DNA from: Anaerolineales bacterium
GTDB taxonomy: Bacteria > Chloroflexota > Anaerolineae > Anaerolineales > Villigracilaceae
Direction: 5' to 3'
Assembly (NCBI GenBank): GCA_014860805.1
Contig: JACZJB010000267.1
Coordinates: 1-64,000 of the forward strand
Length of the DNA: 64,000 bases
Below the pieces are notes generated by a model that was not told where the DNA came from, made no database searches, and saw only the letters and a program-made list of their open reading frames with translations. The position numbers were made by a program, and so were the translations under genes. Below, one piece after another: positions 1 to 64,000 of this stretch (position 1 is its first letter; each line of letters begins with the position of its first letter).

Positions 1-366
1 CAGTTTAACCTGCAAATCAGCAGCATCGGCTCTTTCCCAAACTCAAAACGGGCGCGTGTACTCTGGGCAGGCATCCACGCCCCGGCAGAACTAAGCTCCC
101 TGCAAAAAAACATTGAGACAGGCATGACCCGTCTGGGCTACGAAAAAGAAGAACGCCCCTTCTCCCCTCACCTAACCCTGGGGCGCGTCCGCCAAAACAT
201 TGACCAGGCAGGTCTGCAAAAAATCCGCACAACAATAGATGCAGTTCAGCTTGGCAATATTGGCTCTGCCAGAGTAGACTCCATTCACTTGTATAATAGT
301 GAATTGCACTCCAACGGCTCCATTTACACAAAACTATTTTCTGCACCATTGAAAAAACCCAACTGA
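1..366 (+). CDS. thpR: RNA 2',3'-cyclic phosphodiesterase (LigT/ThpR family), 5' truncated by window
   Basis: Frame 1 is open from base 1; contains the second HxTxGR-type motif (SPHLTLGRVR) typical of 2H phosphoesterases. Confidence 0.85.
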   Translation, partial: QFNLQISSIGSFPNSKRARVLWAGIHAPAELSSLQKNIETGMTRLGYEKEERPFSPHLTLGRVRQNIDQAGLQKIRTTIDAVQLGNIGSARVDSIHLYNSELHSNGSIYTKLFSAPLKKPN

Positions 367-374
367 GGTGAAAT

Positions 375-719
375 CTGAACGCACTAGAACTTGCTCGTGA
401 AATTGTTAACTCGCTCGAAGACAAAAAAGGAGAAGATATCGTCCTGATCGACTTGAAAGATATCGTATCATTTACCGACTATTTCGTCATCTGCACCGGC
501 ACCAGTGACCGCATGATCGATGCCCTCGCAAAGTCTGTCATTGAAGATATTCGTTCCAAATACAAGAAAAAAGGCAAACAACAGGGATTCTCCCGTGACG
601 GCTGGGTGATCGTAGACTTTGGCGATATCATCCTTCACCTGTTCTCGCCAGATCAGAGGGATTTCTATCAACTTGAAGAGCTATGGGAAGACGGCAAAGT
701 CCTGCTCAGATTACAGTAA
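375..719 (+). CDS. rsfS: Ribosomal silencing factor RsfS (Iojap family); probable CTG start
   Basis: LELAREIVNSLEDKKGEDIVLIDLKDIVSFTDYFVICTGTSDRMIDALAKSV...GWVIVDFGDIILHLFSPDQRDFYQLEELW is RsfS-like. The family N-terminus extends upstream of the tracked start (TTG 453) to CTG 375, just after an in-frame stop at 369-371. Confidence 0.88.
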   Translation: MNALELAREIVNSLEDKKGEDIVLIDLKDIVSFTDYFVICTGTSDRMIDALAKSVIEDIRSKYKKKGKQQGFSRDGWVIVDFGDIILHLFSPDQRDFYQLEELWEDGKVLLRLQ

Positions 720-756
720 AAAGAATTCCGCAGACAAAATCTGCGGAATTCTTTTT
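718..756 (+). terminator. Rho-independent terminator after rsfS
   Basis: AAAAAGAATTCCGCAGA-CAAAA-TCTGCGGAATTCTTTTT. Confidence 0.9.
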
Positions 757-784
757 ACTGCTTAAGTCGTGTAATAATATCAAC

Positions 785-1771
785 TTATTGATTATATTCG
801 TAATGATTGGTCAACGTATAAGTAATGTAATTAACCCAGAGCGGTTGTACTTTATCCCATTCATAATCGTGAGACGAGAAAGTCTGAATCACCATGCGCC
901 CGCCTAAACACACTGCCAGCACGCCATAATCCGACTTGCGATTTTGGTGAAGCCCCCCCACCAGCACCGCATCTCCACCAGAACTCAATTCCAACAGATC
1001 ACCTGCGTCAGTAAACCAGACTGGATATGGATATGAAGGCGCCTGCACAATATTGGGCGTGGAGAGCAGCGGATGGGATTTATCCAGCCAATAGATCGAG
1101 AAATCGAACGGATCATATTGATAGTTTCGCGTCCAGTCACGGAAGAATTTAACACCGCACTTGCTTAATATTGGAGCGATCTTGCCGCTGGCGATCTTAT
1201 CCAGGTGCCAGGCCTCAATGATGACCGCGCCTCCATTGTCAATATGATCGTAGAGCATTTCGAACATTTCCCCGCTAAAGCCGGATCGCACCTCTGACGC
1301 CACGATAATTAAATCCCATGAAGTGGCGGAATTGGCATATTCCTTGAAGGTCCCAAGACCATCACCGGCATTCACGATCCTGCCGCCAGAAAAGCCCATG
1401 GAATTGATAGTGTTGTCAACAATTGGCAGCAAGGATGCATCCCCTGCGACATCCTCATAGATCAGAATATTAGAAGCCTTGATTAGCTGCCTCATATCAA
1501 CTGAAGCTGGCGTGGCAGCGACTTCTTCGCTCGCAGGCAGCGCAGTATAAGTTGGATAGGGTGTATAGGTCGCGGCAATCGGCGGAAGTGTAGGCGCTTC
1601 GCCTCCTGCCGCCATGGTTTCTTGTTGAATTGCCAGACTGGTTTGCTGGACCGCTAATGCAACCTGCGTTTGCTGAATACCCGCATCCCCGCTGTTGGTG
1701 CCTGGAATACTGCAAGCCAGGATAGACAGCACCAGCATTATGATCGAAATACCCCGCCGCGATTTTTTCAT
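785..1771 (-). CDS. Putative lipoprotein, uncharacterised (DUF4350-like flavour)
   Basis: Signal peptide with lipobox-like LSILACS; low-complexity T/P linker, then a globular domain (ILIYEDVAGDASLLP...GGAVIIEAWH). Confidence 0.6.
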   Translation of the reverse strand: MKKSRRGISIIMLVLSILACSIPGTNSGDAGIQQTQVALAVQQTSLAIQQETMAAGGEAPTLPPIAATYTPYPTYTALPASEEVAATPASVDMRQLIKASNILIYEDVAGDASLLPIVDNTINSMGFSGGRIVNAGDGLGTFKEYANSATSWDLIIVASEVRSGFSGEMFEMLYDHIDNGGAVIIEAWHLDKIASGKIAPILSKCGVKFFRDWTRNYQYDPFDFSIYWLDKSHPLLSTPNIVQAPSYPYPVWFTDAGDLLELSSGGDAVLVGGLHQNRKSDYGVLAVCLGGRMVIQTFSSHDYEWDKVQPLWVNYITYTLTNHYEYNQ

Positions 1772-1864
1772 AATATCTCTCCTTACTTAATCAGAAAGGA
1801 ATGATGTGTTCTTGCATAATTATTATATAACCTTTTAAGTGCTTTTTTTCACGATCTTGCCGTC

Positions 1865-1906
1865 AAAAAAATATCCCGTGGACGAAATCTCACGGGATAT
1901 TTTTTC
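1865..1906 (-). terminator. Hairpin terminator downstream of ndk
   Basis: AAAAAATATCCCGTG...CACGGGATATTTTTT inverted repeat. Confidence 0.85.
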
Positions 1907-1924
1907 AATACAGAAAGTACAAGC

Positions 1925-2389
1925 CTATTTTTCGAACACCCAGGCGTCCACAGCGCGCTTCCAATCCACAAGTTCTTCCTTCTTGAACCAGAGGGAAACT
2001 TCCCGCTCGCCTGTCTCAGGCTTATCCGAGGCGTGGATAAGATTACGGCCAACTTCAAGAGCAAAATCATGGCGGATGGTACCAGGGGCAGATTCAACCG
2101 GTTTCGTCGATCCGACGGTTTGGCGTACGGCTGCCACAGCATTGGGACCCTCCCAGACCATTGCCATCACAGGCGCAGATGTAATATACGAGATCAAGCC
2201 ATCATAAAAGGGCTTGCCTTTGTGCTCGGCATAATGCGTCTCGGCCAAATTCTGGCTGACTTGAATAAATTTCGCGCCAACAAGGCGCAGTCCACGGCGC
2301 TCAAAACGGGCAATCACCTCGCCGATCAAACCGCGCTGCACGCCATCAGGTTTTACAAGTACGAGCGTTCTTTCCACAAATTCCTCCAA
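1925..2389 (-). CDS. ndk: Nucleoside diphosphate kinase
   Basis: [29 protein letters not shown]...[23 protein letters not shown] active-site signature. Confidence 0.96.
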
Positions 2390-2430
2390 AAACTAAATAG
2401 ATTAACAGAGCGGGTTGCCCCGCTCTGTTG

Positions 2431-5400
2431 TTAACGAATTAACTCTTCAGCCTTGTTATAAGACTCAAGCGCTTCTTTCAAGCGGTTCGCGCGCATGTAG
2501 GCATCGCCCAACGTCTGCCAGATGCCAACTTCCACGGGATAGCGATAAATTGACTCCGTCAGATCACGGATGGTCTCCTCAAGATGCTTGCCCTTCTTGA
2601 TGAGCTTTCCATAATGATCCAGCGCAGCAGGGATATCGCCTCGGTCCAACTCACCTTTGGCCTGCATCAACACATTGACATTGGTCGGCCCCTCAGCTTT
2701 GGGTGAGCGGACGGCTTTGGCAGGTTTCTTCTTTTCAACACGAGGTTGTTCACTCGGTTCAGGAGAAGGCGGATTTTTCATGATCGGCTGCGACTTCACC
2801 TGTGACGATGGCGCGGCAACTGGCGGCTGCATAGGCTGCGGAATATCGGGCTTGGATTCCAAGGGATGCCAGTCTGAAGGTGAAGTAGGCTTGGGCTGCT
2901 GCGGAACTTCAGTTTCATATTGTTCACGATGCAGCCAGGGCGGGGCATCCTCCCCCTCTTGCTCAAACCCGGCAGTTTCATCATCATCCACGCCCTTCAA
3001 CCAATCAGGGAGGTCTGCTGTCAAAGAAACAGGAGCCTGCTCCTCGGTCGGGATGGAAGCGGATGCTGGTTCAACTGATTCTTTCCATTCGTCATCTTCA
3101 GATTCGGTTTTGGATTCCACATCGCTCAACCAGTCAGGCAAATCTGATTTTTCAGGTTTAGATTCAACTGGTTTCTCGGGCTGGCTCGGGAAGGGAGGTC
3201 GTGCTGAAGCGCGAATAATTTCAGGGTCAATATCAAGACCAGGCTCGTTATCCAATCCACTGAGCCAATCAGAAAGATCCTGGTTGGACAGGTTCTGGCT
3301 GACATAAGCGCCGCTTTCGGCGGTTTCCGCTTGATCGATCCCGCTCAACCAGTTCGGAAGATCGGAAGTAGGCGATTCGTTCTTCTGCTCGGAAAGCTCG
3401 AATTTATTACCAGTGTCTGATGATACTTGAGCATCGTTCAGCCACTCGGGGATATCGCCACGCTCAAGGGGCTGTTCTTCTGATTTTTCCTTGCCGTCCA
3501 GATCGCGAAGCCACATGCCAGTTTCATCAACTGCAGGTGTGGAAGCGGAAGCATTCTCAAATTCGGCAAAGAATTGCTCCCCAACGTTTTGAGCACCTTC
3601 GCTCCAATCTTGTTTTTCAGCTGATTGTGTGTCTGCCTCACCAATGGATTGGGCTTGCTGCACCCACTCGGGCGGTGTCTCGCTGCGTTTGTTCGGATCT
3701 GTGACAAGTTCTTCGGGTTTGGCGCCATGTTTGGCCGCCAGAGATTCAAGCCAGGCGACCGCATCATCCTGCTCTTGTGCAGAAGCACCCAGATCTTCCA
3801 CTTTGGGCTGTTGTGCTGCAGGCTGTTGATTGATCGTTTGCGCCTGCGCCACCCACTCAGGCGGAGTTTCACTGCGCTTGTTCGGGTCTGTGACAAGTTC
3901 TTCAGGTTTGGCGCCATGCTTGGCCGCCAGAGATTCGAGCCAGGCCACCGCGTCATCCTGCTCCTGGGCTGTTGAACCAAGGCTTTCTACAGAAGGAGCA
4001 GGCTCACTTTTGGGTTCAGCCGCTTGCAGCCAATCGGGCAGGTCCGCAGGCTTGGCGTCATCAGTTTGTTCGCTTGCGTTGGTCAGCCAGTCTGGAACGT
4101 CAGCGGGTTCGGCGGGCTTTTCGGTTTCGCCAAGTCCACTGAGCCAGTCGGGTACATCATCATTGGATGGAGCAGCTTCTGCCTGGGCAGCTGAAGCTGA
4201 TGCAGCGGCAGCTGCTGTTGCGCCGCCAAGCCCACTCAGCCAGTCCGGAACATCCTCAGAGGGGGCGGCATCTGTTTCAAAAGATTCGGAAGTTTGGGCT
4301 TTATCCAGTCCGCTCAACCAATCGGGCGTCTCAGCGGCGTCAAAATCATCAGAAGAGGGCTGAGGGATTGCGTTAGAGCTTTCGGCTGCTGGAACCTGAC
4401 CTTTAAGCCAGTCTGGCAGGTCGGCAGGGACAAGTGATTCACCTGCGGGTTCTTCATCAAAAATGGAGCTGGGTTGTTCGGGTGAATTGGATTCTCCCCA
4501 CCCTGCAGCCCGCAGAAAGTCCGGGATTTGGTCATTTGCTTCGGAGGTTGAATCAGCTGCGGGCGCGGTTTGCGGCGCTTCGTTTGAAAATCCGCCTCGC
4601 AACCAGTCTGGTTGGTCATCAAATGAAGATGCACCAAGTGACGGCACCGCGGATGAACCAGATCCAATGCCAAGCGATGAGCTCCATTCCTGCCCCACTG
4701 GAACTTCTTCGCCCGAATATTCGAGTCTTTCCAAATTGACAGAGGCATCGGAAACTTCGCTCGTATGAAAAACCGAACTAGTTACAAAATTGGCGTATGG
4801 TTCCAGCTCGCCAACGTGCATGCGATAAACCTGCGTGCTTTCTGTAGCGCCGGCTGTGGCAGGCAATAATTCAACCATGATGCGGTTGGCATCAAAGCAG
4901 TATGGGTAACGTTTTAATAATTGATTGCAAATATCGGAGGCGTCTGATTTTTGCCCACTCTTGAAGTAGGAATATGCCAGCAAAACCTGCATGTCGGCGC
5001 GCTGCGGATCCTCCGCCAGCACAGCACGAATCTCAGCAATGGCTTGCGGATACAACTCACCCTGGACATACATGTGCGCGAGCGCACCGCGGGTCATGCG
5101 AATTTTGGGCGGCTCCATGCCATCGCGCCTGCCGTACAGTCGCTGCAGTTCACCCTGAATGGCTGCATTGGAAGGCTGCGCTTCGAAAGCGCGCTCCATG
5201 TGCCAGATGGCATCATCCAATTTATTTTCTTCGTCGTTGATAATGCTCAAACCGACATGAGAGACAAAATCACCCGGGACAGCCATAAGCACGCGCCCAA
5301 AAACATCCACTGCTTCGTTGTACCGTTTTGCCTCAAGATATGCCTTGCCAAGCATACGATATGTTTCAAGGTGTTTCGGGAAGGTTTTCAGGATGTGTCG

Positions 5401-5487
5401 ACAATGGGCAATAGCCTCATCAATATGTCCCTGCTCGACGAGGCGTTCAATTTCACGACTGTATATTCTCAAAGAGACTTTTGCCAT
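2431..5487 (-). CDS. TPR protein with long array of D-x-P-D-W-L motifs
   Basis: N- and C-terminal TPR-like helices (YRMLGKAYLEAKRYNEAVDVFGRVL; WQTLGDAYMRANRLKEALESYNKAEEL) flank a long acidic region with repeated DLPDWLxGL motifs. Confidence 0.8.
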   Translation of the reverse strand: MAKVSLRIYSREIERLVEQGHIDEAIAHCRHILKTFPKHLETYRMLGKAYLEAKRYNEAVDVFGRVLMAVPGDFVSHVGLSIINDEENKLDDAIWHMERAFEAQPSNAAIQGELQRLYGRRDGMEPPKIRMTRGALAHMYVQGELYPQAIAEIRAVLAEDPQRADMQVLLAYSYFKSGQKSDASDICNQLLKRYPYCFDANRIMVELLPATAGATESTQVYRMHVGELEPYANFVTSSVFHTSEVSDASVNLERLEYSGEEVPVGQEWSSSLGIGSGSSAVPSLGASSFDDQPDWLRGGFSNEAPQTAPAADSTSEANDQIPDFLRAAGWGESNSPEQPSSIFDEEPAGESLVPADLPDWLKGQVPAAESSNAIPQPSSDDFDAAETPDWLSGLDKAQTSESFETDAAPSEDVPDWLSGLGGATAAAAASASAAQAEAAPSNDDVPDWLSGLGETEKPAEPADVPDWLTNASEQTDDAKPADLPDWLQAAEPKSEPAPSVESLGSTAQEQDDAVAWLESLAAKHGAKPEELVTDPNKRSETPPEWVAQAQTINQQPAAQQPKVEDLGASAQEQDDAVAWLESLAAKHGAKPEELVTDPNKRSETPPEWVQQAQSIGEADTQSAEKQDWSEGAQNVGEQFFAEFENASASTPAVDETGMWLRDLDGKEKSEEQPLERGDIPEWLNDAQVSSDTGNKFELSEQKNESPTSDLPNWLSGIDQAETAESGAYVSQNLSNQDLSDWLSGLDNEPGLDIDPEIIRASARPPFPSQPEKPVESKPEKSDLPDWLSDVESKTESEDDEWKESVEPASASIPTEEQAPVSLTADLPDWLKGVDDDETAGFEQEGEDAPPWLHREQYETEVPQQPKPTSPSDWHPLESKPDIPQPMQPPVAAPSSQVKSQPIMKNPPSPEPSEQPRVEKKKPAKAVRSPKAEGPTNVNVLMQAKGELDRGDIPAALDHYGKLIKKGKHLEETIRDLTESIYRYPVEVGIWQTLGDAYMRANRLKEALESYNKAEELIR

Positions 5488-5568
5488 TACCGTATCCTAT
5501 GGTTATAAAGTGCTGTCTGACAGCAAGTATGCCTGATTCTTAAAAAAATCGCAAGACTATACGCTATT

Positions 5569-6864
5569 TTACTCGTAAAACAGTGGTAATGGCGGCACAG
5601 ATTCATCACTGAACTGATGCGCCGAGAGAACAGCTTTACGCGCTTCCGCCAGCTTTCCTTCATCATTGGCATGGACTTCAAACAGCGGCTCGCCTTCCTG
5701 GACATGATCACCCACTTTTTTGTGGACGATAAACCCTACAGCGTGATCGATGGAATCTGTTTTCTTCGCCCGGCCAGCTCCCAGCGCGACGGAGGCTTCG
5801 CCTACGATTCTCGCATGGACCTGTGAAATGAATCCGCTGCGAGGGGCATTTACCACTTCCACATATTTTGCCCGCTCGAATTTGGAAACATCATCCACAT
5901 AGGAAACATCGCCGCCTTGAGCTTGCACCAGCACGCGCAAAGTCTCCAATGCACTGCCATTCGCAACAGATTTTTCCGCCATGGCACGGCCCTCATCAAG
6001 GTCTTTTGCGCGCTTGCCAGCCACCAGCACATGCGCAGCAACGTGGTAACAATGTTCCCGGTAATCTGCAGGGCTTCCACCGCGCAGCATATCGATCGCC
6101 TCGATCATTTCAAGGGCATTTCCCACCGCCCCACCCAAGGGTTGATTCATATCCGAAAGCAGGGCAACTGTTTTGCGTCCCGCGAGACGGCCAATATCCA
6201 CCATTAATTCAGCGAGTTCACGGGCTTCATCCAAGGTCTGCATGAAAGCGCCAAGACCGGTTTTGACATCCAACACGATGGCATTCGCGCCGCCCGCGAT
6301 CTTCTTGCACATAATGGATGAAGCGATCAACGGCATGGAGGGCACTGTCCCAGTAACGTCCCGCAGGGCGTACATTTTTCCATCCGCAGGCGCAAGGTCC
6401 ATGGATTGACCCGTGAGCACAATCCCTTTTTCTTTTAATTGTTTTTTGAATTCATCGGTGGTCAAATCTACGCGATAACCGGGAATGGATTCGAGCTTAT
6501 CAAGGGTGCCGCCGCTGAAACCGAGTCCACGGCCAGACATTTTTCCAACGGGCAATCCGCATGCTGCAACTATTGGCATCACAGAGATACTGGTCTTATC
6601 CCCCACGCCGCCAGAAGAATGTTTATCTACTACAATATCCACAACCTTCGAAAGATCGAGCACTTGCCCTGAGCGAGCCATGGCAAGAGTAAGGTCGGCG
6701 GTTTCAAAGGATGTCATGCCATTCAAGAGAACAGCCATGGCAAAAGCTGAAGCCTGATAATCTGGAATATCCCCTTTGGTAAAGCCTTCGATAAAGAAAT
6801 CAATTTCCTGTGAGGTTAATTGCTGTTTATCGCGTTTTTTGATGATGATATCTACCGCGCGCAT
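5569..6864 (-). CDS. deoA: Pyrimidine-nucleoside / thymidine phosphorylase
   Basis: MRAVDIIIKKRDKQQLTSQEIDFFIEGFTKGDIPDYQ...DKHSSGGVGDKTSISVMPIVAACGLPVGKMSGRGLGFSGGTLDKLESIPG. Confidence 0.95.
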   Translation of the reverse strand: MRAVDIIIKKRDKQQLTSQEIDFFIEGFTKGDIPDYQASAFAMAVLLNGMTSFETADLTLAMARSGQVLDLSKVVDIVVDKHSSGGVGDKTSISVMPIVAACGLPVGKMSGRGLGFSGGTLDKLESIPGYRVDLTTDEFKKQLKEKGIVLTGQSMDLAPADGKMYALRDVTGTVPSMPLIASSIMCKKIAGGANAIVLDVKTGLGAFMQTLDEARELAELMVDIGRLAGRKTVALLSDMNQPLGGAVGNALEMIEAIDMLRGGSPADYREHCYHVAAHVLVAGKRAKDLDEGRAMAEKSVANGSALETLRVLVQAQGGDVSYVDDVSKFERAKYVEVVNAPRSGFISQVHARIVGEASVALGAGRAKKTDSIDHAVGFIVHKKVGDHVQEGEPLFEVHANDEGKLAEARKAVLSAHQFSDESVPPLPLFYE

Positions 6865-6949
6865 ACTTTCTCCTTGTGAAATCTTGCGCGGATATTTTAA
6901 CGCATTTTGTCAGACGAAACACATATGGGCGAGGATACCTCGCCCATAC

Positions 6950-7984
6950 TTAAGATTTCACCAATTGCTGTCCGTCTTTTGTATCTTTCACTGTCCAACC
7001 CAGCGCCGCGATTTCATCCCGCAAACGGTCTGACTCGGCGAAGTTCTTATCCGCGCGGACTTGTTTGCGCTGTTCCAAAAGAGACATCACTTCATCTGGC
7101 GGCGCTTCATTATCAGGTTTGGCCGCATCGAGAACCATTTGCCACACTTCAGGGCGGATTCCTTTGTGGATGGGGTCGGGCGCAACACAAGAACCGAGTT
7201 CACTTAATGAAAAACTTGCGCCTGATGCATACATCTCTGCGCTGTCACTTTTCAGCACCGAGACAGAACTGACACCGTGCACATCACAAACTCCTTTTTC
7301 GCAGTCCATGACAATGCCGGAGTGCTCATCCAGCCCGACGATAATATTCTCTGAGGGCGTCATTCTGCGCCATTGCTCAAAACGCTCCATGCCCATGAAG
7401 CAGCGGCTGGTATCCAAATCCACGCCGCCTTCGGCATTATTCCAATGCGGGATGAATGAAAGGTGCATTCCAAAATCATCGAAGAGATTCAATCCATCTT
7501 TCACGTGGACATCCTCCCCCACTTTGTAGATCTCATAAACAGGCAGCACCCACTTCCCCACTGAGATGGTCGCCGCGGAAGCAAAGACCAACGTTGCGCC
7601 GAGTCTATGCCGCGCGCGGATAATGTCCCATGCAAGGGTGCCTAGCAATTGGCGCACGACATAGCTGGGACTGCCGGGCCCCATGAAAATCAGGTTGGCC
7701 TGCAATAAAGGTTTCAGGATCTCAAGATTATCGGGGCTGAACTCTGTCCCTTGTTTACGGGCAGGGATAAGATCAATAACGGGCTTGTAGTTCTGTAAAC
7801 GGGTCTTGAGAAATTCTCCCACACGGCCTGCAACCAGCGAGGCATTTAATTCGAAGCCGGCTGGCGTTTCCATTATGGCGATCCGCAACTGGTCAGGGAT
7901 GAGGCGGGCAAGGGATTCAAAAATACGCCCCCCCGCAAGGGACGTCTCTCCTGAGCCTAAAAAGGCAATTCGTCCGAGGGTCAT
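6950..7984 (-). CDS. Peptidase S51/cyanophycinase-like domain fused to CysRS C-terminal-like tail
   Basis: N-terminal IAFLGSGETSLAGG...GPGSPSYVVRQL...FASAATISVG is S51-like; C-terminal LLEQRKQVRADKNFAESDRLRDEIAALGWTVKDTKDGQQL resembles the cysteinyl-tRNA synthetase C-terminus. Confidence 0.75.
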   Translation of the reverse strand: MTLGRIAFLGSGETSLAGGRIFESLARLIPDQLRIAIMETPAGFELNASLVAGRVGEFLKTRLQNYKPVIDLIPARKQGTEFSPDNLEILKPLLQANLIFMGPGSPSYVVRQLLGTLAWDIIRARHRLGATLVFASAATISVGKWVLPVYEIYKVGEDVHVKDGLNLFDDFGMHLSFIPHWNNAEGGVDLDTSRCFMGMERFEQWRRMTPSENIIVGLDEHSGIVMDCEKGVCDVHGVSSVSVLKSDSAEMYASGASFSLSELGSCVAPDPIHKGIRPEVWQMVLDAAKPDNEAPPDEVMSLLEQRKQVRADKNFAESDRLRDEIAALGWTVKDTKDGQQLVKS

Positions 7985-7985
7985 G

Positions 7986-8468
7986 TTATTTGGATGACGC
8001 GTTCAGTTCATCTATTACGCTGAGAAAGGTTTCGTTATCGGGGATATCGGAGCGAGATGCGCTGTAGTGAATGTAGCGGATGTGTCCGTTTACATCCACG
8101 ATACAGTTCAATGGCATGCGGCCGAGTTTGAAAAGATTTACTTCCTGCTTATATGTCTTCGCAACAACATGGTCAGGGTCTGGCAGGCCAGTGAATGGAA
8201 TATTTTCCTTTGCCCAATATTTCTTAAAGGATTCCATGCCGTCAGGACCGACAGCTAGAATCTCCACACCGCGAGATGTGAACTCGGCATAGTGATCGCG
8301 CATGCGCGCCAACTGCGCGCGGCAATGCGGTCACATGAAACCGCGCAGAAAGGCAAGCAGAACTGGTTTGCCGCCGCGAAAGCTGGAAAGTCGGATAAGT
8401 TTTTTGTTTACGTCTTCAAGTTCGAAGTCAGGAGCTAGTTCACCGGGGGCTATCAAGAAGGGTTTCAT
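7986..8468 (-). CDS. Peroxiredoxin-like (AhpC/TSA fold) selenoprotein; TGA at 8333-8331 read as selenocysteine (Sec46)
   Basis: Same frame before and after TGA: MKPFLIAPGELAPDFELEDVNKKLIRLSSFRGGKPVLLAFLRGFM-U-PHCRAQLARMRDHYAEFTSRGVEILAVGPDG... ATG at 8468-8466 overlaps the upstream hydrolase stop (ATGA). UxxC sits at the redox-active position; a strong hairpin follows the UGA. Confidence 0.88.
8299..8333 (-). promoter_or_regulatory. Candidate bacterial SECIS hairpin immediately downstream of UGA
   Basis: RNA-sense UGA-C-CGCAU-UGCC-GCGCGC-AGUUG-GCGCGC-AUGCG: 5 bp + 6 bp stems with a 4-nt bulge and apical loop AGUUG; the loop G lies 18 nt after the UGA. Confidence 0.75.
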
Positions 8469-9436
8469 CGGTTTTCCAAATAATATATTACTGCATCCAT
8501 AAATTGAATGGGACATTCCTCTTGAGGAACATGTCCGCATTGCGGAATCAATGTAAGTTCTGCGTTCGGGATTTCATTTGAGATGGCTTCAAAATAAAAA
8601 GCGCGAATGAGGCGGTCTTCCTGGCCTGCAACAATAAATACTGGAACATCCAGTTGCGGGAGAAGTGGACGCAGTTCGGGATATGCGGGTGCAAAAGTCA
8701 ATTCATAAAATGCGCGATCCCAATTCTTGATCTTCAACAACTTCAAATATTCCTGCTTTATTTCTGCGGTCAGCTTTGTCGAATCATACCATTCGCGCTG
8801 GATGGTATTCGGCAGAGTTTCTTGATAATCGCGCATCATCAAGGGACCGAGATGCCGCATTTGCGGAGTCCACATCAGCGGCAATGCCCAGGCTGGGAAT
8901 TGCGGGTCTCGTCCCCCGCCGACACCTGGATCCACCAAAATAAGCGACTCCACTCTCTCAGGATATTCCAGCGCAAACGCCACAGACACCCCACCGCCCG
9001 CCGAGTTACCAACCAGCACCGCTTTTTCAACTCCAAACGTATCGAGCAATCCACGCAAGAGTCCCACATTGGCTGTCATGCCATACGGATTTTCCACCCA
9101 ATCTTCTGGCATGGGACGTTCCGTCAAACCAAAAGCAGGACGGTCATAGGCAATGACGTGACCAAGCCGTGAAAAATCATCCATCACTTCACGCCATGAA
9201 AATGTACTGCCGCCAAAGCCGTGCAAAAGAATGAAAGTCGTTTCTCCTGCGCCAGCCTCCTTATAATGGACATTCACATTATTCACTTCAACAAATTTGC
9301 TGTCGGGCTCAATAAATTCCTCCGCCAAAACCAGATCATTCAATTCTGCAACCGGTACAAGGAACGGACCAAGCCCAACTGTCACGCAGGCAAAGATAAA
9401 CGAGATGAGAACCAGCTTTCTCCAATGCTTCAGCAT
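8465..9436 (-). CDS. Alpha/beta hydrolase
   Basis: FILLHGFGGSTFSW...VLVGNSAGGGVSVAFALEYPERVESLILVDPG: oxyanion HG motif and GNSAGG nucleophile elbow. Confidence 0.9.
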   Translation of the reverse strand: MLKHWRKLVLISFIFACVTVGLGPFLVPVAELNDLVLAEEFIEPDSKFVEVNNVNVHYKEAGAGETTFILLHGFGGSTFSWREVMDDFSRLGHVIAYDRPAFGLTERPMPEDWVENPYGMTANVGLLRGLLDTFGVEKAVLVGNSAGGGVSVAFALEYPERVESLILVDPGVGGGRDPQFPAWALPLMWTPQMRHLGPLMMRDYQETLPNTIQREWYDSTKLTAEIKQEYLKLLKIKNWDRAFYELTFAPAYPELRPLLPQLDVPVFIVAGQEDRLIRAFYFEAISNEIPNAELTLIPQCGHVPQEECPIQFMDAVIYYLENR

Positions 9437-9445
9437 ACGAATAAA

Positions 9446-10207
9446 TTACCGGGATATATCTTTTAAAAATTGGACGGTCGCATCGGCAGTTTGAGCCCAC
9501 TGATCTTCGGGAGAAATTGTCGCTTCGTTGTCACCCGCTTGAAGTCCATATGAAGCGAATTGCGCATGATTGCCTCCCTCGATGGCGATAAATTCCGTAT
9601 CCGCCGGAAGCAAAGCCCGCGACTCATCGATCTTATCGCCAGTGGCAAGACCGTCGTTCGTTCCATAAACAGAGAGCACTTTCATATCCATTAATTTCAG
9701 CGCATCGTTTGCGGGATACGAAGCCCAAAAGACGACACCTTTAATTTCCGCATGGCCCGCCGCATAACTGGATGCCGCCACACCACCAAGGGAATGTCCG
9801 CCGACCACCCAATTTTGAATCTCAGGGTATTGAGTAGTCACACGAGCCGCCGCATTAACATCAAAGAAAGCCAAATTCAATGGCGCTGGAACAACCGCCA
9901 CAAAATATCCCTGCCCCGCGATTAATTTCAACACCGGTGCGTACGCACGATAATCGACGCGGCCACCGGGGTAAAAAATAAAGCCTGTTTCCGGGCGCGG
10001 GTCTTCAGCAGGAAAAAATATCACCCAGCCATTTTCCGCGCTCACATATACCTGCGAGTCAGATTGCATGGTTTGCAATGCAGTCTTTGTGGCAGGTGAC
10101 GCATCGCTCGCCCAAAACACAAACGCAAAGACAGACGAAATTACAAGGACAGCAAAAACTGCCAGCACGATCTTCCAATTTATTTTTTTCAATGTATCAG
10201 TTTCCAT
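9446..10207 (-). CDS. Alpha/beta hydrolase (dienelactone-hydrolase-like), membrane anchored
   Basis: N-terminal TM segment; VVGGHSLGGVAASSYA nucleophile elbow and GGNHAQFASYG. Confidence 0.85.
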   Translation of the reverse strand: METDTLKKINWKIVLAVFAVLVISSVFAFVFWASDASPATKTALQTMQSDSQVYVSAENGWVIFFPAEDPRPETGFIFYPGGRVDYRAYAPVLKLIAGQGYFVAVVPAPLNLAFFDVNAAARVTTQYPEIQNWVVGGHSLGGVAASSYAAGHAEIKGVVFWASYPANDALKLMDMKVLSVYGTNDGLATGDKIDESRALLPADTEFIAIEGGNHAQFASYGLQAGDNEATISPEDQWAQTADATVQFLKDISR

Positions 10208-10865
10208 TCAAAAATTTTTTAGCTTGCGCCCAAATCTCATAGAACATCTTCGTTGTCAACTTTCCCGTGGAAGTATTCTGCTGACTCGGGTGATAGGAGC
10301 ATAGTACCCAAACTCCATCCGCCAATTGATAGGACGCACCGTGACCGAATTTATATACCGAACCGCGAACTGAGAATATTTTAAGAATCCGCTCAAATGC
10401 GATCCGCCCCAGACACACGATCACCCTCGGTTTAAGAATTTCCAATTCCCTCTCGAGATACGGCTGGCAATGATTCAATTCTTCAGGACTTGGCTTGTTG
10501 TCCGGCGGAGCGCAACGCCCCGACGCGGTAATATACATATCGGTCAGAATGAGACCATCGCTTCGCGACTCCGACGATGCTTGATTCGCAAACCCAGCCC
10601 GGTACAACGCTGGATACAAAAATCCACCCGAAGCATCGCCAGTGAATTGACGTCCTGTGCGGTTCGAGCCATGCGCCCCGGGTGCCAGCCCCACTACCAA
10701 CACGCGCGCATTTGGGTCGCCAAACCCAGGGACAGGCTTCCCCCAATAGTCATGATCCAAATACGCCCTGCGTTTAACTCGCGCCACCTCCTCCCGCCAT
10801 TCAACAAGGCGGGGGCATTTGCGGCAGGCAACAATCTCTTTGTTTAGTTTTTCCAGTTCGGACAT
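10197..10865 (-). CDS. Uracil-DNA glycosylase, family 5-like (UDGb)
   Basis: ACRKCPRLVEWREEV...VLVVGLAPGAHGSNRTGRQFTGDASG...CSYHPSQQNTSTGKLT. Confidence 0.92.
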   Translation of the reverse strand: MSELEKLNKEIVACRKCPRLVEWREEVARVKRRAYLDHDYWGKPVPGFGDPNARVLVVGLAPGAHGSNRTGRQFTGDASGGFLYPALYRAGFANQASSESRSDGLILTDMYITASGRCAPPDNKPSPEELNHCQPYLERELEILKPRVIVCLGRIAFERILKIFSVRGSVYKFGHGASYQLADGVWVLCSYHPSQQNTSTGKLTTKMFYEIWAQAKKFLNGN

Positions 10866-10931
10866 GCTTTGATTGTATACTGAATTTGTAACTTTTCTCC
10901 CAAATTTTCATATTATTAAATAGAGACATTC

Positions 10932-11411
10932 ATGCTTAGCTTTGAAGAATTATACATATCATATTCACCAGAAGTGTATCGGTTCGCCAATTGGCTTTCG
11001 GGCAACTCGAACGACGCTGAAGACATTACAGCGGAGACCTTTACCCGGGCCTGGATGAATTTCAATAACATTCGTACCGAAACCCTGAAGGCATATTTGT
11101 TCACCATCGCGCGGAATATCCACCTTGAATCACTGCGTAAAAATCGAGACCATGATGAAATTAAAGAAACACATCCTGATTCTCAACCTGGTCTGGAAAA
11201 GACACTTGAGACAAAAGGCGAGCTTGACCAGATTCGCAGCTCCTTGCTAACCCTGCCCGAGATAGACCGCTCAGCATTTGTTATGCGAGTTCAACACGAT
11301 CTGCCATACGCGGAAATTGCGCGAGTCCTTCAACTATCTGAAGGCACCGTGAAAGTAAAAGTTCATCGAGTACGGAAAATGTTGTTTAGTTCTCAAACAA
11401 AAAGGAGATAA
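10932..11411 (+). CDS. ECF-type RNA polymerase sigma factor
   Basis: Sigma-70 regions 2 and 4: NWLSGNSNDAEDITAETFTRAW...LPYAEIARVLQLSEGTVKVKVHRVRKML. Confidence 0.92.
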   Translation: MLSFEELYISYSPEVYRFANWLSGNSNDAEDITAETFTRAWMNFNNIRTETLKAYLFTIARNIHLESLRKNRDHDEIKETHPDSQPGLEKTLETKGELDQIRSSLLTLPEIDRSAFVMRVQHDLPYAEIARVLQLSEGTVKVKVHRVRKMLFSSQTKRR

Positions 11412-11412
11412 T

Positions 11413-11733
11413 ATGAAAGAAGTCACAAATGATGTCATTATGGATCTTTTACCACTATATCTGGCCGGGGAAGTCAGCGAAGAAACAGCAGCGCTTGTCA
11501 AAAAACATCTTGAGGCTGACCCTGAGTTAGCCGAGACCGCCAAACAAATGGCAAAAGCCGATTCGCTCAACAAAGTGCCCATACCATTTAAAAAGGAGAC
11601 AGCAATGGAAACCTATCAGGAAGCGAAAAAATGGATAACGATCCGCATACTTGGACTCGCTACGCTCGGCACTATTCTTATTATCTTCCTCACAGCATTG
11701 TTCTTGTTTGCGAATAGCACGGCCGGTAGATAA
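11413..11733 (+). CDS. Putative anti-sigma factor (single TM)
   Basis: Directly downstream of the ECF gene; MDLLPLYLAGEVSEETAALVKKHLEADPELA zinc-finger-like N-terminus and a C-terminal TM. Confidence 0.75.
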   Translation: MKEVTNDVIMDLLPLYLAGEVSEETAALVKKHLEADPELAETAKQMAKADSLNKVPIPFKKETAMETYQEAKKWITIRILGLATLGTILIIFLTALFLFANSTAGR

Positions 11734-11837
11734 ACCGCCAGCAGTTCTGTTATTGCGAGCGAAAAAATCTTCAACATCACCAAAGGAACTTGCCTCGGCA
11801 GAAACCGCCGCCCTCGCAACACCTGCACCTGCATGCA

Positions 11838-11874
11838 CACCACCCGTGATTTGCTTAGTAAATCACGGGTGGTG
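11838..11874. repeat. Perfect 15-bp inverted repeat, possible bidirectional terminator between convergent units
   Basis: CACCACCCGTGATTT-GCTTAGT-AAATCACGGGTGGTG; no strong U tract. Confidence 0.7.
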
Positions 11875-11895
11875 CTGGGGAGAACACGTGTGACA

Positions 11896-12915
11896 TCAGA
11901 GAATTAACATTGCATCGCCAAAAGAATAAAAGCGATAGCCCTCGTGAATAGCGATATTATAGGTTTCAAGAATCTTCTCGCGCCCTGCAAAGGCACTGAC
12001 CAACATGATCAGCGTGGATTTGGGCAAATGGAAATTCGTGATCATCGCGTCCACGACTTTAAATTGATAACCAGGCAGGATGAAAATGTCTGTCGGGCCG
12101 ACGAACGCAGCTATTCGAGCTTCGAATATTGATTCTCTTCCAGCGGATTCAAGAGTGCGGACAGACGTTGTCCCAACTGCGATCACCCGCCCGCCGGAGT
12201 TTTTCGTGGCATTGATTAAGTCCGCAGTTTCCTGCGGGAGTTCACACCACTCGGTGTGGATCTTGTGCTCTTTGGGGTCATCTTCGGTGACAGGGGCGAA
12301 AGTGTCCAGCCCCACATGCAAAGTAACGTACGCAATCTTCACGCCCTCTTTTTTTAACTCATCCAGCAGTTGCGGCGTGAAATGTAATCCCGCAGTGGGT
12401 GCAGCGGCGGAACCCATTTCCTTTGCAAAGACAGTCTGATAGCGTTCCGGGTCGCTCAATTTTTCATGAATATATGGCGGCAAAGGGATATTCCCCACCT
12501 TGGGAAAATATGGCTCAATAGGCTCAGAAAATTTGATGAGGCGCTCTGAGCCATCGAGGATTTCCATAATCTCAGCTTGCGGGCCATTTTCGACAGTCAC
12601 TTTTTTGCCCATGTGCAGACCCTTGCCGCCCACAAGGGCTTCCCAAGTCAGTTCATCCCGGCGGCGCAAGAGAAGCAATTCCACTTTGCCGCCCGTTTCT
12701 TTTTTAGCAAAGATCCTTGCGGGAATGACTCGCGTCCTGTTGAGGATGAGGAGATCGTTTGGTCGAAGAAACAGGCTGAGGTCACGAAAGATGCGGTGAT
12801 CCATCTGTCCCGAATCACGATGCAAGACCAGCAAGCGGGAAGAATCACGCGGCTCTACAGGAGTCTGCGCAATGGAAGATTCGGGGAGATGATAGTCGAA
12901 GTCAGATGTTTTCAA
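11896..12915 (-). CDS. queA: S-adenosylmethionine:tRNA ribosyltransferase-isomerase
   Basis: MKTSDFDYHLPESSIAQTPVEPRDSSRLLVLHR...AAPTAGLHFTPQLL...TEWCELP. Confidence 0.97.
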   Translation of the reverse strand: MKTSDFDYHLPESSIAQTPVEPRDSSRLLVLHRDSGQMDHRIFRDLSLFLRPNDLLILNRTRVIPARIFAKKETGGKVELLLLRRRDELTWEALVGGKGLHMGKKVTVENGPQAEIMEILDGSERLIKFSEPIEPYFPKVGNIPLPPYIHEKLSDPERYQTVFAKEMGSAAAPTAGLHFTPQLLDELKKEGVKIAYVTLHVGLDTFAPVTEDDPKEHKIHTEWCELPQETADLINATKNSGGRVIAVGTTSVRTLESAGRESIFEARIAAFVGPTDIFILPGYQFKVVDAMITNFHLPKSTLIMLVSAFAGREKILETYNIAIHEGYRFYSFGDAMLIL

Positions 12916-12916
12916 T

Positions 12917-13153
12917 TTATTTTTTCAAAAAACGGGAGATGAGACTAAGCAGAATGGAAAGAATGACCGAAACCAAAATCGAACTTGTGATCGGGAAATA
13001 AAAGCTGCCATTCTCCCCTTCAATGCGGATGTCGCCGGGCAATCTTCCAAGCGGAATACCAAATTTTGCGGCGAGATAAATTCCTCCGCCAACGAGGAAG
13101 ATGATAATTCCGCCAAGCATGAGGTAACGGGCAATGGTTTCCATAAAATACAT
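12917..13153 (-). CDS. DUF2905 family small membrane protein
   Basis: ARYLMLGGIIIFLVGGGIYLAAKFGIPLGRLPGDIRIEGENGSFYFPITSSILVSVILS matches the DUF2905 pattern. Confidence 0.85.
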   Translation of the reverse strand: MYFMETIARYLMLGGIIIFLVGGGIYLAAKFGIPLGRLPGDIRIEGENGSFYFPITSSILVSVILSILLSLISRFLKK

Positions 13154-13192
13154 ATTCCGTCATTGCAAGGGTGTCAGCCTGAAGCAATGGCA

Positions 13193-14218
13193 TCACAACA
13201 ATCGCTGCTGGCCTTCCCCGGTGTAGGTGTATCCCAAATGCTCATACGCAGACTTGGTTGCCACACGCCCCTGCGAAGTGCGGTCCAGAAATCCGAGCTG
13301 CAAAAGATACGGCTCAACGACATCCATGATGGTATCCTGCTCTTCGCTGATGGATGCGGCGATGGTATTCAAACCAACAGGTCCGCCGTTATATTTTTCG
13401 ATGATGGTCTTGAGAACGCGGCGGTCGACATCATCCAAGCCGAGTGGATCGACCTGCAACAAGTCCAACGCCTCTTTCGCAACCTTTTGGTTGATCGTTC
13501 CATCCGCACGGACTTGGGCAAAGTCCCGAACACGGCGCAGGAGACGCAGAGCAATACGCGGGGTCCCGCGCGCGCGGCGAGCCATTTCATCAATGCCTGA
13601 TTCGTCCGCGCTGACCCTTAACATGCTCGCAGCACGTTTGACGATGTTCCGCATGGCAGCTATATCGTAATAATCCAGGCGATAGACCGCACCAAAGCGC
13701 GCGCGCAATGGGGCCGTGACCAAAGCCAGCCGCGTGGTCGCGCCAACTACCGTGAACCTGGGCAGCTTCAAACGAATGGAACGCGCCGAAGGCCCTTTAC
13801 CGATGACAATGTCCAATGAAAAATCTTCCATGGCAGGATAGAGCACTTCTTCCACGGCACGACCCAGACGATGGATCTCATCAATGAAGATCACATCTCC
13901 TGCGCGGAGATTGGTGAGGATGGCGGCAAGGTCGCCCGCGCGTTCGATGGCGGGACCCGCCGTCACTTTGACGTTCACGCCCATTTCATTCCCCAGCACG
14001 TGCGCAAGCGTGGTTTTGCCCAAGCCTGGAGGACCATAGAACAAAACATGGTCGAGAGCTTCGCCGCGTCCACGGGCAGCATCGATAAGAATGGATAGAT
14101 TTTCTTTGACTTGATCCTGTCCAATCAGGTCATCCAGCTTTTGTGGACGCAGAGCATTATCCACACGGTCATCGGGTTTGGATTCTGGGTCGAGGGGACG
14201 AGGGGAAGATTTTGCCAT
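13193..14218 (-). CDS. ruvB: Holliday junction branch migration helicase RuvB
   Basis: [59 protein letters not shown]. Internal ATG (14218) preferred over the tracked 14260 start, which lies in the upstream 17-bp repeat. Confidence 0.97.
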
Positions 14219-14225
14219 AACGGCG

Positions 14226-14231
14226 ATTATA
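14226..14231 (-). promoter_or_regulatory. TATAAT -10 element 7 nt before the ruvB ATG (possible leaderless start)
   Basis: Minus strand GGGTATAATCGCCGTTATGGCAAAATC. Confidence 0.5.
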
Positions 14232-14263
14232 CCCTGCGGGCACGTGTACCCTGCGGGCACGTG
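14230..14263. repeat. 17-bp direct tandem duplication (TACCCTGCGGGCACGTG x2)
   Basis: Exact duplication read directly at 14230-14246 and 14247-14263. Confidence 0.9.
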
Positions 14264-14331
14264 TATCCTGAAGCAGGAGCATCCTGCAAAGCAAGACCAG
14301 CTTTCAGTTAAGAAAGAGGCGCTTAAATCAA

Positions 14332-14363
14332 ACAGGGATGACCCAGCGTTCGGTCATCCCTGT
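14332..14363 (-). terminator. Terminator-like hairpin ending the triple-riboswitch unit
   Basis: Minus strand ACAGGGATGACC-gaacgctg-GGTCATCCCTGT followed by TTGATTT: 12-bp perfect stem, modest U-rich tail. Confidence 0.7.
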
Positions 14364-14378
14364 AAAAAGATTTGCTCT

Positions 14379-14463
14379 TCGGCAGTCTGGCGGTCATGAT
14401 CACAACATAAAGAGTGATTTTAGATCCATGACTTTGCGTCATCAGGTTTCCCTGATTTTGCGT
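14379..14463 (-). promoter_or_regulatory. GEMM-I (c-di-GMP-I class) riboswitch aptamer, third of three
   Basis: Minus strand CGCAAAATCAGGGAAACCTGATGACGCAAAGTCatggaTCTAAAATCAC...GTGATCATGACCGCCAGACTGCCGA: GNRA-capped hairpin (ATCAGG-GAAA-CCTGAT), ACGCAAAG core, CTAA receptor and 3' TGCCGA. Confidence 0.9.
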
Positions 14464-14464
14464 T

Positions 14465-14549
14465 TCGGCAGTCGGTCGGTCTTGATCAGTGTTTTGCACT
14501 GGTTTTAGACGCTCTGACTTTGCGCCACCGTCTTTTGGCGGCTTTGCTT
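14465..14549 (-). promoter_or_regulatory. GEMM-I (c-di-GMP-I class) riboswitch aptamer, second of three
   Basis: Minus strand GCAAAGCCGCCAAAAGACGGTGGCGCAAAGTCagagcgTCTAAAACCAGTGCAAAACACTGATCAAGACCGACCGACTGCCGA. Confidence 0.9.
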
Positions 14550-14551
14550 TT

Positions 14552-14632
14552 CTCGGCAACCCTGGCAACCATGGCTCAGTTCAGCTTTAGGTTCAAGGCT
14601 TTGCGCCACCGGGGTTTCCCCGGTTTTGCTCT
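14552..14632 (-). promoter_or_regulatory. GEMM-I (c-di-GMP-I class) riboswitch aptamer, first of three
   Basis: Minus strand AGCAAAACCGGGGAAACCCCGGTGGCGCAAAGCCttgaACCTAAAGCTGAACTGAGCCATGGTTGCCAGGGTTGCCGAG; closely follows the Vc2 layout GGGCAAACC..GAAA..GGGACGCAAAGCC..GGCCUAAACC..GGGUUACCGA. Confidence 0.93.
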
Positions 14633-14648
14633 TTATCGGAGCACTTTT

Positions 14649-14677
14649 ATTATTGCATTTTTCATTCTTATTTTCAA
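14649..14677 (-). promoter_or_regulatory. Candidate sigma-70-like promoter for the riboswitch array
   Basis: Minus strand TTGAAA-N17-AATAAT, overlapping the 3' end of the HlyD ORF; predicted start about 10 nt before aptamer 1. Confidence 0.55.
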
Positions 14678-15798
14678 TCACTCAATTGTTCTAAAAATAC
14701 CGCTTCCACCGTCATACCCCAGCGCAAACGCGGGTCGGTTTCATTTATGCGGATGGTAACGCCATAAATAATATCGCCGCCCTGCTGAACATACGCATTG
14801 CTGATCTGAGTAATCTCACCTGTGAGGACAAGGTCGGGGAGAGCGTCTGGGGTCAGGCGTACACTTTGACCTTCTTTTAATTTTACAACTTCCAACTCGG
14901 TAATATCGGTTGTTTCGACCGTCCAAACACCGAAATCCGCAAGACTTACAGCACGGGTATCCGTTCCAACCTGTTCACCAGCTTTCACATTCACATCCGC
15001 GACGACGCCATTAAACGGCGCTGTGAGGACATAGTTCGCAAGCGTGTCCTTCGCCGCATCCAGTTGAGCTTTCGCCAAAGTTAGCTGGTCGGCGTTGGGG
15101 CCGTCAAGGCTGATTTCATATTGATATTTCGCTTCAGCCTCAACCGCAAGTGCGGCTTCATATACAGCGTAGACTTCATCACGGCTGCGGGTTTCTTTTT
15201 CCAGGTCACGCAGCGCCTGGTTCAAATCTTCCTGCGCCTTTTCAAGATCATCCTTGGCTGTTTTGCGTTTGGCATTATCTTCGCTCAGGTCTTTGTATTT
15301 ATCGAATTCATCCTGCGCATCTTCAAGATCTGTTCTGCGGTCTTCCACATCAGCCTGAAGGTCCTCAATGCGGTTGTCAATATCATCCACATTGACATCC
15401 TCCCATTCCTTCTCAGCATCCGCACGGACAATTTGCGCGTCCATATACGCCTGCCAAAGCCTGGCACGGTCACCGCTCTCATTGCGAAGAAGCGTATCGT
15501 AGGCATTTTGAGCGATGACGACCTGCGCTTCAGCCCCGCCCGCATTTGCAAGGCGGACTAGCACATCTCCCTCGCTGACAGTATCCCCCGCCTTGACGAG
15601 AACATCCTCCACCACGCCGCGCGCCTGAAAGGTCAGGTTCGTCGCACGGATGGGTTCCAGCCGCCCTTCTGCCACCACTTCATTGGATGTGACAACTTCA
15701 GCCGCCATTGGGGCGGCTTCTGTAGCATTTCCACACGCTGCTAAAACCAGCGCAAGGACTGCAAGTAATGTAATGAATTTCAATATATTTTTTCTCAT
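14674..15798 (-). CDS. HlyD/RND-type efflux periplasmic adaptor lipoprotein
   Basis: Lipobox LVLAACGN; biotinyl-like GVVEDVLVKAGDTVSEGDVLVRL, coiled coil, APFNGVVADVNVKAGEQVG. Confidence 0.93.
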   Translation of the reverse strand: MRKNILKFITLLAVLALVLAACGNATEAAPMAAEVVTSNEVVAEGRLEPIRATNLTFQARGVVEDVLVKAGDTVSEGDVLVRLANAGGAEAQVVIAQNAYDTLLRNESGDRARLWQAYMDAQIVRADAEKEWEDVNVDDIDNRIEDLQADVEDRRTDLEDAQDEFDKYKDLSEDNAKRKTAKDDLEKAQEDLNQALRDLEKETRSRDEVYAVYEAALAVEAEAKYQYEISLDGPNADQLTLAKAQLDAAKDTLANYVLTAPFNGVVADVNVKAGEQVGTDTRAVSLADFGVWTVETTDITELEVVKLKEGQSVRLTPDALPDLVLTGEITQISNAYVQQGGDIIYGVTIRINETDPRLRWGMTVEAVFLEQLSD

Positions 15799-15839
15799 GG
15801 TTTCCTTCTTATCGTATAACGTTGGACATTCAACGTTGA

Positions 15840-18272
15840 TTATTCGTATGCCAATACTTCCCGAATGGTCAGGCGCGCCGCATTGCGTGCAGGCACTATG
15901 GACGCAACTACGGAAAGAACCAATACCAGCCCAAACCAGATTGCATATCCCAAATATGTAAAAACCACCTCAATGGGAGTTTCAAAGACAGCCAGGCTGA
16001 CAATATAGGAAAGTCCATAGGTGAACGGTATGGAAACCCCAATTGCCAGGATAAACGAGAGCGTGCCGATCACAAAGCCTTCCGCAATGATAGTCCGCAT
16101 GACGGCACGATCATCTGCGCCAATGGCACGCATAATCCCGATCTCACGGGTGCGTTCAAGGACATTCATACCCATGGTGCCCGTGAGTCCCATGGCGCCG
16201 ACAACAGCAGTCAACACTGCCATGATGAGCAGGAACGTAACGAGAATATCCAGACTTTCAAGCGCGCTATCCAACGATGCGAGGCCTGATTCTGCTTTAC
16301 GGACTTTAAATCCTGCGTCGCGGAAGAAGCGATCCAATTCCTCCGCCATCAAATCCTGGGACGTGCGATCATGCTGTGAGGTCACAACGCGGAAGGACGA
16401 GGAACGATTTGGCAAGTTGGTAATTTGAGCGGCATATTCAAGCGGTATGTACCCAAATACACCTTCCTGCCCAACAAATTTGAACAACCCGATCACTTCC
16501 CACGTTTCCTCCCGCCCGTTGACTTTTAGCGAGATGGAGTCGCCCGGCTTGAGGGCAGGATAGGTATCCAGCACCTTCTCACTCAACAGAATCTTGCGGA
16601 CATCTGCTGCCCGCATCCATCGTCCCGCAACCAGGATCGGCTCGATCAATTTACTTTCAGCAGGCGGCGCAAAGACATTTATGTTCTCAGCCACTGTTCC
16701 ATCGGCGTAGAGGAGTTCAAACGAAAGGAATTGCCAGCCTTCCACAGATACTACGTCTGGATTCTGCAATGCAAATTGTTCCACCTCGCGAATGCGATAT
16801 GACTTGTCAAAGTCCAGCGTGATGTCAGCGCGGAAATATTTCCCGATGTCACTCATGTAATCGTGCAATGTGACACGCACATTAAACACAGCAATAAAGA
16901 TCGCGCCTCCCATCGTTAATGTGAAGAGCGTTAACATCAGGCGTCCGCGGCGGCGGAATGTATTGCGGATGGAGATAATAAACGGGCGCGGGAAGTGAAT
17001 ACCCCGTCTGGCTAAAATGTTAGTCAGGCGCACCAGCATCCAGTCAAACCAGTTAACACGGCTTTCCTGTTTTTGCGATTTGTTTTCATCACCTGTTATG
17101 TCGCCGCTCAGGGCGCGTAAAACCGTAATGCGCGACCCATTAACAACCGGCGCAATTCCCGCAACCAAAGGGACAAGAACACCGATCACAATTTGAATGA
17201 TGAGCGCCATCGGCACAATGCGATAGCCAAGCAAGTTGAATCTTAACTTGTCAGCCATAAACTCGGCAAGCCTATACGCACCCCACCCACCCGCGGGAAC
17301 CGCGATCAACAGCGCCAGGAAGCTGAACGCCATAATGAGCGTGAGGTACATGGCAAAAACCTGATTACGCCTGCCGCCAACCAGTTTGATCACGCCGATA
17401 TGACGCAAGTGCTGACTGAGCAAGGCATCCAGCGTGTTGGCAATCAGCGAGCTCGAGAGGAAAACGATCAAAACACCAAGCGCCATCAAAATGCCGAGAA
17501 CAGCGTTGATGATATCTGCAAGCGGATACTTGTTCTTTTCGGAGAAACGGGTACGAATAACATCCGTGCCATTTCTTTCCAGCTTATCTTTAATATCGGC
17601 TCCTGCTTCATGGATGTAATTCAGATCATCCACATTCTTAGACAGGGTTACGTATGCGCGATTAAATAAATCATCAGGCTGGCGTAGTGTCGGCATGGTT
17701 TTCATTGAAACAAAGCCGAGCGAAGGGGCTAGAAAATCTCCCGCACTCGAACTCGAATCCTGCACAATTCCGACGATCTTTAATTGTTTCGTGGTGCCGT
17801 CAGGCAACTCAAGAACGATATGGTCGCCAATTTCAAAGTCGATCTTTTCGAGCGTTCTCTTATCGAGCAAGATCTCATCTTTTTTTGCTTCAGCCGCCCC
17901 TGCAATCGGGCGCAACAAGTTGATCGTATTGTCTTCAAAACTTTCAAAAGCAATCACATCCAACGATATCCAGGTAGTGCTGCCAGCAGTGCGCGCGCGG
18001 AAATTAGTCACACGCCGCGCATCTGCATCCGCTACCCCATGCATGTTGCGGATGGTTTCCAGAACATCCTGATCGAAATTTGCCGTCCGTAGTTCGATAT
18101 TTGACGGATTATTCTGCGCGTACGAAACGCCCATATCATTCCCAATGATCTGGTATGCGCCGGCAATAACTCCAATCGAAAATACTCCCACAGCGATGGA
18201 AAACACCACCAACAAGGTGCGTCCCTTGTTATCCCATAAATCGTGTAAAACCTTACGCCATCTTGGTCTCAT
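15840..18272 (-). CDS. ABC transporter permease, MacB/FtsX-like (two FtsX-like modules)
   Basis: N-terminal KVLHDLWDNKGRTLLVVFSIAVGVFSIG; C-terminal MNVLERTREIGIMRAIGADDRAVMRTIIAEGFVIG. Confidence 0.93.
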   Translation of the reverse strand: MRPRWRKVLHDLWDNKGRTLLVVFSIAVGVFSIGVIAGAYQIIGNDMGVSYAQNNPSNIELRTANFDQDVLETIRNMHGVADADARRVTNFRARTAGSTTWISLDVIAFESFEDNTINLLRPIAGAAEAKKDEILLDKRTLEKIDFEIGDHIVLELPDGTTKQLKIVGIVQDSSSSAGDFLAPSLGFVSMKTMPTLRQPDDLFNRAYVTLSKNVDDLNYIHEAGADIKDKLERNGTDVIRTRFSEKNKYPLADIINAVLGILMALGVLIVFLSSSLIANTLDALLSQHLRHIGVIKLVGGRRNQVFAMYLTLIMAFSFLALLIAVPAGGWGAYRLAEFMADKLRFNLLGYRIVPMALIIQIVIGVLVPLVAGIAPVVNGSRITVLRALSGDITGDENKSQKQESRVNWFDWMLVRLTNILARRGIHFPRPFIISIRNTFRRRGRLMLTLFTLTMGGAIFIAVFNVRVTLHDYMSDIGKYFRADITLDFDKSYRIREVEQFALQNPDVVSVEGWQFLSFELLYADGTVAENINVFAPPAESKLIEPILVAGRWMRAADVRKILLSEKVLDTYPALKPGDSISLKVNGREETWEVIGLFKFVGQEGVFGYIPLEYAAQITNLPNRSSSFRVVTSQHDRTSQDLMAEELDRFFRDAGFKVRKAESGLASLDSALESLDILVTFLLIMAVLTAVVGAMGLTGTMGMNVLERTREIGIMRAIGADDRAVMRTIIAEGFVIGTLSFILAIGVSIPFTYGLSYIVSLAVFETPIEVVFTYLGYAIWFGLVLVLSVVASIVPARNAARLTIREVLAYE

Positions 18273-18289
18273 AAACTTCTTTCACAGAC

Positions 18290-18322
18290 CTGACGGGTTT
18301 TGCAAACCTGTCAGGTCTACAT
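18290..18322. repeat. Intergenic palindrome AGACCTGACGGGTTTTGCAAACCTGTCAGGTCT
   Basis: 15-bp stem with one G-U type mismatch and a 3-nt loop, between the kinase gene and the permease gene. Confidence 0.8.
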
Positions 18323-18324
18323 TA

Positions 18325-20412
18325 CTACTTCAACAATTCGCTGACTTCGCTTGCAGAATACGGCTTCACGGTTACGTCTTTCACGCCATTGCGCAGGAAT
18401 TTTGTTACGCGTTCGGGATTGATCGCGGAAGTGAGGATCACAGTTTTCGCGGCAAGTCCTGCATTTGAAAGGGCAGACAGGACATCGGTCAGGGGAACAG
18501 AGGCGATGTTTTCATCCACGAGAATTAAGTCGGCGGCGGGAATCTTTTTCAAATCGACAGACTGGGTTAATTTGATCTTTGAATCCTTAAGCAATTCAGC
18601 AAAGAGATTTGACCAATCATCGTTGTCGTCGATCAAAAGGAGATTCTTCACGCCTCCTGCCTGAACCTGGGAATTGTTCACCACCCCTCGAGGCAGATAC
18701 ATGGCGACGGTAGTGCCTCTGCCCTGCTCGCTGACAAGTGCAATGCGTCCCTGAGATTGCGAGACAACATGCATGGCGGCGGGCAGACCGAGTCCGTGAT
18801 GCGATACGCCGCGCGTGGTATAGAACGGAGACCAAGCCTTGCGCATCGTCTCTTCGTCCATGCCTACGCCATCATCTTCTATTTCAATTTCGAGAAGGCC
18901 ACGTTCTTCCGTAGGATGGACACTCACCTTCACGGATTTCGCACCCGCTTCGGCAGCGTTTTGCAAAATATTGCCAAGTGCGCGAGTAAGCTGTGTGCTG
19001 TCTGCGATCACATATGCGGCGGCGGGAGCAATATCGACTTTGAGTGCGTTTTCAGAAATGTTGCGCTCAGAAGCGGCAGTCCGCAGCACATCTGCAAAGA
19101 GGACGGGGCGCGGCTTCATCTCACGCACGGCGCCGATCAACTGTTCCTTCACTTGGATGATCTGTGCGGCGCTTTCGGAGATCATATCAAGATCTTCTTT
19201 CAAAGATTCGACATCCACCTTTCCATCAGCGATCTCTTCACGCAGGCGGGCAACTGTCAGCGAAATGGGAAGAGTCTTGTTGCCGATCCAGTGAATGGCT
19301 TCGGTGGAGGCGGTTGTCAGTGCTTCAAAGACCTTGTTGCGTAAAATTTCGTTGTGTGCTTCTTTGAGTTCATCGATGAGTCTTGCATTATTGATGGCAA
19401 CCGCAAGATGTTCCGCCATTGTCAACAAAGTGGTGATGTCATCTTCGCTGAACGCGCGTTCCTCCGAGCTCTGAATGGTGACAGCGCCCACTGCTTTACC
19501 GCCATAAACAAGAGGCAGCGCCATCTCCGAACGAGTATGCGGCAAATGCGGATTCTTGAAATGCACCCGCTCCTCGCCGACATCCAAGGCAATACGCGCC
19601 TCACCCATGGCAATGCACGCGCCGATCATCGAGTCTGTTCCAATTTTAAGTTTGTGACCTTCTGCCACCATGGCTTTGCCTGCCTTGCCATATCCAGCGC
19701 GAAGGACAGCGTATTCACCTTTTTCATCCAGAAGGAAAACACCCGCGTAATACAAACCATAGGATTCGCAAATGATATTTACAGTTTGCGGGAGAAGTTT
19801 TTCAAGATCGAGAATGGAAGTGACTTCCTTGCCCACACGGTTCGCAGCTTTGAGCAAACGGGAGCGGCGCTCTGCCTGGCGGTGTAAATTGGAATTTTGA
19901 ATGGCAATCGCAAGCTGGTCAGCCATGGTCTGCAAGGCGGCGATATCTTCATCATGGAAAGCCGCCTCTTCAGTGGACTGTACTGTTAATGCGCCGATGA
20001 CATCGTCACCGACAATTAATGGAAGCGCCATTTCGGAGCGGGTCTTGGGAAGGTGGGGATTTTCAAAGAAAACCGCCTCGTGCCCGACGTCCAGAGCGAT
20101 GCGTCCCTGACGATTGGCAATGGATGCGCCGATCATCGAGTTCCCGCCGATGGCAAGCTTATGTCCTTCGGTAATCATCGCCCTGCCAGCCTCTCCACGG
20201 CCCGCGCGAAGAACAGCGTATTGTTTTTTATCGTCAAGCAAAAAGACGCCAGCGTAATAAAAACCAAATTCATCACAAATGATATCCACGGTGCGCTGGA
20301 ATAATTCGTATGGGTCCAGGATGGTGGTGATGTTCTTGGCAGCGCGCGCCGCGGCTTTCAACAAAGTAGCATGTCGTTGAATATCGTTTGTCATAAGTCC
20401 TCTATTTTTCAT
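18325..20412 (-). CDS. Sensor histidine kinase with two tandem GAF domains and C-terminal receiver-like domain
   Basis: Duplicated FYYAGVFLLDDKKQYAVLRAG...TRSEMALPL GAF units; HATPase GNILQNAAEAGAKSV...EDDGVGMDEET...GLGLPAAMHVV. Confidence 0.9.
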   Translation of the reverse strand: MKNRGLMTNDIQRHATLLKAAARAAKNITTILDPYELFQRTVDIICDEFGFYYAGVFLLDDKKQYAVLRAGRGEAGRAMITEGHKLAIGGNSMIGASIANRQGRIALDVGHEAVFFENPHLPKTRSEMALPLIVGDDVIGALTVQSTEEAAFHDEDIAALQTMADQLAIAIQNSNLHRQAERRSRLLKAANRVGKEVTSILDLEKLLPQTVNIICESYGLYYAGVFLLDEKGEYAVLRAGYGKAGKAMVAEGHKLKIGTDSMIGACIAMGEARIALDVGEERVHFKNPHLPHTRSEMALPLVYGGKAVGAVTIQSSEERAFSEDDITTLLTMAEHLAVAINNARLIDELKEAHNEILRNKVFEALTTASTEAIHWIGNKTLPISLTVARLREEIADGKVDVESLKEDLDMISESAAQIIQVKEQLIGAVREMKPRPVLFADVLRTAASERNISENALKVDIAPAAAYVIADSTQLTRALGNILQNAAEAGAKSVKVSVHPTEERGLLEIEIEDDGVGMDEETMRKAWSPFYTTRGVSHHGLGLPAAMHVVSQSQGRIALVSEQGRGTTVAMYLPRGVVNNSQVQAGGVKNLLLIDDNDDWSNLFAELLKDSKIKLTQSVDLKKIPAADLILVDENIASVPLTDVLSALSNAGLAAKTVILTSAINPERVTKFLRNGVKDVTVKPYSASEVSELLK

Positions 20413-20788
20413 TTAAAATTTTCTGGATCAATTCAACCAACCCCTGCTCACGCCCTTTGACGAAGAATGCGCTTGCGCCATGGGAAGCGGCATCCTTTGC
20501 GCGGCTCACTTCATCATAGGCGGTCAGGATCACCACGGGCAGGTCAGCCTTTTTCTTTTTCAGGTCATCGAGCAGGTCAAAGCCTGCGCCTGTTTTTGGC
20601 ATGCCGTCAAAGCCGGGCATATTCAAATCCAACACGGCAATGTTGACTTCACCTGCGTTTTCCGAAAAGACTTCGCTTCCGCTTTTGCAATCGGATGCGG
20701 TCAACACATCAAATCCTGCCCGCAAAAGAGTCTTCTCCAAACTGCGTTGGATCAACTTCTCATCATCCACTAAAAGAACTGTTGTCAT
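20402..20788 (-). CDS. Response regulator receiver protein
   Basis: MTTVLLVDDEKLIQRSLEKTLL...VAVLDLNMPGFDG-like block (AVLDLNMPG)...VVILTAYDE. Internal ATG at 20788 preferred over the tracked 20887 start. Confidence 0.92.
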   Translation of the reverse strand: MTTVLLVDDEKLIQRSLEKTLLRAGFDVLTASDCKSGSEVFSENAGEVNIAVLDLNMPGFDGMPKTGAGFDLLDDLKKKKADLPVVILTAYDEVSRAKDAASHGASAFFVKGREQGLVELIQKILNEK

Positions 20789-20807
20789 GCAACCTCCAAA
20801 AATAAAA

Positions 20808-22703
20808 TTATGATTTCTGAACGGGCAGGCGCACAAAAAAAGTTGCGCCTTTTCCCGCATCGCTTTCCAATGTAATCTTTCCGCCATGCTGATTCACGAT
20901 CTGCATCACTGAGGAAAGACCAAGCCCCGTCCCGCCGCTCGTCCCTTTGGTGGTGAAAAACGAGACCCAGATCTTATCTTGAATCTCTTTTGGAATCCCG
21001 GGACCGTTATCTTTTATGGTCACCAAAACAAAATTCGGATCATCGTCGCGGCGCCCATTCACAAAAATCTTCGGCGCAGAAGTCTTCCCCATCGCTTCCC
21101 ACGCATTCTTGATCAAATTATTGAAAACCTGTTCCACCTGTCTTACATCCACATGCGCGGCGGGCATATCATCCGCCCAATTCATCTCCACTACGCCATC
21201 AGGCAAGCCCATGCCTTCCACTGTGGCAGTGATCATTTCTCGCAAAGAAACAGCCGCATCGTTACGTTGACGCGCAGGACCAATCAAACCTTCCTTGATA
21301 TCCAAAATCGTTGCCGCACTCTTTTCGGCAATATCCAGATCTTCCATCAAAGATTCGACGCTGACCAATGCCTGCAATCGATTTGGCTTCATGGCGGACA
21401 TTTCGGCAAGGATGTGGTTCAAGTCGATACCCAACGCGCCCGCTTCTTCCTTGACCGTTTGAACTGCCGTTCGTAACGATTCATTATCCAACCCTGATTC
21501 ATCGATCTGCCCAATCAATGCCAGCAGATATCCCAAATCTTCGCGCACACGCTTGACACTGCCAGGGATCGGCGCAGCCTTGTTCCCCACCCAATGGATG
21601 GCTTCGCCTGTCGCGGTGGCAATCGCTTCAAATGTTTTCGTGCGTAAAATTTCAGCGTTCGCACTTTCAAGTTTATTCATCAATTGTGCGTTGTTGATTG
21701 CAATCGCAACCTGTTCAGCCATGGCTTGCAGCGAAGTGATATCGTCCTCGGAAAATGCGTTCAACTGGTTGCTCTGCACGGTCAATGCGCCCAGGGCGAT
21801 AGAATCAACTACCAGCGGCAGAGCCATCTCGGAACGAGTATCAGGCAAAAACGGATTCTTGAAGCGCGACTCCTCCCCATCCACATCCAAAGCGATTTTC
21901 GCTTCCTGACTCAGGATGGCAGACCCGATCATGGACTTATCATCCACGGGCAGGTGATAATTTTGCTCCATCATTTTGCGTCCCGCGGCGGCATATCCAG
22001 CACGCAGCACAGCCCATTGACGGTCTTCTGAAACGAGGAAGATGCCTGAATAATAAAAATTAAACTCGCTGCAAATGATGTTGACAGTATGCTTGAGCAG
22101 CTCATCCATGTCCAAAATCGAAGTTACCATTTGTCCAACACGCGCCGCGGTTTCAAGCAAGCGATGCCTTCGTTCGAGCATGGAGAACATGCGCTCGTTC
22201 TGCTGAAGCAGGTGCTTGTTCTTTTCCAGCGCGCTGCTCAATTGACGGATGTTGCCTTCAAGGCGTTCCACCAACTCCTGTTGATAGGCTTGCAAATGCT
22301 TCTCAGCATGTTCAAGTTTTTCGACTCTGCCATGTAAATATTCATTGACCAGTTCTTCAAAGTCATCTTCTATCGGTTTGGAGATAAAACCGACCGCCCC
22401 TGCTGCAAGCGCGCGTTCCCGCGCGCCGGGGGATGTATCCGCAGAAACAATGACGATGGGTGTATCCGGCAGCATTTTCTTCAAGCGGGTTGCAGCTTCA
22501 CTGCCTGTCATATGCGGCAGATTGTGATCGAGCAAAATCAGGCTGGGATTTGTTTCCTCGGCAAGCTGCAAGCCATCAAGTGGATCAGCAGCTTCAAGCA
22601 CCACATATCTATCCGAGAGCAGACGCCGCACAAGCGCGCGGGATTCATCGCTGTCTTCGATGTAGAGTATCTGCGGGAGTGAACGCGGGTCAGACGAGGG
22701 CAT
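20808..22703 (-). CDS. Hybrid receiver-GAF-histidine kinase
   Basis: N-terminal ILYIEDSDESRALVRRLL...ILLDHNLPHMTG receiver, GAF homologous to the adjacent kinase, HATPase FNNLIKNAWEAMGK...GPGIPKEIQ...GGTGLGLSSV. Confidence 0.93.
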   Translation of the reverse strand: MPSSDPRSLPQILYIEDSDESRALVRRLLSDRYVVLEAADPLDGLQLAEETNPSLILLDHNLPHMTGSEAATRLKKMLPDTPIVIVSADTSPGARERALAAGAVGFISKPIEDDFEELVNEYLHGRVEKLEHAEKHLQAYQQELVERLEGNIRQLSSALEKNKHLLQQNERMFSMLERRHRLLETAARVGQMVTSILDMDELLKHTVNIICSEFNFYYSGIFLVSEDRQWAVLRAGYAAAGRKMMEQNYHLPVDDKSMIGSAILSQEAKIALDVDGEESRFKNPFLPDTRSEMALPLVVDSIALGALTVQSNQLNAFSEDDITSLQAMAEQVAIAINNAQLMNKLESANAEILRTKTFEAIATATGEAIHWVGNKAAPIPGSVKRVREDLGYLLALIGQIDESGLDNESLRTAVQTVKEEAGALGIDLNHILAEMSAMKPNRLQALVSVESLMEDLDIAEKSAATILDIKEGLIGPARQRNDAAVSLREMITATVEGMGLPDGVVEMNWADDMPAAHVDVRQVEQVFNNLIKNAWEAMGKTSAPKIFVNGRRDDDPNFVLVTIKDNGPGIPKEIQDKIWVSFFTTKGTSGGTGLGLSSVMQIVNQHGGKITLESDAGKGATFFVRLPVQKS

Positions 22704-22705
22704 GT

Positions 22706-23857
22706 TTATCTGCTTCTGTAATCGGGAATTCGATGGGCTTCCAATCGTTTTTGAACGATTTTCGCCACCGCCTCGGCTGTGATCGGGGACTCGTTCATTA
22801 CGCGCACAAAATCTGCGCGCGGCAGAGCCAACACCTCCACAGGTTTTTTCCCTGCACGTACATTGGCAATGGATTTTCCGCCTTTCAGAAGTTCCATCTC
22901 GCCAAAGAATTCGCCGTCGCCCAATCGGGAAACGATGTTTTCATTTTTCTTTTTGCTCTGCAAAATCACTTCCACTTCACCGCTGCGGATCATGAAGAAA
23001 TAATCCGCGGGTTCATTGCGGGAGATAATGGTTTCATGCGGCTGATATGTGCGCTCTTCCACCAGTTTCGTAAACTCCAGCATGTGACGATGTCTCAATT
23101 GCGGCAATGACCTTGCAATCGTCTCGTCGATCAACTCGCCATCGGAGATGATGATGTTGCGATGGGTACGCGACGTGAGCGACGGGTCATGCGTGACCAT
23201 GACAATGGTCTTCCCTTGCGAAACAAAATGTTCAAACAGCCCGATGATCGTATCTGCGGATTTGGTATCAAGGTTGCCTGTCGGCTCATCGGCGATCAGA
23301 AGAGGCGGGTCACAAGCCATGGCGCGGGCAATCGCCGCCAATTGCTGTTGACCGGTGGAAACAAGAATGGGTAGTTTATTTGCAAATTTTTCCAAACCCA
23401 CCAGTTTCAATAATTCCATGGCGCGTTCGGGACGTTCATCGAAACCGTACATATCCACATAATCCATGGGAAGCATGACGTTTTCCAAAAGCGTAAGCAT
23501 GGGCAGCAGCTGGAAGAATTGGAAAACGATGCCCAGATTCTTGCCGCGCCAGTTGGACCGCTGGCTTTCGGTGACGCCTGTATAAATATCCTTGCCGTTG
23601 ACGATGACCTGCCCTTCGCTGGGATGGTCAATGCCTGTGACCATGTTCAGTAAAGTGGATTTTCCGCTGCCAGATTTACCGACAATGGAAACGAACTCGC
23701 CGCGTTTGATGGTTAAATCCACGCTTTTGAGGACGGTGAACTCGCCTGCCGCGTTGGCAAAACGTTTGGCGACGCCATGCAGTTGTATGATGGCGTCCGG
23801 TGAAGAGGAGGCTTCTCGGACAGAATCAACTGTCCGCGGCGAACGAGGCGCTTTCAT
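22706..23857 (-). CDS. ABC transporter ATPase fused to C-terminal cyclic-nucleotide-binding domain
   Basis: Walker A GKSGSGKST, Walker B LLIADEPTGNLDT, degenerate signature STGQQQLAAIARA; C-terminal PHETIISRNEPADYFFMIRSGEVEVIL...GDGEFFGEMELLKGGKSIANVRA. Confidence 0.94.
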   Translation of the reverse strand: MKAPRSPRTVDSVREASSSPDAIIQLHGVAKRFANAAGEFTVLKSVDLTIKRGEFVSIVGKSGSGKSTLLNMVTGIDHPSEGQVIVNGKDIYTGVTESQRSNWRGKNLGIVFQFFQLLPMLTLLENVMLPMDYVDMYGFDERPERAMELLKLVGLEKFANKLPILVSTGQQQLAAIARAMACDPPLLIADEPTGNLDTKSADTIIGLFEHFVSQGKTIVMVTHDPSLTSRTHRNIIISDGELIDETIARSLPQLRHRHMLEFTKLVEERTYQPHETIISRNEPADYFFMIRSGEVEVILQSKKKNENIVSRLGDGEFFGEMELLKGGKSIANVRAGKKPVEVLALPRADFVRVMNESPITAEAVAKIVQKRLEAHRIPDYRSR

Positions 23858-24600
23858 TTTCTGCGCCTCCGCATGGTTTTGTCGAATTTTGGTTCAGCCA
23901 GATCAATTTCATTTTCCAATTCGCCATCCGTAATTCTTAAGCTGCGTGAAAAGCGGCTAGACAAACCCAGATCATGCGTAACCATGACAATGGTCTTGCC
24001 TTGATCGGTAACGAGATGTTCAAAAACACCAAAGATATGGTCGGCAGTGATGGAGTCAAGGCTGCCGGTAGGTTCATCCGCGACGAGGATGGAAGGATCA
24101 TTGGCAAGCGCGCGCGCGATGGCGACGCGCTGCTGCTGTCCGCCGGAGATAAAGGCTGGCAGTTTATTTGCATGTTCCTCAAGTTCTACAAGTTGAAGCA
24201 ATTGCATGGCGCGTTCCTTTGATTCGCGCGGCTTGTAGTTGTCGGAAAGATCCATGGGAAGAGTGATGTTCTCGATGAGCGTGAGCATGGGCAAAAGTTG
24301 AAAGGACTGGTAGACAACGCCCATATTCTGGCCGCGCCAAAGCGCACGCTGGTCCTCGCTCATTGCATGGATCGAAATGGATTTCCCGCCGTTGGTGACA
24401 ATGACTTCGCCGCCGGAGAGATCATCCACGCCATTGATCATGTTCAACAAGGTGGATTTCCCCGCGCCCGATTTACCGACAATGCCAACGAATTCGCCTG
24501 CGTTGATCTTAAGGTCAACGTTCTTTAACGCGACGAAATCCCCCGCCGCAGTAGAGTAGGTTTTTGATACGTCCTTTAGTTCAATTAATGAGGTTTCCAT
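23854..24600 (-). CDS. ABC transporter ATP-binding protein (MacB/LolD-like)
   Basis: [41 protein letters not shown]. Confidence 0.96.
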
Positions 24601-24694
24601 AATTCAACTTGATTTTACCGCTATTGTGCAATTCGTTGCAAAAGGCGGGTTTGCAAACAGATTTCAAATCCAGTTGGCGTACCCGAAGTAACAA

Positions 24695-24726
24695 AAAGAG
24701 GATGGCAGTCAGATTGCCATCCTCTT
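24695..24726. terminator. Hairpin terminator
   Basis: AAAAAGAGGATGGCA-GTCAGAT-TGCCATCCTCTT. Confidence 0.75.
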
Positions 24727-24742
24727 CTGGACTGTTCTATTT

Positions 24743-24925
24743 TCAATCAGACTTCCTGTTACCTGCGGCGAACCAGCCGCCCACAGCAACTCCACTGCCA
24801 AAGCCGTAGACAAACATGCCAAGTTTAACAGGGGTGGAAACATCCGCCCATATCCCAACGGACGCGGAAACTGCCAACACTAAAAACAAAAGCCCCATTA
24901 CGACCAATGTATGTTTTGATTTCAT
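24743..24925 (-). CDS. Small two-TM membrane protein
   Basis: 60 aa, hydrophobic segments LVVMGLLFLVLAVSASVGIWA and LGMFVYGFGSGVAVGGWF. Confidence 0.55.
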   Translation of the reverse strand: MKSKHTLVVMGLLFLVLAVSASVGIWADVSTPVKLGMFVYGFGSGVAVGGWFAAGNRKSD

Positions 24926-25021
24926 CTTTTCTCCTTACGAATAAAGTGTGCTTCAACTATTATCCCGTTGTACCCATAAATTTCACCATCTGCTGACGGT
25001 ATTGGGCGAATGCCTTGCTGT

Positions 25022-25759
25022 TTATTTCTGCAAACAGGAAATCAACAGGTTCACAAGCCTCTGAGGCTCTTGCTTCGTGATCGCCAGCACCGGCACAATC
25101 CCTGCGGAATATACCTCGCGGACACTTCCCGCCACCCAATGCTTTGGGAGGATTCCAATCGAATTGGACTCGGAATTCAGCACGTCGGACAGTTCCTGCG
25201 GATTCGCAGCCATCCGTGCAAAGGAAGTGACGCTTCTTCCCTTCATCACAAGCTGGTCAAAGACAATTTGCACATCCGCCTCTGACGCATATCCCCACAC
25301 CTGCACGGATGCATCTCCCTGCCCTGCAAACAGAACCTGTGTCTCTTCGAGAGACAGGTTCTGCACAGGGCTTTCACGATTTGTAACGATGAGAATCTCT
25401 TCCTCAGCAATTTGATAGGCCGGAGACAGCAGAGTCTCTGGCTCGCCGAGGCGCAGATAAATTTCAGGAGAGTCCGCCGTCACTTTCAAAGTTACGGACA
25501 GATCGTTTGCACAGCCAAAGAGTTCGCTCATCCACGGCTGGGCAGCAGATGTGGAATAAACGGGAATAATTTCCGTTTGAGCAAGAGGCTGCGCAGCAGG
25601 AGCGCAGGAAAAAAGGAGAAAAGATGAAAAAAGACAAAAGAAAATTATGTCGTTGCGAGCCGCTGGTTTTTGGCGGCGCAGCAATCTCCCTAACGTTACA
25701 GGGATTGCTGCGGGGAAGAACGCCCATGCAATGACGTAGCCTATTTTCATTTCTACCAA
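25022..25759 (-). CDS. Putative periplasmic-binding-like lipoprotein; N-terminus encoded by a REP-like palindrome, start uncertain
   Basis: Lipobox FSSFLLFSCAPAAQ followed by a PBP-like domain (EEEILIVTNRESPVQNLSLEETQVLFAGQ). Confidence 0.65.
   Translation of the reverse strand: MVEMKIGYVIAWAFFPAAIPVTLGRLLRRQKPAARNDIIFFCLFSSFLLFSCAPAAQPLAQTEIIPVYSTSAAQPWMSELFGCANDLSVTLKVTADSPEIYLRLGEPETLLSPAYQIAEEEILIVTNRESPVQNLSLEETQVLFAGQGDASVQVWGYASEADVQIVFDQLVMKGRSVTSFARMAANPQELSDVLNSESNSIGILPKHWVAGSVREVYSAGIVPVLAITKQEPQRLVNLLISCLQK
25650..25737. repeat. REP-like palindromic element
   Basis: CGTTGCGAGC...CGCAGCAATCTCCCT-aacgttac-AGGGATTGCTGCG...CATGCAATGACG nested inverted repeat. Confidence 0.75.
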
Positions 25760-26847
25760 TTCTTCAACAATGCCACAAGAAGATTCTTTTTCTGTTCGAG
25801 GCTGTCGGCAAAGATGAATTCGCGCTCAGAGTGATAGCCTTCGCCAATGGCGCCCATGCCATCCAGCACAGGGATTCCGAAAGGTGCGACGAAGTTCCCG
25901 TCCGATGCGCCGCCCGTACCGCCTGCTTTCAATTCCATGCCGATGGAGGCAGCGATGGCTTTGGCTTTTTCGAAGGTCGCGCTCATCGTGTTGTCAAATG
26001 GCATGGGCGGACGATTCAACCCTCCCGAAATGTGAAGCGAAGTTCCATCCAGAATTGGCTTGAGTTTATTCATCTCCATTTCAATGCGTTCCCATTCGCC
26101 GGGCTGCATGATACGCACGTCCACTTCGATGGAAACTTCATCAGGAACGACATTCGAAACCGTGCCGCCGCGAATCACACCGACGTTAAGTGTGGTCTGC
26201 CTGGAATAGTCGGTGAGTTTTTGAATGGCAAGAATTTGATGCGCCATTTCCTCGATGGCATTGCGTCCTTTTTCATGGTCGCCGCCTGCATGGGCAGCGC
26301 GTCCCCTGGCTGTGACAAAAAATCCGCCGCCGCCTTTGCGCCATGTTTTAAGCGAACCGTCTACAAGGGCAGGCTCAAAGACAAATACCGCGGAAGATTC
26401 CTGCGCCAGCTTTTCGATCCATGCGCGCGAACTGTGACTGCCAATCTCTTCATCGGAAGTGCAAAGCAGGGTGACCGGAAACGTCAGCCCGCCCGCATTT
26501 TGTAATTCTTCGAGCGCTGCAAGGCAGATGACAATGCCAGCTTTCATATCCAATATGCCCGGACCAAATAATTTTCCATCCGCTTCATAGAAGGGCATTT
26601 TCGCCAACGTACCGAGCGGGAAAACAGTATCCATGTGACAGAGAAGAAGGATGGGATCGGATGAAACAGCGGATGAAAAACGAGCTACAATGTGGTCGCC
26701 TGTTTCTTTATTTGGGATGAGTTCCACTTGAGCACCGAGCCTGCGGGCTTCTTCCGCAACGAGCGCGCCAACACGGTTGACCGCTTCGCGGTCATGTGAA
26801 GGAGATTCGGTTTCGACAATTTTTTTCAGCAGCGATTTCATGTCCAT
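25753..26847 (-). CDS. M20 family metallopeptidase (glutamate carboxypeptidase-like)
   Basis: ILLLCHMDTVFPLGTL...GPGILDMKAGIVICLAAL...TSDEEIGSHSSR. Internal ATG preferred because the longer ORF overlaps uppP. Confidence 0.94.
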   Translation of the reverse strand: MDMKSLLKKIVETESPSHDREAVNRVGALVAEEARRLGAQVELIPNKETGDHIVARFSSAVSSDPILLLCHMDTVFPLGTLAKMPFYEADGKLFGPGILDMKAGIVICLAALEELQNAGGLTFPVTLLCTSDEEIGSHSSRAWIEKLAQESSAVFVFEPALVDGSLKTWRKGGGGFFVTARGRAAHAGGDHEKGRNAIEEMAHQILAIQKLTDYSRQTTLNVGVIRGGTVSNVVPDEVSIEVDVRIMQPGEWERIEMEMNKLKPILDGTSLHISGGLNRPPMPFDNTMSATFEKAKAIAASIGMELKAGGTGGASDGNFVAPFGIPVLDGMGAIGEGYHSEREFIFADSLEQKKNLLVALLKNW

Positions 26848-26852
26848 GGGTT

Positions 26853-28831
<1,979 letters not shown>

Positions 28832-28861
28832 TCATTGCAAGGCAGACGCCTCCGCATGACA

Positions 28862-30106
28862 TTATGCAGTGGCAAACAAACACTTGAGATAAGCGCCTTC
28901 TTCAAAGTTGATGGGATGATCGAGAGCGTGACCTGTCCGTTCGATCTCTGTCAGCCTGCGCCCTGCCTCTCGCGCGGACTGGTGAACGGAGTCAAAAAAC
29001 GAATCAGCATCCACGCGGCTGGAGCAGGAGGCCTGCACAAGCGTACCGCCCTTTCGCAAAACGCCCAAGCCAAGACGGGTCAACTTGCGATATGCCGCCA
29101 GCGCGGACGCAATTTGCTTTTCGCTTTGGGCAAACATAGGCGGGTCGATAATGACCATGTCAAAGAGACGTTTCTGTGATTCCATGCGGGTGAGGACATC
29201 AAAAGCATCGTCGGCAAATGTCTCGTGAGAAGCCGCCGCCACAGCAGGGAAATGCTGGTTGTATTCCATGTTGCGGATGGCGCCTTCCACGGCATGCGGA
29301 CTGATATCCACGCTGACAATTTCCCTTGCGCCGCCGCGCGCAGCATAGACGGAGAAGCCGCCAGTGTAGGCAAATACATTTAGCACGGACTTGCCCGCAG
29401 ATAATTCCTCCACCTTTGCGCGGTTGTCACGCTGATCGAGGAAGAAGCCTGTCTTTTGTCCGTGAATGGGATCCGACTCAAAAGTGAGACCGTTTTCTTT
29501 AAACAGAATCAGTTCAGGCGGAGATTGAAGCGAGAGAGCTATTCCATCACCGAGACCATGCAGAAAATCCGTCTGCTTTTGAAGGGTGCGGTTGAGTCGC
29601 AAAATCAAATGCTCCGCAGGGCTGACCTGCGCCAGCGCATCGCAAAATTCTTTGAGATGGGGAATCCAGGCGGGAGTGTAAAGTTTTAGAACAAGCGTAT
29701 CCGCGTAACGGTCAATGACGACACCGGGAAAACCATCATTCTCGCCGTGGACGAGGCGATAGCCTGTGGTGTCTGTCCCTTCCAATGCTTCGCGGATTTG
29801 CGCGGCGGCTTCCAGTTTTTTTTGAAACCAATGTGTATTGATGACGGCAGGCTGACGGTTTTGCAAAACACGCACGCGGATGGTGGAAGTGGGATCGTAC
29901 AAACCGACTGCAAGAAAGCGGCGTTTATTATCGAAGATGACAGCAAGGTCACCGGGCGCTGCTTCGTGGCTTTGCTCAGTGATGGATTGGTCGAAAACCC
30001 AGGGATGTCCCTGACGCAAGGCGCGCTCGGCAGGCGCGGTGACGCGCAAAGCGATTCGTTTTTCTGAGGGACCCGGGAGTTGAGAGAGCAAGTTATTGAA
30101 ATTCAT
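28862..30106 (-). CDS. Class I SAM-dependent rRNA methyltransferase (RlmI/PUA type)
   Basis: PUA-like RALRQGHPWVFDQSI; FFLDQRDNRAKVEELSAGKSVLNVFAYTGGFSVYAARGGA; VIIDPPMFA. Confidence 0.93.
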   Translation of the reverse strand: MNFNNLLSQLPGPSEKRIALRVTAPAERALRQGHPWVFDQSITEQSHEAAPGDLAVIFDNKRRFLAVGLYDPTSTIRVRVLQNRQPAVINTHWFQKKLEAAAQIREALEGTDTTGYRLVHGENDGFPGVVIDRYADTLVLKLYTPAWIPHLKEFCDALAQVSPAEHLILRLNRTLQKQTDFLHGLGDGIALSLQSPPELILFKENGLTFESDPIHGQKTGFFLDQRDNRAKVEELSAGKSVLNVFAYTGGFSVYAARGGAREIVSVDISPHAVEGAIRNMEYNQHFPAVAAASHETFADDAFDVLTRMESQKRLFDMVIIDPPMFAQSEKQIASALAAYRKLTRLGLGVLRKGGTLVQASCSSRVDADSFFDSVHQSAREAGRRLTEIERTGHALDHPINFEEGAYLKCLFATA

Positions 30107-30241
30107 TGTGGAGAGATTATACAGTAGGGACAGCAAATCCCTGCGCAGGCGCAAGTGGTAGGTTAATTGGTCTACAATTGGTTCTTTATCGTTACCTGCC
30201 TGATGCCTATAATAACGAAAACGATTTTAGGAGCAAGCGCC

Positions 30242-30862
30242 ATGAGAAAGTTTCTTTTTATTGTCCTATGTCTGGGCATTCTTTCAGCCTGCGTCGCCAA
30301 TGCAAGCACAGAGACGTCACAACCCATCCTGTCACCCCCCACTCCCGTCAGAATGACCAAACCACCCACGGTTGACCCGAACTATTTTCTAACAGCCACC
30401 ATTGTCCCGTTTTATACACAAGTTCCCACGCCAACTGTAGTTGGGGAGCCCGCCATTGTCAACGTGGCATTGAACATGGGCAGCGGCGGCGCAGGCTTCT
30501 CTGCAAATTTATATGCGCAGGAAGTGTACACAGGCAAGACCTTCACACTCTTCATGTCTGCGGGAATGCATACGGCTCCGTTATTACCAACGTCCCCGCC
30601 GCTTGACATGGCAATTCAGGCGCCCGGCACCTATATCTTTTATGCACGCCTAAGCAATGCGCCAACGGAATATCATTATGGGTACACCGAATGCAGAATC
30701 CCGACCGACTGCGTTGGCAGTCCGTTGATCGCGCTGGATGTGCTGCCCGGTCAACGCTACAACGTCTATATTGCGGATCGCAAAGCGCTTCTTCCAGATA
30801 ACGACAAGCGCGGACTCCCCGTCACCGTACCGTGGGTGAAGCTGATAGAATCAGCGCCGTGA
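30242..30862 (+). CDS. Putative lipoprotein, uncharacterised
   Basis: MRKFLFIVLCLGILSACVANA lipobox; beta-rich domain. Confidence 0.7.
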   Translation: MRKFLFIVLCLGILSACVANASTETSQPILSPPTPVRMTKPPTVDPNYFLTATIVPFYTQVPTPTVVGEPAIVNVALNMGSGGAGFSANLYAQEVYTGKTFTLFMSAGMHTAPLLPTSPPLDMAIQAPGTYIFYARLSNAPTEYHYGYTECRIPTDCVGSPLIALDVLPGQRYNVYIADRKALLPDNDKRGLPVTVPWVKLIESAP

Positions 30863-32298
30863 AAACCTTAATTATTCCGCTGGACATCAACGCAACCAAG
30901 CCGCTCTATCTGCAAGTTGCGGACTACATCACCGAAGCCGCGCGCAACGGACAGTTGAAGTCCGGGCAAAAGCTGCCGCCTTCACGCACACTTGCGGAGC
31001 AGAACAAAGTCCATCGCTCCACGATCATCAACGCCTATCAGGAACTCAAGGCGCGCGGCGTGCTGGCATCGCGCCAGGGCAGTGGAAGTTATATCGAACA
31101 AGGGCTCAGCGAAAATACAGTGGCAATTCAAAAAATGCCCAAGCGAGAGATCATTCCCACGGATGAATTGATCGGCGAGATCCGCCGCATGCATTGGGCG
31201 GAGGGCGTGATCTCGCTGGGTTACGGACCTCCGTCAGATGAACTGATGCCCGTTGAGGATTTTGATCGCAGCCGTCAGCGGGTGTTGAGGCGTGATGGAA
31301 AAAAGACCGCGAATTACGAACATCCGCAGGGATACTATCCACTGCGCCAGGCCATCTGCGCAGACTTGATCAAACAGGGCATTCAAGCCGACCCGGAAGA
31401 TGTGCTCATCACAGCAGGCGCGTTGGAAGGTGTGTCACTCGTCAGCCGCGCGCTGGCTGCGCCCGGAGACAGCATCCTGACTGAGCTGCCGCAGTACTTT
31501 GGCAATTGGACGAATTTTTCGTATCTCGGTTTGAACGTGCGCGGCTTTGACCTGCTCGAAAGCGGACCTGATTGGAGTTCGCTGGAAGCGCAATTGCAGG
31601 ACGAGAGTCAACGTCCGCGTTTTGCATTCGTCACGGCGGATCATCAAAATCCGCTCGGCACGTGCTGGAGCATGCCAGCCCGCCATCAATTTTTGAAAAT
31701 TCTGAATCAGCATGACCTGCCCGTCGTGGAGGATGCAACCTATCGCGATCTGACGTATGACGGCATGCCGCATACGCCTTTGCGCGCACTCGACCCCGAT
31801 GTGATTTACATCGGCACGTTCTCGCATTCGCTGATGCCCGGCTTGCGGATCGGATTCGTGCTCTGCCACGGACGGTTGCGCGATCACATCGAACGCCTGA
31901 AAGCCATCTCCAGCGGACCGGGCGAAACGCTCAACCAACGCGCGCTGGCAGACTTTCTTTCCACGGGCGAGTACGAACGCCATCTCGAACGCATCATCCC
32001 CGTCTATCGTTCGCGCCGCGATGCATTGCTCGGCGCCATGCAAAACTACTTCCCCGCAGACCTGCGTTGGACCAAACCTTCGGGCGGCTTCTTTGTGTGG
32101 ACCTGGCTGCCCGAACATATTTCTGCAATTGATATTTTCTATCGCGCCTTGAAGAAAGGCATCACCATCGCCCCTGCGAATATTTTTTACCCGGGTCCAT
32201 GCCCGCAAAATGCCTTCCGCCTCGCCTTCTCACATTACCCAGAGGATGTGCTGATTCGCGCGGTGATGGAAATTGGTCAATTGTTGAAGAGTGGATGA
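30832..32298 (+). CDS. MocR-like GntR/aminotransferase regulator (PLP-dependent)
   Basis: wHTH LYLQVADYITEAARNGQLKSGQKLPPSRTLAEQNKVHRSTIINAYQEL, then an aminotransferase I fold (VVEDATYRDLTYDG...GTFSHSLMPGLRIGF). Actual start possibly GTG near 30859. Confidence 0.92.
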   Translation: MGEADRISAVKTLIIPLDINATKPLYLQVADYITEAARNGQLKSGQKLPPSRTLAEQNKVHRSTIINAYQELKARGVLASRQGSGSYIEQGLSENTVAIQKMPKREIIPTDELIGEIRRMHWAEGVISLGYGPPSDELMPVEDFDRSRQRVLRRDGKKTANYEHPQGYYPLRQAICADLIKQGIQADPEDVLITAGALEGVSLVSRALAAPGDSILTELPQYFGNWTNFSYLGLNVRGFDLLESGPDWSSLEAQLQDESQRPRFAFVTADHQNPLGTCWSMPARHQFLKILNQHDLPVVEDATYRDLTYDGMPHTPLRALDPDVIYIGTFSHSLMPGLRIGFVLCHGRLRDHIERLKAISSGPGETLNQRALADFLSTGEYERHLERIIPVYRSRRDALLGAMQNYFPADLRWTKPSGGFFVWTWLPEHISAIDIFYRALKKGITIAPANIFYPGPCPQNAFRLAFSHYPEDVLIRAVMEIGQLLKSG

Positions 32299-32299
32299 G

Positions 32300-32332
32300 A
32301 CAAAAGGCCTCGGAAATTCCGAGGCCTTTTGT
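32300..32332 (+). terminator. Rho-independent terminator
   Basis: ACAAAAGGCCTCGG-AAATT-CCGAGGCCTTTTGT. Confidence 0.9.
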
Positions 32333-32439
32333 TACATATTGCCAATAAAGTTATTGGGTGTTCCGACTACAGGAACGAGGCTATTAACCTAGCGGGCTTA
32401 GGTTTCAATCCTGCGAGGTACATTTTTAGCACTAAATCA

Positions 32440-32988
32440 TTAAAAATCTTCACATGCATCATTGTTATTATTTTGATCAAGCTGATGTATATCTCCAACT
32501 CCTTGTGACACACAATAATTGAAACATGCTTGCGCCTCAGCCTGTGAGTTGAAATCCTTACAATTCAAAGTGTCGCCAGAGCAAGAACACACAGCGGACT
32601 GTAGGGGCATAGTTGGTTGTATTGTTTGCAAAGAAAAAGGTGTATTTGTTGAATAAATATATTCCGTTGGTTGTGCTACGTCAGTTTGAAGTTGGAAGAT
32701 AAATACAGTAGCTGTTGGGATATTTTCTAAGGGTGCGAGTGTTGCTGTTGGCAATGGCTCGGGTGTGGACACCATTGCGGTTTGAGTGCCTGCGGCAGAA
32801 TAGGTAAGTGCAATAAGAGTAGATATGGGAAGAGGCGTATCTAAAACTCGAATTGGAGCGGATGTGGGAAAAAGCGTATCACTACTACCGAGGGCGTAAA
32901 TGATGAGAATGCCCACACAACAGATCATGCACGAAAAACTCACAATGACAGTAACGAGACCAGTGTTTGTTTTACGGTGAGAAGTCAT
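32440..32988 (-). CDS. Membrane-anchored protein with Excalibur-like C-terminal motif
   Basis: N-terminal TM; C-terminal NCKDFNSQAEAQACFNYCVSQGVGDIHQLDQNNNNDACEDF. Confidence 0.65.
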   Translation of the reverse strand: MTSHRKTNTGLVTVIVSFSCMICCVGILIIYALGSSDTLFPTSAPIRVLDTPLPISTLIALTYSAAGTQTAMVSTPEPLPTATLAPLENIPTATVFIFQLQTDVAQPTEYIYSTNTPFSLQTIQPTMPLQSAVCSCSGDTLNCKDFNSQAEAQACFNYCVSQGVGDIHQLDQNNNNDACEDF

Positions 32989-33114
32989 AATGTATCTCCC
33001 TAGAACGAAAATAATTCGTTATTACAGAATGTTTCCGATAACTGCAATTTATCTTGACTATTTTATCTCAAACCGCCACCAACTCCATCGTATCCTGTAA
33101 AGGACTGCGCTCCT

Positions 33115-33345
33115 TTAATTCAAATTCGTGCGTGAATGTTCTGCCAGAACCTGGAGCAAAGCAACAATGATCTTTTCAACTTTCTCAGGCGACTGTCCCG
33201 TTTTACTCGAGATCTTTCGAATCAGTTCTTCTTTGCTCTCTTCATTACGAGTCATCGCCATGATGGCAAACAGCCATTGGTCAACATCGATCTCGACGTC
33301 GCCGTCATCTTGTTCAGGATTTTCGTTTTGCATCAATTCCTCCAT
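33115..33345 (-). CDS. Small acidic helical protein, uncharacterised
   Basis: WLFAIMAMTRNEESKEELIRKISSKTGQSPEKVEKIIVALLQVLAEH; related to 33834..34046. Confidence 0.6.
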   Translation of the reverse strand: MEELMQNENPEQDDGDVEIDVDQWLFAIMAMTRNEESKEELIRKISSKTGQSPEKVEKIIVALLQVLAEHSRTNLN

Positions 33346-33388
33346 TTTTTTACACGAAACTTTTCAAGTCTAACATAGTATAAAAGAC

Positions 33389-33778
33389 TCAAACCGCCGC
33401 CAACTCCGTCGTCGTATCCCGCGACTTTTTCTTTGACATATCCTTCACGTACTGAATATCCCCCGGCTCGTTGTACTTCTCCTTATACGCCGCGCTGACG
33501 GCATCCTTCATCTTCTCGCTTTTCACCTGCGCGGCGCGGACTTTAATTCCGCGTTTGCGTTTGGCGACGAAGATCTCACCCTGCGGGTCTTCGAGAAAGA
33601 TCCGCCACCAACTGCGCGGCTTCATGCTCCACGAACGGACAAAGACTCGTCCGTCCACGACCACCGCCCAGATCCCAATGACGCGGTGAGTCCCGTCACT
33701 GCCCGCGCGAATGCCGAGGATTCTCTCCTTGTGAATGGCGGCAAGTACTGCGTCTGCAAAACGGTTCGTAGACTTCAT
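33389..33778 (-). CDS. DUF2255 family protein
   Basis: IWAVVVDGRVFVRSWSMKPRSWWRIFLEDPQGEIFVAKRKRGIKVRA. Confidence 0.8.
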   Translation of the reverse strand: MKSTNRFADAVLAAIHKERILGIRAGSDGTHRVIGIWAVVVDGRVFVRSWSMKPRSWWRIFLEDPQGEIFVAKRKRGIKVRAAQVKSEKMKDAVSAAYKEKYNEPGDIQYVKDMSKKKSRDTTTELAAV

Positions 33779-33833
33779 ATCACACCTCTAAAGTTTTACT
33801 GGCAAGGACGACGCCCGAGTGCCTACACGCAAA

Positions 33834-34046
33834 TTAATTCAAACGGGCGCTCTCATCTGTTGTATCCCGCAGGATCTTCAGCACAGTTTGCAGAACGAAT
33901 TCTGCCTTGTCCCGCGGAAAGCCTGTTTCTTTGGCTATTTTTTCGATGATCTCCTCCTTAATCTCCGGGTCTCCGCGTAAATAGTTCGCAAGCATTTCAG
34001 CGGTAATCTTCAGATCATGGTTATTTTCTTTTTCGTCAGCCATCAT
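33834..34046 (-). CDS. Small helical protein, uncharacterised (paralogue-like to 33115..33345)
   Basis: MMADEKENNHDLKITAEMLANYLRGDPEIKEEIIEKIAKETGFPRDKAEFVLQTVLKILRDTTDES. Internal start preferred because the upstream part overlaps the DUF2721 gene. Confidence 0.6.
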   Translation of the reverse strand: MMADEKENNHDLKITAEMLANYLRGDPEIKEEIIEKIAKETGFPRDKAEFVLQTVLKILRDTTDESARLN

Positions 34047-34075
34047 ATTCTCCTTTTTAAAATAACAAATCCAGC

Positions 34076-34492
34076 TTATCCCTTCTTTTCCTCGTCTTCC
34101 AATTCCACCAGTAACAGGTCCAACGCCCCCACCGAGATCTGCAATTCGCGCAGCGAGATCAACATCGAAACCATCATCAGGATCAACGCGATGGCGAAGC
34201 TCCACTGTCCGCCGATCACCCAGCCTGCAAAGAGGGCGAACATGCTGACCACGCAAAAGAGCAGGCTCAACACTCCAAAAATTTGCATGTTGCGGATCAA
34301 GTACACGCGATAACGCAGGTTCGCGATCTGTCCAAGCAGGTTATCGTTCTGCTCATTCTTGTATCGGTCATGCAGCCCGCGGATGATGGTCGCGAGGGTC
34401 AAAAAACGATTGGTGTACGCCAGCATCAACAAGGATATGGCCGGGAACAACAAAGCCGGGGTCGAAAGGGTAAAGTCCATTTGAAAATCCAT
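34076..34492 (-). CDS. DUF2721 family membrane protein
   Basis: STPALLFPAISLLMLAYTNRFLTLATIIRGLH...QIANLRYRVYLIRNMQIFGVLSLL. Confidence 0.85.
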   Translation of the reverse strand: MDFQMDFTLSTPALLFPAISLLMLAYTNRFLTLATIIRGLHDRYKNEQNDNLLGQIANLRYRVYLIRNMQIFGVLSLLFCVVSMFALFAGWVIGGQWSFAIALILMMVSMLISLRELQISVGALDLLLVELEDEEKKG

Positions 34493-34495
34493 TCA

Positions 34496-34523
34496 TCATT
34501 GCGGGAAACATATCTCGCAATGA
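34496..34523. repeat. Short REP-like palindrome TCATTGCGGGA...TCTCGCAATGA
   Basis: Imperfect inverted repeat in an intergenic gap. Confidence 0.65.
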
Positions 34524-34527
34524 TATA

Positions 34528-35043
34528 TCACGCCATTCCAAAACTGACATGGTTCGGGTTCACCAGCAGCATCGGCACTTGCGTATTGAACTGCGGCAGA
34601 TACGGGTTGGTGATCTCCGCGTCATATATCGAAAGCCATGAAGAACGGGAAACATCCAAAAACGTCGCCAGCTCCGTCTGCGTTGAGATCCGCAGTTTTG
34701 CTTTGAGCATGAACGATCCCAACAGCATGTTGACAGGCTGCATTCTGCGGTTCGTTTCGCTGGCGTCATAATCCAGCGGGTCCTGTGAAGGCGGCGCAAG
34801 ATGAAAACCGATCACCTCTGCGGTTGGGATGAATAGCTCCGAATACGTCAACGACTTGGGCGGCGTCCCGCCAAACAAAATCACATTCGGGCTTTGCAAA
34901 TGAATATAATTCGGAACACCCTGCGTGCGCAGCCAGATGCTCACACGCAAATTTTCCTTGATCACGATCTCCCCGCGTACCAGCATGTTGTGGGTGTACA
35001 ACATCACCAGAGCAGCTTTTTCATCAGGCGCCAACAGCTTCAT
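34528..35043 (-). CDS. Uncharacterised protein
   Basis: 171 aa; N-terminal MKLLAPDEKAALVMLYTHNMLVRGEIVIKENLRVSIWLR; no confident family. Confidence 0.6.
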   Translation of the reverse strand: MKLLAPDEKAALVMLYTHNMLVRGEIVIKENLRVSIWLRTQGVPNYIHLQSPNVILFGGTPPKSLTYSELFIPTAEVIGFHLAPPSQDPLDYDASETNRRMQPVNMLLGSFMLKAKLRISTQTELATFLDVSRSSWLSIYDAEITNPYLPQFNTQVPMLLVNPNHVSFGMA

Positions 35044-35122
35044 TGTTACTCCTTCTAGTTGAACGGATTATACAATACCCTTCCATGCGTTTGACGGAAC
35101 GTTTATACTCACTTCATTAAAT

Positions 35123-36859
35123 ATGACATCCATCACACCGAATTCCAAACGCTGGGTCATCCCGCCTCTCATCACGCCCGAAGCTGATTCTGAGCTGTCG
35201 AAATTTCCCCCCATTCTGCGGCAGATCCTCTTCAACCGCGGCTATGCCACAGACGCGGAAGCGCGCGCCTACCTCAACGCAAAACCCAATCTCAACTACG
35301 ATCCCTTTCAAATGAAGGGCATGCGAGAAGCTGTGGACCGCATCCAATCCGCCGTCAAAAATAACGAACCCATCGCCATCTATGGCGATTATGACGTGGA
35401 CGGAGTCACCGCCACGGCTTTGCTTGTGGAAGCCTTGAAATCTTTAAATGCAAACGTGCGCGGCTACATCCCCAACCGCTTTGAAGAAGGCTATGGACTC
35501 AACAATAACGCGCTGGATGAACTGCAGGCAGACGGAGTCAAACTCGTCATCACGGTGGATTGCGGCATCCGCTCGCCAAATGAAGCGCTTCATGCGCAGG
35601 CCATCGGGCTGGATCTCATTATCAGCGACCATCACCACCCTGACGGTGAAAACCTGCCCCCCGCCCTCGCGGTCATCAATCCCAAACAACATGGCGATGT
35701 CTATCCCGATAAAGACCTTGCCGGCGTGGGACTTGCCTACAAAATCGCGGAAGCCCTGGCTAGCAATCAGCCCTTCGATACTCAGGACAAGCCCTCAGCC
35801 TTCAGCCTTGATTCCTTGCTTGACCTCGTTGCTCTCGGCACCGTTGCAGACCTTGCTCCGCTTGTCGGGGAAAATCGTGTGCTTGTGCGCAGAGGTCTAC
35901 GTCAGATGCGCGAGACCCGGCGCCAGGGATTATTTTCTCTCGCGTCAGTTTCCGAACTTGCGCTGGCAAAGGTCAATGCAATGCATATTGGCTTTATGCT
36001 TGGTCCACGCCTGAATGCGGCTGGCAGATTAAAAGAAGCGCTCGCTGCTTTTGAGCTGCTGACCACCACGGATGTCTTTGTGGCAGGTCAACTGGCACAA
36101 CAACTGGATATGCAAAACCGCGAACGGCAGCGCATCACCCGCGATATGCAGAAAAAAGCTGAGGAGATCGCCATGAGCGATGATCCTGAAGCCTATCTGC
36201 TTTTTGCCGCGCACGAAGAGTTCAACTCAGGTGTGGTGGGTCTGGCTGCCTCCCGCCTCACGGATGCCTATTACCGCCCTGCCATTGTCGCCGCGAAAGG
36301 CCAGGAAGAGACTCGCGGCTCCTGCCGCTCCATCCCCGAATTCCACATCACCGATGCGCTCGACCAATGTGCGGATCTACTCGTCCGGCACGGCGGACAC
36401 GCGGCGGCGGCGGGGTTTACCGTCAGGAACGAAAACCTGTCCACGCTGGTGGAGCGGTTAAAAGCCATAGCGAAGGAAAAACTCTCTCACGAAGATCTCA
36501 GGCCCACGGTCACGGCAGATGCGGAAGTTTCCCTCACGGATATCCGCCCGGACTTGTATGAAAAATGTCTGCGGTATCTTGAACCGACAGGCTATGGAAA
36601 CCGCGAAGCGTCTTTTGCGGCGCGCGGAGTCAAAGTCAAAAGTTCGCGCACGGTCGGCGCGGATGCAAAACATTTAAAGCTGTCACTCGAAGACGATAGA
36701 AAATTCACGCATGATGCCATCGGCTTTAAACTCGGTCACTGGCATAACAACCTGTCTCCGCGCGTGGATATTTTGTTCACATACGAGCCAAATGAATACA
36801 ACGGGCGCGTGACCTATCAGTTGAATATAAAAGATATACAAGCCCCAACGACAAAATAA
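35123..36859 (+). CDS. recJ: Single-stranded-DNA-specific exonuclease RecJ
   Basis: IAIYGDYDVDGVTATALLVEAL...LVITVDCGI...LIISDHHHP...RHGGHAAAAGFTV. Confidence 0.97.
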   Translation: MTSITPNSKRWVIPPLITPEADSELSKFPPILRQILFNRGYATDAEARAYLNAKPNLNYDPFQMKGMREAVDRIQSAVKNNEPIAIYGDYDVDGVTATALLVEALKSLNANVRGYIPNRFEEGYGLNNNALDELQADGVKLVITVDCGIRSPNEALHAQAIGLDLIISDHHHPDGENLPPALAVINPKQHGDVYPDKDLAGVGLAYKIAEALASNQPFDTQDKPSAFSLDSLLDLVALGTVADLAPLVGENRVLVRRGLRQMRETRRQGLFSLASVSELALAKVNAMHIGFMLGPRLNAAGRLKEALAAFELLTTTDVFVAGQLAQQLDMQNRERQRITRDMQKKAEEIAMSDDPEAYLLFAAHEEFNSGVVGLAASRLTDAYYRPAIVAAKGQEETRGSCRSIPEFHITDALDQCADLLVRHGGHAAAAGFTVRNENLSTLVERLKAIAKEKLSHEDLRPTVTADAEVSLTDIRPDLYEKCLRYLEPTGYGNREASFAARGVKVKSSRTVGADAKHLKLSLEDDRKFTHDAIGFKLGHWHNNLSPRVDILFTYEPNEYNGRVTYQLNIKDIQAPTTK

Positions 36860-36887
36860 AAAGAGCGTCGTTTCCGACGCTCTTTTT
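36858..36887. terminator. Bidirectional terminator between recJ and the rhodanese gene
   Basis: AAAAAGAGCGTCG-TTTC-CGACGCTCTTTTT. Confidence 0.92.
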
Positions 36888-36891
36888 ATTT

Positions 36892-37236
36892 CTATCCTTT
36901 TTGTATCGGCAGCTTTGCCTGCCGCCATGCAAGCATTCCACCCTTTACATTGAATACGGTAAAGCCTTCCTTTGCCAGTATCTTCGAAGCAGAACTGCTG
37001 CGGCTTCCGCTGTCACAAATACAAACGACTTCGCGGCTCTTCGACAATTCGCTCAGGTGGCGGTACAACTCGTTCAACGGAATCAACTTTGCCCCGGCAA
37101 TATGTCCCTGACGAAACTCGTCAGGCTGGCGCACATCCAGGACAAGGGGGTGTTTGCCAAATTTCAATTTCTCGCTCAACTCAAGCGCAGTGAGATTTGG
37201 CACAGACGGCCCAAACAACTTTGACAGGAAACTCAT
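36892..37236 (-). CDS. Rhodanese-like domain protein
   Basis: HPLVLDVRQPDEFRQGHIAGAKLIPLNEL...REVVCICDSGSRSSSA; active-site loop CDSGSR. Confidence 0.9.
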   Translation of the reverse strand: MSFLSKLFGPSVPNLTALELSEKLKFGKHPLVLDVRQPDEFRQGHIAGAKLIPLNELYRHLSELSKSREVVCICDSGSRSSSASKILAKEGFTVFNVKGGMLAWRQAKLPIQKG

Positions 37237-37257
37237 TTCGATCTGCCCTCCAAAAAT

Positions 37258-38082
37258 TTATTTTTCTTTTAATTCATCTTCCCGCTCAGGGATTGTAAAG
37301 CGGTTAATGGTAGTGTAATCCACAAAGCCCGGGACGAATCTGTTCATGAACATGGTCACGCTCCACAACCAGGGGATGATCCACATGCGGCGTGGACGGC
37401 GCACCAGTTTTACCACAGCTTGGGCAACCTGCTCTGCCGTCAGCAGCATGAATTTTGGCGTGGCGGCGTTGGTCTTGCGCTTGATGCCCGCATGCTGGTT
37501 AAATTCTGTGATCACACCGCCGGGATAAATAAGTGAAACATCAATGCCCCAGGGTTTCACTTCACGGCGCAAGGCTTCGGAGAATCCGTGTACGGCATGT
37601 TTGGACGCTGCGTAGATCGTATAAGTGGGCGTGGCGACCAGCCCCGCCATCGAACACATATTGATAATGCTGCCTGCCCGCTGTTTCATCATCACCGGCA
37701 ATACCTGCCGCGTGGTCTGGATGACTCCCATCACGTTCACATCCATTTGCGCTTGAATATCGTTGACGGGGTCGAGCTTTTCCAGCCAGTCCAACCGTCC
37801 AAAGCCCGCATTGTTGATCAGAACATCAATGCGCTTGAATCTTTCAAGCGTTTGTGAAACCAGCATTTGAATATCTTCAAGTTTGGAAAGGTCGGCTTGT
37901 ATCACCAACGTTTCCGCGCCTGTGTTCATGGAATGAATCTCTTGCGCGAGGGTTTGTAGTCTATCTACACGGCGGGCGGCGAGGACCACGTTTGCACCTT
38001 CGCGTCCAAACTCGCGGGCAGTCGCTTCCCCAATCCCAGACGATGCCCCGGTAACAATGACCACCTTTCCTTTAATGTCCAT
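37258..38082 (-). CDS. Short-chain dehydrogenase/reductase
   Basis: VTGASSGIGEATA...NNAGFG...YAASKHAVHGF. Confidence 0.94.
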   Translation of the reverse strand: MDIKGKVVIVTGASSGIGEATAREFGREGANVVLAARRVDRLQTLAQEIHSMNTGAETLVIQADLSKLEDIQMLVSQTLERFKRIDVLINNAGFGRLDWLEKLDPVNDIQAQMDVNVMGVIQTTRQVLPVMMKQRAGSIINMCSMAGLVATPTYTIYAASKHAVHGFSEALRREVKPWGIDVSLIYPGGVITEFNQHAGIKRKTNAATPKFMLLTAEQVAQAVVKLVRRPRRMWIIPWLWSVTMFMNRFVPGFVDYTTINRFTIPEREDELKEK

Positions 38083-38100
38083 TGGATTCTCCTTTCAACA

Positions 38101-39117
38101 TTACGGTCCCCAGCGAGGTTGGAAATCACAATAATCATTATTTGTTAATCGGCGCGGAGCCTGCCCTGAGCCTGTCGAAGGGTCGCTGCCGTCAATCCGC
38201 ATGATATAAATTTCACAGCCATGGTCATCGCCATAATTGTCAAAATAAGAAGTGAACGCCACCCATTGCCCATCTGGCGAGAAGGACGGTCCCTGCGAAT
38301 TACCGCCTGTCGGGGAGATCATCTTCGCATTTGAACCGTCCGCGTTCATGATGTAGACGTCCCGATTCCAAGGTTGACCTGAATACGTGACGATAAACTG
38401 TCCATCAGGCGACCAATCGCTTCTTCCCCGTATCGCGGGCAGGCTACTGATCTTTTGCAAATCACTGCCATCCAAGCGGATTCGGAATAATTGAATTGCG
38501 CCTTCCATATCAGACGCGAATAAAATCATACTTCCATCGGGCGACCAGGTCGGGTCCCAGCCTGAGGCATTTGGGATTTGACGCGGGTTGCTTCCATCAC
38601 GATCCATCAACCACAATTCATTTGAATTTGCCGTGGACAGTTTGAAAACGATTGTCGAACCATCGGGAGAAATCTCCGGTCCGTTCAGATTCCCGAGCCT
38701 GTCAGTCAACTGCGTAATGACGCCTGAAGCAATATCCACTTCGTAGATTTCGTAAATGTTCGGCTCGCGGAAGGCAGCGTAGACCACACTCTTGCCATCG
38801 GGAGCAACAGATGGATAGTAATGCTGTTTTGTATTATCGACCGTCAATCGGCGGAAGCCCGTCCCGTCTGCATTGATGATACAGATTTGATTACTGGCAG
38901 TGACTTTAAACACCTGGCAGGTAAACGCGATCTGACCAAACGGTTCGCCATCCGGGGAAACTGGTACTACAACCTGGGCAGTTGAATCCGCTGACAGCGG
39001 GGTGGCGGCAGATAGTGTGGCAAACAAATCCGGGGTCGGGGAGGAAGCGGCGGACGGGAGATTGCAAGCAAGGATGAAAATTAATCCCACTAGAAAAATC
39101 AATACTTTCCTTTTATT
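38101..39117 (-). CDS. TolB-like/PD40 beta-propeller lipoprotein
   Basis: Lipobox LIFILACN; repeated SPDGxxIVF blocks. Confidence 0.88.
   Translation of the reverse strand, partial: NKRKVLIFLVGLIFILACNLPSAASSPTPDLFATLSAATPLSADSTAQVVVPVSPDGEPFGQIAFTCQVFKVTASNQICIINADGTGFRRLTVDNTKQHYYPSVAPDGKSVVYAAFREPNIYEIYEVDIASGVITQLTDRLGNLNGPEISPDGSTIVFKLSTANSNELWLMDRDGSNPRQIPNASGWDPTWSPDGSMILFASDMEGAIQLFRIRLDGSDLQKISSLPAIRGRSDWSPDGQFIVTYSGQPWNRDVYIMNADGSNAKMISPTGGNSQGPSFSPDGQWVAFTSYFDNYGDDHGCEIYIMRIDGSDPSTGSGQAPRRLTNNDYCDFQPRWGP
38164..38182. repeat. Short palindromic repeat CCCTGAGCCTGTCGAAGGG inserted in-frame in the PD40 gene
   Basis: Encodes the sequence-atypical peptide DPSTGSGQAP. Confidence 0.7.
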
Positions 39118-39164
39118 CATTCTGTAAAGATACAAGCTGTCACTCCTCGCCAATTATAAAAAGT

Positions 39165-39623
39165 CTCAGGCTGGTCTATAAGCCGCATTCTGTCCGGCGG
39201 ATTGCTCCGCTTGTGCAGTCATCTCTCTGGGCGATGTGTCACCACATCGCTCGATGCAGCCTACCCGGGACTGGCCTTTCCCACAAGAGGGAAAGGCACT
39301 TGCGAAGACGAGCCGTCTCCCATCGTCCACAGACGATTTCGTCCCTGCTTGGCCTTGCTCCCGGCGGGGGTTACCTGGCCACACGCATTACTGCGCGCGC
39401 CGGTGGTCTCTTACACCACCTTTTCACCATCACTTTCACCCCAAAGGGTGGAAAGCTGTTTGTTTCTGTGGCCCTTATCCGGCAGGTTCACGCCTTTCAG
39501 CGTGTTCCCGTCACAAGTGACGGGACTTCCCCGCCCCGGGTGCTATCCGACGCCGTGCTCTATGGAGTGCGGACTTTCCTCGATCCCGACAACGCAGGAC
39601 CGCAACTGCCCGACCAGCCTGAG
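39165..39623 (-). ncRNA. rnpB: RNase P RNA, bacterial class A
   Basis: Minus strand GAGGAAAGUCCGCACUCC ... GGUAACCCCCGCCGGGAGCAAGGCCAAG ... ACAGAATGCGGCTTATAGACC; CTCAGGCTGGTC/GACCAGCCTGAG terminal helix. Confidence 0.96.
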
Positions 39624-39800
39624 ACAAATGTATGATACACGTAAGGGGAAAGGCGGTCAACAGCCAAAGCAAAACACTGGCGCTGTTCAACCAAAACTGA
39701 TATTTTTGTCAATTTAATGGAAGGAGCCATAGGTGGACATTTCGAGAAAAGACATTAAAATAGAGGGGCATTTATTATCAAGCAACAAAGAGGAATCATT

Positions 39801-40946
39801 TTGAGCAATATGCCCGGCAAATTTGTGATCGGTCTAACAGGCAACATCGCCACTGGAAAGAGTGTAGTGCGCCGCATGTTGGAACACCTGGGTGCATACA
39901 CCATTGACGCGGATGCGCTTTCTCACCGCACGTATGCCAAGGGTGCGCCCGGCTACCAGCAGGTGATCGATAAGTTCGGTAAATGGCTGGTCAACAAAGA
40001 CGGCGAAATTGACCGAAAGAAACTCGGCAACCTGGTTTTCTCAGACCCAGAAGCGATGAAACAACTGGAAGCGATTGTCCATCCGCTGGTGCGCCAGGCG
40101 GCGGAGATCCTTTCGAAACGGGCAACCCAGCCAGTGGTCGTGATTGAGGCGATCAAGCTTTTGGAAGGTGAACTGCGAAAGATGTGCGATTCCATCTGGG
40201 TGACGAATGCTCCGGAAGAAGTCCAGGTGGAGCGGTTAATCCGCAAACGCGGTATGAACCGGGAACAGGCATCAGAACGAATCCACATGCAGTCGGCGCA
40301 GAGCGCCAAGGTTGCAGTTGCAAATATCGTCATCACGAACACAGGCTCCTATGATGATTTGTGGAAACAGGTCAGCGAAGCCTGGAAGGAAATTGTGCCC
40401 GGCGCCGCGGAAGCTGCCGTTGAAACTGCCGTTATCAAAAAGACTCCAACGGGCGAATTTTCCGTCAAACGCGGCAAGCCAAAACACTCTACTTCCATTG
40501 CCGAACTGGTCACCCGCCTTAGCAAAGGCAAACGCAAAATGACCGCCAGTGACGTGATGGAAAGCTTCGGCGATAAAGCCTACATGCTTCTGGAGCAGGA
40601 TGGTCAGCTCGTTGGGCTGGCAGGCTGGCAGGTGGAAAATCTGGTAACACGCACCACTGATATTTTCCTTGAAGAACATGTGGATGCAAAAAAAGCCCTT
40701 GAAATGCTGATCAAGGAAGTGGAGATTGCTTCCAGCGAACTGCAAAGTGAAGCGTCGCTTATTTTCGCAATGAGTGAAATCTCCACGCAGGAAGAACTCT
40801 GGAAACGGCTCGGGTACGAACGCCGCACACCGGAAACCCTTGGCGTGCAAGCCTGGCAGGACGCCGCAATCGAATCCACCCAAGCAGGAAGCAGCGCACT
40901 CTTCTTTAAACAACTGCGCCAGGACCGTGTCCTGCGCCCCATTTAG
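39801..40946 (+). CDS. coaE: Dephospho-CoA kinase with C-terminal GNAT-like domain
   Basis: FVIGLTGNIATGKSVVRRMLEHLGAYTIDADALSHR is CoaE; residues after about 210 resemble GNAT (AYMLLEQDGQLVGLAGWQVENLVTR...LWKRLGYERR). Confidence 0.9.
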   Translation: MSNMPGKFVIGLTGNIATGKSVVRRMLEHLGAYTIDADALSHRTYAKGAPGYQQVIDKFGKWLVNKDGEIDRKKLGNLVFSDPEAMKQLEAIVHPLVRQAAEILSKRATQPVVVIEAIKLLEGELRKMCDSIWVTNAPEEVQVERLIRKRGMNREQASERIHMQSAQSAKVAVANIVITNTGSYDDLWKQVSEAWKEIVPGAAEAAVETAVIKKTPTGEFSVKRGKPKHSTSIAELVTRLSKGKRKMTASDVMESFGDKAYMLLEQDGQLVGLAGWQVENLVTRTTDIFLEEHVDAKKALEMLIKEVEIASSELQSEASLIFAMSEISTQEELWKRLGYERRTPETLGVQAWQDAAIESTQAGSSALFFKQLRQDRVLRPI

Positions 40947-41022
40947 GGTCTAGGGTCGGTATCAGGTAATTAGGATTCATCCTTCCCTGATTACCGAGCC
41001 TTGACCAGCCCAACCCTATAAC

Positions 41023-41895
41023 GTGACTGAACTTCTCAATAACCTCTTCTTTATTTTTCAACGAATCAGCTGGCTGAGCGTCTTCGACATCTTGCTCGTC
41101 ACGCTGATTTTCTTTGGCTTGCTGTATTCCCTGCGCGACACGCAAGCCATGGCACTCCTGCGCGGGATGATCCTGCTCGTTGTGGCGCTCATCCTGCTCA
41201 CAAGCCTGGTGGACCTGCCCGCCTTTTCCTGGTTTGCACAAAATTCCCTGCCTGCCCTGCTGCTTGCCTTGCCTGTGATATTTGCCCCTGAAATTCGGCG
41301 GACACTCGAACGCCTCGGCCGAGCTGGGACCGTTTGGCCTGTTACCGTTAAATCGGCAGACGTGGCCCTCGAACAGACCATCCATTCCATAGTGACAGCC
41401 ACAGCGAGATTATCCGCCCGCCAGCATGGAGCATTGATCATCCTGCAGCGATTGGATAACCTCGACGAATTGGTACAAAGCGGCGTGCAATTGAACGCCC
41501 GCGTAACACCCGAGTTGTTATTGCAAATCTTTTATCCAAACACACCCTTGCATGACGGCGGAGTCATCGTGGTCAATTCTCAGATCGTAGCCGCAGCCTG
41601 TGTGCTGCCTCTCTCTGCCAGCGGGATCTTGAACCGTACTCCCGAACGCCAAATGGGCTTGCGTCACCGCGCCGCACTAGGCACCTCCGAAACCAGCGAT
41701 GCAATCGCCGTGGTTGTCTCTGAGGAAACGGGAGCAATCTCCATCGCACATGCTGGTAGAATGCTACGCCGCCTCGACCCCGAACGGCTGGAGAATATTC
41801 TGATCGCGTTCTTCCGTCCAAACGGCAGGGAACATAAACCAAACTTTTTCGAAAAACTTTTTCCCGGTTTGTTTCGCAGAAAAGAAGATAAATAA
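41023..41895 (+). CDS. cdaA: Diadenylate cyclase CdaA (c-di-AMP synthase)
   Basis: N-terminal TMs; DAC motifs NTPLHDGGVIV and LGLRHRAA-like (MGLRHRAALGTSETSDAIAVVVSEETG). Confidence 0.96.
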   Translation: MTELLNNLFFIFQRISWLSVFDILLVTLIFFGLLYSLRDTQAMALLRGMILLVVALILLTSLVDLPAFSWFAQNSLPALLLALPVIFAPEIRRTLERLGRAGTVWPVTVKSADVALEQTIHSIVTATARLSARQHGALIILQRLDNLDELVQSGVQLNARVTPELLLQIFYPNTPLHDGGVIVVNSQIVAAACVLPLSASGILNRTPERQMGLRHRAALGTSETSDAIAVVVSEETGAISIAHAGRMLRRLDPERLENILIAFFRPNGREHKPNFFEKLFPGLFRRKEDK

Positions 41896-43151
41896 TGTTT
41901 CGCTGGATTTCCCAAAATTACCGCACATTCCTCTGGGCTTTTGCACTGGCAATGGCTGTATGGATCTCTGCTGTCACTTCGGCAGACCCTGATGAAACCC
42001 GTGCGCTTCCATCACCGGTGCCATTGCAGATCATTGGGCAATCTCCCAACCTGGTATTGAGCAATGATGTCCCAAAAGAAGTGGAAGTATCCCTGCGGGC
42101 ACCTCGTTCCGTGTGGAGTTTAATTGAAGCGGACCCCCAACTCGTCCGCGCGATTTTGGATCTTTCAGGTTTAAGCTCTGGCGAGCATGAGGCTGAGTTA
42201 CAGATACAGGTCAATGCGCGGCCGGTACAAATTGAGGCGGTTGCGCCGCGCTTGGTCAAGTTCTCTTTGGAGCCGCTCGTTTCCAAAACCTTTGATGTGG
42301 ACCTAAGCCTGTCTGGAGAAGCCGCCGTTGGATACGAGGTTGGCGAGAGCAGCCTCGAGCCTGTACAAGTTGTCGTGTCCGGCGCCCAGTCTCAGGTCGA
42401 GCAGGTGACGCGTACGCGGATTTCCGTTAACTTGAGCGGCATCCGCGAAAATTTCGATCAGTCCCTATCGATTGAAGTATTAAATGATAGAGGTCAAAAA
42501 GTAAACGGAGTTTCTGTCTCTCCTGAAACCGTCCATGTAATCTTACCTGTCAGTCAGCGAGGCGGGTATCGTGATGTGGCGGTAAAGGTGACAATTATTG
42601 GGCGCGTAGCAAGCGGGTATCGTCTTACGGATCTCTCCGTCTTTCCGCCTGTTGTAACTATTTTTTCGACAGATGCGCAACTCATCAACGATCTGCCGGG
42701 AGTGGTGGAAACCCAGCCATTGGATCTGCAAAATGCGCAGGATGACATCAACACAAGGCTTTCGATTAATTTACCAGAAGGTGTATCCATTATTGGCGAG
42801 CAGACAGTTTTGATACAAGCCGGAATCTCCCCCATTGAAAGTAGTGTTACACTGGCAGGAGAAAAAATCGAAATTATTGGCCTTGAAAGCGGTTTGACCG
42901 CTACGGTATCTCCCACAACAGTGGATGTGATCCTCTCCGGGCCGCTTTCTCTGCTGGATACACTAACCCGCCAGGGCGTACGTGCCACTGTGGATCTGAC
43001 GGGACTGCCCGCAGGGACGTATCAAATCACCCCCAACGTGGAGATTTTTATCGCAAATATAATTGTCGAGTCGATCCTGCCCAATAAAGTGGAGGTGATC
43101 ATTACTCCCATTCGGTCGATCGTCACGCCTACGCCGACTCCCACGCCATAG
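41895..43151 (+). CDS. cdaR: YbbR-domain protein (CdaR-like)
   Basis: Overlaps the cdaA stop (TAATG); N-terminal TM then YbbR-like repeats. Confidence 0.9.
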   Translation: MFRWISQNYRTFLWAFALAMAVWISAVTSADPDETRALPSPVPLQIIGQSPNLVLSNDVPKEVEVSLRAPRSVWSLIEADPQLVRAILDLSGLSSGEHEAELQIQVNARPVQIEAVAPRLVKFSLEPLVSKTFDVDLSLSGEAAVGYEVGESSLEPVQVVVSGAQSQVEQVTRTRISVNLSGIRENFDQSLSIEVLNDRGQKVNGVSVSPETVHVILPVSQRGGYRDVAVKVTIIGRVASGYRLTDLSVFPPVVTIFSTDAQLINDLPGVVETQPLDLQNAQDDINTRLSINLPEGVSIIGEQTVLIQAGISPIESSVTLAGEKIEIIGLESGLTATVSPTTVDVILSGPLSLLDTLTRQGVRATVDLTGLPAGTYQITPNVEIFIANIIVESILPNKVEVIITPIRSIVTPTPTPTP

Positions 43152-43177
43152 GAAAGAAACTGGAAAAATAAATTTTT

Positions 43178-44542
43178 ATGAAACCTGTTGTAGCATTAGT
43201 TGGCAGACCCAACGTCGGCAAATCGACATTATTTAATCGTTTGGCCGGTGAACGGCTTGCCATTGTGGACGATACCCCCGGCACGACACGTGACCGTCTA
43301 TTCGGTGAAGCGGAATGGAACGGACGCGCTTTCAGCATTGTGGACACCGGCGGCATTGACCCGACCCACGGCGGAAAAACCCCGCTTTCTACCGGTTCGA
43401 TCGACTTCATCGAAGATATTCGCAGGCAGGCACAAGTCGCCATTCAGGAAGCGGACGCGGTTCTCTTTGTCAACGACGGGGAGACTGGAGTCACAGAACC
43501 TGACCGTGAAGTGGCGACCATCCTGCGCCGTTCGCAAAAAAAATTGCCAGACGGAACTTTCTGGCCGCCAATTTTTTTGGTGGTCAACAAATGCGAATCA
43601 AGGGAACGGCGGGAACAAGCTTCCGAGTTCTATGAACTTGGGCTTGGAGAGCCTTTCGCCATTTCGGCCATTCATGGAACCAGCACAGGCGATCTGCTTG
43701 ATGCGCTCGTAGCTTCCTTCCCCGAACAAAAAGAGGATGAGGTAGATGACAGCATTAAGATCGCATTGGTCGGTAAGCCGAATGCGGGAAAGTCAAGTTT
43801 GTTGAACAAATTGGTCGGTGAAGAACGTGTTATTGTCAGCCCGATTGCCGGGACAACGCGCGATTCCATCGACACAAAATTTGATTTTGATGGAGTTGAA
43901 GTCACGCTGATCGATACGGCCGGCATCCGTCGGCGCGGAAAGATCGAACACGGCGTGGAACAATACAGCGTGCTGCGTTCCTTCAAATCCATTGAACGCG
44001 CAGATGTCGCCCTGTTGATGATCGATGCAACCACGGGAATCACGGCGCAGGACGCGCACATTGCAGGCTTTATTCTCGATGAATGGAAATCCTGCGTGGT
44101 GTTGGTCAACAAATGGGATGCCATCGAAAAAGATGGCGAGACCATGGACGCCTATACCGCAAAGATTCGCAACGATCTTAATTTTATGGATTATGTACCG
44201 ATTTTGTATATTTCCGCCAAAACAGGTCAACGCGTGGAACAGGTGATGCCAATGGCGTTGCGTGTCCAGGAAGAACGTCTCGCACGGCTGACAACATCTA
44301 CGATCAACGAGATCATCCACAAGGCGCAGGATGCGCATCCGCACCCATCGCATGCGGGGCGCGCCCTTAAGATGTATTATGGCACCCAAGTCCGCAGTGA
44401 CCCGCCGACTTTTATGATCTATGTCAACGAGCCCAAGCTGATGCACTTCTCTTATTTACGCTATCTTGAGAATCAGATTCGCGCGGAATACAACTTCCTC
44501 GGCACTCCCATTCGCATCGTCACCAAGGGACGCAGGGAATAA
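43178..44542 (+). CDS. der: Ribosome biogenesis GTPase Der (EngA)
   Basis: Two G domains: GRPNVGKST...DTGG and GKPNAGKSS...DTAGIRRRG; KH-like C-terminus. Confidence 0.97.
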   Translation: MKPVVALVGRPNVGKSTLFNRLAGERLAIVDDTPGTTRDRLFGEAEWNGRAFSIVDTGGIDPTHGGKTPLSTGSIDFIEDIRRQAQVAIQEADAVLFVNDGETGVTEPDREVATILRRSQKKLPDGTFWPPIFLVVNKCESRERREQASEFYELGLGEPFAISAIHGTSTGDLLDALVASFPEQKEDEVDDSIKIALVGKPNAGKSSLLNKLVGEERVIVSPIAGTTRDSIDTKFDFDGVEVTLIDTAGIRRRGKIEHGVEQYSVLRSFKSIERADVALLMIDATTGITAQDAHIAGFILDEWKSCVVLVNKWDAIEKDGETMDAYTAKIRNDLNFMDYVPILYISAKTGQRVEQVMPMALRVQEERLARLTTSTINEIIHKAQDAHPHPSHAGRALKMYYGTQVRSDPPTFMIYVNEPKLMHFSYLRYLENQIRAEYNFLGTPIRIVTKGRRE

Positions 44543-44546
44543 CGCT

Positions 44547-44582
44547 AGAGCCTAAAGGTTTTAAAAACCTTTAGGCTCTTTT
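44547..44582. terminator. Terminator/palindrome after der
   Basis: AGAGCCTAAAGGTTTT-AAAAACCTTTAGGCTCTTTT. Confidence 0.88.
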
Positions 44583-44596
44583 CAAAAAGCAAACAC

Positions 44597-44980
44597 ATGA
44601 ACAAGAAAACCATTCTCATCATCGGCGACATCGTCTCCCTTGTCCTTCTCACTGTTATCGGCTTTGCCACACATGGCGAAACCGGCGCATCCTTTATCCC
44701 GCGTATGGGAGCTACTTTCCTCCCAATGCTGTTCAGCTGGTTCATACTCACCCCCTGGTTTGGGTTATTTGACGAACAAGTTGTTGAAGATCCAGGAAAT
44801 CTTTGGCGCATCATTCCAGCCATGCTTTTCATTGCTCCATTGGCAGCCACGCTTCGAGCCGCCTGGTTGGGAGCGGCGATGCTGCCCCTCTTCCCACTTA
44901 TTCTTGGCGGAAGCAATGCGCTTGGGATGATGGCATGGAGGTGGCTCTATGTTTTCATTGCAAGGCGTTTTGCAAAATAA
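44597..44980 (+). CDS. DUF3054 family membrane protein
   Basis: GDIVSLVLLTVIGFATHGE...LPMLFSWFILTPWFGLF...AWLGAAML. Confidence 0.85.
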   Translation: MNKKTILIIGDIVSLVLLTVIGFATHGETGASFIPRMGATFLPMLFSWFILTPWFGLFDEQVVEDPGNLWRIIPAMLFIAPLAATLRAAWLGAAMLPLFPLILGGSNALGMMAWRWLYVFIARRFAK

Positions 44981-45013
44981 CTTCCAAACATTTAGCGGGT
45001 AAAATAGAAACTT

Positions 45014-45622
45014 ATGGACGAAACCTCACTTATCCAATCTGCACAAAAAGGCGATCTTGACGCGTTCAACACTTTGATCCTGCACTATCAGGATACCGTG
45101 TTCAATACCGCCCTGCGCATTCTCGGTGATGATGACATGGCAGAAGATGCGGCACAGGAAGCATTCATCTCCGCCTTCCGCAGCATTTCTTCTTTTCGCG
45201 GCGGCTCTTTCAAAGCGTGGATCATGCGTACCGTCACAAACGCCTGCTACGATGAATTGCGCCGACAAAAGCGGCGCCCCACCACCCCGCTTGAACCTGA
45301 AACCAGCGACGGGGAGGAAATGGATTCTCCCAAGTGGATGGCAGACCCCAACATGACGCCATCTGAAAAATCTGAAGCGGATGAACTTGAACATGCCATC
45401 CAGCATTGCCTGGAAGCACTGCCCACAGATTTCCGCACGGTGGTTGTGCTGGCAGATATTCAAGGCATGGATTACACCGAAGTGGCAGCTGCATCCAAAG
45501 TCCCGCTTGGCACCATCAAGAGTCGTCTTGCACGCGCGCGTTTGCGTCTGCGTGAATGTCTGCGCGGCTTCGAGGAACTTTTGCCCGCTTCATTTCGTCT
45601 TGAAGGGGAGAATACTCTATGA
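45014..45622 (+). CDS. ECF RNA polymerase sigma factor (SigE/RpoE-like)
   Basis: DETSLIQSAQKGDLDAFNTLILHYQDTVFNTALRILGDDDMAEDAAQEAFISAF...VAAASKVPLGTIKSRLARARLRL. Confidence 0.95.
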   Translation: MDETSLIQSAQKGDLDAFNTLILHYQDTVFNTALRILGDDDMAEDAAQEAFISAFRSISSFRGGSFKAWIMRTVTNACYDELRRQKRRPTTPLEPETSDGEEMDSPKWMADPNMTPSEKSEADELEHAIQHCLEALPTDFRTVVVLADIQGMDYTEVAAASKVPLGTIKSRLARARLRLRECLRGFEELLPASFRLEGENTL

Positions 45623-46305
45623 AAAATTTCCGCGAGATCGAACTCCTCTCATCCTATCTGGATGAACAACTCAACGCATCAGAGTCAAAGCGATTGGAAA
45701 CCCGCATCGCTGCCGACCCTGAGCTTGCTTCTGTTTTAAAAGACCTTCGCGACACCCGCGGCATTCTCCGCAAACTGCCAGCCCGCAAAGCTCCACGTAA
45801 TTTCACACTGACCCGTCAAATGGTTGGACTCAAACCGCCATTGCCCCGAGCGTACCCAGTCTTTAAATTCTCAACAGCTTTTGCCGCCATACTGCTCGTG
45901 CTGACATTTGCCGCCAACTCAATTGTTCCGCGGATAGGAATGGGAGCAGCCGCTCCTGCATACGGGTATGGAATGGGTGGCGGAGGTGGAGATGGCACAG
46001 CAATGCAAGAAGCCGCAACCGAGGCTCCTGCAGCGGCAGAAATGTTTGTAGCAACTGAGGCTCCGTCGGCAGATGCGCCATTTGCTGAAATGCAGCCAGC
46101 TCCATCCACAGACAATGGGACTCTCCGCGAGGGGGAACAAGCGCCCAAGGATGTTGCACCTGAATCAGCATTGCAAAATCAGGCTCCAGCGCAGAATGAG
46201 GCGCCGATCCCTTTCACGTGGCAAATCATTTTGCTGGCGGTCATCCTGTTGAGCGGATTGGCAATGTGGATCATCCAAAAATCTGCTTCACGCAAATGGC
46301 AATGA
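45619..46305 (+). CDS. Anti-sigma factor, transmembrane
   Basis: REIELLSSYLDEQLNASESKRLETRIAADPEL; overlaps the sigma gene stop; two TM segments with a low-complexity linker. Confidence 0.85.
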   Translation: MKNFREIELLSSYLDEQLNASESKRLETRIAADPELASVLKDLRDTRGILRKLPARKAPRNFTLTRQMVGLKPPLPRAYPVFKFSTAFAAILLVLTFAANSIVPRIGMGAAAPAYGYGMGGGGGDGTAMQEAATEAPAAAEMFVATEAPSADAPFAEMQPAPSTDNGTLREGEQAPKDVAPESALQNQAPAQNEAPIPFTWQIILLAVILLSGLAMWIIQKSASRKWQ

Positions 46306-46312
46306 TCTGCAA

Positions 46313-46801
46313 ATGGCTCATCACAGTTCGATAAAATATTGCCCGCGCTGCGGCGCAGAGGTTGTGTACGAAGACAAATTCGGCATGCTGCGCCCGGTCT
46401 GTCCGCAATGCCGTTGGATCCATTTTCAAGACCCAAAAGTAGCTGCGGCTGTTCTCGTTGAAGAGGGCAGCCGTGTGTTGCTTGTGAGGAGAGTTAACGA
46501 GCCGTTTCGCGGGTTGTGGACGTTGCCTGCGGGATTCGTCAACGGCGGCGAAGACCCTGCCGAAGCGGCGGCCCGTGAATGTTTTGAAGAAACAGGTTTG
46601 AGCGTTCACGTGATGCAGGTGCTGGATGTAATCTCCGGGCGCGAGCACGAGCGCGGCGCAGATTTCATCATTGTTTACGCTGCGGAAGTGCTTAGCGGCG
46701 AACTGACTCCAGCGGATGATGCAGATGCGGCGGAGTGGTTTGAAAGAAACAATTTACCGCCTCTGGCTTTCAAGGCAACACAAAAAGTTTTGCTTAAATA
46801 A
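46313..46801 (+). CDS. NUDIX hydrolase with N-terminal zinc ribbon
   Basis: KYCPRCGAEV...CPQC; GFVNGGEDPAEAAARECFEETGL. Confidence 0.94.
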   Translation: MAHHSSIKYCPRCGAEVVYEDKFGMLRPVCPQCRWIHFQDPKVAAAVLVEEGSRVLLVRRVNEPFRGLWTLPAGFVNGGEDPAEAAARECFEETGLSVHVMQVLDVISGREHERGADFIIVYAAEVLSGELTPADDADAAEWFERNNLPPLAFKATQKVLLK

Positions 46802-46834
46802 AAAGGACTTCGGAAAATTCCGAAGTCCTTTTTA
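46800..46834. terminator. Bidirectional terminator
   Basis: AAAAAGGACTTCGGAA-AA-TTCCGAAGTCCTTTTT. Confidence 0.92.
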
Positions 46835-46839
46835 TAAAA

Positions 46840-48975
46840 CTAGCGTCCAAATTGGTAATTAAAGAACTCGTAGCTTTCCTTGATGTTGTTGTCAAAGTCA
46901 ACCGCATAGAAACCGACAGCGTAATCGCCATCTACAAGGTAGCGGGACTCAAACCAGAAACCCTGCTCGCCATATGTGAAGACGACGCCCCCCAGTGAAT
47001 AATCATAATAGGTTTCGTTGTTCTCATCAAAATAATAGGATTTGACGTAATCTTCGAACTGGTCACCAATTTGCGGTGTGACGGCAACCGCAGTGGCAAC
47101 GCCATCCCCATCGGGGTCGGGCAGGGCATAGACTTGCAGTAAGTTGCCATCAGGGTCAAAGAGAAGTTTGGCATTCACAGGAGAACCGTTCAAAGGAGTG
47201 TATTGCCCGTACAACGAGTATGTTGAAATACCCGATTCGCTCAAGTATTCATCCGGTTGGAACAAGGCAAATTCTTCATGCACGCCATCTTTGAGCACCC
47301 AAAGGCTCGGAGTCCATTCATAGCTGACTTGAATCGGGCTGGGACCATAATCAGGCATGTTGACACCGCCCACTGTGGTTGTGTTTTCAGCAAAATAGTA
47401 GAAAGTATCACCCACCCAATAGGCATTCGCATCCGGGTTATAAAAGTAGAGAATAAAGTAAATGTAAGCCACGTCGCCAGTCACAGTGGTGGAAAGCGTA
47501 AGCGTCTCATCACCCACAATGGCAGTATCGGAGAGTTGAACAGGGGCAATGCTGAACTCCGATGCACCGGGAGCAACTATCGGGTTGGCGCGATTCGGCT
47601 CGAAGGCTTGTCCTGACTGTGGGACAAATGCCTGTCCGGTATAGTGGAATGCCAAAAATTCATCCCACGAGGATTGTTCGAGAAAACGGGCGGCATCGAT
47701 AGAGTAGCGAAGCGGGGAATTTTCGTTATATTCCGTGAAGACGTAAATATCCGAGATCGGGAAATGGAATGAAATTCCATACGATCCAGCCATGCTCGTA
47801 CCATGTTTCTCCGCAACGATTGCACTGCTAATGGCTGTACGTAATTGTTCATTCGCCTGCACAATGGCGGGATCATTGGTGGTCGCCATGATCTCCGCAA
47901 AATTAACCAAATCAATAAATGGAGAAGGCAGGCGCTCGTCGAACACAGAATAGTAACTTCGCGTGTATTGACGTCCCTGCGCCACCCATTGCTGGTCAAC
48001 TGCCGCCAGAGTAGCGATAAATTGGTTCATCGCGTTGATAACATCCGGCATACGGGCGCTATCGATTGCGCTCAAGGTGGTGTCTGCTTCAAATTCAGCA
48101 ATTTCAGTGGAAGAACGAGATAAGGTAAGCAACGTATCTTCAACGATGTAGGTTGAAACAATGTATTGTGATAATTCCCGTCCACTGGCGGAGGGGTTCT
48201 GAGCAAGCCGTTGCAGCCAGCCAGCGTATGCCCAGCCTGTTGCAGGCTCCACTTCTTGGGAGGCGATCATATAGTTTGCATACGGATAAAGGGAACCAAA
48301 CACTTCAACCATACCCATCAAACAGGCGTCAAAGCCCAAAACTTCAAATTTCTGCCCGCCCATGGATTGTTGAATCTGCGCAACTGAGTTGGTGATTTCA
48401 GGAAGTGACAGGGTGTTTCCAGAACTGAGATCCGAGAATCCCATTGCCCAGCCTGCGCCATGATCAGACATGATCAACGCATATTTCTTGGCTGGATAAT
48501 TCCTTATCGCCCAGGTCGCAAAATCAACCAGGGTTTGCGGGTTACCCATATCAGCTTCACCCACATACTCGACCACCGGGGAATTAATAGCATTTAAATC
48601 ATTGTCCTGGGTGATCAGGAACCGGCGCGTATCTGACCAGTCGCCATCGCCATTGAACCCTCCCACGCCACGATCCAACTGGACCACAATATTCATCTGT
48701 GAGTTCGAGCCCACCAACTCCATTTCATTGACGTCAAACCAAATATCTCCCTCCAGAATCTCATCATCGGCATCCCCGTAAATCATGACTGTCCATTCCG
48801 GTAAATTGGATGTATCAGCGGGAACGATAACTTCAGAGGGTCCATTCACTTGTGGGGAAAGTCCCAACAACGTATCGCCAAAAAAATAAAGCCCCGCAAC
48901 TATGCAACAAACACTCACGAGACAAATGACAATTACCGCAACAAGCACAGGTATGCCAAGTTTTGTATTCCTCAT
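46840..48975 (-). CDS. Clostripain (C11) family peptidase-like protein
   Basis: KKYALIMSDHGAGWAMGFSD...FEVLGFDACLMGMVEV: His and Cys catalytic motifs. Confidence 0.9.
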   Translation of the reverse strand: MRNTKLGIPVLVAVIVICLVSVCCIVAGLYFFGDTLLGLSPQVNGPSEVIVPADTSNLPEWTVMIYGDADDEILEGDIWFDVNEMELVGSNSQMNIVVQLDRGVGGFNGDGDWSDTRRFLITQDNDLNAINSPVVEYVGEADMGNPQTLVDFATWAIRNYPAKKYALIMSDHGAGWAMGFSDLSSGNTLSLPEITNSVAQIQQSMGGQKFEVLGFDACLMGMVEVFGSLYPYANYMIASQEVEPATGWAYAGWLQRLAQNPSASGRELSQYIVSTYIVEDTLLTLSRSSTEIAEFEADTTLSAIDSARMPDVINAMNQFIATLAAVDQQWVAQGRQYTRSYYSVFDERLPSPFIDLVNFAEIMATTNDPAIVQANEQLRTAISSAIVAEKHGTSMAGSYGISFHFPISDIYVFTEYNENSPLRYSIDAARFLEQSSWDEFLAFHYTGQAFVPQSGQAFEPNRANPIVAPGASEFSIAPVQLSDTAIVGDETLTLSTTVTGDVAYIYFILYFYNPDANAYWVGDTFYYFAENTTTVGGVNMPDYGPSPIQVSYEWTPSLWVLKDGVHEEFALFQPDEYLSESGISTYSLYGQYTPLNGSPVNAKLLFDPDGNLLQVYALPDPDGDGVATAVAVTPQIGDQFEDYVKSYYFDENNETYYDYSLGGVVFTYGEQGFWFESRYLVDGDYAVGFYAVDFDNNIKESYEFFNYQFGR

Positions 48976-49137
48976 CTCTGCCTCCAAACAAGAATATGAT
49001 GCTCACAACGAAAAAATACGCTTCTCTGACGAATTGGTTTCAACATGATAGCATAGCTGAATATGACGTACAAGATAGCCGCATTTTAATTCCATGATAC
49101 AACGCCCCCCAAAAAACGCAATCACCCGATTGTTTGA

Positions 49138-49899
49138 TTAATCCAGCAATAATTCAACGGGACAATGATCTGACCCCATGACACTATCATGGATGATCAC
49201 ATCCTTTATTCGCGGAACAAGAGCTTCAGAAACTAGGAAATAATCCAAACGCCAGCCAATTCCCCGTGCACGGGCATTCAGACGGTACGTCCACCAGGTG
49301 TACTGGACTTTGTCAGGATACAAGCGGCGGAAAATATCCACAAAGCCGTTGTCCAGAAATTTCTGCACCCATTCACGTTCTTCAGGCAAAAAGCCGGAAG
49401 TCTTTTCATTTGCTTTTGCATTCTTTAAATCGATCGGCATGTGAGAAGTGTTAAAGTCGCCCGTAATAATGATATCCTCCCCGTTTTTATGAAGTGAGTG
49501 ACATAATTCCAGCAGATGAGCATAGAATTCAAGTTTATAGTCCACGCGATCCTGTCCGCGCTGGCCGTTCGGGAAGTAAATGTTGAAGAGGCGCAGACCA
49601 GCCCACCGCGTTTGAATGACGCGTCCCTCCACGTCAAAATGCGGCGCATCCATGCCCATCACAATCTCATCAGGCTCTTTCTTATAAAAAGTCGCCACAC
49701 CGCTGTATCCGGGGCGCTTTGCCGCATTCCACACAAAGGGAAGCTTCAACGCAACACGTTGTTCTTCACTTAATTGTTCCTCCCGCGCCTTCACTTCCTG
49801 CAGGCACAAGGCATCCGGCTGTTGAGCAAACGCCCAATCCAACGCGTCTTTTCCAAGTGCGGCACGAATGCCGTTCACATTCCAGGTAATGATTTTCAT
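49138..49899 (-). CDS. xth: Exodeoxyribonuclease III
   Basis: MKIITWNVNGIRAALGKDALDWAFAQQPDALCLQEVKA...GDFNTSH...GSDHCPVEL. Confidence 0.96.
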   Translation of the reverse strand: MKIITWNVNGIRAALGKDALDWAFAQQPDALCLQEVKAREEQLSEEQRVALKLPFVWNAAKRPGYSGVATFYKKEPDEIVMGMDAPHFDVEGRVIQTRWAGLRLFNIYFPNGQRGQDRVDYKLEFYAHLLELCHSLHKNGEDIIITGDFNTSHMPIDLKNAKANEKTSGFLPEEREWVQKFLDNGFVDIFRRLYPDKVQYTWWTYRLNARARGIGWRLDYFLVSEALVPRIKDVIIHDSVMGSDHCPVELLLD

Positions 49900-49952
49900 C
49901 TGCAAAGTCCGTTTTTGTTTTATGGTAAACTTGATTTGAAGACAGGAGAATT

Positions 49953-50345
49953 ATGAACAATACAACTGTCAAAAAGATACTTTGTATTGAAGACGAACCC
50001 GAAATGATCGATCTGATCCGATTAATTCTTGGACGCCGCGGGTTTGACGTCATCGGCGCAGCAGGCGGAGTGGAAGGCATCAAAATGGTTCGTGAATTAC
50101 TCCCGGACCTTGTTCTGCTCGATCTGATGATGCCGGACATGGATGGCTGGGAAGTATACCAACAAATGAAAGCCGACACTACCACCCGCGACATCCCTGT
50201 CATTGTCGTCACAGCCAAGGCGCAGAACATAGACAAAGTACTCGGCTTGCACATAGCAAAAGTGGACGACTACATCGCCAAGCCGTTCGGACCGCAAGAG
50301 CTGATGGATAGTGTGGAAAAAGTATTCAAACAAAAATCATCCTGA
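49953..50345 (+). CDS. Response regulator receiver protein
   Basis: KILCIEDEPEMIDLIRLIL...LVLLDLMMPDMDGWEVYQ...VIVVTAKAQ...DDYIAKPFGPQEL. Confidence 0.94.
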   Translation: MNNTTVKKILCIEDEPEMIDLIRLILGRRGFDVIGAAGGVEGIKMVRELLPDLVLLDLMMPDMDGWEVYQQMKADTTTRDIPVIVVTAKAQNIDKVLGLHIAKVDDYIAKPFGPQELMDSVEKVFKQKSS

Positions 50346-50399
50346 ACTCAATTTCTTATCCTTCGGGCGGCACTCCAGCCGCCCGAATTCATGATACCC

Positions 50400-50768
50400 A
50401 TGCCCCAGATCATCATCACCAACCAGACCAAACCGATTGAACAACCCGCGCAAGTGGGCTACTGCGACTCATTCCTCTGCAAATTGCGCGGACTCATGTT
50501 CAGAAAACGCCTCGCACTTAACGAAGGCCTGCTGCTCGTCGAAAAACGGGATTCGCGTCTCGACACATCCATCCACATGTTCTTCGTGCCTTTCGATCTT
50601 GCCGTATTTTGGATCAACACAGAAATGACCGTTGTGGACAAGGTCATTGCGAAATCCTGGCATCCTGCTTATTTTCCCAAGGCAGACGCAAAATTCACAT
50701 TGGAGATACACCCTGATCGTTTTGGGGATTACGAAATTGGCGACAAGGTTGAATTCAAGAATGCATAA
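50400..50768 (+). CDS. DUF192 family protein
   Basis: GLMFRKRLALNEGLLLVEKRDSRLDTSIHMFFVPFDLAVFWINTEMTVVDKV. Confidence 0.88.
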   Translation: MPQIIITNQTKPIEQPAQVGYCDSFLCKLRGLMFRKRLALNEGLLLVEKRDSRLDTSIHMFFVPFDLAVFWINTEMTVVDKVIAKSWHPAYFPKADAKFTLEIHPDRFGDYEIGDKVEFKNA

Positions 50769-52167
50769 ACGCGCCATCCCGATTCTTTTTCTTATAGCAA
50801 GCCTGCTCTTTTCATCCCAACCCGTCCACGCGCAAGATGCCAGCGGGCCTATTTACATTGTGCAGCCCGGTGACAGCCTTTCCTCCATTGCAGCGCGTTT
50901 TAGCGTCAGCCTCAATGATCTGATGTCTGCAAATGGAATCGCGGATGCAAATCAATTAACCGCCGGGCAGCAGCTTGTCATACCGGGGCTTGAAGGGATT
51001 ACCGGTCTCCTTAGCACGGAAGTCATCAACTTCGGTGATTCGTACCGCAGCCTCATGCGCCAGACGCAAGTGCCTGACAGTTTATTCAGAAAGCTTAACC
51101 ATGTCGTCAGTCCAAGCGAATTTTATGTGGGCGTGAGCATGATTCTTCCGGGACAAGGTGAAAGCCAGAACAACAAGCGCATCTCCCCTGCTGCGGGAGA
51201 ATCCCTGCTTGAATTGGCGGTAAAAAACAACACCGATGTTTGGTCGCTTGCTGATATCAATGGCTTGGATGGTTCGTGGGATGGCTTGCCCGGTGATACG
51301 CTTTTTACCAAAGGAGAAGGTGATAATGCAGCCACAACTGGTTTGCCGTCTGCATTTGTCAGCGCAGAGATTCGCGACCTGCCGATAAAGCAGGGCGGCA
51401 CTGGAGTAATCAAAGTGCAAACGATCCCCGGCGTTACACTGGGCGGCTTGCTTGTTGACCATCCTTTGAATTTCTTTCCAGATGAGAATGGTGTGCAAGT
51501 TGCATTGCAAGGCGTCCATGCCTTGTTGGAGCCGGGGGTTTATCCTTTACGGTTGGATGCGACCCTGCCGGATGGAAGCAAGCAATCTTACGAGCAGTTA
51601 ATCTTGATCATCTCAGGCAATTATCCAGATGACCCGCTATTATATGTAGACCCAGCTACAATCGACCCTGCTTCCACAGAACCTGAACTGCAGGAATTGA
51701 TCAGGCTGACAACCCCTTCGACTCCTACAAAGCTTTGGTCTGGTGATTTTATTTCCCCGGCCATCGCCTACGCTGAATCGACATATTTCACATCACGCTA
51801 TGGCAACCGCCGGATGTATATTGGGCAGGGCACTGACTTACAGGTACCGGGCTTTCACACAGGCCTGGATTTTGGCGGCGGCGATGGTTTGGCGATCACT
51901 GCTCCCGCAGCAGGACGAGTAGTATTTGCCGGTCCATGGACGGTTCGTGGAAATGCCACTGTGATCGACCATGGCTGGGGAGTGTATAGCGGCTTTTGGC
52001 ATCAATCCGCGATTCAGGTGCAGGTTGGCCAATTGGTGGAGAAAAATCAAGTCATTGGGCTCGTGGGCGGAACCGGGCGGGTAACAGGAGCGCATTTGCA
52101 TTGGGAGTTGTGGGTCAACGGCATACAGGTGGATCCGCTCGATTGGCTGATTCAGACCTACCCTTAA
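50761..52167 (+). CDS. LysM domain M23 family metallopeptidase
   Basis: YIVQPGDSLSSIAARFSVSLNDLMSANGI LysM; C-terminal GLDFGGGDGLAITAPAAGRVVFAGPW...GAHLHWELWVNG. Confidence 0.94.
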   Translation: MHKRAIPILFLIASLLFSSQPVHAQDASGPIYIVQPGDSLSSIAARFSVSLNDLMSANGIADANQLTAGQQLVIPGLEGITGLLSTEVINFGDSYRSLMRQTQVPDSLFRKLNHVVSPSEFYVGVSMILPGQGESQNNKRISPAAGESLLELAVKNNTDVWSLADINGLDGSWDGLPGDTLFTKGEGDNAATTGLPSAFVSAEIRDLPIKQGGTGVIKVQTIPGVTLGGLLVDHPLNFFPDENGVQVALQGVHALLEPGVYPLRLDATLPDGSKQSYEQLILIISGNYPDDPLLYVDPATIDPASTEPELQELIRLTTPSTPTKLWSGDFISPAIAYAESTYFTSRYGNRRMYIGQGTDLQVPGFHTGLDFGGGDGLAITAPAAGRVVFAGPWTVRGNATVIDHGWGVYSGFWHQSAIQVQVGQLVEKNQVIGLVGGTGRVTGAHLHWELWVNGIQVDPLDWLIQTYP

Positions 52168-52227
52168 AGATGAAGCGTTGCACTCCATCCTTGAATATGC
52201 TAAACTCGTGCAAAGGATTCTGCCGAC

Positions 52228-52719
52228 ATGAACAACATCATCAACTTTCTGAAACAAAGTGATATTTTTTATCAGTTCACGCCCACTCAATTGGAGTTGG
52301 TCGGAAATTTGTGTCAGGAAGTTGTTTACAATTCCGGGGAAATTGTCTTTCAGGAAAATAGCAGCAGCAAGGAATTGTATGTGATCGTGCAGGGCGAGGT
52401 GGACATCCTGATCAACCGCAGCACCACAGGCGATGTTGAAAAAAAGGATACGCCGGTTGCGCGTTTGCGAAGAGGCCAGTCGTTCGGAGAAGTAGCTTTG
52501 GTAGATGAAGGACTGCGATCCGCATCTGCCCGTGCCGCTCAAAAAGATACGCGCCTGCTTGTCATTCAACGGGATAAGTTGATCATGCTGTGTGAGACCT
52601 ATCCACAACTTGGATATCGCCTCATGCACAACCTCGCAGCGGATCTGGCAATGAAAATCCGCAACACTGACTTGCGCATTCGTGAACAGCTTTTGTATAA
52701 ACCGCACGGCAATTCCTAA
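52228..52719 (+). CDS. Cyclic nucleotide-binding domain protein
   Basis: SGEIVFQENSSSKELYVIVQGEVDILINR...RGQSFGEVALVDEGLRSASARA. Confidence 0.9.
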   Translation: MNNIINFLKQSDIFYQFTPTQLELVGNLCQEVVYNSGEIVFQENSSSKELYVIVQGEVDILINRSTTGDVEKKDTPVARLRRGQSFGEVALVDEGLRSASARAAQKDTRLLVIQRDKLIMLCETYPQLGYRLMHNLAADLAMKIRNTDLRIREQLLYKPHGNS

Positions 52720-52749
52720 GATTTTCATTAAAAGTCTAGACACAAACAC

Positions 52750-52778
52750 TTGACCTAATCCTAAAATCCCCTTATTAT
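52750..52778 (+). promoter_or_regulatory. Candidate promoter of liv operon
   Basis: TTGACC-N17-TATTAT, about 210 nt upstream of the substrate-binding-protein ATG. Confidence 0.6.
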
Positions 52779-52993
52779 TACTGCTTAATAAAAAAAATGG
52801 CTTTTTATTAGTGGTGAGAGTTAAGCCTGAAAAAAATCCCAGTAAACAGGGTTTTTGAGGGCTTTCTTTATATATTGATATTTCGCCAATTCAAAGGAGG
52901 TGAGGCCGACAATCGGTAGTATTGTCCACTATTTGGTATTGCCCGCATCTGCGGGAAAATTGAATTCACCTAACTATTTGGAGGAGTACAGAA

Positions 52994-54277
52994 ATGAACA
53001 AGCGTTTGCTCGCTTTACTATCCGTGTTGGTTGTTGCCAGCATGGTGCTCGCCGCCTGTGGTGCGCCTGCCGCCACCGAAGCCCCCGCTGCCACTGAAGC
53101 CCCCGCCATGACCGAAGCCCCCGCCGCCACCGAAGCTCCTGCTTCAGGTCCCGCCGCCGGCTCCATGGGCACAATCAAAATCGCAACCCAGAGCCCGCTC
53201 TCTGGTGGACAGTCCTTGCTCGGTGTTGCCATCAAGCAGGGTGCTGAATTAGCCCTCGAACAATTGGGCGGCGATTTAGCTGCCATGGGCTATGATGTCC
53301 AACTTGCTCCATATGATGATCAGGCTACCCCTGACGTCGGCGTTGCGAATGCCAAGAACATTGTTGCTGATTCCGCAATTCTCTGCGGCGTTGGCCACTT
53401 GAACTCTGGCGTTATGATCCCCTCTTCCGAGGAATATCACACCGCTGGTTTGGCCTTCGTTTCCCCCGCCAACACCAACCCTGTTGTAACCACCCGCGGA
53501 TACCTTGAAGTCAACCGCATTGTGGGTCGCGATGATGTTCAGGCCCCTGCTGCTGAAGAATACGCGTTCAAGACCCTTGGCGCCAAGTCTGTCTTCATTA
53601 TCCATGACAAGACCGCTTACGGTCAGGGCGTTGCTGAGTTCTTCCGCACTGCTGCAGAAGAAGACGGCATCACAGTCGTTGACTTTGTTGGTACCGAAGA
53701 AACAGCCAACTTTGACGCCATTATCGCCCCGCTCGTCGCCGCTGCCCCTGATGTTGTGTTCTTTGCTGGTATCTACAATCAGGCTGGTGTATTCTTCAAG
53801 CAGGCGCGCGAAGCCGGCTTCGAAGGTACCTTCCTCGGTACCGATGGTATGGACTCAAGCGATCTCGCCGATTTGGCTGGTACCGCTTTGACCACCGGCG
53901 GCGGCATGGCTTACACCACAGTTGCCGGCCCCGCTTCTGCCTACCCATCCGCTGCTCAGTTCGTTGAAGACTACACTGCAAAATTCGGTGCTGCTCCTGA
54001 AGCCTACGCCTCACAAGGCTATGATGCCATGGGTGTCTGCTTGGCTGCTATCAAGGCTGCTGCTGAAGCTGCTGGTGGCACCCCCACCCGCAATCAGGTT
54101 GCCCTAGCCATCCGCGCTCTGAGCTATGAAGGTCTTACCAGCACCATCGCCTTCGACGAGATCGGTGACCTCCCCCTCGCCAAGTATTTCATCATCAAAG
54201 TTAACGCCACATCCAAAGATACTTGGGGCACCAACGAGATCATCGACAGCTTCGACCTGCCATCCCCCGGTAAATAA
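52994..54277 (+). CDS. Branched-chain amino acid ABC transporter substrate-binding protein
   Basis: Lipobox MVLAACGAP; AATEAP-rich linker; IKIATQSPLSGGQSLLGVAIKQGAELALEQLGG. Confidence 0.95.
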   Translation: MNKRLLALLSVLVVASMVLAACGAPAATEAPAATEAPAMTEAPAATEAPASGPAAGSMGTIKIATQSPLSGGQSLLGVAIKQGAELALEQLGGDLAAMGYDVQLAPYDDQATPDVGVANAKNIVADSAILCGVGHLNSGVMIPSSEEYHTAGLAFVSPANTNPVVTTRGYLEVNRIVGRDDVQAPAAEEYAFKTLGAKSVFIIHDKTAYGQGVAEFFRTAAEEDGITVVDFVGTEETANFDAIIAPLVAAAPDVVFFAGIYNQAGVFFKQAREAGFEGTFLGTDGMDSSDLADLAGTALTTGGGMAYTTVAGPASAYPSAAQFVEDYTAKFGAAPEAYASQGYDAMGVCLAAIKAAAEAAGGTPTRNQVALAIRALSYEGLTSTIAFDEIGDLPLAKYFIIKVNATSKDTWGTNEIIDSFDLPSPGK

Positions 54278-54356
54278 GTCCACGAAATTGCACGAAAACC
54301 TCTCTCCCTGTGAAGGGAGAGAGGTTCATTAATATAAAAGGACAGGTATTGAAGAA

Positions 54357-55490
54357 ATGAAACAATTCACATCAAACCCCTTTTACAAATTCATCCTCTT
54401 TCCAGTTGGGCAAATCGTTGCGTTTGCCGTGGGAGCGAGTCTGGTCCTGTCTCTTTTAACCGTCCTGCTCGCCTATATCTTTCGGGCCAACATCACGGAT
54501 TTTGATCTCGTGGAACGGGTTTTATTGATCCTTCCACAAGTTGTGATCAACGGGTTAACCATTGGTTTTGTTTATTCCACCATAGCCCTGGGCTATACAA
54601 TGGTTTATGGTGTTTTGGAATTCATTAATTTTTCACACAGTGAAATCTTCATGGTAGGGGGAATCGTAGGTGTTGAATTGATGGCTTATTTTGATCATAC
54701 CGGCGCCCTACAAACGATGAACCAATATGTGGTCATCGCGCTTGCGATCATTCTTGGAATGATCATCTCCGGCTCATTGGCTGTAACAGTTGAGCGCATT
54801 GCCTACAAGCCGTTGCGCGGCGCCCCGCGGCTTGTGCCGCTAATTTCCGCCATTGGCATGTCGTTCTTTTTACAGGATGCAGTACGCCTCATCCTCAGCC
54901 TGACAACGGGGGAATTCAATGTAATTCTGCCTCAGTTTGGAACATTTGATAAATTTTTAGTCCTTGCAGTGCCAGGCATAGAAGCACCTCTGCGCTTTCA
55001 AATAAAGAACCTCCTGCTGGTGGGAGTGGCTGTGCTTATGTTGGTTGGCCTTAACTATCTGGTGAATGGCACAAAGATCGGCAAAGCCATTCGTGCAGTT
55101 GCCCAGGATCGTCCATCCGCAAGCTTAATGGGCATTAATGTCAACATGATCATTTCTGTCACCTTTTTGATCGGCGGCGCGTTGGGCGGTGCGGCGGGCG
55201 TGCTCTTTGCATTGAAAGCGACCAAGCTGGATCCATTTGTAGGCTTCTTCCCAGGCTTGAAAGCGTTCACAGCCGCAGTGCTTGGCGGTATCGGAAATTT
55301 AACAGGAGCGCTGCTCGGCGGATTAATCCTCGGCTTGCTGGAATCCTTCAGCGCTTCCTATCTTTCCACATTTACAAGCGGCGCTTTTGGTGCGGAATAT
55401 AAGGACATCTTTGCTTTTGCCATTTTGATCCTTGTGCTCATTCTTCGTCCTTCCGGTTTGCTTGGTCAAACCGTTGGGCAGAAGGCATAA
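54357..55490 (+). CDS. livH: Branched-chain amino acid ABC permease (LivH type)
   Basis: GLTIGFVYSTIALGYTMVYGVLEFINFSHSEIFMVGG...GALGGAAGVLFAL. Confidence 0.95.
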   Translation: MKQFTSNPFYKFILFPVGQIVAFAVGASLVLSLLTVLLAYIFRANITDFDLVERVLLILPQVVINGLTIGFVYSTIALGYTMVYGVLEFINFSHSEIFMVGGIVGVELMAYFDHTGALQTMNQYVVIALAIILGMIISGSLAVTVERIAYKPLRGAPRLVPLISAIGMSFFLQDAVRLILSLTTGEFNVILPQFGTFDKFLVLAVPGIEAPLRFQIKNLLLVGVAVLMLVGLNYLVNGTKIGKAIRAVAQDRPSASLMGINVNMIISVTFLIGGALGGAAGVLFALKATKLDPFVGFFPGLKAFTAAVLGGIGNLTGALLGGLILGLLESFSASYLSTFTSGAFGAEYKDIFAFAILILVLILRPSGLLGQTVGQKA

Positions 55491-55516
55491 TCCGTTTTCA
55501 GGAAAAGGCAAACCCC

Positions 55517-56854
55517 ATGAAAACATTTTTCACTGAACTGTTCAAGAAAGCCAATACCGGTTTCTGGCCCATCGTCATAGTGCTTGGTATTCTGATCGTT
55601 GGAAGCATAGGCGTATATCAGAGCCCAAGGTCATTAAGCGCCTTTCTCACATTGATGCTCTGCCCCATGATGCTTTATTTCTTGAAGATTAACATGAAAG
55701 TAAAGATTTTCATTGGTCTTCTTCTCATCATTGTGATACTACCCGTGCTCGGCATCCGCAATATCTTTTACCTTGAAGTCATTTTCCAAATGGCGGTATT
55801 TGCGGCGCTTGCCCTGGGTTTGAATATTGTGATTGGCATGGCAGGCTTGTTGGATCTCGGTTACGTTGCCTTTTACGCAGTAGGAGCGTACGCGTGGGCG
55901 ATCTTTGGCTCCAAGCAACTCTCGTTATTAAACTCCGTTCCAGGCGCAGCGCCTGCAGGTGCTGAATTTTCGCTCGCCCCTACATACTTCTGGTTATTCC
56001 TCTTCCTGGGTGTAGGCTTGGCTGCGATTACCGGCATTCTATTGGGACTTCCAGTACTTCGCTTGCGCGGTGACTACCTGGCCATTGTCACCCTTGGCTT
56101 TGGTGAAGTAATTCGCGTGCTGGCACTCAACCTGGATAAACCGATCAACCTGACCAATGGCCCGCAGGGCATCACACCCATCCAACGCCCGCCGCTTCCA
56201 CCTGAATTTATTATGGGGCCGATACGGAATCTGCTAACCCCGATAGTTGGCCACGTCCCCACCGAAGCGGAATTTTACAATGTGTTTTTCTATTTCCTGG
56301 CATTGATCATCATCATGATCGCCATTTTAGTAGCAACACGTTTGGAAGACTCCCGCATTGGACGAGCCTGGACAGCCATCCGCGAAGATGAGACCGCCGC
56401 CATTGCAATGGGCATTCCGCTTGTAAAAATGAAACTCGCCGCCTTCGCCGCGGGCGCATCGTTTGCTGGAGGCATGGGCGTGCTCTATGCGGCCAACCGT
56501 ACCTTCGTCAGCCCTGAAACCTTCTCATTTTTGCAATCCATTGGTGTATTGACCATGGTAATTCTCGGCGGGTTGGGCAGTATTCCCGGTGTGATCTTTG
56601 GCGCATCAGCTGTTGTCATTCTCAACATTCAGGTGCTGCAGAATTTTTCGCTTTACTTAAGCGCCCTGCGCCAAAGCGATGCTGTCATCCCAATCATTAA
56701 CTTCGAGTGGAAAAACCTCTCGAATCAACTGGACCCGGCAAAATACCAAAAACTTGTCTTCGGTATCATTCTGGTCGTGATGATGATCTTCCGTCCATCC
56801 GGGCTCATCCCTGCCGAGCGGCGCAAACGCGAACTCGTAGAAGACAAAGAATAG
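55517..56854 (+). CDS. livM: Branched-chain amino acid ABC permease (LivM type)
   Basis: ALGLNIVIGMAGLLDLGYVAFYAVGAYAWA...LRGDYLAIVTLGFGEVIRV. Confidence 0.95.
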   Translation: MKTFFTELFKKANTGFWPIVIVLGILIVGSIGVYQSPRSLSAFLTLMLCPMMLYFLKINMKVKIFIGLLLIIVILPVLGIRNIFYLEVIFQMAVFAALALGLNIVIGMAGLLDLGYVAFYAVGAYAWAIFGSKQLSLLNSVPGAAPAGAEFSLAPTYFWLFLFLGVGLAAITGILLGLPVLRLRGDYLAIVTLGFGEVIRVLALNLDKPINLTNGPQGITPIQRPPLPPEFIMGPIRNLLTPIVGHVPTEAEFYNVFFYFLALIIIMIAILVATRLEDSRIGRAWTAIREDETAAIAMGIPLVKMKLAAFAAGASFAGGMGVLYAANRTFVSPETFSFLQSIGVLTMVILGGLGSIPGVIFGASAVVILNIQVLQNFSLYLSALRQSDAVIPIINFEWKNLSNQLDPAKYQKLVFGIILVVMMIFRPSGLIPAERRKRELVEDKE

Positions 56855-56867
56855 GCGGATGTGACAC

Positions 56868-57647
56868 ATGGCACTTCTACAAACAACCAATGTTGTAAAA
56901 CGCTTCGGCGGTCTCGTTGCCGTCAACAAGATCACGTTCTCCGTGGATGAGGGACGCATCGTCAGCATCATCGGTCCCAACGGCGCAGGGAAGACGACCT
57001 TCTTCAATAGCCTCACCGGTATTTACAGACCTGAAGAAGGCGAGATCCTGTTCAAGGGAAATTCCCTGATCGGCTTAAGACCCGATCAAGTTTCGGCGCG
57101 CGGCATGTCCCGCACCTTCCAGAATATTCGGCTTTTTGGAAGCATGACAGTGATCGAGAACATCCTTGTTGGAATGCACAACCAACTTCATCAGAGTGCG
57201 ATTGACACGCTTTTTCGCTCGAAAAAATTCCATGAAGAAGAAAAGGAAGCGGAAGCCAAAGCCCGCGCCCTCATGGAATATGTCGGCTTGAAAAACGTGG
57301 GGAACGAACTGGCACGCAACCTGCCCTACGGCGGACAGCGCCGCATTGAAATTGCCCGCGCCCTCGCCGCAAACCCGACCTTGTTACTGCTCGATGAACC
57401 CACAGCAGGAATGAACCCGAATGAAACTGCGGACGCAATCAAATTGTTCCGCCGCATTCGAGATGAGAAGGGTGTAACCATCCTTTTGATCGAACATGAT
57501 ATGCGCGTGGTCATGGGAATCTCAGAACACATCAGCGTAATGGATTACGGTGAGAAGATCGCTGAAGGTTCGCCTGCGGAAATTCGCAAGAACCAGCGTG
57601 TCATTGAAGCTTATCTCGGCCGGGAAGCCGCATCCGCAAAGGACTAG
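56868..57647 (+). CDS. livG: Branched-chain amino acid ABC ATPase (LivG type)
   Basis: VVKRFGGLVAVNKITFSVDEGRIVSIIGPNGAGKTTFFNSLTGIYRP...LPYGGQRRIEIARALA. Confidence 0.96.
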   Translation: MALLQTTNVVKRFGGLVAVNKITFSVDEGRIVSIIGPNGAGKTTFFNSLTGIYRPEEGEILFKGNSLIGLRPDQVSARGMSRTFQNIRLFGSMTVIENILVGMHNQLHQSAIDTLFRSKKFHEEEKEAEAKARALMEYVGLKNVGNELARNLPYGGQRRIEIARALAANPTLLLLDEPTAGMNPNETADAIKLFRRIRDEKGVTILLIEHDMRVVMGISEHISVMDYGEKIAEGSPAEIRKNQRVIEAYLGREAASAKD

Positions 57648-57657
57648 GAGAATCCGC

Positions 57658-58374
57658 ATGGGAAAATTACTAGAACTCACAAATGTCCATTCCTATTACG
57701 GACACATCCATGCCCTGAAAGGCATATCCCTTTATGTTAATGAAGGTGAGATCGTGTCCCTGATCGGCTCCAACGGTGCGGGAAAAAGCAGCACCCTGCG
57801 TACCATCTCAGGCATGATCCACGCACGTGAAGGCAAGGTCTTACTCGATCAAAAGGATATCACCCACACAGAGGCGCACATGGTGGTCAGCATGGGTGTT
57901 GGCCATGTCCCTGAAGGACGCGGCATCTTTCCAAAACTGACTGTGCAGGAAAACCTGGATATGGGCGCCTTTACTGTCAATGACCCGAAGCTCATCAAAG
58001 AACGCATGGAATTGGTTTTTGAACTCTTCCCGCGCCTGAAGGAACGCATCACGCAATTCGGCGGGACACTATCCGGCGGTGAACAGCAAATGCTCGCCAT
58101 TGGACGCGGCTTGATGCTCAATCCACGCATTCTTATGCTCGATGAGCCTTCCATGGGTCTTGCGCCCGTGCTAGTGGACGTGATCTTCGACACGATTAAA
58201 CGATTGAATGAACAGGGCACCACCATTTTGCTCGTGGAGCAAAACGCCCTGATGGCGCTCTCTATTGCGCACCGCGGGTATGTTCTCCAGACAGGCAGCA
58301 TCGTTCTCACCGATGATGCCGCAAAGCTCAAGAAAAATGAGATGGTCCAAAAGACATACCTCGGTATTGATTAG
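57658..58374 (+). CDS. livF: Branched-chain amino acid ABC ATPase (LivF type)
   Basis: LLELTNVHSYYGHIHALKGISLYVNEGEIVSLIGSNGAGKSSTLRTISGM...LSGGEQQMLAIGRGLM. Internal ATG at 57658 preferred. Confidence 0.96.
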   Translation: MGKLLELTNVHSYYGHIHALKGISLYVNEGEIVSLIGSNGAGKSSTLRTISGMIHAREGKVLLDQKDITHTEAHMVVSMGVGHVPEGRGIFPKLTVQENLDMGAFTVNDPKLIKERMELVFELFPRLKERITQFGGTLSGGEQQMLAIGRGLMLNPRILMLDEPSMGLAPVLVDVIFDTIKRLNEQGTTILLVEQNALMALSIAHRGYVLQTGSIVLTDDAAKLKKNEMVQKTYLGID

Positions 58375-58448
58375 CACCTTTTCAACCAATTGATAACTGA
58401 GACCCGTTTTCTGCCAAAAGCCGAAAGCGGGTCTCTTTGCAAAATCAC

Positions 58449-59603
58449 ATGAACATACCTACTACAGCAGACATTGTCATTATCGGGGGCGGCGTGATGG
58501 GGGCCAGCGCGGCATATCATCTTGCAAAACGCGGTGCAAAAAATATCATCCTGCTTGAAAAGGAAAATTACTTTGGCACAGGCGCCACAGGCAGGTGCGC
58601 GGGCGGGGTCCGCTATCAATTCTCCACGGAGATCAATGTCAAGCTATCCATTGAAAGCTTGCCGATGATCGAACGCTTCAAGGAAGAGATCGGGCAGGAT
58701 GTGAGCTACAAACAGTGCGGATACCTGCTGGTTGCAACAAATGAACAGGAAGTCGCAATGTTCAAGCATAACGTGGAGATGCAGAACAAACTTGGCGTGG
58801 CAACTCAACTGTTGAGCGGAGATGAAGTCCGTGCGCGATTGCCGTTGATGAAATTCGATGATGCGCTTGCGGGTACGTTCAATCAAAAGGACGGTACGGT
58901 CGACCCGAACAGCGTAGTGATGGGATACGTCACCGCGGCGCAAAAGATGGGAGTAAAAGCCATCAGCCGCACGGAGGTGATCGGTATCACTGTCAGCGGC
59001 GGGAATGTGGAAGAGGTGCAAACAAGCCTCGGCGGAATCAAGACGCGCATGGTGTTGAACGCGGCGGGTCCGTGGTCGGGTCAGGTCAGCAAAATGGCGG
59101 GCATCGAAATCCCAATCACTCCCCTGCGCAGACAAATGTTCACCACGAATCCGTTGAAGGAAGTGCCCGAGGATTTTCCGTTCGTGATCGATTTTTCAAA
59201 GTCTCTATATTTTCACCGCGAAGGCGAAGGCTTGTTGATTGGCATGAGTAACCAGGAGGAAAAACCCGGCTTCGACCAAAGCGTGGATGAAGATTTCGAG
59301 TTGGTGAATTTGGAAGCCGCGATTGACCGCATGCCGCTCGTGGAAAAAGCCAGCCGTGCATCCCATTGGGCAGGGCTGTATGAAGTAACGCCCGACGCAC
59401 ACCCGATCTACGGGGGCACGCAGATAAGCGGTTTCACACTTTGCACAGGGTTTTCCGGGCACGGCTTTATGCATGGGCCGATCTCTGGAAAATTAATGAG
59501 CGAATTTATTTTGGACGGAAAATTTTCCAGCGTGGATGTTTCGATGCTGGACTTGAAACGTTTTGAAGAAGGAAGATTAATTCAAGAGTACAATGTAGTT
59601 TAA
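58449..59603 (+). CDS. FAD-dependent oxidoreductase (sarcosine oxidase beta/DAO-like)
   Basis: ADIVIIGGGVMGASAAYHLAKRGAKNIILLEKENYFGTGATGRCAGGVRYQFSTE. Confidence 0.94.
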   Translation: MNIPTTADIVIIGGGVMGASAAYHLAKRGAKNIILLEKENYFGTGATGRCAGGVRYQFSTEINVKLSIESLPMIERFKEEIGQDVSYKQCGYLLVATNEQEVAMFKHNVEMQNKLGVATQLLSGDEVRARLPLMKFDDALAGTFNQKDGTVDPNSVVMGYVTAAQKMGVKAISRTEVIGITVSGGNVEEVQTSLGGIKTRMVLNAAGPWSGQVSKMAGIEIPITPLRRQMFTTNPLKEVPEDFPFVIDFSKSLYFHREGEGLLIGMSNQEEKPGFDQSVDEDFELVNLEAAIDRMPLVEKASRASHWAGLYEVTPDAHPIYGGTQISGFTLCTGFSGHGFMHGPISGKLMSEFILDGKFSSVDVSMLDLKRFEEGRLIQEYNVV

Positions 59604-59604
59604 T

Positions 59605-60738
59605 ATGACATCAGCAGAGATCATCACAATTGGAACGGAAATTTTACTTGGTGAAATCGTAGACACCAACACACGCTACATCGCGCGCACCCTGCGCAGC
59701 ATGGGCGTGGATTTATATCGTACCATCACCATTGGTGACAACGTGGAGCGCATCGCAGATGCAATTCGCGCTTCAATGGAACGGGCGGATATCGTCATCA
59801 CGACTGGCGGACTTGGTCCAACCATTGACGACCCCACGCGTGAAGCGGTTGCAAAGGCAATTGGCGTCGAAACGGAATTTCGCGAAGACCTTTGGGAGCA
59901 AGTCGTTGAAACCATCGCCCGGTACGGGCGCAAGCCTTCCGAGAATCAAAAACGGCAGGCATATGTTCCGAGAGGTGCGCTCGGGTTGAAAAACCCAGTC
60001 GGCACTGCACCATGTTTTATTGTTGAAACGCCGCGCAACGCGGTCATCTCTTTGCCCGGCGTTCCGCAGGAAATGGAGCACGTCCTGCACGAGTCGGTCA
60101 TCCCGTATTTGCAAAAAAGATTCAAACTTGATGAGATCATCAAAGTCCGCGTGCTGCATTGCTCGGGACTCGGCGAAGGGATGATCGACGAAAAGATCGC
60201 AGACCTGGAAACACTCAGCAACCCAACGGTCGGTCTCGCAGCGCATACAGGAGTTGTGGACATACGCATCGCAGCAAAAGCAAGGAGCGAATCCGAAGCG
60301 AATGAAATGATCGCAAAGGTCGAAGCCGATGTGCGTGAACGTCTTGGAACCATCGTCTTTGGCGCGGATGAAGATACGCTTGAAGGAATTGTGTTGGATA
60401 TGGTCGCCGTCCGCGGCATGACCCTGACCGCCATAGAAAGCGGACTCGATGGGCTGTTGGCTCGCACGCTTCGCAGCCCGCACACCGCCTCACTTCCAAG
60501 TCTGACAGCTGATTCACTCATGCAAACATTGCGCTCCGCCCGAGACTCTTCAAAAGCAGATATTGCTCTCGGTATCGCCATCTTCCCGGAAGAGCGCGCC
60601 GCAGAGATGGCGATGATCACACCCAAAGGCGAGAAGACTCATCACATCACGTATGGTGGACCTCCGCGCAGCCTTCCGCGCTGGAGCATGTACCTGGCAT
60701 TGAACTGGCTCCGCGCCACACTGGAGGAGATGGAATAA
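59605..60738 (+). CDS. cinA: CinA-like competence/damage-inducible protein
   Basis: SAEIITIGTEILLGEIVDTNTRYIARTLRSMGVDLYRTITIGDN...TTGGLGPTIDDPTREA; C-terminal domain degenerate. Confidence 0.9.
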   Translation: MTSAEIITIGTEILLGEIVDTNTRYIARTLRSMGVDLYRTITIGDNVERIADAIRASMERADIVITTGGLGPTIDDPTREAVAKAIGVETEFREDLWEQVVETIARYGRKPSENQKRQAYVPRGALGLKNPVGTAPCFIVETPRNAVISLPGVPQEMEHVLHESVIPYLQKRFKLDEIIKVRVLHCSGLGEGMIDEKIADLETLSNPTVGLAAHTGVVDIRIAAKARSESEANEMIAKVEADVRERLGTIVFGADEDTLEGIVLDMVAVRGMTLTAIESGLDGLLARTLRSPHTASLPSLTADSLMQTLRSARDSSKADIALGIAIFPEERAAEMAMITPKGEKTHHITYGGPPRSLPRWSMYLALNWLRATLEEME

Positions 60739-61727
60739 TGTCCGCGCCAAAACGACGCAAAGAATCACCCTGGGTTACTCTTGCATGGACACTGAACATC
60801 GCCGGTCTGGGTGCAATTGCGCTGATATTGGTTGCATATTTGGCATTACAACCCGTCCTTGCCGCGCCACAAGCACAGCAGCCAATTTACACAGCTGCAC
60901 TTCCCGCAACATACACACCCAATCCGCTTACACTGTATCTGCCCACAGTTACGCCTAATCCGCGCTCTACAATGATTGTCGTAAACACCCCGACTCCATT
61001 TGTGCTGGATATCTCCAGTTTATATGGGAACGCCCGTGTTGCCACCATTGGATATTCCGTCTCAGGCCGCCCGATAGAAGTCTACACTTTTGGGCAAGGC
61101 GAAAAAGAAAAAATGATCGTGGCAGGGATCCACGGCGGTTACGAATGGAATACGATTGCATTAGCCGACGAGTTGATCAAATACATTTACGAGAATCCCG
61201 ACGTACTTCCCAACGATGTAACGTTATACATCTTACGTAATCTCAACCCCGATGGCGACGCCCGCGACCACGGCATTGACGGACGCGTCAACGACCACGG
61301 CGTGGACTTGAATCGCAACTTCCCCACCAACTGGGCCGCAGACTGGGACCGCACAGGCTGCTGGGCTTATGGTCCCACCACGGGCGGTACAGGTCCTGGT
61401 TCTGAACCCGAGACTCGTGCACTGATGTACTTTCTACAATCACATAATGTGGAAACACTCATCAGTTATCACAGTGCCGCGCTCGGCGTTTTCCCTGGCG
61501 GCGAACCGTGGGAGAAAAACTCAATAGAATTTGCAAAAGCACTCGGCAAAGCCACAGGCTATCCCTTCCCGCCGATTGACACAGGCTGCGTCTTTACAGG
61601 CACACTGGCTGATTATGCCGTCGAGCTCGGCGCCGTCTCGGTGGATATGGAGTTGTCCACGCACAAAAGTACAGACTTCAGGCAAAATCTAAGAGCTTTG
61701 GAAGTTTTGCTACATTGGGAAAAATAA
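60738..61727 (+). CDS. M14-type zinc carboxypeptidase-like protein
   Basis: IVAGIHGGYEWNTIALADEL...LRNLNPDGDARD...GVDLNRNFPTNW...SYHSA. Confidence 0.9.
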   Translation: MSAPKRRKESPWVTLAWTLNIAGLGAIALILVAYLALQPVLAAPQAQQPIYTAALPATYTPNPLTLYLPTVTPNPRSTMIVVNTPTPFVLDISSLYGNARVATIGYSVSGRPIEVYTFGQGEKEKMIVAGIHGGYEWNTIALADELIKYIYENPDVLPNDVTLYILRNLNPDGDARDHGIDGRVNDHGVDLNRNFPTNWAADWDRTGCWAYGPTTGGTGPGSEPETRALMYFLQSHNVETLISYHSAALGVFPGGEPWEKNSIEFAKALGKATGYPFPPIDTGCVFTGTLADYAVELGAVSVDMELSTHKSTDFRQNLRALEVLLHWEK

Positions 61728-61749
61728 CTCTACTAAACAAGGAGACTGA

Positions 61750-63729
61750 ATGACACAAAAAGCTGACACACTTTTCACCAACGCCATCGTCCTCACCATG
61801 GATGGCAAATTAAACCAATATGACCCTGGAGCAGTAGTCGTAAAAGGGGATTCGATCATCGCCGTTGGCCCCGAAGCGGAAATAACAAAAGAATATTCAG
61901 CCGATGAAGTTGTTGATTGCAAAGGCAAAGTTCTCATGCCGGGTCTGGTCAACGCGCACACACACGTGCCCATGACCCTCCTGCGCGGCCTCGCCGATGA
62001 CTTGAGACTTGATGTCTGGTTGATGGGCTACATGCTGCCCGTGGAACGTGAATTTGTTTCCCCCGAATTTGTCCGCCTTGGTACGTCACTCGCTTGCTCC
62101 GAACAGATCCGCAGCGGCGTAACCACGTTCAACGACATGTACTTCTTTGAAGATGACATCGCCCAAGCCACCGCAGATGCAGGCATGCGCGCGGTCTGCG
62201 GACAATCCATCATGAAATATCCCGCACCCGATGCGGCGGCCTTTGAAGACTCGCTTGCCTACGCTCGCGAATTCATCAAAAAATGGAAGGGTCACCCGCT
62301 CATCGTCCCTGCCATTGCGCCGCATGCGCCATATTCCACTACACCTGAGATTCTGCGCACTTGCGCTGACATTGCAAAAGAATTCGATGTACCGCTGCAT
62401 ATCCATATTTCTGAAACAGCCTTTGAAGTGGAAACCATGCGCAACGAGCAAGGCATGCCTGTCGTTCCATATGTAAAGAAACAAGGCATCCTTGAAGCCA
62501 AGGTCATTGCCGCGCATTGCGTACACATTGATGTTGGCGAGATAAAAACGCTCCAACACGCAAATGCCGGCGTTTCTCACAACCCATCATCCAACCTCAA
62601 ACTTGCCTCGGGATTTGCACCCGTGCAAAAAATGCTTGAGAACGGTCTCAACGTGGGCATAGGCACAGACGGCCCTGCCTCCAACAATGACCTCGACATG
62701 TTCGAGGAAGTGCGTCTCGCCTCATTCGTCGCAAAGGCATCGTCCAACGACCCAACCGTTGTCCCCGCTGCGACAGCCCTCCTTATGGCTACCCGCATGG
62801 GAGCACAGGCGCTTCATATCGGACATTTGACAGGGTCGCTGGAACCCGGCAAACGCGCAGACCTGATCATTGTCGATACCTCCCCCGTCCACAACTCCCC
62901 TCGCTTCCGCCGTGACCCTCAAAATGCATATGCTCAATTGGTGTTCGCTTCCAAATCCACAGATGTGACGGATGTGATGGTCAATGGGAAGTGGCTCATG
63001 CGCGCCCATGAATTACTCACTTTGAATGAAAAGGAATTGCTGGAACAGGCACGCGTATTGGCGCTAAAGATCGACGCTTTCCTGATCGCACGCGAACAAT
63101 CTGTGCTTTCGAAATTGATCGCGCTTGGCGGTTCGATGGAACAGGAATCATTCGAAGTGCAGGTAAAGGTCAAAGTAACAGAACCAGCTTTATTAGTCCA
63201 GAATATGAAGCGCCCCGAGATCGAGATCACTGCATTCAAACATTATCATCAATACGATGATTATTTCCTCTTCGAAGATCCATCCCAGGGACGGCTGCGC
63301 TTCCGCGAGGATAATCTCATCAACGAAAAAGGTGATGTGGAAAATGTCCGCTCGCGCCTGACCCTGCTTGGGCAGAAGCGCGAAGGAGAGATCGGGCACG
63401 ATGTGCTGCTTTCCCGCAGCCGCTTCCTCGCGCCGGCCGTACATACTTCGCGCTTTTATCGGGAATACTTCAAACCGAAACAGGAAATTTCTGTTGAAAA
63501 AAATCGCCTGCGCTGGCATATCCGCTACAAGAACACAGAGTTCTTTATCAATCTTGATGAAGTAAAGGAACCGCACATGGGAACCTTCCTTGAGATCAAG
63601 AGCCGCACGTGGAGCCGCAACGATGCTGACCTTAAAGCTGAATTGGCAAGCGAGTTGTTGGCCCTGCTTGGCGTGGAAAACGCCGAAGCGGTGACGCAGG
63701 ACTTGATCGAAATATTGACGTCAAAATAA
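61750..63729 (+). CDS. Amidohydrolase (MTA/SAH deaminase-like) fused to CYTH domain
   Basis: N-terminal VLMPGLVNAHTHVPMTLLRGLADDL...GTDGPASNNDLDMF; C-terminal EVQVKVKVTEPA...RLRFREDN...FFINLDEVKEPHMGTFLEIKSRTW is CYTH-like. Confidence 0.92.
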   Translation: MTQKADTLFTNAIVLTMDGKLNQYDPGAVVVKGDSIIAVGPEAEITKEYSADEVVDCKGKVLMPGLVNAHTHVPMTLLRGLADDLRLDVWLMGYMLPVEREFVSPEFVRLGTSLACSEQIRSGVTTFNDMYFFEDDIAQATADAGMRAVCGQSIMKYPAPDAAAFEDSLAYAREFIKKWKGHPLIVPAIAPHAPYSTTPEILRTCADIAKEFDVPLHIHISETAFEVETMRNEQGMPVVPYVKKQGILEAKVIAAHCVHIDVGEIKTLQHANAGVSHNPSSNLKLASGFAPVQKMLENGLNVGIGTDGPASNNDLDMFEEVRLASFVAKASSNDPTVVPAATALLMATRMGAQALHIGHLTGSLEPGKRADLIIVDTSPVHNSPRFRRDPQNAYAQLVFASKSTDVTDVMVNGKWLMRAHELLTLNEKELLEQARVLALKIDAFLIAREQSVLSKLIALGGSMEQESFEVQVKVKVTEPALLVQNMKRPEIEITAFKHYHQYDDYFLFEDPSQGRLRFREDNLINEKGDVENVRSRLTLLGQKREGEIGHDVLLSRSRFLAPAVHTSRFYREYFKPKQEISVEKNRLRWHIRYKNTEFFINLDEVKEPHMGTFLEIKSRTWSRNDADLKAELASELLALLGVENAEAVTQDLIEILTSK

Positions 63730-63736
63730 TCACATC

Positions 63737-63773
63737 AAGCTCATTCGAGGGCTAGCCCTCGAATGAGCTTTTT
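63737..63773 (+). terminator. Rho-independent terminator
   Basis: AAGCTCATTCGAGGGC/GCCCTCGAATGAGCTT palindrome followed by TTT. Confidence 0.9.
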
Positions 63774-63779
63774 ATTAAT

Positions 63780-64000
63780 ATGGATACATTAAAGAAACCA
63801 CTCGCCGTACTTTGTTCGATCCTTTTCATGGTTACAGCCGTGATCGCGCTCTTCCTTTTTAATTTTGACCGAAGAGCTTTTACGGCAGAGACTTATCAAA
63901 AAGCCTTTGCCCGTAACGATTTTTATAACCAGATTCCCGGGTTGATGGCAGACACAATGACATCTTCCAATGCAGATCAAAGCCAGTTTCCTGTTGTAAT
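63780..64000 (+). CDS. Putative membrane protein, 3' truncated by window
   Basis: MDTLKKPLAVLCSILFMVTAVIALFLFNFDRRAFTAETYQKAFARNDFYNQIPG; open to the window end. Confidence 0.6.
   Translation, partial: MDTLKKPLAVLCSILFMVTAVIALFLFNFDRRAFTAETYQKAFARNDFYNQIPGLMADTMTSSNADQSQFPVV

Follow-up and report, generated by a model that had tools for sequence, protein, structure and literature searches.

Riboswitch aptamers nearly always precede the gene that they control, and the question raised by the interval between hlyD and ruvB in this genome of the Anaerolineales, a group of little-studied filamentous bacteria, is whether the three consecutive aptamers found there serve a neighbouring gene or form an RNA gene of their own. 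The window analysed is a stretch of 64,000 nucleotides from one contig, and a first-pass annotation of it had proposed three tandem GEMM-I units on the minus strand, making up a stand-alone transcription unit. A covariance-model search of that strand with the Rfam model RF01051 (c-di-GMP-I) placed all three units above the gathering score of 35 bits, and the coordinates first given for them proved correct to within a few bases. A default cmscan of the window listed units 1 and 3 and did not list unit 2, the most divergent; a match to SNORA35 in the scan scored far under its cut-off and was rejected as chance. Elsewhere in the window lies a bacterial class A RNase P RNA (39163-39621, minus strand, 234.9 bits). 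The features of the locus, in the order of transcription, are as follows.

14674-15798, minus strand: hlyD, exporter membrane-fusion protein (Pfam HlyD_D23), upstream neighbour, outside the RNA gene
14672-14693, minus strand: conserved promoter element TAGAACAATTGAGTGATTGAAA, its TAGAAC and TTG invariant in 47/47 family arrays
14677-14672, minus strand: -35 hexamer TTGAAA, inside the conserved promoter element
14649-14657, minus strand: extended -10 TGCAATAAT, with the hexamer AATAAT at 14654-14649, conserved in relatives
14639-14643, minus strand: P0 (closing helix), 5' strand UGCUC, where the transcript is predicted to start
14552-14640, minus strand: aptamer unit 1 (GEMM-I), RF01051 57.6 bits
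14630, minus strand: base 20 of unit 1, A; in 43 aligned arrays A 36, G 7
14464-14558, minus strand: aptamer unit 2 (GEMM-I, divergent), RF01051 46.3 bits
14548, minus strand: base 20 of unit 2, A; A in 43/43 aligned arrays
14378-14472, minus strand: aptamer unit 3 (GEMM-I, canonical GAAA loop), RF01051 68.0 bits
14462, minus strand: base 20 of unit 3, C; in 43 aligned arrays G 33, C 9
14373-14377, minus strand: 3' strand of P0 (GAGCA), its GAGC invariant in the family, with compensatory changes beyond
14332-14363, minus strand: terminator hairpin ACAGGGATGACC-GAACGCTG-GGTCATCCCTGT with tail TTGATTTAAG, conserved and covarying
13193-14220, minus strand: ruvB (Pfam RuvB_N), downstream neighbour, outside the RNA gene

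Adjacent units abut and have their CCGA ends in common, and a single terminator closes the array. The contact bases A47, C92 and G21/C22 were retained in almost every unit of the alignment, with A47 present in 128 of 129 units and C92 in 125. The RNA lengths of relatives differ by numbers that are not multiples of three and no reading frame is conserved, which agrees with the earlier statement that the array holds no convincing open reading frame and speaks against a short peptide product.

The promoter and terminator proposed at the outset were both recovered and both are conserved in relatives. The promoter (TTGAAA-N17-AATAAT at 14677-14649, with TG preceding the -10) overlaps the hlyD stop and as a match on its own is within shuffle expectation (0.8 expected). 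An upstream element, TAGAACANNTGAGTGATTGAAA, has TAGAAC, TG and TTG invariant in all 47 readable arrays of the family, starts 51 nt 5' of GCTCCGA in 44 of them, and persists even where the sequence farther upstream is unrelated. In related genera an AACA-NN-TGTT dyad occupies the site of the promoter element, ~42 nt 5' of the predicted start, a placement that would suit an activator site. This genome has no second exact copy of the promoter element, and looser matches were no commoner than in the control, so that a genome-wide regulon marked by this motif was rejected. At the other end the hairpin (14363-14332) has 12 bp and is followed by TTGATTTAAG (TTGATTT). Double changes were seen in its stem, CAGGG/CCCUG becoming CAUGG/CCAUG and AUGA/UCAU becoming ACGA/UCGU. 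Outside the hairpin a lower stem, AAAUC/GAUUU (AAATC/GATTT in the DNA), is replaced by AAACC/GGUUU in some arrays, with 17 + 6 matched cases against 2 crossed (Fisher p 0.0003, kinship not corrected for).

The RNA probably runs from ~14643 to ~14322 on the minus strand, which gives a gene of ~310-320 nt, and its predicted start coincides with the first bases of P0. Across relatives the RNA measured through the end of the hairpin is ~300-316 nt, and the span from P0 to its 3' partner is 261-274 nt; the one exception is G062, where the figures are 325 and 282 nt and the hairpin of unit 2 is longer.

Within the family the 5' GCUC and the 3' GAGC directly after unit 3, which P0 joins, are invariant, so the family alignment is uninformative on their pairing. 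The evidence for the helix comes from more distant arrays, where its strands read GCACUC/GAGUGC (G049, G591), UGCAUCC/GGAUGCA (G544, G589), ACGCUC/GAGCGU (G532), CGCUC/GAGCG (G669, G056) and, after one mismatch, UUGCAC/GUGCAA (G673). Pairs 1-4 are formed in 53-54 of 54 arrays and double changes occur at pairs 2-6 outside the genus; the pairing observed in 14 representative arrays was equalled by 57 of 20,000 reshufflings. RNAalifold also recovered P0, with double changes in 43 of 77 predicted pairs, and the fold of the 320-nt RNA had a z of -5.3 against shuffles. This covariation supports a helix that would hold the three fused aptamers as one closed RNA. Promoter, terminator, closing helix and length are all conserved, and together they support the view that the array is a separate, presumably transcribed RNA gene with its own conserved promoter and terminator.

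A search for the same triple arrangement in relatives, one of the checks proposed at the start, found it in the genus, in other genera and in other families. The positions of ruvB and hlyD were determined in 57 genus genomes, and the intervals between or beside the two genes were read; ~42 of the 57 have the array, almost always with all three units. Further arrays were found in other genera of the family (G307, G371, G354, G678, G612, G634, G669, G673, G436) and in other families (G049, G532, G544 and G589 of f14, G591 of f9, G056 of f8), so that at least four families of the order are represented. Public contigs matching the promoter pattern were mostly from Anaerolineales or Chloroflexi MAGs, with one from Candidatus Villigracilaceae, and the tandem-junction pattern was not found outside the order among ~300 sampled genomes of the phylum. 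Where the array is missing from G004, G015 and G024, the gap between hlyD and ruvB is just 85-125 bp. G012, G015 and G024 have neither the array nor any other GEMM match, yet contain 10-12 GGDEF matches each, and across the genus GGDEF counts did not separate the genomes with an array from those without. The array is therefore dispensable, given that some genomes with many GGDEF genes do without it.

The key ligand-contact base is base 20 in Vc2 numbering (G20 in Vc2), which we take to be three bases before the AAA of GCAAA. The A20G switch reported for Gmet_0970 is consistent with this assignment (PMC6456294), and A at base 20 is a cGAMP signature, shown also in Desulfobacca (PMC9481103). Units 1, 2 and 3 of this genome read A, A and C, so that none has the G20 of the c-di-GMP subtype and two have the A20 of GEMM-Ib. 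The middle unit of the distant f14 arrays is likewise A20, while G591, G056 and G436 have G20 where the base is readable. Judged by this base, the three pockets are consistently unlike one another, and those with A20 would be expected to bind c-di-GMP less well. A GEMM-Ib aptamer would call for a host that makes cGAMP, by a Hypr GGDEF or a CD-NTase. In this genome all catalytic GGDEF domains keep the Asp of GHxxGD, with no Hypr signature, and there is no SMODS nucleotidyltransferase, a gene seen in just 4 of the 57 genus genomes; other enzymes might make the compound. With no known cGAMP synthase recognised in the genome, A20 may, instead of selecting cGAMP, give the pocket another affinity for c-di-GMP.

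The two other GEMM loci of the genome, one a singlet and one a doublet, both lie directly 5' of genes for secreted-looking proteins. On contig C90 of G000 (12059-12322, L195) a tandem pair, A20 in the first unit and G20 in the second, precedes a protein of 213 aa, another mixed-pocket arrangement and apparently acting in cis. On contig C36 (4790-4880, L196) a single canonical GEMM-I of 81 bits precedes an exported-looking protein of 120 aa and a signal-peptidase-like protein.

The reading that we favour, with a probability of roughly 0.55, is that the array is a stand-alone RNA whose three aptamers bind c-di-GMP, possibly also 3',3'-cGAMP, and which acts as a reservoir or graded sensor and not as a gene switch. 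The RNA would be transcribed from its own promoter and ended at its own terminator, and P0 would close the three fused GEMM-I aptamers into one unit. Its unlike pockets (G or C at base 20 in unit 3, A in unit 2, A or G in unit 1) differ at the base through which one of the two halves of the cyclic dinucleotide is read; they would bind the messenger directly, and the RNA molecule itself would be the intracellular reservoir or graded sensor. The precedent is merRNA, a stand-alone c-di-GMP riboswitch RNA, and of the roles first suggested for the array that of an orphan sensor or sponge RNA is the one that fits. The gene is present in a single copy, so a buffer would need high transcription. What argues against a passive sponge is that the terminator sequence and, in the genus, the P3 loop of unit 1 are conserved beyond what a sponge needs.

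The main rival is a trans-acting small RNA gated by ligand, which we regard as possible and distinctly less probable. Binding would swap the 5' GCUC between a GAGC in unit 1, where a local hairpin covers bases 20-22 of that unit, and the distant GAGC of P0, and the swap would expose or hide a segment that pairs with mRNA or binds protein. The family keeps its 5' GCUC and its 3' GAGC unchanged throughout, and the competing GAGC of unit 1 is present in 30 of 43 arrays, with GAGU or GGGC in 3 more (33/43). The local fold was computed to be better by 6.7 kcal/mol in the ligand-free RNA, a calculation that ignores ligand and tertiary contacts. Such an RNA would also account for conservation at the level of sequence, seen in the P3 of unit 1 (GCUGAACUGAGC, conserved within the genus) and in the terminator arm CAGGGAUGACC, and the A20 of unit 1 may stem from its place in the competing GAGC. 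Yet that GAGC is absent from the f14 and f9 arrays, and the P3 sequence differs in genera g23, g25 and g246. A broader proposal, that the array represents a new class of non-coding RNA, closed by P0, with three pockets that cover two dinucleotides or two affinity ranges of one (an invariant A20 in the middle unit, G or C at base 20 in the third), a swap of its 5' end between unit 1 and P0 and an action in trans, with no gene attached, is put forward only tentatively.

Control of a gene in cis, which the first-pass annotation had suggested in the form of an attenuator for ruvB-DUF2905-queA, is unlikely. On this view the three aptamers would decide whether transcription passes the terminator and enters the next gene, and it is true that this gene is co-directional in most genomes of the genus, is often ruvB at a distance of 100-250 nt, and that the known tandem and triple GEMM riboswitches act in cis (PMC4759541, PMC9481103). 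However, ruvB has its own leaderless promoter, a TATAAT directly 5' of the ATG, which a strict pattern found in at least 21 of the 30 genomes read, among them G004, G015, G024 and G067, where no array is seen beside ruvB. The next gene moreover varies between genomes (ruvB, AlgI-like MBOAT with AlgX, a response regulator, thiamin pyrophosphokinase, YqeY, a luciferase-like gene); in many relatives other genes separate the array from ruvB, with their own TATAAT 3' of the terminator in the cases read, and the next long reading frame of G591, G612, G673 and G633 converges on the array. A candidate antiterminator, in which GUCAU of unit 3 would pair with AUGAC of the terminator arm, was discarded, the pairing being lost when the arm becomes ACGAC. 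The array thus does not serve as 5' UTR to one and the same co-directional gene, nor does an expression platform follow each aptamer, since the units abut and have one terminator.

Some other features of this neighbourhood may be recorded. The apparently leaderless arrangement of ruvB, with TATAAT a few nt 5' of the ATG, is conserved across the genus (L040-L069), and a short direct repeat, cacgtgcccgcagggta, occurs in two copies just 5' of the ruvB -10 (window 14225-14262). In several relatives (loci L101, L103, L104, L106, L107, L109, L111) the genes between array and ruvB are the AlgI-like MBOAT and AlgX-like genes of exopolysaccharide acetylation, possibly a c-di-GMP-related neighbourhood.

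A reading of the array as part of the 3' untranslated region of an hlyD exporter operon is very improbable: it lies ~34 nt past the hlyD stop here and beside hlyD in most genus genomes, but its own promoter is conserved where hlyD ends far upstream or lies elsewhere (G062, G071), on which ground the reading was rejected, and the f14, f9 and f8 arrays were not seen at hlyD. Least credible of all are decaying duplicate aptamers devoid of function, for although unit 2 has diverged and some distant arrays have a degenerate unit 1, this is contradicted by the compensatory changes, together with the near-constant length and a promoter and P0 that are invariant in the family and beyond.

In fold and in contact bases (A47, C92, G21/C22) each unit of the array matches the RF01051 aptamer, but it lacks an individual P1, the CCGA ends and one closing helix being common to all three; the array also differs in lacking an expression platform ahead of a gene and in its base 20 of A, A and C. 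The A20 of units 1 and 2 is shared with the c-AMP-GMP (GEMM-Ib) riboswitches of Geobacter and Desulfobacca; those of Geobacter act in cis on genes for cytochromes, pili and the like, in bacteria that make cGAMP (PMC6456294, PMC9481103), whereas the present genome yielded no known cGAMP synthase. A fixed A20 pocket where no such synthase is recognisable raises the question of what that pocket senses.

Tandem GEMM pairs had been cited as the established precedent, which is correct but understates what is known. A triple-tandem c-di-GMP-I riboswitch, Bc3-5, has been characterised in the 5' UTR of cspABCDE of Bacillus thuringiensis (PMC4759541), and 12 GEMM triplets have been counted (PMC9481103). 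Bc3-5 likewise has three consecutive GEMM-I aptamers in one RNA; these are, however, three complete riboswitches, whereas the array consists of fused aptamers with no platforms between them and no constant gene after them. Closer in kind is merRNA of Bdellovibrio bacteriovorus, a massively expressed non-coding RNA of 445 nt that contains a c-di-GMP riboswitch, has no conserved downstream ORF, has been reported only in Bdellovibrio and was proposed as a c-di-GMP reservoir (PMC3627812). The array is like it a non-coding GEMM-I RNA that precedes no conserved ORF, and differs from it in length and in that merRNA is known to be expressed, whereas the array is known here from its sequence. The reservoir idea came from one lineage and an RNA unconserved elsewhere, and the conservation of the array makes it testable; if the reading is true, an RNA gene of three messenger pockets would show RNA as a free-standing receptor or buffer of the messenger. 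The open-licence papers searched described neither a triple-aptamer RNA gene closed in this way nor any GEMM array from Anaerolineales. Precedents exist for GEMM triplets and, in one case, for a free-standing GEMM RNA, and what is new is a triple-aptamer non-coding RNA that is closed, has mixed pockets and is found family-wide.
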